In this document: one piece after another, positions 1 to 32,621 of the stretch
Layout of the letters: each line of letters starts with the position of its first letter
How positions within the stretch are numbered: the first letter of the stretch is position 1
Assembly (NCBI GenBank): GCA_020053475.1
Contig: JAGVNC010000055.1
Span: 1-32,621 of the forward strand
Direction: 5' to 3'
Origin: Candidatus Omnitrophota bacterium
GTDB lineage: Bacteria; Omnitrophota; Gorgyraeia; Zapsychrales; Zapsychraceae
Length of the DNA stretch: 32,621 nt
Notes under the pieces: generated by a model
Databases searched by the model: none
Told to the model about the DNA's origin: nothing
Seen by the model: the letters and a program-made list of their open reading frames with translations, nothing else
Position numbers and translations under genes: made by a program

Positions 1-76
1 GCTCAAATCGTTCAATCTCAAAGAAAGGAGCTTTTTGCTAAAATCTTTCAATCAAACTGAACTCTCTTACTCAGGC

Positions 77-238
77 TCATCTATTGACTGGAAAAGACTG
101 CCCGTGGAGAAGGCTGTTAAAAAAAGCAACCGTCGTTTCGTGGGATGTAAACAGCATGACGCTAACGCATCCTAAATGAAGCAAGGCAAACGTTAGCCCC
201 ACCGCTAATCCCATTTTCTTAACATTAATGGAATCCAT
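77..238 (-). CDS. short DUF5676-like membrane protein, probably truncated
   Basis: A 53-residue product starts at ATG 238 behind a strong Shine-Dalgarno (AAGGAGGG, 5 nt before the start). The start lies inside the last codons of the methyltransferase gene, so the two are translationally coupled. One membrane segment is visible at about residues 9-31, followed by FFNSLLHG at 40-47. From memory of the DUF5676 family, which often sits beside metal-efflux genes, homologues carry this FFNSLLHG-type motif mid-protein and then a second membrane segment about 40 residues longer. Here the product stops at residue 53 after an unrelated tail (QSFPVNR). No other frame obviously restores the second half. 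It may therefore be a truncated last gene of the efflux operon. Function unknown. Confidence 0.55.
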   Translation of the reverse strand: MDSINVKKMGLAVGLTFALLHLGCVSVMLFTSHETTVAFFNSLLHGQSFPVNR

Positions 239-875
239 GATGCCCTCCTTTCGCCGAATCTAATTTTTTAAAATAGCAATAGATAAATTTTTGTTCCGCC
301 TTATGGGGAGTGAGGTGAACCTCATCAACAGCCTTTATCAAATCGAAAGATGAGCCCAACTCTTTCTTTAGCTTCTTGGCATCATAGCGTTCCACATTAA
401 GGCCGCTACATTTAGGAGGCCCTTCTAACGAAAAAGTAGCGATGAGCACATGCCCGCCAGGCCGAACAGCTTTTTCCATCGCTTGGATATATTTTTTCCT
501 ATCATCTGGAGACGTAAGAAAATGAAACACAGCGCGATCATGCCATAAATCATAAATAGACGGCAACTCTGCTTGAAGAATATCAGCTTCTATCCAATTC
601 ACATTTTCTGCCCGTTTTCCAAGTCGTTCTCTGGCGTAGTCCATCGCCTTAGAAGAAATATCGAGAACGGTTAAATTTTTAAACCCTTCATTCAAGAGTT
701 GATCCACAAGAATAGAGGCTCCTCCGCCCACATCAATCATTTTACAGGAATGGTCAATCTCCGTTAAAGCAATTAATTCAAGCGAAACAGTTGGATGAGT
801 TTGATACCAGCTCACCTCTGCGGACTTTTTTGCCTGATAGACGTTTTCCCAATGGTTCTTAGGATTAAAATTCAT
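225..875 (-). CDS. class I SAM-dependent methyltransferase
   Basis: The 216-residue protein has the Rossmann methyltransferase layout. An acidic strand leading into a glycine-rich loop (IDVGGGAS, about residues 47-54) binds S-adenosylmethionine, an aspartate follows at the end of the next strand (LTVLDIS), and ADIL comes later. The N-terminal HWENVYQ...VSWYQTHP signature is typical of small-molecule methyltransferases of the TehB/thiopurine-methyltransferase-like type, some of which act on metalloids or thiols; the substrate here is not known. It starts 12 nt after nhaD stops, so it is co-transcribed with the Cus efflux genes. The C-terminus (GGHHGFH) is encoded by the ribosome binding site region of the next gene and may be a recent extension. 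Confidence 0.85.
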   Translation of the reverse strand: MNFNPKNHWENVYQAKKSAEVSWYQTHPTVSLELIALTEIDHSCKMIDVGGGASILVDQLLNEGFKNLTVLDISSKAMDYARERLGKRAENVNWIEADILQAELPSIYDLWHDRAVFHFLTSPDDRKKYIQAMEKAVRPGGHVLIATFSLEGPPKCSGLNVERYDAKKLKKELGSSFDLIKAVDEVHLTPHKAEQKFIYCYFKKLDSAKGGHHGFH

Positions 876-887
876 CTTGTTCTTCTT

Positions 888-2162
888 TCATGGCGCATAG
901 ATGATCAAATAAATAAAAATACCCATCAAATAGCCGATGAAAGCAGGCCATGTAATTTTTCTTAAATACCAGAAAAAGTTGACTTTCTCCATCCCCATCA
1001 CCACCACACCCGCCGCTGACCCGATAATTAAAAGGCTCCCTCCTGTCCCCACGCTAAAGGCTAGCATCTCCCACAATTTGGAATCAACAGGATTGGCGCT
1101 TAAGGGATACATGCCGATAGCCGCCGCCGTTAAGGGGACATTGTCGATGATCGATGAAACAAGACCCATTAAAGTAACAATCAAATCCTTATTCTTCAAA
1201 TGGGTGTCCATGCCAGCAGCCAATTTTCCCAATATCCCCACTGATTCCAAAGCGGCAACGGCTAAAAGGATCCCCAAGAAAAACAGGATGCTTGAGAAAT
1301 CAACCTTCGTCAAAACATGCGGGACCTTCAAATGATCCTTTTGGTGGTTGATTAAATCTGTAATAACCCACATGATCCCCAATCCCAATAAGACTCCCAT
1401 AAATGGCGGCAGATTCGTCAAAGCCCGGAAAATAGGGACAAAGATCAGTGATCCAATGCCAAGAAAAAATACTCTCTTGGCTCCCGGCTCCAAGAGAACG
1501 TCTTCTTGGTGTGATGCTGGGACAGTCTCTCCTTTTTTGACTAAAAAAGAGAAATATATTAAGGGAACAATCAAAGAAATCAAGCTGGGCAGAAAAAGAA
1601 ATTTCATAATTTTGGCCGTCGTTACCTGTCCGCCAATCCATAACATCGTCGTTGTCACATCGCCAATGGGTGTCCACGCGCCACCGGCATTAGCGGCGAT
1701 AATAATCAAACTGGCAAAAATTAAACGGTCCTCACGCTCCGGGACCAAACGGCGCAGAAGCGAAACCATCACAATGGCGGTCGTTAAATTATCCAAAATC
1801 GAGGAGAGAAAAAACGTAATCAAAGAAACGACCCAAAGCAATTTACGTTTGTCTTTTGTTTTTATAAAGTCCGTGATGACTTTAAATCCACCGTATGTTT
1901 CAATCAACGCCACAATCGTCATCGCCCCCAGAAGAAAAATTAAAATTTGAGCGATATCATGGAGATGCCCGTTGAGTTTTTCAACCACCACATTGATATA
2001 CTCATGGATCCCGCATCGGTAAAATTCCCTCATGGAATAAAGGGCCCATAAAAAAACGCCCGTTAGAATCGCTACGGCCGCTTTATTGATATGAATGCGA
2101 TGCTCTAATGTCATCGCCAAATACCCGGTCACAAAAACAGTCATCATGAAAAATTCAATCAT
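888..2162 (-). CDS. nhaD: NhaD-type Na+/H+ antiporter
   Basis: A 424-residue polytopic inner-membrane protein of the ion transporter (ArsB/NhaD) superfamily with roughly a dozen hydrophobic segments. Family features visible are LSSILDNLTTAIVMVSLL near residues 119-136, the later SSIIDNVPLTAAAIGMYPL, and the glycine-rich GTGGSLLIIGSAAG. The two D-N-(L/V) motifs lie in the two inverted half-repeats, as expected. NhaD proteins exchange Na+ or Li+ for protons. The gene begins 6 nt after cusA stops, with AGGAAT as ribosome binding site. An Na+/H+ antiporter inside a copper/silver efflux operon is unusual; it may compensate for the protons that the RND pump brings in, which is inference. Substrate could also be another ion of the ArsB/NhaD group. 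Confidence 0.88.
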   Translation of the reverse strand: MIEFFMMTVFVTGYLAMTLEHRIHINKAAVAILTGVFLWALYSMREFYRCGIHEYINVVVEKLNGHLHDIAQILIFLLGAMTIVALIETYGGFKVITDFIKTKDKRKLLWVVSLITFFLSSILDNLTTAIVMVSLLRRLVPEREDRLIFASLIIIAANAGGAWTPIGDVTTTMLWIGGQVTTAKIMKFLFLPSLISLIVPLIYFSFLVKKGETVPASHQEDVLLEPGAKRVFFLGIGSLIFVPIFRALTNLPPFMGVLLGLGIMWVITDLINHQKDHLKVPHVLTKVDFSSILFFLGILLAVAALESVGILGKLAAGMDTHLKNKDLIVTLMGLVSSIIDNVPLTAAAIGMYPLSANPVDSKLWEMLAFSVGTGGSLLIIGSAAGVVVMGMEKVNFFWYLRKITWPAFIGYLMGIFIYLIIYAP

Positions 2163-2168
2163 ACATTC

Positions 2169-5100
2169 CTAATGTTTTTGTAATTCCGGGATAGGCAGTT
2201 TACTGACATCCACCGTGCCTAGTTTCATCTCGTAGCGCCATTTCCAGATCGCATAAATAGGCGGATAGACCAACAATTCCATGATGAAACTCGTAAATAT
2301 GCCGCCGATCATGGGAGCAGCGATACGCTTCATGACATCAGCTCCGGTTCCCATCGACCACATGATCGGAATTAATCCCATGAACATCGCCATAACCGTC
2401 ATCATTTTGGGCCGGATACGTTTGACCGCGCCGTGGACGATCGCTTCCTCAAGGTCCTCCTTCGTTCGCATCTTGCCTTGCCGAATCGCGTCATAATATG
2501 CCAAATCAAGGAAAAGCAACATGAAAACCCCGGTCTCAGCATCGAGGCCCATCAGGGCTATCATGCCCACCCAGACTGCGATGGACATGTTGTATTTCAG
2601 CAGCCACAAAAACCATATCGCGCCGACGAGCGAAAAGGGAACCGCCAACATCACAATCCCGGCCTTGATCGGCGATTTGGTATTCATGTAAAGTAAAACA
2701 AAAATGATCAATATCGTGATCGGGATGACCAGTTTCAGGCGTTCTTTCACCCTAAGCATATTTTCATACTGGCCACTCCAGACCAGAGAATAACCTGTCG
2801 GCAATTTGAGTTGCTGCGAGACCAACTTTTTTGCCTCGGTGACATAACCGCCCACATCACGGCCGGTAAGATCAACATAAACATAACCGGAAAGCATCGC
2901 ATTCTCATCACGCAGCATCGCCGGGCCAAGATTTAAATGAATATCCGCTAACTGGCCTAAGGGGATTTGGGCGCCGGACATCGTCGGCACTAATACCCGT
3001 CGTAATTTATCTATGTCATTGCGCAACTCTCTGGCATAACGCACGTTCACCGTATAACGCTCCCGGCCTTCGATGGTTGTGGTGATGGGTTCGCCGCCGA
3101 TGGCGGACATAATAATCTCTTCCACTTCGTCTATCGAAAGGTCATATCGCGCGATCTCTTCGCGCCGGATATCAAAATCAACGAAATACCCGCCGGTCAC
3201 ACGCTCGGCATAAACGGAACGCGTCCCTTTGATCCCCTTCATGATCCCTTCTAAATCCATTCCTATTTTTTCTATTTCTTTTAGATTGGCGCCATAAATT
3301 TTTATCCCGATCGGCGTACGAACTCCCGTGGTTAACATGTCAATCCTTGCTTTGATCGGCATGGTCCAGGCATTCGTGACCCCGGGGAATTTCATCTTTT
3401 GATCCAAATCATTAATAATGTCTTCCCATGTAATCCGGTCATTCCAGATAGGCCTAAAAGGCTTCTGCATAAACTCCGGCATCCAGGAATACCAGCGGTC
3501 CACCTTGCGCCACTCATGTTCCGGTTTTAATACAATAGTGGTCTCCATCATTGAAAACGGCGCCGGATCCGTCGAAGTTTCTGCCCGGCCCGCTTTACCG
3601 AAAACCCGTTCGACTTCCGGAACAGTTTTTATGATTTGATCCATCGTCTGGAGCAGCTTCTGGCTCTCGGTTACGGAAATTCCCGGAAGAGTCGTGGGCA
3701 TGTAAAGAATCGTGCCTTCATTTAACGGCGGCATGAATTCCGACCCAAGCTTGAAAAAGATCGGGATCGTTGTTAAAACCAGAATCCCGGCGGCAATAAG
3801 TGTCTGTTTGCGGTATTTCAAGGTAAATCGGCAGGCAGGTTCATAAAACTTAAACAGAACTTTGCTGATCGGATGACGTTCTTCCGGATAATATTTTCCA
3901 ATCGTCACGGTATTGAAAAGATTGGCTAACCAACGCGGACGAAAATGGATGGGGTCCATGCGGACAAAAAGCATGCGGATGGCCGGGTCGAGTGTAATCG
4001 CCAAAAACGCCGCAATGGCCATGACAAAGTTTTTGCTGAATGCCAGCGGCCTAAAAAGTCTGCCTTCTTGGTCAATCAGTGTAAAAACCGGCAGGAACGC
4101 GACCGCGATGACCAAAAGCGAAAAGAATACCGATGGGCCGACCTCTTTAATGGCGGTTAAAAGCACATCATGAAAATCCCCTTTACGGCCTCCGGCCTCC
4201 CAGAGCTGCAGCTTTTTATAAGCGTTTTCCACCTCAACGATGGCACCGTCAACCAGGACGCCGATGGAAATCGCGATCCCTGACAATGACATAATGTTGG
4301 ATGTCAGCTTCATCCCAAACATCGGGATGAAGCTTAAAAGAACAGCAATCGGGATGGTCACAATCGGAACAACTGCCGAAGGGAAATGCCAAAGAAAAAA
4401 CATGATCACCAAGCTGACGATAACCATTTCTTCAATCAACTGATGTTTCAATGTCTCCATGGATCGCTTAATCAATTCTGACCGATCATAGGTGGTGACA
4501 ATTTCCACCCCCGGAGGTAAAGACGGTTTAATGTCTTCAATCTTCGCCTTCACGCGATTAATGACGTTTAAGGCATTTTCGCCCTGGCGCATAACAATGA
4601 TGCCGCCCACCGTATCGCCCTGGCCGTCTAAATCGGAAACGCCTCTTCGCATTTCCGGCCCCAAAACAACATTCGCGACATTCTTGACCAAAATCGGCGT
4701 GCCCGAAGAGTCACTCCCTAACGAAATATTCTCAAAATCTTTTATCGATTTTGCATACCCCCGGCCGCGAACCATATATTCGGCTCCGGAAAATTCTACA
4801 ATCCTCCCACCGACATCATTGTTCCCGGTGCGAATCCGCTCGATGACCTTGACCAACGGAATCTTGTACGCCAGGAGTGCATTCGGATTGATATTCACCT
4901 GATATTGTTTCTGGAATCCACCGATTGAGGCGACCTCCGCGACTCCGGGGACACTTTGTAACCAATAACGTAAATACCAATCCTGGAAACTGCGCAATTG
5001 AGCGAGGTCATTCTGCCCGGTTTTGTCTACAAGCGCGTACTGGTAAACCCAACCCACGCCCGTTGCATCCGGCCCCATCTCGGTGCGCACACCTTCCGGT

Positions 5101-5459
5101 AATTTAGGAATAATCTTGCTTAAATATTCCAATGTGCGGCTTCGCGCCCAATAAATATCTGTTCCGTCTTGGAAAATGATATAAACATATGAAAAACCAA
5201 AATCAGAAAACCCGCGGATGGCCTTGACCTTGGGCGCGCCAAGCATCGCGGTGACAATGGGGTAAGTTACCTGATCTTCAATGATGTCCGGCGATCTGTC
5301 CCAGCGGGAATAAATGATAACCTGTGTATCGGATAAGTCAGGGATAGCATCAAGGGGAATATTCTTTATCGAATACACCGCCGCGACCATCGCGATGAAG
5401 GTAAAAATGATGATGATAAATTTATTTTTTGCGGAAAATTCTATGATTTTTTCAATCAC
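2169..5459 (-). CDS. cusA: CusA heavy-metal RND efflux pump
   Basis: A 1096-residue inner-membrane proton-driven pump of the HME-RND family. It has the N-terminal membrane helix, large periplasmic porter domains in two halves, and the motif VLVDGAIVEVENA of TM4 that carries the proton-relay acidic residues. Three methionines match the Cu(I)/Ag(I) pathway of E. coli CusA: M576 (EFMPPLNEG), M637/M638 (MMETTI) and M708 (RIDMLTTG). This argues for copper/silver rather than zinc/cobalt. The start is GTG at 5459 with GAGGA six bases upstream. It lies 15 nt after cusB and works with CusB and the TolC-type CusC to expel metal across both membranes. Confidence 0.95.
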   Translation of the reverse strand: MIEKIIEFSAKNKFIIIIFTFIAMVAAVYSIKNIPLDAIPDLSDTQVIIYSRWDRSPDIIEDQVTYPIVTAMLGAPKVKAIRGFSDFGFSYVYIIFQDGTDIYWARSRTLEYLSKIIPKLPEGVRTEMGPDATGVGWVYQYALVDKTGQNDLAQLRSFQDWYLRYWLQSVPGVAEVASIGGFQKQYQVNINPNALLAYKIPLVKVIERIRTGNNDVGGRIVEFSGAEYMVRGRGYAKSIKDFENISLGSDSSGTPILVKNVANVVLGPEMRRGVSDLDGQGDTVGGIIVMRQGENALNVINRVKAKIEDIKPSLPPGVEIVTTYDRSELIKRSMETLKHQLIEEMVIVSLVIMFFLWHFPSAVVPIVTIPIAVLLSFIPMFGMKLTSNIMSLSGIAISIGVLVDGAIVEVENAYKKLQLWEAGGRKGDFHDVLLTAIKEVGPSVFFSLLVIAVAFLPVFTLIDQEGRLFRPLAFSKNFVMAIAAFLAITLDPAIRMLFVRMDPIHFRPRWLANLFNTVTIGKYYPEERHPISKVLFKFYEPACRFTLKYRKQTLIAAGILVLTTIPIFFKLGSEFMPPLNEGTILYMPTTLPGISVTESQKLLQTMDQIIKTVPEVERVFGKAGRAETSTDPAPFSMMETTIVLKPEHEWRKVDRWYSWMPEFMQKPFRPIWNDRITWEDIINDLDQKMKFPGVTNAWTMPIKARIDMLTTGVRTPIGIKIYGANLKEIEKIGMDLEGIMKGIKGTRSVYAERVTGGYFVDFDIRREEIARYDLSIDEVEEIIMSAIGGEPITTTIEGRERYTVNVRYARELRNDIDKLRRVLVPTMSGAQIPLGQLADIHLNLGPAMLRDENAMLSGYVYVDLTGRDVGGYVTEAKKLVSQQLKLPTGYSLVWSGQYENMLRVKERLKLVIPITILIIFVLLYMNTKSPIKAGIVMLAVPFSLVGAIWFLWLLKYNMSIAVWVGMIALMGLDAETGVFMLLFLDLAYYDAIRQGKMRTKEDLEEAIVHGAVKRIRPKMMTVMAMFMGLIPIMWSMGTGADVMKRIAAPMIGGIFTSFIMELLVYPPIYAIWKWRYEMKLGTVDVSKLPIPELQKH

Positions 5460-5474
5460 GGGAATTCCTCGGTT

Positions 5475-6869
5475 CTATTGCCCAGGCTGATGTTCGGAAT
5501 GTTTCGTTGCACCTTTTAACTGGCTTTCTGAATCCACTAAAAAATTACCGCTAGTAATAACGACATCCCCTTCGTTCAATCCAGACAAAATTTCATAATA
5601 GCCTTCGGCCTTTTGTCCGACAATGACCTCGCGCGATTCCAGGACATCCCCCGGCTCGGAGAGATAAACAATTTTTCTTAATCCCGTGTCCAGAACAGCC
5701 GTTTCCGGGACAGCCAGCTTTTCACCTAGATCCACCTGGATCTTGGCGTTGATGAACATTTCGGGTTTTAATTTTCCTTCACTGTTTTCTACTTCCACCC
5801 GGACCTGATTGGTTCTCGAGGCAGCCTCCAGGACGGGATTGATCGACACCACATTGCCACTGAAAATTTCTCCCGGATAAGCAACGGCCTCCACATCCAC
5901 CTTCTGGCCCGGTTTAATAAGGCCAATCTCGTACTCATACACATCCACGTAAATCCAAATCTTGTTTTGTCCCGATGGAAGATAAAGATTTTCTTGCGCT
6001 AGACCTTGCGTTGCCAACCCGGTGATCTCTTCTTTATTCATGCCTAAGAGCAATAATTTCTTTTCAGACGCGGCCAGCAAGGACTGGGTTTGTTCTACAA
6101 CCGATGTTAACGGGCTATTTTTTGTTGCCTGGACAGTTTTTAATGTCTGCAAATATTCTTCCTGCGCTACGTAAAGTTCCGGGTCATAGGCGCTCTTGCC
6201 GAACGCCCGCACAACCTTTGCCAGATGCATTTTTTTGACCGCCTCGGTTTTAATGCCGATACGTTGCTGTTTTTCCGGACTTATATAGACCCCCTGCCCG
6301 GCACCGGGCGCAGGTATTTCTTCATAAACCGGGGCATAATCCATCCCCATGGAATCTTTCATGGGGACAGGCGATGTAACTGCGGGATCCATGGGATTAC
6401 GGTAATAAAGGATTTTAGGTTCTTTTTTTCCAGCCGCTGCCGGTTGATTGATTTCTACAACCTTTCCGTTTGCTGTTGAAATAACCTCTCCGCAGACAGG
6501 GCAGATCATTCGCTCGCCGGGTTTTAGCTTTACCTTCACATGCATAGGGCAATTTTTCATTGTGCAGTTGTGAAGGATACAGATTTCGGAAAAATCCTTT
6601 TCCGGCGCTAACCCAGCACCAGACGATGATGACCCGGCTGCTTTCGGTTTCTCTTCTTTTTTGACAAGTTTCATGCCGCAAATAATACAATCGCCCGGCT
6701 TGTCTGACGTAAAATCCGTATGCATGGGGCAATAATACACGGGCTTTGAAGGATTCTTGGCTTCAGCGCTGGCCCGGTCTTTGGACACCATAGAGCTGAC
6801 AAAAAATCCCGTTGTCAGCAATACGCCGGTAACGACGAAAATAAAAATTAAAGTTTTCTTTCTTTTCAT
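5475..6869 (-). CDS. cusB: CusB periplasmic adaptor with metal-binding N-terminus
   Basis: A 464-residue membrane-fusion protein linking CusA to the outer-membrane channel. Residues 1-28 form a signal anchor. Three small metal-binding motifs follow: a heavy-metal-binding domain YYCPMH...CIICGMKL at 45-68; a Cys/His/Met stretch at 96-128 (CILHNC, CPMH, CPVCGE); and YYRNPMDP...DSMGMDY at 155-178, the usual Cus/CusB motif. The adaptor core (barrel-sandwich, beta-barrel) runs from about 194 to 455. The central Cys-rich segment is an extra relative to E. coli CusB and could take metal from the periplasmic YHS protein of the same operon. Ribosome binding site AGAGAGG lies before the ATG. Confidence 0.93.
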   Translation of the reverse strand: MKRKKTLIFIFVVTGVLLTTGFFVSSMVSKDRASAEAKNPSKPVYYCPMHTDFTSDKPGDCIICGMKLVKKEEKPKAAGSSSSGAGLAPEKDFSEICILHNCTMKNCPMHVKVKLKPGERMICPVCGEVISTANGKVVEINQPAAAGKKEPKILYYRNPMDPAVTSPVPMKDSMGMDYAPVYEEIPAPGAGQGVYISPEKQQRIGIKTEAVKKMHLAKVVRAFGKSAYDPELYVAQEEYLQTLKTVQATKNSPLTSVVEQTQSLLAASEKKLLLLGMNKEEITGLATQGLAQENLYLPSGQNKIWIYVDVYEYEIGLIKPGQKVDVEAVAYPGEIFSGNVVSINPVLEAASRTNQVRVEVENSEGKLKPEMFINAKIQVDLGEKLAVPETAVLDTGLRKIVYLSEPGDVLESREVIVGQKAEGYYEILSGLNEGDVVITSGNFLVDSESQLKGATKHSEHQPGQ

Positions 6870-6880
6870 GATGACCTCTC

Positions 6881-8152
6881 TTATTGTCTTAATTCAGTGC
6901 CGATAGAACGCTCCAGGTCAGCCAGGGCGATTTCCAGATTCGCCAGGGCCTCAAAATATTCCATCTGGAATTCCCTTAAAGACCGCTGGGAATCGAGCAT
7001 GTCCAGGAAAGTTGTTTGATCCGACTGATAGCCGCGCTGCGCTGTTTCAAATGCTGATTGCGCCTGCGGCAAAACGCCGGCCTCATAGATATTGACCAAT
7101 CCCTTGGCTGCCATAAATTTCACATAAGCGCTGCGGGTTTCAAACACAACCATATTTTCTGCCGCCTGATATTCCGCCTCGGCGACTCGTAAATTGGCCT
7201 TGGCCTCTTTCACAAAAGAATTTTGTTTCCCGCCAAACCATAAAGGGACAGTAATTCCCGCCATCCCTGTCCATTCCCCCAGCTCACCGTTATTCTCTTG
7301 TCGTGTATATTTCACCGTAAAATCAGGAAGATATTCTTGCTTAGCTAACGTCAGATCAATCCCAGATTTTTTTAACATTTCCTGAAAAGATTTCAATTCA
7401 GGCCGGTTTTCCTTCGCTGACTTTATGATGTCCGCCTCGTTTAATTCCAGGTCCTTATTATTCTTTTCTTCCAAAGGCTCAATCACCGGATCCTCTTCTC
7501 TATTTAAAAGGGAATTTAGCATACTCTCGGTGATCTTTTTCTCCTGCTCCAACAATACCAGTTGGTTGGCGAGCTTGGAATATTCGACCTGCGCTTTTAA
7601 GGAATCCTGCTGGCTTGCCTTGTTCACCGAGTATTTTTTATTCGCGATTTCGACAAACTGATTGAGCAATTCCAGATTGTCTTTGGTCAGCGCGATTTTC
7701 TTGCTATTCAAGAATAATTGAAAATAGGATTCCTTCAATTCCTGGATGACCTTGCGCTCGGTTTCCCGATATTCCTGCTCAAAGGAATTTGCTTCTTTCT
7801 GTGCGGCCTGTTTTCTTAAGAATAATTTCGTTGGAAAAGGTATTTCCTGGGAAGCGGAAAACATCCGCATCGGGTCGGTGTTGTTCCCTATCATTCCCGG
7901 GATAATTTTGTTGTACTCATACTCGACCATAGGATCGGCCAAGCTTCGCGTCAACGTCACTCTTGCCTTGGCAGCTTCATAACGCTGCTTTGCGGCTTGA
8001 ATTTGCGGATTGTTTTGTAATACTTCCTCAACCAGGGATCCTAAAGACGCCTTCTGCGAATCTTCTGCGGGCGCTATTGTGGGATCAGCCGCGAACGCTA
8101 GCCAGACCAAAAGAGTATTGACAAGAAATAGACTAAATAATTTGTGTCTCAT
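6881..8152 (-). CDS. cusC: TolC-family outer-membrane efflux protein (CusC role)
   Basis: A 423-residue outer-membrane factor. The chosen start at 8152 gives a normal signal peptide (MRHKLF...WLAFA) behind GGAGAAGGGAC; an upstream in-frame ATG at 8233 would add 27 hydrophilic residues before the signal and lacks support. Two long alpha-helical coiled-coil repeats typical of TolC proteins are present (regions rich in ...QEYRETERKVIQELKESY... and the later ...TAQRGYQSDQTTFLDMLDSQR...), the latter a common OEP signature. Its stop is 11 nt before cusB. It forms the exit duct of the CusCBA tripartite pump. It is plain TolC-like rather than an E. coli CusC with a lipobox. Confidence 0.92.
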   Translation of the reverse strand: MRHKLFSLFLVNTLLVWLAFAADPTIAPAEDSQKASLGSLVEEVLQNNPQIQAAKQRYEAAKARVTLTRSLADPMVEYEYNKIIPGMIGNNTDPMRMFSASQEIPFPTKLFLRKQAAQKEANSFEQEYRETERKVIQELKESYFQLFLNSKKIALTKDNLELLNQFVEIANKKYSVNKASQQDSLKAQVEYSKLANQLVLLEQEKKITESMLNSLLNREEDPVIEPLEEKNNKDLELNEADIIKSAKENRPELKSFQEMLKKSGIDLTLAKQEYLPDFTVKYTRQENNGELGEWTGMAGITVPLWFGGKQNSFVKEAKANLRVAEAEYQAAENMVVFETRSAYVKFMAAKGLVNIYEAGVLPQAQSAFETAQRGYQSDQTTFLDMLDSQRSLREFQMEYFEALANLEIALADLERSIGTELRQ

Positions 8153-8202
8153 GTGTCCCTTCTCCAGGAATATCGTCTTTTTATTAATTTTTTTTGCATA
8201 CG

Positions 8203-8283
8203 TTACATGGTTTGTATTAGGCCAATATGCCACCTCGCCTTTGTAGGTGGGAATAGGATTAAGAGCATCAGGAGCATTCTCAT
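8203..8283 (-). CDS. possible 26-residue leader peptide upstream of cusC
   Basis: A 26-codon frame (MRMLLMLLILFPPTKA...) has AGGGAG seven bases before its ATG and ends 50 nt before the cusC start. The product is a bare hydrophobic segment resembling a signal peptide. It may be a regulatory leader peptide, the remains of a small secreted protein, or chance. No homologue recognised. Confidence 0.3.
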   Translation of the reverse strand: MRMLLMLLILFPPTKARWHIGLIQTM

Positions 8284-8301
8284 TTTATTACTCCCTTTGT
8301 G

Positions 8302-8322
8302 CTGAGTCTATGCCAAACTCAG
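8302..8322. promoter_or_regulatory. inverted repeat upstream of cusC
   Basis: CTGAGT and ACTCAG flank a 9-bp centre, giving a 21-bp dyad about 150 bp before cusC and 20 bp before the small leader frame. It could be an RNA hairpin in the operon transcript or an operator for a metal sensor. No -35/-10 pair was convincing nearby. Confidence 0.3.
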
Positions 8323-8342
8323 AATTTTTTTGTTTTGGTTGG

Positions 8343-8379
8343 GACGATGGGGCGAATTTTGCCCTGTCGTCACCTTTTT
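8343..8379 (+). terminator. terminator-like hairpin on the plus strand
   Basis: GACGA...TCGTC and GGGC...GCCC form a two-part stem with loop GAATTTT (8343-8371), followed by ACC and five T on the plus strand. No plus-strand gene precedes it. In the minus-strand operon transcript the same bases form a hairpin in the gap between the DUF2231 gene and cusC. Confidence 0.35.
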
Positions 8380-8385
8380 AATCCT

Positions 8386-8403
8386 CTGCCTACCGGTAGG
8401 CAG
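8386..8403. repeat. 18-bp perfect palindrome over a stop codon
   Basis: CTGCCTACCGGTAGGCAG is perfectly self-complementary. It supplies the last codons (…AYR) and the TAG stop of the DUF2231 gene. Palindromes of this CTGCC-TACC-type are known dispersed elements in some uncultivated bacterial genomes; only one copy is seen in this window. Confidence 0.5.
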
Positions 8404-8833
8404 GCTCGGCTCCGACACCGTATTCATAGACCATCCTTCCTCCATTATGCCCAGCGATGGTCACAAAAGTTGCGATGATTAAAGTAAAAATTAAAAACAC
8501 AATCCTAAACATTTTTATATTCTTCTTGAGAACCCAAAGAATAGGCAAGCTGGCTAACGATCCCCACATGGTTAATAAGGCGAAAGTCTTGTGCGTGGTT
8601 AATACAGGATGGGTTAAATGAAGATACTGCGCCTCCTGCAAACCTGTCAGAACAGCCAAAGGCGCCACCAAAGTGGCTAAAATATAAATATGCAAGGCTG
8701 TCCGATGAAGGTTGTCTTTGTTGAATACAAGACTAAGAGCCTCCAGCCCCATAGCGCTCATAAACAGCGCTATGGGAAAATGGATGAGTTTCGGATGAAG
8801 CAGGTAAATATGAAAATCTAATAATTGCCCCAT
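8390..8833 (-). CDS. DUF2231-like membrane protein
   Basis: A 147-residue protein with about four membrane segments. It begins with HPKLIHFPIALF (about residues 14-25) and later shows HPVLTTHKTFALLTMW and AGHNGGRMVYEYGVG, the conserved histidine-containing motifs of the DUF2231 family. Such proteins may bind haem or metal through these histidines, but the function is not established. It starts 12 nt after the YHS gene with AAAGGAG, and stops about 240 nt before cusC, so it belongs to the head of the metal-efflux operon. The C-terminal codons come from a palindrome, so the native end may have been slightly different. Confidence 0.8.
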   Translation of the reverse strand: MGQLLDFHIYLLHPKLIHFPIALFMSAMGLEALSLVFNKDNLHRTALHIYILATLVAPLAVLTGLQEAQYLHLTHPVLTTHKTFALLTMWGSLASLPILWVLKKNIKMFRIVFLIFTLIIATFVTIAGHNGGRMVYEYGVGAEPAYR

Positions 8834-8845
8834 CAGCCTCTCCTT

Positions 8846-9202
8846 TTATTTGTGATCATGATCGCTATGATGTTTCTGTTCTTCTCCATCCTGCATCATT
8901 TTTTCTTTTGCTACTTCGTCCTCCACGATTTTGCTGTACTTTTCAGGATTCTTCTTAAAATCCTTTATGCACATGGGACAGCAAAAGTTATAAATCTTTC
9001 CGTTATATTCATATTGAACAGCTTCGCCCATCTCGTTTTTTTCACCGGGAGAAGGGATTTTTTCACCGCTGACGGGGCAAATTTTATTACCAACCTCAAC
9101 CGCTTTTGTTTCTGAAGCATCGGGATGCTCCATCTGAGCAAAAACATAACCTCCGCCCAACAGCATTAGTAAAATACCTGTAATCATTAACGTCGATTTC
9201 AT
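8846..9202 (-). CDS. secreted YHS-domain metal-binding protein
   Basis: A 118-residue periplasmic protein with a signal peptide (about 1-22). Its YHS/TRASH-type core has ICPVSGE at 41-47 and FCCPMC at 73-78, giving four cysteines for a metal site, followed by DFKKNPEKY, the usual end of YHS domains. The tail is His-rich (HHSDHDHK). It has a good AAAGGAGG ribosome binding site. As first gene of the Cus operon it is a likely copper/silver chaperone or buffer feeding CusB; that role is inferred from the motifs and position. Confidence 0.85.
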   Translation of the reverse strand: MKSTLMITGILLMLLGGGYVFAQMEHPDASETKAVEVGNKICPVSGEKIPSPGEKNEMGEAVQYEYNGKIYNFCCPMCIKDFKKNPEKYSKIVEDEVAKEKMMQDGEEQKHHSDHDHK

Positions 9203-9397
9203 TTTACAGCCTCCTTTTCCTATTTTTGTATTAGGTTCATTTTTAATGGCTTTCAGTTAACTTTTATTTTAATTCAAATTATGATTTTAAGAGAACGGTA
9301 AAAAGGATATTTTTTATTTTCATGTTAAATCCCTTGATTATTTTAACACAGAATAATCCTTCATTGAGATGAAGGAGGCAATGTTTAACCCAAGGAA
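9203..9397. other. AT-rich intergenic region before the Cus operon
   Basis: This 195-bp stretch must hold the promoter of the YHS-led operon, but no -35/-10 pair stands out. An imperfect hairpin (CCTTCA...TGAAGG, near 9359-9377) follows the 130-residue gene on the minus strand but has no T-run. No gene seen. Confidence 0.4.
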
Positions 9398-9790
9398 TTA
9401 AATGCGGAAATTACGGAAGTGAATATAAAGAGGAGTGTCGGAATCTGACCCGGGAGGGCCATCGACGAATGCTAAGTTCAATTTAGTTTTAATGACAGAA
9501 AATTGTTGAGAAGAGAAGTCTAAAGATACAAGTTCAGTAAATATCGGAGTGATGTTTATTGAGATTTTGCTTGGATAATCGGCTTGTAATTTGGGATTAC
9601 AGCAATTTTTTGGGGCCGAATTGTCTGTTTTCCCTTTATGCGCATGGCAAGAAGGCATTACATTGCTAGCGACAATGGAATTGGTTTTGGCTAACGTTGT
9701 CCCTGAGAAAGCGGCGCAACACAGGATCGTTGCTAAAGACACCGCAAAAATTAAGGGGAAAATTATAATTTTTAAAGAGTATTTTTTCAT
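9398..9790 (-). CDS. secreted Cys/His protein, possible metal binder
   Basis: A 130-residue protein with an N-terminal signal or anchor (about 5-34). The mature part has C48, H49, H51 and the pair C63-C64, then a linker and the C-terminal PPGSDSDTPLYIHFRNFRI. Small proteins with a signal, a CH...CC cluster and a PLY...-type end are often found next to copper-efflux genes. No named family can be given with certainty. It has its own promoter (9819-9847) and lies 195 bp ahead of the YHS/Cus operon, so it may be a metal-induced accessory or sensor component. Confidence 0.6.
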   Translation of the reverse strand: MKKYSLKIIIFPLIFAVSLATILCCAAFSGTTLAKTNSIVASNVMPSCHAHKGKTDNSAPKNCCNPKLQADYPSKISINITPIFTELVSLDFSSQQFSVIKTKLNLAFVDGPPGSDSDTPLYIHFRNFRI

Positions 9791-9818
9791 ACGATATCCA
9801 TTTTAACTCTATATTCAA

Positions 9819-9847
9819 TATTTACCACACTTTTCTTCAGAAATCAA
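9819..9847 (-). promoter_or_regulatory. sigma70-like promoter of the 130-residue gene
   Basis: TTGATT (-35), a 17-bp spacer and TAAATA (-10) lie about 30 bp before the ATG at 9790. Confidence 0.5.
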
Positions 9848-9867
9848 ATTAAGATGCGTCTGACGAA

Positions 9868-9886
9868 AAGCTGATGCAATCAGCTT
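9868..9886 (-). terminator. hairpin at the end of the pirin remnant
   Basis: An 8-bp perfect stem, AAGCTGAT and ATCAGCTT around a 3-base loop, ends in a short T-run on the minus strand. It overlaps the last codons of the pirin remnant and probably was its terminator. It now ends the transcript from the PAP2 gene. Confidence 0.55.
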
Positions 9887-9978
9887 AAATCAAACAATAG
9901 GAATTCTGTATCTTCAACAGCACGGAAGCGAAGCCGCCCTTCTGTCTTGATCGCAGCACCGTCTCCTTCCTTATCGTC
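9880..9978 (-). pseudogene. pirin C-terminal remnant
   Basis: One minus-strand frame between the PAP2 gene and the 130-residue gene reads as the last 32 residues of a pirin-family (YhhW-type) protein: GDGAAI at the start, then RFRAVEDTEF and the terminal LLFDLS. No start codon or upstream body exists; the frame is stopped a few codons upstream, where it meets the 3' end of the PAP2 gene. The rest of the gene has been deleted. The match to pirin is by recognition of the conserved C-terminal pattern, not by a search. Confidence 0.65.
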
Positions 9979-11347
9979 ATGATTTTAAGGACACTTTTGG
10001 TGGGTTAATCCCCCGTGTGTAACAATAAACAATCGCCGATAGGAATATTAATCCCATCAAATACCCTCCGACAATGTCGGTTGTGAAATGGGCCCCCAGG
10101 TAAACACGCGACGTGCCGATTGAAAGAATGAGTAACAACGATCCGTAGATAATGAAAAGCCGTAAGGCGCGCGGAAAGTTTTTTACATAAAACATGGAAA
10201 TTAATAAAAAGCCAAAAAAGACAACATAGTGAACGACATGCCCGCTGGGAAAACTTGGGAATGTTGAGATGCTCAGGATATCAACAAGATCATTTGTAGG
10301 CCGGGGACGATCAATGATGATTTTGAAAAGATTTGTTAGGAGATCAGCGATAAAAACGAGGAGCACATAAAAGGCTTCACGTTTATTTTTTGATAAGAGA
10401 AATAGCAAAAACAATAAACCAACCGATATCGTTGAGATAGAAGAGTTCCCCGGTAAACTGATCCACGTCATGAAAGACACCCAGAGAAACGAATGGGTTT
10501 CTTGTTGTAAGCTTTGAGAGATTTGGGTGTCAATGGTTGATGTGGGGAAAAGCTTAACCCAGAAGATTAATCCGATCAGACACACAATGGCGAAGAATAT
10601 GGCGATGGGGAAAAGGTTCTTGCCCCTATCCGAGCCTAAGATGTTTTCCAGAAGGGATATAAAATTGTCGGTTTTTTTAAGTTCTTCTAAAAACAGCCAG
10701 CCAAACATTGACACAAAGAGAATTAAAATCAATATTAACTCTAATGTCTCGCTGAGAAGTTCCTGATATCCGAACATTTTGGTGTCAATCCAAATCTCGA
10801 CGGCCACGATTGACACAATGATTAGCGCCAGGGATAAAAATTCTTTTTTGATCCAAGAAATTTTAATACGGAAGTATTTGGGCAGGTTAAGCCAGGAGCT
10901 TAATTTGGGAAAAGTCCGAGGGACCGTTTGGCAATAGTGGCTATATTCCTGCCCAAAATGATTTAATAAAAGCGCCTCCTCTTTTTTGATTTGAGGGATA
11001 TAAATCATCAAACAAATCGCCATGAAGATAAGAAAAAGGGTGAAGTGAAAAAGAAGTGTAACCACCCCCGCTCCGATGAGAAACGTTCCTAGATACATCG
11101 GATTTCTTGTCAGCGTGTATGGGCCATCTTTGACAAGGGTCTTTCCACTATCGGAGTGTTCAGATTTATAGCCCCGCGCGGATATTCGGAAAATAAAGCC
11201 TAACAAAACCAGCCCAAACCCGCAAATGTCTAAAAGATCTTCCCACCCTTCCGTGTGCCATTTTTGGAAGATGACCTGGGATAGGACGATGACTCCAATG
11301 ACCCCGAAGAAGATTAATTGGCCTTGTAAGCGGATGCGTTTTTTCAA
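9977..11347 (-). CDS. ICMT-like / PAP2 phosphatase membrane fusion
   Basis: A 456-residue fusion. Residues 1-145 form a membrane methyltransferase-like domain of the isoprenylcysteine carboxyl methyltransferase/PEMT group, with GPYTLTRNPMYLG (75-87) and a later EE (123-124) plus HFGQEY. Residues 165-445 form a PAP2 lipid phosphatase with all three motifs intact: KIIIDRPRP (342-350), PSGH (367-370) and SRVYLGAHFTTD (413-424). PAP2 proteins dephosphorylate lipid phosphates such as undecaprenyl pyrophosphate or phosphatidate at the outer face of the inner membrane. The start is TTG at 11347 with AGGAG seven bases upstream. It is last in the cstA-corA-msrAB run, 49 nt after the preceding gene. 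Confidence 0.85.
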   Translation of the reverse strand: MKKRIRLQGQLIFFGVIGVIVLSQVIFQKWHTEGWEDLLDICGFGLVLLGFIFRISARGYKSEHSDSGKTLVKDGPYTLTRNPMYLGTFLIGAGVVTLLFHFTLFLIFMAICLMIYIPQIKKEEALLLNHFGQEYSHYCQTVPRTFPKLSSWLNLPKYFRIKISWIKKEFLSLALIIVSIVAVEIWIDTKMFGYQELLSETLELILILILFVSMFGWLFLEELKKTDNFISLLENILGSDRGKNLFPIAIFFAIVCLIGLIFWVKLFPTSTIDTQISQSLQQETHSFLWVSFMTWISLPGNSSISTISVGLLFLLFLLSKNKREAFYVLLVFIADLLTNLFKIIIDRPRPTNDLVDILSISTFPSFPSGHVVHYVVFFGFLLISMFYVKNFPRALRLFIIYGSLLLILSIGTSRVYLGAHFTTDIVGGYLMGLIFLSAIVYCYTRGINPPKVSLKS

Positions 11348-11396
11348 GCCACTCTCCTGTTTTAATTGATGTTCCGACGATTGAAATCTCCGCTTA

Positions 11397-11825
11397 TTAT
11401 TCGAGCGAGTGTATTAATCGAGGGTCAGATAATAGTCCCGGGGATAAGCGGCCCATTAATTTGCGGCGGACCAAAAGGTTTAATCCCGTATCACCGGGTT
11501 GGGAGGGCTCTCCCCCCAATTGGATGTAGGCCATGTTGAGCGTTATCATCCCGTGCAGCCATTGTTTTTTGGGTAATTCCACAACATCATGCTCGCGAGC
11601 CATGTCGGCATAGGTTGCGGCAACAGCTTCCATGATCTGAAGATTGCCTTCCGGGAAGGACGATTGTTCCAATTTTTCAAGGATCGTATTCAAGGGGCCG
11701 GGGGTGACTTCGGATAAAACTTGATGAGCGGCTTTCGCTCGCTCAATTTGTCGGGGTGTTAATGCCGCGAAGGCATCGTTGGCAAAAGCAAGCAGAAAAA
11801 GAATCACGGTCAGTTTTTTAATCAT
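11397..11825 (-). CDS. secreted hypothetical protein
   Basis: A 142-residue protein with a signal peptide (about 1-20, cleaved after AFA) and a mature, mainly helical part without cysteines or recognised motifs. Its ATG overlaps the stop of the preceding PCP_red gene as ATGA, so translation is coupled. Family not recognised. The steady pairing with a periplasmic methionine sulfoxide reductase suggests a periplasmic accessory role, which is only inference. Confidence 0.65.
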   Translation of the reverse strand: MIKKLTVILFLLAFANDAFAALTPRQIERAKAAHQVLSEVTPGPLNTILEKLEQSSFPEGNLQIMEAVAATYADMAREHDVVELPKKQWLHGMITLNMAYIQLGGEPSQPGDTGLNLLVRRKLMGRLSPGLLSDPRLIHSLE

Positions 11826-12088
11826 TTCTCGTATCCATATTTCGTATAATCAATGCCAACAACTTGCATGTCTGTTTTCAGGGGCCCATGAAAGCCAAAG
11901 GGTGTTTCCTTAAATAAGGCGTCAACCAGGTCTTTCTCGGTCATTTCCATCCGGTTTTCTTGCTGAGCAAAGCCCTGAGCCCTCTTCGACACTTTTTCTG
12001 CGGCTACATCGCGTAAAAAAACGGGGATTTTTTCGATGAGTTGATTAAATTTGGTTTCCGCGTCTTTATTCCAGTTGATGTCCATCAT
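11822..12088 (-). CDS. small PCP_red-domain protein
   Basis: An 88-residue protein from ATG 12088 (or the adjacent ATG 12085), 7 nt after msrAB stops. Longer in-frame starts run back through the msrAB gene and were discarded. The sequence W-N-K-D-A-E...IEKIPVFLRDVAAEKVSKRA matches the small PCP_red helical domain found at the C-terminus of light-independent protochlorophyllide reductase subunit B and as a stand-alone protein in non-photosynthetic bacteria. A short tail (GFHGPLKTDMQVVGIDYTKYGYEK region) follows. Function unknown outside photosynthesis; no chlorophyll gene is present here. Confidence 0.7.
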   Translation of the reverse strand: MMDINWNKDAETKFNQLIEKIPVFLRDVAAEKVSKRAQGFAQQENRMEMTEKDLVDALFKETPFGFHGPLKTDMQVVGIDYTKYGYEK

Positions 12089-12095
12089 GAAAGAA

Positions 12096-13196
12096 TTATT
12101 CAAACAGCTTTTTATATTGCCCGTATCCATTTTTTTCCAGATTTTTTTTGGGGATGAATCGCAGGGACGCCGAATTGATGCAATAGCGCATTCCTGTAGG
12201 CTGCGGGCCATCGTCAAACACATGGCCTAGATGAGAATCTCCCTGGGTGCTGCGGACTTCAGTCCGCGACATCAAGAGTGATTGGTCCGTTTTTTCGGCA
12301 ACATTCTTTGGCTCTAGGGGCTTCGTAAAACTTGGCCAGCCGGTTCCAGAATCGTATTTGTCTTTCGAGCTAAAAAGCGGTTCTCCAGAGACAACATCCA
12401 CATAAATTCCGTCTTTTTTATTATCCCAATATTCGTTGTTAAAGGGAGTTTCCGTCCCCTCCTTTTGTGTCACATTATATTGAAGGGCATTTAATATTTT
12501 TTTCAGCTCTTCCGGTGGAGGCTTAACGTAATCTTTGGTTTGACCGGCGGGTCTTTTCCGGGGTAACGGACAGATTTGGGGAGATTTTGCCCATTTTTGT
12601 TTCACAAAGCTTTCTCGCCCGGAGCCAATGCGGTACGCGTTATAATGGGCCGGCTGTTTTTTGGAATAGTCTTGATGATATTCTTCGGCCGGATAAAACT
12701 TTTTCGCTTTTAAAATTTGTGTCACGATGGGCTTGTTAAACATGCCGCTGGCTTCAAATTTTTTTTTGGACTGCTCGGCAATGCGTTTTTGCTCGTCATT
12801 GAGATAAAAAATGGCCGTCTTATATTGGGACCCGCGATCGGCAAATTGTCCACCGGTATCAGTGGGATCAATATCCCTCCAGAAAACGTTTAGAACTTCT
12901 TCATAAGAGATCTTGGAAGGGTCAAATGTTACCTCAACAGCTTCGTAATGTCCCGTCTCCCCGCTACTCACTTCATCGTATGTTGGATTTTTATCTTGGC
13001 CGCCGGTGTACCCTGAAACGGCATTGATCACCCCGGGGGCTCCTTTATAGACCGACTCGATGCACCAAAAGCAGCCGCCTGCGACAATTGCCTTTTCTTG
13101 CTTCATGACTGTTCCTTCCTTTTCATTGGCTTGGGCTAAAAAAGAAAAACTTAAGACGAGGGAAGCCATTATCGTTAATTGAATGAATTTTTTCAG
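12096..13196 (-). CDS. msrAB: secreted MsrA-MsrB methionine sulfoxide reductase fusion, CTG start
   Basis: The protein repairs both methionine S- and R-sulfoxides. The MsrA domain carries the catalytic GCFWC and SGYTGG motifs; the C-terminal MsrB domain carries [16 protein letters not shown] and the catalytic cysteine in RYCINSAS, but lacks the zinc-binding CxxC pairs. The first ATG in frame (13169) has no ribosome binding site. A CTG at 13196 lies six bases after GGAG and adds LKKFIQLTI, completing a typical signal peptide that ends in AQA. The Shine-Dalgarno overlaps the corA stop codon, so translation is probably coupled. A secreted enzyme fits a periplasmic redox-repair role. Length from CTG is 366 residues. 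Confidence 0.9.
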
Positions 13197-13206
13197 GGGA
13201 TGCTCC

Positions 13207-14175
13207 TTAGGACTCTAATTTTTTATCTCGTTTATTCAGGAAGAAAATAACCCCTATCCCGAATTTATTGATAATGACTTGGGTCATCCATCCCAAAGCA
13301 AACATCGCGATTAAAAATAGCGAATAAGAAATACGCCAATCCACTCCATGGGTCATCATGCTGAATTCCGACATCCCCCCGATGCTGGCCAGGAGGTTCA
13401 ACGGTAAAAAGATGACATTAATCAATGTTAAGTTCTTAATCAGCACATTCATATTATTGCTGATCAGGTTCCCCCGGGCGTCCATCAGCCCCGATAAAAC
13501 TTGTGAATAAATCTCCGCCTGTTTGGAGCACTGATTGTTTTCAATCATGACATCATCAAGCAGTTCTATTTTATTTTTTAGTTGCTCTGTCCGTTCGCAA
13601 TAATTGCGAAGTTTCAATAACGCCGCGTGATTCCCGCTAATCGCATTCAGATAGTAAACCAAACTTTCGCTTAAGCTAAACATCTGGATCAAATATTCGT
13701 TTTCCATGGCTGTGTTGATTTTGCTTTGCACTTCACCTGAGATTTGCTTGATGACGCGTAAATGCCCCAAGTAGTGATGGATGGAATGATAAAGAAAGTT
13801 AAAAAGGACATCGAAGATCGATTCAACTTTATGAGGGTATCGTTTTTCAAACAATGAGAGGTCTTCGCCTAGAACAAAAATCAGCCTATCTTGTTTAATA
13901 AAAATGCCTGCCGAAGTCACGTTAAAAAAAGGACTCTGCTTGCCCATGACGTTGCGAGGTTGTTTCCAGATGAGCGTTATATAATCCGGGTCAAACATGA
14001 GGCGCGGGACTTCTTCCGGGTCAAGGGCTGAGGCGATGTCAGATTCATCAATTTGCAGCGTGTTGATCAGGAAATTTTTTTCTTGGGTGTCGGGGTTGAT
14101 ATACACCCAAATGTTATTATTGGAAGGGACATTGTCAACAATCGTTCCATTGAGAATGGAGAATTTTTTTAACAT
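13207..14175 (-). CDS. corA: CorA-family divalent cation channel, GMS variant
   Basis: A 322-residue protein with a long soluble N-terminal domain, a helical stalk and two C-terminal membrane segments. The first segment is followed by [15 protein letters not shown], where classical CorA Mg2+ channels have the selectivity motif GMN. Replacement of Asn by Ser puts it in a divergent CorA-like group, so magnesium may not be the substrate. Its ATG overlaps the end of cstA (the stop TAA is at 14169-14171) and has GAGGA inside cstA, so the two are coupled. It precedes msrAB by 10 nt. Confidence 0.85.
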
Positions 14176-15869
14176 GTGTTTCCTCGCTCATTGATTTTAT
14201 GGTCTTTTTGGATAAACAGCCGTGACCCTTCGACAAGAAGACATGCGGTTAACGCAAAAAGAACAAGGCATGTCACTCCCACGGGATCAAAGCTTATGAT
14301 CCTCTTGATGAAAATATTGATCAGCCAGGGTTTGATAATCAGAAATAACGAAATCGCCGCCACAAGCGTCATAAATATCGACGGGATTAAGGCCATTTTG
14401 TATCTCATCCCCCGCTTAAATAACCACAAGCTTAACCCGAACAAAACAAGGGCCGCTAACAGCTGGTTACTGGCCCCAAAGACGGTCCAGAAAATTTTCC
14501 AGCCGGGGATGACATGGCCATCCGCGTCTATAAATTTACGCGTTAAAAAGATAAATGGCAAGATTAATGTTGCAAATGTGGCCACGTACGGGCTCAGCTT
14601 GTTCTTCCATCCCGTCAATTCTTCGAAAATATAACGGCCTAAGCGAGTTGCCACATCCAATGTGTCGTAGACGAACGTGGCAAAGGCCAACAACGCAAAA
14701 TTGAAGGCAAATTCTTTGCTGATCCCCAAATGGCTTAAGAATGTCGCCACCCCATTAGCAAAAATTTGATTCGGGTCTTTAAGCAACGCCACCTCGTCTT
14801 TGGTTAAAATTAACAACGTGCTTAACGCGATGACGGCGACAAAGCTTTCTAATAACATTCCTCCGTATCCGACGACTTTGGCATCGGTCTCTTTGGATAG
14901 TTGTTTCGATGTGGTCCCCGAAGCAATCAGACAGTGGAATCCTGAGCAAGCCCCACAGGCAACCGTAATAAACAAAATCGGCAACAGCGGCAGGCCTTGA
15001 GAATTATGCCAGCCAATAAACGCCGGCGATTGGATCGTGAGATGATTGGTTAAGCTCCCGATCAGCAATCCTAAAAAACTCACGCCAACCGTAATCAGCA
15101 GGAAAAATCCTCCTAGATAGCCGCGGGGCTGTAATAACAGCCACATCGGCATCACCGCTGCAATAAAACAATAAACCAGTAAAGCGACGTTCCATGTCAT
15201 GCGCCCGTCAAGCCCAGGGACAAGAGGAAGCGTTAACGGCAAAAGTTGGCCGGCATAAATGCATGCGAATACAAGAGGCAAAGAAATCAATGTCGAAAGT
15301 GTTAGTGACAGATGAAAGCGGCGAAGAGCGATCCCCATGATCAAGGCGAGAAGTAAATACAGCATTGAGGATGACGCAATGGAAGCGCCATGCACCGGCT
15401 CGACAAACGTGCTGGCCGTTACATCCGTGAAGGCCGCGATGATGTACACCAATGAGAACCATAAGAAAAACAAAAAAATGATAAACGCCCGGTGGCTCAT
15501 CGTGGCACGGATTACCTCGGCGATGGAGCGTCCCTGCTGGCGAATCGAAGCGACGATGCTGAGCATGTCATGGACGCCGCCGATAAAAATACCGCCCAAG
15601 ATGATCCAGATAAATGTCGGTAGCCATCCGAACCACATCCCGGCCAAAATCGGCCCAACGATGGGGCCTGCCGCGGCAATTGCCGATAAGTGTTGGTTTA
15701 AAAGATAAAATTTATGGGTAGGGACAAAATCAACGTCATTTTTGAATTGATGGGCTGGCGTCGGGGTGTCGGCTCGCAGATGAAGCCAGCGGCTTAAGAG
15801 TCCGCCATAAACAATGTACCCCAATGAAAGAAGGCCGATCGCAATAAGAATTAATAATAAAAGGTTCAT
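14169..15869 (-). CDS. cstA: CstA-family carbon starvation / peptide or pyruvate transporter
   Basis: A 566-residue polytopic inner-membrane protein. Family motifs include the N-terminal FVPTHKFYLLNQHLSAIAAAGP stretch (about 48-70), the GGVHDM region and ACGACSGFHCLIASGTTSKQL in the middle. It is shorter than the about 700-residue E. coli CstA and BtsT and fits the shorter subgroup. CstA proteins take up peptides or pyruvate. It has its own promoter (15908-15936) after the feo operon and heads the cstA-corA-msrAB-PCP_red-hypothetical-PAP2 run. Confidence 0.92.
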   Translation of the reverse strand: MNLLLLILIAIGLLSLGYIVYGGLLSRWLHLRADTPTPAHQFKNDVDFVPTHKFYLLNQHLSAIAAAGPIVGPILAGMWFGWLPTFIWIILGGIFIGGVHDMLSIVASIRQQGRSIAEVIRATMSHRAFIIFLFFLWFSLVYIIAAFTDVTASTFVEPVHGASIASSSMLYLLLALIMGIALRRFHLSLTLSTLISLPLVFACIYAGQLLPLTLPLVPGLDGRMTWNVALLVYCFIAAVMPMWLLLQPRGYLGGFFLLITVGVSFLGLLIGSLTNHLTIQSPAFIGWHNSQGLPLLPILFITVACGACSGFHCLIASGTTSKQLSKETDAKVVGYGGMLLESFVAVIALSTLLILTKDEVALLKDPNQIFANGVATFLSHLGISKEFAFNFALLAFATFVYDTLDVATRLGRYIFEELTGWKNKLSPYVATFATLILPFIFLTRKFIDADGHVIPGWKIFWTVFGASNQLLAALVLFGLSLWLFKRGMRYKMALIPSIFMTLVAAISLFLIIKPWLINIFIKRIISFDPVGVTCLVLFALTACLLVEGSRLFIQKDHKINERGNTC

Positions 15870-15907
15870 TGCTCTCTTCTTATTTAAGAAAGATTATTAA
15901 TTGATAT

Positions 15908-15936
15908 AGTTTACCAGTTGTTTTCTTCTCTGACAA
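15908..15936 (-). promoter_or_regulatory. promoter of the cstA operon
   Basis: TTGTCA (-35), 17 bp and TAAACT (-10) lie about 40 bp before cstA, in the gap after feoB. Confidence 0.55.
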
Positions 15937-15987
15937 CTTTTGTTTGGAGAAAAGTGAATCCTAAGAGGAGGAAATTTCAACGAAGGG

Positions 15988-18105
15988 TTAGTGAAGTCCA
16001 AAGAGGCGGCCGCCTTGATAAACAATAAAAGCAAAGAAATACGCCAGAGCCGCCATATAAACGAATTGGAATAGCGGCCAACGCCAGGAGTTGGTTTCAC
16101 GGTAAACAACGGCAATGGTGCTGGCGCATTGAAGGGCGAATACATAAAATACCATCAGGCTTAAGCAGACAAGCGGCGTAAAAAGCGGGCTTCCGTCCGG
16201 CCATGTGGCTTGTTGAAACGCTTCGCGCAATGTGGTTTCCCCTGCATCTTCTTGTAAATTAAAAACAATGCTCATCGTTGAGACAAACACTTCCCGAGCG
16301 GCAAACGACCCGATGAGCCCAATGCCGATGCGCCAATCATAGCCTAAGGGTTTAATCATCGGTTCCATCAGAGTCCCGGCTTGACCGGCAAAGCTGGCCT
16401 TTAATCCTTCTGCGGAGTCAAGATTTGGGTGTTTAGGGTATGTCATTAATGCCCAAAGAATGATGGACATCGCTAAAATAACCGTTCCCGCACGCTTTAA
16501 GAAAAGTTTGCTGCGTTCCCACATATGGATCAGCACCGCCTTCCAAGACGGCAAACGGTAAGGCGGTAATTCCATGATGAATACCGGTTTTTGGGATCGT
16601 AACAATGTTGTTTTAAAAAACCACGCCATGCCGCATGCGCCGACAATCCCGATGAAATACATGATGAGCATGATGCCTGCCTTCTGCCAATTGTTTGCCA
16701 AGGGGATCAGTACCGCAATCATGACGGTGTAAACAGGTAAACGCGCTGAGCAACTCATGAGCGGGGCGACAAGGATTGTGACAAGACGATCCTTAGGGCT
16801 TTCGATCGTTCGAGCGGACATGATCCCGGGAATCGCGCAGGCAAAGGAGCTAAGAAGCGGAATAAATGATTTTCCGTGTAACCCAACCTTGCTCATGACG
16901 CGGTCCATGATAAAGGCCGCGCGCGCCATATAGCCTGTATCTTGCAATAATCCGATAAAGAAGAATAAGATTAAGATTTGCGGCAAGAAAATAACAACTC
17001 CACCGACACCACCGATAATCCCGTTGGCGGCAAGATCCCGGACATCGCCTTGTGGCAGGACAGAGTTGACCCAATTCCCTAGCTGAGTAAACGCTTTGTC
17101 GATCCAATCCATTGGGATAGTCGCGACCGTAAAAATCATGTAAAACATAAATGCCATGATCCCTAAGAAAAATACCCATCCGAACAATTTATGCGTCAGC
17201 ACGGCATCGATGCGTTCCGTTAAATCAGGCCCCTTCTTGTCTTTGTCGATAACACATTCTTTAAGAATCGATTTGATCCAATCGTAGCGGGCTTCAATTG
17301 CCCCTGTCTTGGCCCTTAATCCTTTGCGACGCAGGTTCTCTTGAACAGCATGGATTTGGCTGATCAGTTCTTCTTTAAAAAACCTTTTCAGCGGATTGAG
17401 TTTCACATCATTGATTAATTTTGTTCCTAAGGACATTAAAATCAGGGCCTCCACAAAAGCCTCATTGCGGGTCATCTCTTCATGTTGCATTAATAAACGG
17501 ACCAAATGTTCGACCTCTTCTTCTAAGTCTGGGGCCATCCGCCATTGCCGTTGATAGTCTGATTTAAACCCTGAGGCAATCAAATTTTTTAATTCTTCGA
17601 CCCCCTTGCTTTGATTCGCCATGGTGGGGACAACGGGAACGCCCAGGAGTTTAGAGAGTTTTTCGATGTCGATTTTACGGCCCTGGCGTTCAACCTCATC
17701 CATCATATTGAGGGCGATGATCATCGGGAGGCCTAGGTCTTGGATTTGAGTAACGAGATATAAATTTCTTTCCAGATTGCTAGCGTCAACGACGCAAACC
17801 ACAATGTCAGGCTTGGGGGTGTCGGGGGTCCGGCCTAAAAGAACATCGCGCGCGATTTGTTCGTCCGGAGAACGCACGGATAAACTGTATGTTCCCGGGA
17901 GGTCAATGACATTGACGATGCGGTCCTTCGCTAGCGCCAATGTCCCTGTTTTCTTTTCAACGGTCACCCCGGGGTAGTTGCCTACTTTTTGGCGTAATTT
18001 GGTAAACGCATTAAACAACGTCGTCTTCCCGGAGTTAGGATTTCCGGCTAAGGCGATTGTTTTGATCGCATGCTCTTGATTGAGTTGTTGGATCTCTTGA
18101 GGCAT
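15988..18105 (-). CDS. feoB: FeoB ferrous iron transporter
   Basis: A 705-residue inner-membrane Fe(II) transporter. The N-terminal GTPase has GNPNSGKTT (G1, about residues 21-29), DLPGTYSL (G3) and NMMDE (G4), then the helical regulatory domain. The membrane part holds two Gate motifs, including LSSFACAIPGIMSARTI and the later AAREVFVSTMSI, both conserved in FeoB. The ATG at 18105 is chosen over a TTG at 18108 next to the feoA stop. It is immediately downstream of the double FeoA protein and is the core of the iron uptake operon. Confidence 0.95.
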   Translation of the reverse strand: MPQEIQQLNQEHAIKTIALAGNPNSGKTTLFNAFTKLRQKVGNYPGVTVEKKTGTLALAKDRIVNVIDLPGTYSLSVRSPDEQIARDVLLGRTPDTPKPDIVVCVVDASNLERNLYLVTQIQDLGLPMIIALNMMDEVERQGRKIDIEKLSKLLGVPVVPTMANQSKGVEELKNLIASGFKSDYQRQWRMAPDLEEEVEHLVRLLMQHEEMTRNEAFVEALILMSLGTKLINDVKLNPLKRFFKEELISQIHAVQENLRRKGLRAKTGAIEARYDWIKSILKECVIDKDKKGPDLTERIDAVLTHKLFGWVFFLGIMAFMFYMIFTVATIPMDWIDKAFTQLGNWVNSVLPQGDVRDLAANGIIGGVGGVVIFLPQILILFFFIGLLQDTGYMARAAFIMDRVMSKVGLHGKSFIPLLSSFACAIPGIMSARTIESPKDRLVTILVAPLMSCSARLPVYTVMIAVLIPLANNWQKAGIMLIMYFIGIVGACGMAWFFKTTLLRSQKPVFIMELPPYRLPSWKAVLIHMWERSKLFLKRAGTVILAMSIILWALMTYPKHPNLDSAEGLKASFAGQAGTLMEPMIKPLGYDWRIGIGLIGSFAAREVFVSTMSIVFNLQEDAGETTLREAFQQATWPDGSPLFTPLVCLSLMVFYVFALQCASTIAVVYRETNSWRWPLFQFVYMAALAYFFAFIVYQGGRLFGLH

Positions 18106-18108
18106 CAA

Positions 18109-18648
18109 TTATAAAAGGCTAACCTTAATCTGGTCGGCTTCTTGTTTGCGCAAGGAAAGAAGATACCCGCGGATTTTGATTTCGATGGGATCGCCAAGGG
18201 GTGCATAGCGAACGACTTCCACTATTTCTCCCGGGGTCACGCCCATTTCTTCAATACGGTCATGGCCATCGGTTTCAAACAGAAAGTCATGAATAACGCC
18301 CCGTTGGCCTACCGTCATTTGACTTAGTAAAATAATGTTATTGCCTAAGGAGTGGTCTTTGCAGGGACAGATGTCTTTGACAATGATTTTTTGAGCAAGT
18401 TCTTTACTGACAATGATTTTGGTGCCACATACTTTGCAAATCAACGATCCGCTGTCCGCCACCTTTTCGATGATGGAAGATTCGCAAAATCCCATTTCCC
18501 GTAGCCGTTCGCAGACCTTTTCTTCCCCGCATAAGCATTGAACGCGGAATCGCCGCCCAATTTCCGCATGACACAGATCTTTGGCTTTTTCATGGCAGAT
18601 GCATTGTTCGTGTTTCGGAAATATTCTTTTCCACCATTGGGTAGCCAT
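18109..18648 (-). CDS. feoA: tandem, Cys-rich FeoA protein
   Basis: A 179-residue cytoplasmic protein with two SH3-like FeoA domains instead of the usual one of about 75 residues. The first (about 29-92) contains LREMGFCESSIIEKV, and the second (about 108-178) RIEEMGVTPGEIVEVVRYAPLG, both the FeoA signature. Eleven cysteines lie in the first 96 residues (16, 18, 26, 38, 40, 46, 55, 71, 74, 94, 96), including CIC, CLC, CKVC and CPC, which suggests an Fe-S cluster or zinc site. It starts at the ATG that overlaps the previous stop region and feoB follows directly. It probably regulates FeoB, perhaps with iron or redox sensing. Confidence 0.88.
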   Translation of the reverse strand: MATQWWKRIFPKHEQCICHEKAKDLCHAEIGRRFRVQCLCGEEKVCERLREMGFCESSIIEKVADSGSLICKVCGTKIIVSKELAQKIIVKDICPCKDHSLGNNIILLSQMTVGQRGVIHDFLFETDGHDRIEEMGVTPGEIVEVVRYAPLGDPIEIKIRGYLLSLRKQEADQIKVSLL

Positions 18649-18649
18649 A

Positions 18650-18769
18650 TTATTCCTTGCCGCAGCTAGAGCAGCCTCCCTTTTTATTCGACCGAACGGA
18701 CTTCAGGAAAAAGTTGATCAAATAAAAGATACTCATTCCCACAATAATAACAATGACCGCTTGCTGCAT
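18650..18769 (-). CDS. small Cys-tailed membrane peptide of the feo operon
   Basis: A 39-residue protein: one membrane helix (about 4-23), a basic stretch and the tail GGCSSCGKE. This is the pattern of the FeoB-associated Cys-rich membrane proteins encoded beside feoAB in many bacteria. Its stop TAA lies two bases before the feoA ATG (TAATATG), so translation is coupled. It was found by reading the sequence; no other frame competes. Confidence 0.8.
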   Translation of the reverse strand: MQQAVIVIIVGMSIFYLINFFLKSVRSNKKGGCSSCGKE

Positions 18770-18795
18770 CGCAACCCTTTATCTTTTCACGTGCA

Positions 18796-18828
18796 GAAAA
18801 ATAAAAGCCCACACTTGTTGCATGGGCT
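18796..18828 (-). terminator. hairpin with T-run in the feo leader
   Basis: AGCCCA and TGGGCT (18806-18828) form a 6-bp stem with an 11-base loop, followed on the minus strand by TTTATTTTT. It lies between the feo promoter and the first gene, so it would act as an attenuator, not as a terminator of ridA. Confidence 0.6.
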
Positions 18829-18829
18829 C

Positions 18830-18850
18830 TGGATTCAGGATCTCTGTCCA
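18830..18850 (-). promoter_or_regulatory. second stem-loop of the feo leader
   Basis: TGGA...TCCA and CAG...CTG nest with an AA bulge on the 3' side and loop AGATC, just before the terminator hairpin. Together they make a structured leader of about 115 nt, possibly an RNA switch. Confidence 0.35.
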
Positions 18851-18890
18851 CGTGGTTCTAAATACGTTAACTTTTAACTTACTTATCTAT

Positions 18891-18919
18891 AAAATAACAA
18901 ATGTTGCTTGTTTGGTCAA
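18891..18919 (-). promoter_or_regulatory. promoter of the feo operon
   Basis: TTGACC (-35), 17 bp, TATTTT (-10), immediately after the ridA gene. Transcription would start about 115 nt before the first feo gene. Confidence 0.55.
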
Positions 18920-18941
18920 GAGTATTTTTATCAGATTGAGG

Positions 18942-19325
18942 TTATCCCTCAGCCACGACTTCGATTTCGACCAGGGAATCCATGGGCAGGCGGGCCACTT
19001 GGATGGTGGAACGCGCCGGCGCGGTTTCATTTTTAAAATACTGGCCGTACACCTGGTTCATTTTGGCAAAGTCGTTGAGATCTTTGAGGAACACCGTGCT
19101 TTTCACGACTTTCTCCAGGCTTGAGCCAGCGGCGGACAACACAGCTTTAATGTTTTCAAGGACTTGGCGCGCTTGGACGCTTACGTCTCCGGCAACGATT
19201 TGTCCTGTTTTGGGATCGATCGGGATTTGACCGGCGCAGTAGATGAGATTCCCTGTTTTGATGGCCTGATGATACGGGCCTACAGGCTTAGGGGCTTGTT
19301 CACTAAAAATAATTTTCTTGGGCAT
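18942..19325 (-). CDS. ridA: RidA-family enamine/imine deaminase
   Basis: A 127-residue Rid-family protein that hydrolyses reactive 2-aminoacrylate-type enamines. Signatures are the N-terminal [23 protein letters not shown] and the C-terminal [23 protein letters not shown], whose arginine binds the substrate carboxylate. The start at 19325 follows AAAGGAA; an ATG further upstream would add 16 residues across a hairpin. It stands between the broken DUF1579 gene and the feo operon. Confidence 0.92.
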
Positions 19326-19352
19326 GACGTTCCTTTCTTGAAGGAGGATGGG

Positions 19353-19394
19353 AAGAGGGCAGATCCCCGCCATGAGAGCCTGCCCTCTTTTTTT
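19353..19394 (+). terminator. strong terminator on the plus strand
   Basis: AAGAGGGCAG and CTGCCCTCTT form a perfect 10-bp stem (19353-19389), continuing into a run of seven T on the plus strand. The minus strand shows the A-run first and no T-run after the stem. No plus-strand gene ends here, so it may stop antisense transcription or belong to an unannotated plus-strand RNA. Confidence 0.5.
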
Positions 19395-19396
19395 AG

Positions 19397-19827
19397 CTAT
19401 TGTTTACGTTTGTAGATGATTTCCATGTTTCTGAATTCTTGGCCGTTTTCGTCATTCATGTACGCTTCAAATGTGTGGGTATTTTCATTGATGATTTTGG
19501 TGACCCAGCGAAAGGCCATGCGCCCTTTGAGAGGGCAATCAAATACCCCTTGTTCAGTTAATGTCTGATGGTATAATCCCAACTGCCGACGATTTGATTC
19601 AACGCTTGATGATTTTCATTCGGCGTGGAGTATTCTTTCCATTTTGCCATCATTTCTTCATCCATCGGCAGGGATTTTTGTGCTTGCTCTTCAGCCATCG
19701 CCCGAGGTTGAGCTATTTCTTCATTGATAGGTTGACCCATCTCTTCGCTGAAGGCGAAAGAACTAAATCCCAAAATGGTTACGCCCAGGATGGCCATCAG
19801 AATTTTTTTCCAGCTTCTGTCGTTCAT
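19397..19827 (-). pseudogene. DUF1579-family secreted protein with internal deletion
   Basis: Two overlapping minus-strand frames encode the two ends of one family. The first (19558-19827, 89 codons, good AGGAGAG site) gives a signal peptide, the ...EEMMAKWKEYSTPNENHQALNQIVGSWDYT head and then runs out after IRH. The second (19397-19582) gives the tail TLTEQGVFDCPLKGR...TKIINENTHTFEAYM...[10 protein letters not shown] in another frame. Intact DUF1579 proteins have roughly 80-100 residues between these parts, so the middle has been lost and the frame shifted at about 19560-19582. The remaining N-terminal piece could still be translated. Confidence 0.75.
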
Positions 19828-19852
19828 GCTACTCTCCTCTTATTTGCAGTGG

Positions 19853-20746
19853 TTAAACAAGTAAACCAGATCCGTGTCGGATTCCAAATGTTTTTCCTAA
19901 AAATGTTCCTAAAAGAAACGTCGCTGCTGCCGTCAACAGCATTAAAATTGTTGTTTCGAGGAATTCTCGTAAGAATTTTTTATCAAACACGATAGCGCTA
20001 TAAAATGTCAAAAGAGCAATGAGCCCCATGCCTACGCCAATAGACAATGTAAAGGCGTACCCCATATTTTGCGTCAAAAAGTAAGGCACGGCCAGCAGAA
20101 TGACAGAAGCAATATAGGAAATGGTTGTCGCAATGGCTGAAACCCACGGAGACCGGTGGCTGCTTTCCTGTTTGGCTTGCAGGTAAGCGGCTGACCCCAT
20201 GGAAATGGCCGCGGAAAACCCGACGATAAGCCCGGAGATCCCGGCAAATAGCGTCGAGTTTGTGACGCCCAGGAATCCCGCATGCACCCCCGTAATCTCC
20301 ACAATAGCGTCCGCTAGCCCCAGGGCGATAAACCCGATATATTGAATGACGGTTTCTTGGACTTGGCCAATAAAGAAGTTTTCGTGTTCTTTCTCATCGC
20401 GGATAATTTCTTCCAGCTGGGTTTTCTCGTCCCCGGATAATGTCTCCAGCACCCTCTCATATTCTTTAACGACAATATGCTCGTGGCGCTCCAGGAATTT
20501 AATGGTGAACGTTAACCCTGTCAGCCGGCGCAGCAAACGAAAACGCAAAAGAAAGAATTGGCCCACGTCAGGCTCGTAATCCGGCATCATTTTTTTCCAA
20601 AATAGATAATGGAGATGCTCTTGGTCGGAGAGTTTAATAAGGATGGATTTGTTGTGAGGGTTCTTTTCCCGGGAAGCCAAGTCTTTGTACAAAAGACAGT
20701 CAGCGTACTCATCAAAGATATATTCTTTTATTCTGATGTTTTTCAT
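19853..20746 (-). CDS. ferritin-like / VIT1 iron exporter fusion
   Basis: A 297-residue protein with an N-terminal ferritin-like (rubrerythrin) domain (about 1-130). It shows the paired carboxylate/histidine helices of a diiron site, such as DQEHLHYLF and the later RDEKEHENFF. The C-terminal VIT1/CCC1 domain (about 135-290) has five hydrophobic segments and the GLADAIVEITGVHAGF and GFSAAISMGSAAYLQ motifs. Proteins of this architecture (MbfA/erythrin-vacuolar iron transporter type) export iron under iron load. Its near-consensus promoter and a hairpin over the ribosome binding site suggest independent control. It complements the Fe(II) uptake operon nearby. Confidence 0.88.
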   Translation of the reverse strand: MKNIRIKEYIFDEYADCLLYKDLASREKNPHNKSILIKLSDQEHLHYLFWKKMMPDYEPDVGQFFLLRFRLLRRLTGLTFTIKFLERHEHIVVKEYERVLETLSGDEKTQLEEIIRDEKEHENFFIGQVQETVIQYIGFIALGLADAIVEITGVHAGFLGVTNSTLFAGISGLIVGFSAAISMGSAAYLQAKQESSHRSPWVSAIATTISYIASVILLAVPYFLTQNMGYAFTLSIGVGMGLIALLTFYSAIVFDKKFLREFLETTILMLLTAAATFLLGTFLGKTFGIRHGSGLLV

Positions 20747-20753
20747 AACGGCC

Positions 20754-20770
20754 AGTTCCTTTCAGGAACT
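20754..20770 (-). promoter_or_regulatory. hairpin enclosing the ribosome binding site
   Basis: AGTTCC and GGAACT pair around a 5-base loop. The AAGGAA used by the iron exporter gene (ATG at 20746) sits in the 3' arm, so folding would hide it. Confidence 0.45.
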
Positions 20771-20775
20771 CTTCA

Positions 20776-20803
20776 ATCTTAGCAATGAATTCTTAAGTGT
20801 CAA
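20776..20803 (-). promoter_or_regulatory. promoter of the iron exporter gene
   Basis: A perfect TTGACA (-35), 16 bp and TAAGAT (-10) lie about 30 bp before the start codon, after the TauE/SafE gene. Confidence 0.65.
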
Positions 20804-20814
20804 AGGGTTTGGTA

Positions 20815-21603
20815 TCAAATAACTCCGGCACCTAACAATAAAGCGATCGCAAAAAGCATCATCGAGGTGATCATTCTAACGGTGGTCACGGTCACCTTTT
20901 TCATTAAGCGGTTTCCCCAAAAAACTCCCGCAAACGCAAAGAGAACCGCGAGAAGCAGGAGCCAAGAATATTTTAAAGATGGAGAATTCATCAAGGATCC
21001 CCGATAAACAAAAAGTCTAGAAAGATCAACTAAACAGCCGATGACAACCCCTGTTGCAATATAGTTTTCTTTCGAGAGCCCCATTTTTAAAAGAAACACG
21101 CTTCTTAAGGCCCCTTGGTGCCCCGATAAGCCACCAAAAAATCCACTGAGAGTCCCGCCGAGAGGTAAGAATTTTGGATCAACGTTAACGGATTGAAATT
21201 GAGGAAGCATTTCCAACAGAACAAAAATGATGATGAGAAAAGCAATGGTTAGATTGACGATGCTGATTGACATTGTTTGATCAAACAAAAAATATGTGTA
21301 GATCACCGGTATCTTCTCAAGGGTAAAAAGTACTTTAGCCCCGACAAACGCCATGAGAAAAGCCGGCAACCCAAAGCGCAGGACAATGTCCCAGCGGGCA
21401 TTTTTCCATAAGAGAGCCAGTTTCAAGATGTTATTCCCAAAGTGGACCACTGCAGTGAGAGCAATCGCCGCTTGCAGAGGAAAAAAAATAAGAAAAACAG
21501 GCATCAGGATGGTCCCAAGGCCGAATCCTGAGAAAAAGGTCAGGAATGAAGCTACAAAAGCAGTTAGAGGGATAAGAATGATCTGCAAGAAAGAGGCTTC
21601 CAT
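20815..21603 (-). CDS. TauE/SafE-family membrane exporter
   Basis: A 262-residue protein of about eight membrane segments with the family's glycine-rich first-half motif (FFSGFGLGTILMPVF) and GLSGHQGALRSVFLLKMGLSKENYIATG in the second half. The family transports sulfite, sulfoacetate and other organosulfur anions outwards. It follows the FMN reductase gene by 9 nt, with AAAGGA before its ATG, so both come from the promoter at 22238-22265. Substrate not determinable. Confidence 0.85.
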   Translation of the reverse strand: MEASFLQIILIPLTAFVASFLTFFSGFGLGTILMPVFLIFFPLQAAIALTAVVHFGNNILKLALLWKNARWDIVLRFGLPAFLMAFVGAKVLFTLEKIPVIYTYFLFDQTMSISIVNLTIAFLIIIFVLLEMLPQFQSVNVDPKFLPLGGTLSGFFGGLSGHQGALRSVFLLKMGLSKENYIATGVVIGCLVDLSRLFVYRGSLMNSPSLKYSWLLLLAVLFAFAGVFWGNRLMKKVTVTTVRMITSMMLFAIALLLGAGVI

Positions 21604-21612
21604 CGATGTCCT

Positions 21613-22200
21613 TTATGAACTTGCACGGAGTTTATTCAGAATAGAACATAATTCTGTGCCAAGATTTTCTACGGAAGATTGAAGGCGCTTGTCGGTCAGC
21701 TGGCCGTTTGTGTCAAACGCTTCATTGGCCTTAGGGACCGCAACTTGATTAGGCAACACTAGAACTTGTATATTCCCTAAAATAGACCGCACATGGACTA
21801 ATCCGCGTAATCCTCCCAACGCTCCCGGTGATGCGCTCATTAACGCAACCGTTTTCCCTTTGAAGCAAGCCAGTGGCTCTTCCCCGGGGATGGCCCGTGA
21901 GGCCCAATCAATGGCGTTTTTCAACACACCGGAGATGGAGCTGTTGTATTCCGGTGAAGAAATTAATAATCCCTGATGTTCCATGAGAAGTTTTTTAAAT
22001 TTAAGGCTGTTTTCGGGAATGCCCTTTGCATTTTCGAGGTCGCCATCATAAAGAGGCATGGGGAAATCACGCAGGTCAATTTCGGTAACGGCGGCGCCTG
22101 CTTTGCGGGCTGCCTCGCAGGCGATTTTGACAAGTTTTTTATTGTAGGAATCTTGGCGCGTACTACCGGTAAAGGCAAGAATTTTGGGCGTGTAGCTCAT
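21613..22200 (-). CDS. NADPH-dependent FMN reductase family protein
   Basis: A 195-residue flavodoxin-like oxidoreductase. The phosphate-binding loop FTGSTRQDSYNKKL (about 9-22), EYNSSISGVLKNAIDWAS in the middle and SASPGALGG, which contacts the flavin, are typical of this family (ChrR, azoreductase, arsenate-cluster ArsH relatives). It reduces quinones, metals or dyes with NAD(P)H through FMN. The start at 22200 follows AGGAGG by 5 nt; the ATG at 22215 lies in the operator-like palindrome and was not chosen. Forms an operon with the TauE/SafE exporter. Confidence 0.9.
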   Translation of the reverse strand: MSYTPKILAFTGSTRQDSYNKKLVKIACEAARKAGAAVTEIDLRDFPMPLYDGDLENAKGIPENSLKFKKLLMEHQGLLISSPEYNSSISGVLKNAIDWASRAIPGEEPLACFKGKTVALMSASPGALGGLRGLVHVRSILGNIQVLVLPNQVAVPKANEAFDTNGQLTDKRLQSSVENLGTELCSILNKLRASS

Positions 22201-22209
22201 CAGTCCTCC

Positions 22210-22225
22210 TTGCATTGAAATGCAA
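22210..22225. promoter_or_regulatory. operator-like palindrome before the FMN reductase gene
   Basis: TTGCATTTCAATGCAA on the minus strand has 6-bp arms (TTGCAT and ATGCAA). It lies between the -10 box and the ribosome binding site, a typical place for a repressor site. It could also fold as a small RNA hairpin. Confidence 0.45.
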
Positions 22226-22237
22226 TATTCATCTACA

Positions 22238-22265
22238 ATTATATTTTTCCTCGTTAAAACATCAA
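22238..22265 (-). promoter_or_regulatory. promoter of the FMN reductase operon
   Basis: TTGATG (-35), 16 bp and a perfect TATAAT (-10), about 35 bp before the start codon. Confidence 0.7.
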
Positions 22266-22286
22266 CTGGATATTTTTAGCAAGGGT

Positions 22287-22955
22287 TTAAAGCTGTTTGA
22301 GAATGGCGATAACAAGCGGCAATAAAAGAACTGTCAACGGGCCGATGATAAACGCAATGACGGCCGTTAATGTCCCAAATCGATGGACATGTTTATATCC
22401 AATAATGCCCAGGGGAATGGTCCATAAGCCGGCAACGATCCCTCCGATCACGGGAACAACGGAAAAAAGAAGAGGAGCAGTCGTGTAGGCAATTACATGG
22501 AATGTCCCTCTGTACCCTTGGTTTCCTCTTAAGAGGAATATCCAAATGTGCATAAAAAACGTTAACGCAAATATTCCCACAATCATGGCTAATTGCATAA
22601 GCCCATTTGTCACGGAACCTGTCAAGAAATACATCAGGCTTACGATTACATAAATACACGCGGAAAAAAGAAATGGATCTTTGATGTTTTTTTTGATGGT
22701 TAATCGTTCGAAAAAATCGTTAGGGTTAAGCAAAATCAACCAAACGGTTTCTCCGAAGGCTTTGAGGAGCCCCTTGGCAGGGCGCTGTTCCCAGGGGATC
22801 ATTGGGACAGAAGCATCTGTTGATGCGTTTTCCTGGAATGGGTCGGGGTTAAGCGTGCGGATAAGAATTTCCGGAGACGTTTGCTCTCCATCTTTTTGCA
22901 CGAATAAAATGACGGCAACAATAATTAAAATGATCGCAATAATCAGTAATGTCAT
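22287..22955 (-). CDS. Yip1-domain membrane protein
   Basis: A 222-residue protein with an N-terminal membrane anchor (about 2-20), a hydrophilic segment (to about 65), and then a Yip1-type domain with five hydrophobic segments. Characteristic parts are the ILLNPNDFFERL entry (about 77-88) and YRGTFHVIAYTTAPLLFSVVPVIGGIVAGLW, the usual end of the domain. Bacterial Yip1 proteins have no defined function. Start codon weakly supported (ribosome binding site poor), so the N-terminus is uncertain. It sits between tRNA-Arg and the FMN reductase operon. Confidence 0.75.
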   Translation of the reverse strand: MTLLIIAIILIIVAVILFVQKDGEQTSPEILIRTLNPDPFQENASTDASVPMIPWEQRPAKGLLKAFGETVWLILLNPNDFFERLTIKKNIKDPFLFSACIYVIVSLMYFLTGSVTNGLMQLAMIVGIFALTFFMHIWIFLLRGNQGYRGTFHVIAYTTAPLLFSVVPVIGGIVAGLWTIPLGIIGYKHVHRFGTLTAVIAFIIGPLTVLLLPLVIAILKQL

Positions 22956-23064
22956 TGAAGGCCTAAGTTGAACGATGGTTTTAATAGGGACCCTTTACCC
23001 ATCGGTTCGTGTCATTTTTCTATTATCCATTTTTTAAAAAATTTTGCAAGATCGATGGAAATAA

Positions 23065-23136
23065 CGTCCCCGGCGGGAATCGAACCTGCATCCCTGGCTC
23101 CGGAGGCCAGTGCTCTATCCGTTGAGCTACGGGGAC
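23065..23136 (-). tRNA. tRNA-Arg, anticodon CCG
   Basis: A complete cloverleaf on the minus strand. The 7-bp acceptor stem is GTCCCCG/CGGGGAC, the D arm is GCTC/GAGC, the anticodon stem CTGGC/GCCAG encloses CTCCGGA with anticodon CCG (codon CGG), and the T loop is TTCGAAT. The T stem has one A-C mismatch. CCA is not encoded. Confidence 0.95.
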
Positions 23137-23164
23137 GGAGATGAACAACGAATTTTAAGAAGGG

Positions 23165-23193
23165 ATTATATCGCTCGAGAGCCGTAAACGCAA
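23165..23193 (-). promoter_or_regulatory. promoter of tRNA-Arg
   Basis: TTGCGT (-35), 17 bp and a perfect TATAAT (-10), ending about 30 bp before the tRNA, just after the phosphoribosyltransferase gene. Confidence 0.7.
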
Positions 23194-23223
23194 GACATAT
23201 AAGGCAAGAGAACAAGCGCCCTT

Positions 23224-23895
23224 TTATTGAGAATGCTTTTTAAGAATATCCAAGACTTCCTGGTCCGTGACTTGAGTAAAATGAGTATAAAATTGGCTGA
23301 TGGCTTCTAATGAGGATGGAACACGCAAGCAGACAACTTTTTGAGCATCACGGGTTAATTGTTCCAATGTTTTTTGATGCCCTACGGGAAGAGCGACAAT
23401 AATCTCCTTAGCCCCCTCTTGGCGTAAACTCCACAGAGCCGCTTGCATCGTTGCCCCGGTGGCAATGCCGTCATCGGTAATAATCACGGTTTTATTTTTA
23501 AGAGAGATTTTCGTGTATATTTTTCTAAATAGGGCGCAACGTCGATGGATTTCATTAAGCTGATGTTGGCTCTCCTGTTTAATATAATCGGGATCAATGG
23601 TTAACTGCTGGATCAGATTTTTGTTAAGAAAAATTTTACCGGTTTCGCCAATCGCTCCGATCGCCAATTCTAAATTGCCCGGTGCCCCTAGTTTACGTGA
23701 AAGAACAATATCGAGATCCGCTTTTAAATGTTGGGCTAGTTGATGGGCGATCACCACACCGCCTCGAGGGATTCCTAACACGACCGTTGATGGCCCGGAA
23801 AATTCTTCTAAGGCAATGCTTAAAAGTTTGCCAGCTTCAAGGCGGTCGCAAAATGGCTTGCTGCTTCGTGATAGAATGACTAATGCGGGATTCAT
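23224..23895 (-). CDS. predicted phosphoribosyltransferase
   Basis: A 223-residue type I phosphoribosyltransferase. The PRPP loop TVIITDDGIATGATMQAAL (about residues 134-152) and the earlier VLGIPRGGVVIA and SRKLGAPGNLELAIGAI are typical of the stand-alone predicted phosphoribosyltransferase family of unknown substrate. It starts 3 nt after the 1241-codon fusion stops and without an obvious ribosome binding site, so it depends on coupling. Members of this family are often next to hydrolases or dienelactone-type enzymes and their role is unclear. Confidence 0.85.
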   Translation of the reverse strand: MNPALVILSRSSKPFCDRLEAGKLLSIALEEFSGPSTVVLGIPRGGVVIAHQLAQHLKADLDIVLSRKLGAPGNLELAIGAIGETGKIFLNKNLIQQLTIDPDYIKQESQHQLNEIHRRCALFRKIYTKISLKNKTVIITDDGIATGATMQAALWSLRQEGAKEIIVALPVGHQKTLEQLTRDAQKVVCLRVPSSLEAISQFYTHFTQVTDQEVLDILKKHSQ

Positions 23896-23898
23896 TGG

Positions 23899-26800
23899 CT
23901 ACAAATAAATATCGACAATTAACGGAAGATGATCAGAGGCAATTTTATCCATCCCTGTACGAGATACTTCAACATTTTTTACTTTGATGCCGGGGCTTAA
24001 GAACACATGATCGAGTCGTCCCACAGGATAATGGCTAAACCATGTTGCCTTTGAAGAAACTTTTTCAGCGCTACTGACCGCATCACATAAAGGCCCTTTC
24101 ATCTGGCGGCACAAAAAAGAATTCGGCAGGGCATTAAAATCCCCACAGAGGACAAGAGGTTTTGCGCAGGCTGAATGCCCAATCCATTCTTTCCCTAATA
24201 AAGTCTTGGCTTGTTTGACCCCTTCGGGTGGGAAAAAACTTAAATGCGTGTTAATGAATTGAAGCTCAATGTCCCCAATACTAATCGCGGTCCAGATGAC
24301 GCCTCGTGCTTCCCATCGAGGATTCTTAAATAGGCTTGGCAAGCGCCCCGCCCTAATTAATTCCATCGGATAACGGCTTAGAATCGCTGTTCCATATTGT
24401 TCTTCAGCCACACGGATCAACGGATGGAAATGATAGAGCATTTCCAATTGTTTGGCAATGCGATGCGGTTGATCGATTCCTTTGGTTCGCGGCCGTTGAA
24501 GATCCAGCTCTTGTAACGCCACAATGTCGGGTTCATGGCGGCCGATGACGCGGGCAATCCGTTCGACGGATATTTTGCCATCCATGCCGATACAGCTATG
24601 CACATTGTATGTCATGATACGGATCGTTTCAGGTTTTTTAAATGGAGGAGTCAATATAAACGGAAATTCAGGCGGAAGTTCATGGCGGTTGAGAAAACGT
24701 AACGCGAGTTGACGCAAATCAATGGGGCGTAGATAAGGCCGCCTTTCTTTGGCTTTAACGATATCCGATGGAAGTAACGTAAATCCTTGGGTTTCCAGCG
24801 GGCCCACTCCTCCATGCGCCCCTCGCTCAATAGGAAAGGAGATTAAGGGGCCATTTTTTTGCCATCCCAAGAATGTGAACGTCCCTCCGGCAGGATGACG
24901 GCAGAGTCGAATGAGATCATCGATCACTTGCCGGTAAAAAGGATGGGATTCATCAAATACTTTTTCCCCGTCATCGGGAAGAAGAAATTCACCTTGCGCA
25001 TTCCAAACACGCGCTTTATCTTCTCCTTCAGGGGTCACAACAATCGGGATTTTGGCTGTGCGGACTAATTCCTGGGCAAATTGTCTTTTTTGTCCATCGG
25101 ATAATTTTTCATGAATATAAATATTGCCGGTAGGGCCGATGGTTGTCACAATGATTTTTTCTTCGGCTAAATCCCTGACTAAATCATCAATGGGCAAGAA
25201 TTTTTTGAACCATCTTACTCCCATGTATTGGACGCGTTGCGCCTGAATGCCCCGTTGTTCTTGTTGAGAGTAAACATTGGCTTTGGGGTTCAAGTCTTTA
25301 AAGACTTCGGTGATGGCCTCTTGAACGGGCCGCCCGTATTTCATGGGATAAGAAATGACTTCTTCTTGCCCATGGTCGGAATAGATCCAGACATCATAAT
25401 TACGCCGGCTAGACCGTAAAGCTTTGTGATAAATTTTTTTAATGGCATTATCAATGCCCTTTAATGACCAATGGGCCAAGAAGGATGACGGCCCGCGATG
25501 GTGGGCTTGCTCGTCATAACCTAAAAAATTCATATGGATAATCGGCAATCCTCGGGCAATATCAATTTTCGCCCCCAATGTGATTAATTCGCGTAGCAAT
25601 ATGCAAATCGAAACACGCAGAGGGATAAATGTTAATTCTTTTTTAAAATTTTGTTTTTTGAATAGTCCGTAAAGAAAATCAATGATGCTCAAGAGGAATT
25701 CCAGGGCCATTAAAAATAGAATCCGCAGGAATTTCATAAAATGAGTCAACACAAACAAACAAAAATTAAAAGGATTAACATCTTTCCAAAGATGCTGCCA
25801 TCCTAGAACGCTCGCGCAAAAATGGGCTTCTTTTGCCCCTCCCCTGTAAACATTAGAATAAGAGCTCCCTCCTTCTAATAGCGGGGGGTTGTGATGGGCG
25901 GCCAATCGTCGTTCAATTTCGATAGCATCTTCGCCATCAAATAAGCGGAAAATTTTTGAGGATGGCGGATCCCAAAAGGAAAACGCAGGCACAATTTGCT
26001 TAACGCCGTAGAATAATTCGCCTTGGACCGAAGGCGTACTCGACGGAAGCCCGGCAAAAAGAGGGTGTGTTTGGTATCCTTCCTTGTTTAATAAAGAAGA
26101 CAAAAAGGGCATTTCCCCTTTTTCTAGCGTTGACTTAAATTCCTTCAAACTAAACCCATCAATTTGGATCATGACTAACCCCGGCTCTGTATTCGCCTCT
26201 TCGGATTTTGATAATCCCAAAAGGCCCACCGTCCATTCCCACTGGCTCAACCATCGGCGTAAACGCAAAAGCCAATTGTCTTTATAAATTGGGATCGTTG
26301 GACTTGTTAGGGGTTTATCACCAACAACAGCCGCGTTACTTGCTTGATCCGTTAGCGGTTTATCGTTGATAACGGCAGCACTGCTTGCCTGGACGACATT
26401 TTTAAACATGTCCCATTCTGTTTTAATCCGGGACATGAGTGTATACCAGGCACTGTCAGGACGATCTCGGGACACGTATTCCAACGAACAAACATTTTTG
26501 TAGGTGCCCAGCAGATGTTGGACAGAGTCTTCAATCTTAAATTTTTGGGACGTTTGACGAGCCGCTTCTTTTAATTTTTTAAATTCAGAGTCGGATAGAT
26601 GGATGATCCAGGATAATGCTTCAGTAAATAATTCTTGGCTGGGGTTAAGTAACAACCGGCCATTGTCATAATCGACGACAACTTCTCGCGCCCCGGGGGC
26701 ATCGAGGGCAACCACAGGGACACCCGCCGCCATCGCTTCGACCAGGACTATCCCTTGCGTTTCACTCAAAGAAGTAAAGGCAAAAATGTCCATGGCATGA

Positions 26801-27624
26801 TAAGCATCCACGAGATCTTGACCCTGCAAAACACCGGCAAAATGCAAACGATGCGTGAGGCGGTGGGTCTCGAAAGTTTTTTTGATCATTTCTTCACAAG
26901 AACCTCTCCCAATGACGAGAAAATGGGCCCGGAGTTCTTTTTTCAACAGTGCCGCAACGCTTTCGACAAGAAATTCAAGATTTTTTTCAGGTTCCAAGCG
27001 GCCGACGGTGCCGATGACAAACGCGTTGGCCGGAATCAAGAATCGTTGACGGATGATATCCCCTTCCCCCGCCTTAAAGCGTTTAATGTGGATCCCTGTT
27101 GGGATCACTTCCATCGGTGTTTGGACTCCCCGCTCTAGGAGAATATCACGCACGCTTTCGCTAGGGACGATGACTTGATGGCTGAGGTTGGCGTATCCGG
27201 CGGCTAACTCGATCACAAAACGTTTGACTGCGTCATTGTGGATCGGCAGATAATGAACATATTGTTCGTACATGGTGTGATACGTAAAGATCAATGGGAT
27301 GCGGTATTGCCCGCATAATCTTAAGGCCAAATCTCCCATTAAAAAAGGATGATGGCTATGCACAATTTCAGGCTTAAATTTTTTCATTAGCGTGGATAAA
27401 ATGCCTGGCATCGGCAAGTTAACGGAAAAATCGGTTTGATTAAAATTTTGAATCGCCGGGAGGCGAATGACGCCTTCCTCGAACGGGGGTGATCCTGCCA
27501 TTTCAGGAGCCGCGATGATAACCGAATGGCCTTTCCCCCGGAGTTGGTTGGTAAAAGAGCGAATGGATTCCTCGATGCCTCCAACGATCGGCGTGTATGT
27601 ATTGGTCAGCATAAGGATTCTCAT
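23899..27624 (-). CDS. GT4 glycosyltransferase / alkaline-phosphatase-superfamily / EEP phosphatase fusion
   Basis: A 1241-residue single frame with three enzyme domains. Domain 1 (1-390) is a GT4 glycosyltransferase; TNTYTPIVGGIEESI, FTYHTMYEQYVHYLP and the E288-E296 (EX7E) motif resemble diacylglycerol glucosyltransferases. A linker (about 410-442) holds a tandem 15-residue repeat. Domain 2 (about 480-960) is an alkaline-phosphatase-superfamily phosphodiesterase with every metal ligand in place: D489, T530, D704, H708, D750-H751, H937. It contains hydrophobic segments (about 625-690) that may anchor it. Domain 3 (1002-1241) is an endonuclease/exonuclease/phosphatase domain with N1007, E1039, D1162/N1164 and D1231-H1232. 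No frameshift or repeat suggests an artefact. The ATG overlaps the previous stop as ATGA. Substrates unknown; lipid or envelope glycan phosphates are likely. Confidence 0.85.
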   Translation of the reverse strand: MRILMLTNTYTPIVGGIEESIRSFTNQLRGKGHSVIIAAPEMAGSPPFEEGVIRLPAIQNFNQTDFSVNLPMPGILSTLMKKFKPEIVHSHHPFLMGDLALRLCGQYRIPLIFTYHTMYEQYVHYLPIHNDAVKRFVIELAAGYANLSHQVIVPSESVRDILLERGVQTPMEVIPTGIHIKRFKAGEGDIIRQRFLIPANAFVIGTVGRLEPEKNLEFLVESVAALLKKELRAHFLVIGRGSCEEMIKKTFETHRLTHRLHFAGVLQGQDLVDAYHAMDIFAFTSLSETQGIVLVEAMAAGVPVVALDAPGAREVVVDYDNGRLLLNPSQELFTEALSWIIHLSDSEFKKLKEAARQTSQKFKIEDSVQHLLGTYKNVCSLEYVSRDRPDSAWYTLMSRIKTEWDMFKNVVQASSAAVINDKPLTDQASNAAVVGDKPLTSPTIPIYKDNWLLRLRRWLSQWEWTVGLLGLSKSEEANTEPGLVMIQIDGFSLKEFKSTLEKGEMPFLSSLLNKEGYQTHPLFAGLPSSTPSVQGELFYGVKQIVPAFSFWDPPSSKIFRLFDGEDAIEIERRLAAHHNPPLLEGGSSYSNVYRGGAKEAHFCASVLGWQHLWKDVNPFNFCLFVLTHFMKFLRILFLMALEFLLSIIDFLYGLFKKQNFKKELTFIPLRVSICILLRELITLGAKIDIARGLPIIHMNFLGYDEQAHHRGPSSFLAHWSLKGIDNAIKKIYHKALRSSRRNYDVWIYSDHGQEEVISYPMKYGRPVQEAITEVFKDLNPKANVYSQQEQRGIQAQRVQYMGVRWFKKFLPIDDLVRDLAEEKIIVTTIGPTGNIYIHEKLSDGQKRQFAQELVRTAKIPIVVTPEGEDKARVWNAQGEFLLPDDGEKVFDESHPFYRQVIDDLIRLCRHPAGGTFTFLGWQKNGPLISFPIERGAHGGVGPLETQGFTLLPSDIVKAKERRPYLRPIDLRQLALRFLNRHELPPEFPFILTPPFKKPETIRIMTYNVHSCIGMDGKISVERIARVIGRHEPDIVALQELDLQRPRTKGIDQPHRIAKQLEMLYHFHPLIRVAEEQYGTAILSRYPMELIRAGRLPSLFKNPRWEARGVIWTAISIGDIELQFINTHLSFFPPEGVKQAKTLLGKEWIGHSACAKPLVLCGDFNALPNSFLCRQMKGPLCDAVSSAEKVSSKATWFSHYPVGRLDHVFLSPGIKVKNVEVSRTGMDKIASDHLPLIVDIYL
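26306..26391 (-). repeat. imperfect 45-bp tandem repeat in the fusion linker
   Basis: Two copies starting at 26306 and 26351 share GTTAG-GGTTTATC...-CTTG at a 45-bp period. They encode two versions of a 15-residue unit (AS-S/N-AAV-x-x-DKPLT), joining the glycosyltransferase to the phosphatase-like domain. Confidence 0.7.
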
Positions 27625-29888
27625 GGCGTGTCCTTATATTTTATTTCAGCGATATTTGTGTTTGGGGTTGCTGAATAACTGGAATATCCAGGGAATTGAA
27701 TATCGATTGGGGGTTGACCGGAAAACCATTTGCCTTCCCACGTCACTTTAATCGTATCGTCGTGAGGGACGACCGTTACTTTAATGTCTCCAAATTTTGT
27801 CGCCGTAAATCCAAAGACCATCGGCGATTTTTCATGTAACCAATTTTCAGGGATCCCTGAGCATAAAATTAATCGATCACTTTCTTCTCGGACAAAACAG
27901 CTGCGGATCATCAAAATCCATTCAGCCGCGGCCCATACATGTTGGCCATCGCCCATGCATCCACCGCCAGTCCTCGGATGGATGGCTTCCGGCCATTGAC
28001 CTGTCGACGTTGCCAATTTAGCAACCGCGGCCATCAAATCAAAATAGCGTCTATCGCCAGCACGTAAAAGGACCTGCGCGATATGTAGCGTTAAGTAAGG
28101 ATTGATTCCTGAATGCGTCATGTCATGGAAAAATGCGCCATTAATAAATCGATTTTCTAAAAGAAAGTTGGTTGTGTCTAAAAGACGGGTATCGTTTTTA
28201 GAGAAAATTTGTAAAGGATATCCGCACACGATTGATCCAATGGCCCCTCCATCCATGCGCCGATAGGGTGATGCTGGCATTGCGGGCCGCCCCAGTCGTT
28301 TCGCTGTTTGCCCAAGACTTTGTTCAATCGATCGAGCAAGGTCATTGCTTTCATTGAAAAAATTGTTGGCTTTTTGTTTGTCCCCATATTGTTCTAATAA
28401 ATGTCCGGCCGCATTTAATCCCGCTACGGCCCAAAAGTCATCCCAGTAATAATAATCGTTGGGGCCAAAATGTTCGGCGCTGAATCCCGATGGAAGTAAT
28501 CCGGCATGAATTGATTGAGATTCTTTGGAAGTGCGTTTTTTACAAAGCCAGCGGGCTGCTTTATCAATGGAATTTTTCCATTCAGCGGGCGGGGCTTCCT
28601 TAGTCAATTCGCAAAACCGATGCATAATCCAAAGGGACTCTCCATTCGAGTCCCATTCCCCTTCCTGGGAAAGAAAATATCCTTGCTTGGTTTGACGGGA
28701 CCGGAAGTAACTCAATGTTCGGCGAGAGCGATCTTTTAGCCCTACAGATAGCATGGCATGAATAATAAAAGCGGCATCGCGAAACCAAAATCGCCGGTAC
28801 GTGTAGGGGCCGGGATAAACCTCTTTGGGAGAATGGAGGAGGACCGTCCGCACAGCGATTTCAAAAAGAGATTGAAAGTGTTTGTTGGGGATGCTTAATT
28901 GACTGATCTTCTCCAGGTTTTTCTTCCAGGCTTGGTTCGCTAGTTGATCTTGATCGAGAGAAGCACGTTGGGGGTGTTCTTTTTTTAAAGGGACATCAAT
29001 AACAATCTTGTGGGACTTTCCTTTTTCTAATTTGTAGAAAGCCGCGGCTGTTGCCATTCCAACGTGGCAGGAAATATTTGATTTGTTTTCGACAGCCGCC
29101 AATCGGCTAAAAACATCTCCATGGCGATAATAAGAAAATTCGCATCGATCGGGAGTTGTGTCCCAATAAACAGGTTGGTTTTTATTGACCTGCCAGCCTT
29201 TGCGATCATCAAGCAAAGCGATGTCATGAATAAAGCTGACTCCCTCAGGATTGTAAGGCCGCAGAGATACCACAAGCCATGCTTCGACATCAGCTTGGGC
29301 CGTCACTTCGATTGTGCAATGCGGGGACTCAGGTGTGCCGATAACTTGAACGTTCGATCGAAGAGATAAATGATCCCGTTTAGTACCTGTGATAACGCAT
29401 AGATTGTCGTTGTAGGTAATTGTTTGATCCACGGAAGGCGATTGGGACGGGATTAAATGTTTCCCGTCGTTAACGATAATCCAGCTATCGATGGACCAAC
29501 CATCATAGAGGGGCGTAACCAGCCCTCGAGGATCAACGATCGGATATTCCTCACAGTCGGGAATCCCGACGGCTGTCCAGTTACGGTGCGTCAAATTAAT
29601 TTGGGTTAACGAAAAGGAGCGGGGGATAAACGCATCATCACTGGGATCATATTGGCGATTGACCCAATAGGGCCACACCCAATCTAAATTGTGCTGGATG
29701 GCTTGGCTATTCATGAGCCCGCGCGCGTGAAGGATGACACCCGAGCGTAATAATTCTGTGGGGGCGGCGACTTCTGATGGCTGGGCAAAATTCTGAAGCT
29801 GAGATAAAATCTTGATAGGATCTAAAAATCCGTGACTGCGGGCAAAATGCTTAACGGTAAATCTCCAAGGGAACCATTTTAACCACAT
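27621..29888 (-). CDS. six-hairpin glycosidase-like protein
   Basis: A 755-residue protein without signal peptide. The N-terminal half (about 1-320) looks beta-rich; the C-terminal half is an (alpha/alpha)6-barrel, with YRRFWFRDAAFIIHAML around D371, DYYYWDDFWAVAGLNAAG and WPEAIHPRTGGGCMGDGQHVWAAAEW around E634. These acidic motifs and the GGGCMGDGQHVWAAAEW ending are the layout of glycogen-debranching/GH15-type glycosidases. Specificity is not known. It heads the operon, and its stop overlaps the start of the 1241-residue fusion (ATGA). The ribosome binding site is AAAGG, 7 nt before ATG. Confidence 0.75.
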   Translation of the reverse strand: MWLKWFPWRFTVKHFARSHGFLDPIKILSQLQNFAQPSEVAAPTELLRSGVILHARGLMNSQAIQHNLDWVWPYWVNRQYDPSDDAFIPRSFSLTQINLTHRNWTAVGIPDCEEYPIVDPRGLVTPLYDGWSIDSWIIVNDGKHLIPSQSPSVDQTITYNDNLCVITGTKRDHLSLRSNVQVIGTPESPHCTIEVTAQADVEAWLVVSLRPYNPEGVSFIHDIALLDDRKGWQVNKNQPVYWDTTPDRCEFSYYRHGDVFSRLAAVENKSNISCHVGMATAAAFYKLEKGKSHKIVIDVPLKKEHPQRASLDQDQLANQAWKKNLEKISQLSIPNKHFQSLFEIAVRTVLLHSPKEVYPGPYTYRRFWFRDAAFIIHAMLSVGLKDRSRRTLSYFRSRQTKQGYFLSQEGEWDSNGESLWIMHRFCELTKEAPPAEWKNSIDKAARWLCKKRTSKESQSIHAGLLPSGFSAEHFGPNDYYYWDDFWAVAGLNAAGHLLEQYGDKQKANNFFNESNDLARSIEQSLGQTAKRLGRPAMPASPYRRMDGGAIGSIVCGYPLQIFSKNDTRLLDTTNFLLENRFINGAFFHDMTHSGINPYLTLHIAQVLLRAGDRRYFDLMAAVAKLATSTGQWPEAIHPRTGGGCMGDGQHVWAAAEWILMIRSCFVREESDRLILCSGIPENWLHEKSPMVFGFTATKFGDIKVTVVPHDDTIKVTWEGKWFSGQPPIDIQFPGYSSYSATPNTNIAEIKYKDTP

Positions 29889-29941
29889 GCGGCAACCTTT
29901 CTTTCCTCAATTTTTCAAACGGCACACAAATAATAGGATGT

Positions 29942-29950
29942 ATTATAGCA
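29942..29950 (-). promoter_or_regulatory. extended -10 promoter of the glycosidase operon
   Basis: TGCTATAAT, an extended -10 with perfect TATAAT, lies about 55 bp before the start codon. A -35 box is weak, as usual for such promoters. Confidence 0.55.
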
Positions 29951-30000
29951 TTCGATTGATTAAAGAAAAGATTTTCTATGCGTTAAGGGAACAATGAGGG

Positions 30001-30294
30001 CTATTGGGTTGTTGCGCAATACTCTTGGATTAGGATTTTCTTTTGTTGACGGGTCTTCGTTTTGATTTTCCGTTCGGCAGTAATGGCGAGTTTATAATAT
30101 TTATATTTTTTGGCGAACACTAACTGGACAGGCCCTTTGCCGCGCACATACCTCGCGCCCCGGCCCTGGTTGTGAAGCTTAATTCTCTTTTCGAGATCTT
30201 GTGTGTATCCGGTATAGTAACTCCCATCGTTGCACGACAAGATATAAACAAAATGATCTCCGTGACGTTTAATCGACCATGATTTTTTGGGCAT
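30001..30294 (-). CDS. GIY-YIG nuclease-domain protein
   Basis: A 97-residue single-domain protein of the UvrC-like GIY-YIG (URI) family. The motifs are FVYILSCNDGSYYTGYT (GIY...YIG equivalents, about 15-31), DLEKRIKLHNQGRGARY with the catalytic arginine region, and AERKIK with the acidic residue. Small stand-alone members are probable DNA endonucleases of unknown role. The start chosen is ATG 30294, four bases after the PKD gene stops; no ribosome binding site is visible, so coupling is likely. The longer frame to 30474 overlaps the PKD gene. Confidence 0.8.
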   Translation of the reverse strand: MPKKSWSIKRHGDHFVYILSCNDGSYYTGYTQDLEKRIKLHNQGRGARYVRGKGPVQLVFAKKYKYYKLAITAERKIKTKTRQQKKILIQEYCATTQ

Positions 30295-30298
30295 GGGG

Positions 30299-31990
30299 TT
30301 ATCTGACGCTAATGACAGGAATCGGCGGCGTATTGACATTGGCCACGAATCCGGACGTCGATTTACTACACGCCGTGCCCGTGCGATCATCGACCGTGAG
30401 GGCAACATTATAATTCCCACTTTTAGCGTAGGCGTGTTGAACGGTCGCCCCTTCGGCGGTCGTCCCATCACCAAAATCCCAATGATAATCTAGCTGATCT
30501 CCGTCTGGGTCGTTCGACGCATTGGCATTAAATGTCGCTTCTTTATTAACGCAGCATATTAAATTCGGCCCGGCATCCGCCACGGGCGGGGCATTAACGA
30601 GGACAACGGCTTCGGCGGAGGCGGTTGAGCATTTGGATCCGGCGCCATCATCGACAATCACGGAGGCACGGTATTTGCCGCCCTTTTGGTATTGATGAGT
30701 GACGCTTGGCGATCCGCGTAAAATGGTCCCATCCCCTAGCGTCCAGTAGTATTCCAGCGTTTTTCCTTCAGGATCGACGGAAGCAGAAGCATCAAATAAA
30801 ATGTCATTGCCTAAACACACGGATTCAACCGTTTTTAATTTAACGAGCGGCGCAGAATTGACCGTGATTGACCGTGCATCTCTTGACACAGGGCACATTT
30901 CATTCAATTCGTTACGCAGCGTTAATGTTGCTTGGTAGTTGCCCGGATCATTGTAGACATGTTGGGCCATCAGAGAGCTAGCTGATTCTCCATCGCCAAA
31001 ATCCCAATTATAGAAAACAGTCCCCTTTTTGCTGATGTAAGACTTGGAACCGTCAAAGTCAACGACACCGCCGGCGCAGATACTCACATCTTCCCCGGCA
31101 TCTGCTTTGGCGGTTTCATTGAGGCGCACGCGGACGAAATCAACACCGGTGCTACAATCCAGGGTAGATGTATCTTTCACCACTAACCGGACATCATAAG
31201 TCCCTACTTTTTTATAGGAATGGGTCACACGTGTTCCTTGTAGTTGTGTCCCGTCTCCCATATTCCATGTATAGGTTAGGTCATCGTTGTTATCATCGCG
31301 GGTATCAGAGGCATCTAATGTAATGGTCAGGTCGTCGTTTGATTGGACACATCTTAAAAATTCTTCTTCACCGGCCTGGGCGACGGGAGGGGCATTGATC
31401 CGGATTGTTCTCTCGGCGGACTGAGCACTGCATTCGGTTTGTTTTTTATCATTAACTGTCAGGAGGATTTTATACTCTCCCCCCTTGGTGTAAACTTTGG
31501 GAATCCTGTCTTCTCCGGTTTCTTGGGTGCCGTCGCCTAAATCCCATTGATAAAACAAAACGCCTCCCTTGTTGGAGGCACGACTCTCTCGTCCATCCAA
31601 GGCGATCTGTTGGTTGACGCACGCTTCAGCCGGCGCTGCAAATTCAGCATGCGGCGGCAGGTTCGCCCGAACGGTTTGCTGGGTGGTTGCACTACTGCAA
31701 TCTAATCCGGAATTGTCATTGATGGTGAGGGTGACCGCATAATCGCCCGATTCTTGATAAGTATGGGTAACGACGGGTTTATTGCTGGTGGTCTCATCCC
31801 CAAAATCCCATTGGAATGAAATATTTTTATTTTCCGGAGCATAGGAGCCTGTGGCATCAAAGGTGAATTCATTGCAGCGCGGGCTGGTAATCGGCGTATC
31901 GGCACTCTGAGCTTCTAATGCAACCATTGTGCAAAGGACGAGCGCAATGCTTAACGCCCCTATCGTTCGTATCGGGAATGATCTGTTCAT
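30299..31990 (-). CDS. secreted six-repeat PKD protein
   Basis: A 563-residue exported protein with a signal peptide (about 1-29, ending near AQSA). Six PKD repeats of about 85-90 residues follow; each has W-x-(F/L/M)-GD(G/E) (for example QWDFGDE, QWDLGDG, TWNMGDG, NWDFGDG, YWTLGDG, HWDFGDG) and a terminal HxY strand. Each repeat contains a cysteine near its start and another near its end (for example RCNEF...DCSSA), probably disulphide-linked. The protein ends right after a repeat linker (NTPPIPVISVR), as if another repeat had been lost. The role is probably adhesive or structural outside the cytoplasm. Ribosome binding site AGGGAG, 6 nt before ATG. Confidence 0.85.
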   Translation of the reverse strand: MNRSFPIRTIGALSIALVLCTMVALEAQSADTPITSPRCNEFTFDATGSYAPENKNISFQWDFGDETTSNKPVVTHTYQESGDYAVTLTINDNSGLDCSSATTQQTVRANLPPHAEFAAPAEACVNQQIALDGRESRASNKGGVLFYQWDLGDGTQETGEDRIPKVYTKGGEYKILLTVNDKKQTECSAQSAERTIRINAPPVAQAGEEEFLRCVQSNDDLTITLDASDTRDDNNDDLTYTWNMGDGTQLQGTRVTHSYKKVGTYDVRLVVKDTSTLDCSTGVDFVRVRLNETAKADAGEDVSICAGGVVDFDGSKSYISKKGTVFYNWDFGDGESASSLMAQHVYNDPGNYQATLTLRNELNEMCPVSRDARSITVNSAPLVKLKTVESVCLGNDILFDASASVDPEGKTLEYYWTLGDGTILRGSPSVTHQYQKGGKYRASVIVDDGAGSKCSTASAEAVVLVNAPPVADAGPNLICCVNKEATFNANASNDPDGDQLDYHWDFGDGTTAEGATVQHAYAKSGNYNVALTVDDRTGTACSKSTSGFVANVNTPPIPVISVR

Positions 31991-32002
31991 GAATGTCTCC
32001 CT

Positions 32003-32020
32003 GCCCCGCCTTAGTGGGGC
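32003..32020 (-). promoter_or_regulatory. GC-rich hairpin next to the PKD ribosome binding site
   Basis: GCCCC and GGGGC pair over an 8-base loop. The hairpin ends exactly where the AGGGAG (31997-32002) begins, without a T-run, so it may limit translation or stabilise the mRNA. Confidence 0.35.
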
Positions 32021-32046
32021 TTCATCTCTTTAGGAAATTTGTAGAC

Positions 32047-32075
32047 AGTATAACAACTTTTTAGGGCGTTTTCTA
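32047..32075 (-). promoter_or_regulatory. possible promoter of the PKD gene
   Basis: TAGAAA (-35), 17 bp and TATACT (-10) lie between the pilin stop and the PKD start. The -10 is good, the -35 weak. Confidence 0.4.
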
Positions 32076-32077
32076 CA

Positions 32078-32470
32078 CTAATTGGAAGTAAGTAATCCCG
32101 CCGTTGAAATGGTGTATGTTTTTGACCCAAATGCATTGCTGATCGGTGTCGCAATAACCGAATAATCGTAATCCATTAAAGAAGCTTGATAGACATATCC
32201 CCCATAGATTCCGGAAAAATAATCTTTGCTTAGATAAGGTGATGGGATCCCTATCAGGATAGTCGTCGTACTCGGATAGCTGTTATTGATGCTGTAATAA
32301 TTTTCGAGCGCATTTGAAATGGCCCTTAATGTGGCCTGGGCCATCGATTCGTTGGAATTAACGCGGGCGCGCAGGAGGTTAGGGATCGCGATGGCAGCCA
32401 ACAGCGCGATAATCACAACCACAACCATGATTTCGACTAGAGTAAAGCCTCGACGATTAGATTTTCGCAT
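32078..32470 (-). CDS. type IV pilin-like prepilin
   Basis: A 130-residue prepilin. The basic leader ends in GFTLVEIM (cleavage after G8, mature F, E at +5), followed by a long hydrophobic helix (VVVVIIALLAAIAIP) and the amphipathic continuation NLLRARVNSNESMAQATLRAISNALENYY. The C-terminal part is short, without cysteines. It may be a major pilin or a type II secretion pseudopilin. It lacks a clear Shine-Dalgarno, and its promoter lies only about 10 bp upstream. Confidence 0.93.
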   Translation of the reverse strand: MRKSNRRGFTLVEIMVVVVIIALLAAIAIPNLLRARVNSNESMAQATLRAISNALENYYSINNSYPSTTTILIGIPSPYLSKDYFSGIYGGYVYQASLMDYDYSVIATPISNAFGSKTYTISTAGLLTSN

Positions 32471-32479
32471 ATTGCATTA

Positions 32480-32507
32480 AGAATAACACACTTTACAACT
32501 CGTGCAA
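32480..32507 (-). promoter_or_regulatory. promoter close to the prepilin start
   Basis: TTGCAC (-35), 16 bp and TATTCT (-10). The predicted start of transcription is only a few bases before the ATG at 32470, so the mRNA would be nearly leaderless. Confidence 0.45.
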
Positions 32508-32523
32508 GTGTCTTTATTGGCAA

Positions 32524-32621
32524 TGTCATTTACGAATTAAAAGTGGACACTTTAAAGCGAATTTTTGATTTAAAAGTGGACACCTAAAAGTAGGCCATAC
32601 TTGGAAGAAAAGGAGAATTCC
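32524..32621 (+). mobile_element. left end of an IS21-like element, cut by the window edge
   Basis: Two copies of a 23-bp repeat (32528-32550 and 32561-32583) differ at three places and end in TTAAAAGTGGACAC. This arrangement of repeated terminal sequences, followed by AAAAGGAG near the edge, is typical of the region before istA of IS21-family elements. The transposase itself is outside the window, so the assignment is provisional. Confidence 0.4.

Follow-up and report, generated by a model that had tools for sequence, protein, structure and literature searches.

In the present study, a single gene of a Candidatus Omnitrophota bacterium was found to encode three enzymes in one polypeptide, namely a GT4 glycosyltransferase, an NPP-type phosphodiesterase of the alkaline phosphatase (ALP) superfamily and an EEP domain. 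We propose, with about an even chance of being correct, that this fusion is a membrane-bound, cytoplasm-facing three-enzyme protein of a glycolipid operon, in which head-group removal is coupled to lipid glycosylation. The fusion is specific to one lineage and unites two genes that lie side by side in a widespread operon; the domains are each already known, the phosphodiesterase-EEP pair being a common protein of approximately 800 aa, and the more interesting finding is the widespread operon rather than the fusion by itself. The positions of the features in the window, that is, the whole stretch of 32,621 nucleotides that was analysed, are given in Table 1.

Table 1. Features of the fusion gene and its upstream partner in the window
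Feature	Positions	Strand	Basis
Whole fusion gene, GT4 - NPP-type phosphodiesterase (ALP superfamily) - EEP	23899..27624	minus	ORF, translation, Pfam, 12 further genomes with this domain order
GT4 glycosyltransferase domain, residues 1-380; EX7E = E288/E296	26485..27624	minus	Pfam 14-357, nearest named family, invariant E288/E296
Linker and basic amphipathic stretch, residues 441-475	26200..26304	minus	Alignment; N-termini of free phosphodiesterase-EEP proteins
NPP-type phosphodiesterase domain (ALP superfamily), residues 476-985; D489, T530, D704, H708, D750, H751, H937	24670..26199	minus	Pfam, model, Foldseek, ligands
Helical hairpin (residues 618-691) inside the phosphodiesterase, hydrophobic in its first helix	25552..25773	minus	Two long model helices, hydropathy
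EEP domain, residues 990-1241	23902..24657	minus	Exo_endo_phos and PGAP2IP C-terminal nuclease-like Pfam, Foldseek, YbhP kinship
Upstream partner GHx, 755 aa, clan GH-L-like glycosidase	27621..29888	minus	Model and Foldseek, GT4 neighbour in nearly all relatives

The frame is real and runs for 1241 aa from an ATG on the minus strand, a strand that the preliminary description of this DNA had left unstated when it proposed the frame. The proposal made there, that three intact enzyme domains reside in one real protein, is borne out by the agreement of Pfam, AlphaFold/Foldseek and conserved residues. The domain search that had been suggested recovers GT4, Phosphodiest and Exo_endo_phos in the translation, and the active-site residues that had been named, i.e. 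those of the GT4 and phosphodiesterase domains listed in Table 1 together with N1007, E1039, D1162, N1164, D1231 and H1232 of the EEP domain, are invariant in alignments of up to 19 homologues. Both the residue conservation and the domain matches are far above chance. In the GT4 domain, Pfam places the two halves at residues 14-182 (E 9e-33) and 190-357 (E 1.7e-34), and both GT-B halves exceed their cut-offs (Glyco_transf_4, 114 bits vs 28.5; Glycos_transf_1, 119 bits vs 26.4), with the EX7E pair unchanged in every aligned row that has a GT4 domain. Enzymes of the GT4 family form alpha-linkages. The best NCBIfam match is alpha-monoglucosyldiacylglycerol synthase (NF049988, span 1-377, E 1e-39), but the score of 137 bits falls below the equivalog cut-off of 400, and the domain is therefore a relative rather than a member of this family. 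The earlier characterization of a diacylglycerol-glucosyltransferase-like head is thus supported as far as the nearest model is concerned, though far below its cut-off.

The remainder of the protein was modelled jointly as residues 441-1240 with AlphaFold (mean pLDDT 79.5, pTM 0.84), and this phosphodiesterase-EEP model served as the Foldseek query, so that the EEP matches dominate the resulting list. The best of these are EEP enzymes (4ruw, E 2e-16; TDP2), whereas the phosphodiesterase part matches phosphonoacetate hydrolase (1ei6, E 6.6e-12, TM 0.59 by target). By sequence, Pfam Phosphodiest (PF01663) aligns to the core alone of the phosphodiesterase, at residues 700-766 (E 1.5e-6, 28.5 bits vs a cut-off of 23), and of 91 homologues, 90-91 retain the threonine nucleophile together with the six metal ligands (D, D, H, D, H, H). 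The EEP domain is matched by Exo_endo_phos at 1004-1232 (E 5.9e-22, 78.9 bits vs a cut-off of 24.5) and, also above the cut-off, by the PGAP2IP C-terminal nuclease-like domain, which belongs to GPI-lipid remodelling; it shares 27% identity with YbhP of Escherichia coli.

The arrangement of the phosphodiesterase domain bears on the location of all three active sites. The preliminary description had noted an internal hydrophobic stretch, and hydropathy analysis confirms one at residues 619-656, conserved in 99% of homologues and corresponding to the first of the two hairpin helices (178-215 and 220-251 in the numbering of the model). This hairpin, which is predicted to enter the membrane, sits between the nucleophile T530 and the metal ligand D704. 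Because these residues must meet in a single active site, both ends of the hairpin should lie on the same membrane face, and because the GT4 requires a cytoplasmic nucleotide sugar, the phosphodiesterase and EEP domains should be cytoplasmic too. Neither a signal peptide nor an N-terminal transmembrane segment was detected in the proteins inspected (free phosphodiesterase-EEP, 58; GT4, 50; GHx, 49). As deduced from sequence and model, all three active sites should thus face the cytoplasm at the membrane. An extracellular or envelope trimming role was rejected on the grounds of this topology, i.e. of proteins without signal peptides and a hairpin between active-site residues; the earlier suggestion that an envelope glycan phosphate is trimmed was not sustained, since the phosphodiesterase and EEP lack an export signal and should lie on the cytoplasmic side with the GT4, which argues against an external glycan as target.

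The complete GT4-phosphodiesterase-EEP frame was detected in 12 further Omnitrophota genomes representing 11 further genera, and in a scan of public genomes the named records carrying the fusion were those of Candidatus Omnitrophota. These relatives are approximately 47-69% identical by domain, and the genomes come from many independent projects. A tree built from the phosphodiesterase domain places every fused protein within one clade of 19 (support 100/99), and FastTree on 91 sequences recovers the same clade (99) with at most four changes of state; consequently, the fusion probably arose once, and judging from these trees the simplest history is one fusion followed by a few splits. That the frame is an artefact of assembly or reading frame joining separate genes might be suspected from the separation of these genes in most other organisms and from one genome in which a single TAG interrupts the frame between GT4 and phosphodiesterase. 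However, the frame is open and uninterrupted in 12 further, independent genomes and the fused proteins form one strongly supported clade, which leaves this explanation practically out of the question, and the search for homologues with the same domain order, which had been named as a check, revealed no loss of a catalytic residue.

Outside the fusion clade, the phosphodiesterase-EEP is a free protein encoded after a separate GT4 gene, and its N-terminus corresponds by alignment to the linker region of the fusion. The genome scan yielded 235 places, of which 80 loci were read. The operon comprises, in order, a VTT/DedA membrane protein, a GH15-like glycosidase (GHx), GT4 and phosphodiesterase-EEP, with genes that often overlap by 4 nt, and it was found in Proteobacteria, Desulfobacterota, Nitrospinota and Planctomycetes, including cultured strains, e.g. 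Thiobacillus denitrificans RG and Microbulbifer. Among the loci with enough upstream sequence (17 from Omnitrophota and 36 others), GT4 was present within 6 kb in 16/17 and 32/36, respectively, and GHx within 6 kb in 15/17 and 29/36. The VTT/DedA protein accompanied 25 of the 36 loci outside Omnitrophota, usually in the third position upstream; in the window it is not beside the fused gene, and one copy lies elsewhere in the genome. Here the stop of GHx overlaps the start of the fusion by 4 nt (27621-27624). The downstream phosphoribosyltransferase and the upstream PKD gene were considered as partners and rejected, being absent beside the relatives examined. Since the phosphodiesterase-EEP is the usual two-domain unit of a widespread operon, it is the operon, rather than the fusion protein alone, that constitutes the functional unit.

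GHx has no Pfam or NCBIfam match above the cut-off. Its model (pLDDT 84) shows an (alpha/alpha)6 barrel with an N-terminal beta-sandwich, as in GH15 and clan GH-L, and the structural matches include GH15 glucodextranase 1ug9 and glucoamylase 1lf6, with the overall fold matched at E 5e-18, as well as a glucosylglycerol phosphorylase, indicating a GH15/GH65/GH94-like fold. Two invariant glutamates in the alignment, E472 and E634, are candidate catalytic carboxylates. An alpha-linking GT4 and a partner of GH15-type fold are a consistent pair.

Genes of lipid metabolism recur around these operons. One locus runs from GHx through a PlsC-ACP acyltransferase and a protein of 238 aa to the fused gene, and PlsC-ACP lies between GHx and GT4 in four loci. 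In one genus, the gene after the phosphodiesterase-EEP encodes a CDP-alcohol phosphatidyltransferase, and at one locus such a gene is found nearby. Where the phosphodiesterase is missing, a lone EEP adjoins a true cardiolipin synthase in three loci (449-459 bits vs a cut-off of 290), in two of which GHx, VTT and GT4 belong to the run as well; at one other locus, a cardiolipin-synthase-like gene precedes the phosphodiesterase-EEP. The same pairing of EEP and cardiolipin synthase occurs in the E. coli operon ybhP-clsB-ybhN. In some relatives, the GT4 is fused to an alpha/beta hydrolase instead, and the GT4 of these operons is repeatedly paired with hydrolases or phospholipid enzymes. These neighbours and substitutes support lipid substrates for the operon and, together with the nearest family of the GT4 and the VTT protein, uphold the link to membrane lipids that had been suggested.

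Herein, we propose a mechanism in which the substrates are inferred throughout. At the inner leaflet, the phosphodiesterase and EEP domains would strip a phospholipid of its phospho-head group, either in the manner of phospholipase C or by phosphotransfer, and the phosphate would be cleared. The fused GT4 would then glycosylate the leftover lipid, for which diacylglycerol is the most likely acceptor, giving an alpha-glucosyl lipid. Removal or trimming of the alpha-linked sugar might fall to the GH15-like GHx, and transport of the lipid to the other side of the membrane to the VTT/DedA protein of the operon. In the fusion, head-group removal and glycosylation would be kept together.

Several observations count against the proposed lipid reading: the best solved relative of the GT4 domain is MshA (3c4q), which makes GlcNAc-inositol-phosphate with a soluble inositol phosphate as the acceptor, the EEP and NPP families have many substrates, including nucleotides, and the VTT gene does not adjoin the fusion in the window. 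Owing to the kinship with MshA, the main rival is a soluble glycoside pathway, in which the GT4 would make a phosphorylated glycoside, the phosphatase domain would dephosphorylate it and the GH15-like enzyme would degrade the product. A glycosyltransferase, a phosphatase and an (alpha/alpha)6 glycosidase are a known arrangement in compatible-solute synthesis, and the fold of the partner, with glucosylglycerol phosphorylase among its matches, would suit such a pathway. However, the conserved hydrophobic hairpin, the basic amphipathic N-terminus and the VTT partner, as well as the cardiolipin synthase, PlsC-ACP and CDP-alcohol transferase neighbours, point to the membrane, and we regard a soluble pathway as unlikely.

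The lipid context is shared by a rather unlikely alternative in which the phosphodiesterase would use T530 to transfer the phospho-head group of a phospholipid to the sugar on the GT4-made glycolipid, while the EEP would edit the result. Such a transfer would be the cytoplasmic counterpart of LtaS/EptA chemistry. In its threonine nucleophile and two-metal set, the domain resembles the transferases of the superfamily, and diacylglycerol would be both by-product and acceptor, recycled by the GT4; nevertheless, the known transferases of this type are periplasmic and belong to the sulfatase-type branch, whereas the present domain is of the Phosphodiest/NPP type and on the cytoplasmic side. A role of the NPP-type domain and EEP in clearing UDP-sugar or nucleoside diphosphate by hydrolysis, so as to pull or regulate the GT4, is very improbable. 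Nucleotides are indeed substrates of NPP enzymes, and the sequences matched weakly in the PDB are nucleotide pyrophosphatases (2gsn, E 0.005), but such a role would need no membrane hairpin and would leave the replacement by, or linkage to, cardiolipin synthase unexplained.

For the proposed coupling of head-group removal to glycosylation, a working precedent exists in PlcP-Agt remodelling, in which a phosphoesterase yielding diacylglycerol is encoded beside the glycosyltransferase that glycosylates it (PMC4796936). In the present operon, an NPP-type domain and EEP stand in the place of PlcP and are fused to the GT4, a GH15-like enzyme and VTT are additional, and no metallophosphoesterase family, the calcineurin-type family of PlcP included, occurs among the Pfam matches of the fusion or its neighbours. 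Control by the phosphate-starvation regulon was considered and found unsupported, there being no excess of Pho boxes before the operons: in a simple consensus scan, a weak negative for non-proteobacteria, the best matches were mostly no better than those of random windows. The operon is thus not a simple copy of phosphate-starvation remodelling. Compared with alpha-monoglucosyldiacylglycerol synthase and PimA/PimB', the GT4 shares fold and EX7E motif but is fused to, or co-operonic with, phosphoesterases. The phosphodiesterase resembles the NPP branch in its threonine nucleophile, complete two-metal ligand set and fold, and differs in aligning by sequence at the core only, in the inserted hydrophobic hairpin, in its deduced cytoplasmic location and in the fusion to EEP. 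The E. coli operon ybhP-clsB-ybhN contains an EEP relative next to cardiolipin synthase, a neighbour that the free EEP also has in relatives of this genome, but has no GT4, GH15-like gene or NPP-type phosphodiesterase. GHx shares the overall predicted fold of GH15 and clan GH-L, but has neither family match nor signal peptide and has a fixed GT4 partner.

More tentatively, one polypeptide may turn phospholipid into glycolipid at the cytoplasmic face, with its ALP-superfamily domain held in the membrane by the internal hairpin, and the widespread, undescribed VTT-GH15like-GT4-phosphodiesterase/EEP operon may be a second, unrelated solution to PlcP-type remodelling without a tie to phosphate starvation; we consider this broader hypothesis possible rather than probable. 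No description of the fusion or the operon was found in the open-access literature searched, which does not prove its absence. Because the operon is present in cultured strains, the pathway can be tested directly by deletion and lipidomics. The results also provide a lead for YbhP, the EEP protein encoded next to the gene for cardiolipin synthase B of E. coli, as well as for the unclassified family of GH15-like glycosidases. If the proposed mechanism is true, an unrecognised membrane-glycolipid pathway would operate in many sediment and groundwater bacteria, methanotrophs, Thiobacillus and Microbulbifer, and the Omnitrophota fusion would reveal which of its steps are coupled.

The frame of the fusion, the 1241-aa GT4 - NPP-type phosphodiesterase - EEP protein, is broken in one relative (L002/L045 of genome G020), where one TAG separates GT4 from the phosphodiesterase; this break reflects either a recent split or a sequencing error. 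In four other loci (L021-L024), the same GT4 carries a C-terminal extension (703-754 aa), assigned by Pfam in L022 to an alpha/beta hydrolase, and the genomes of these loci are devoid of the phosphodiesterase. A true cardiolipin synthase adjoins a free EEP in L032, L033, L035, and L152, as in the ybhP-clsB pair of E. coli; in L032 and L033, both genes share one run with GHx (the partner gene upstream of the fusion), the membrane protein VTT, and GT4. Two loci labelled Halobacteria archaeon (L139) and Chloroflexi (L095) group within proteobacterial/desulfuromonad clades, and are therefore probably misbinned contigs. Moreover, open frames of 8,000 to 26,531 aa were observed in the phylum (G017, G037, G043, and G000:C27), and one of 9,346 aa is present in the window's own genome.

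Features of the window beside the fusion
Feature	Position	Strand	Length	Pfam family
GHx, GH15-like	27621-29888	-	755 aa	none
Rubrerythrin-like domain and VIT1-type transporter domain in one protein	19853-20746	-		

In L027, L072, and L074, all from one relative genus, a homologue of the rubrerythrin-like/VIT1-type protein lies immediately upstream of GHx. GHx is conserved across several phyla (47-63% identity) and is a candidate new glycosidase family.
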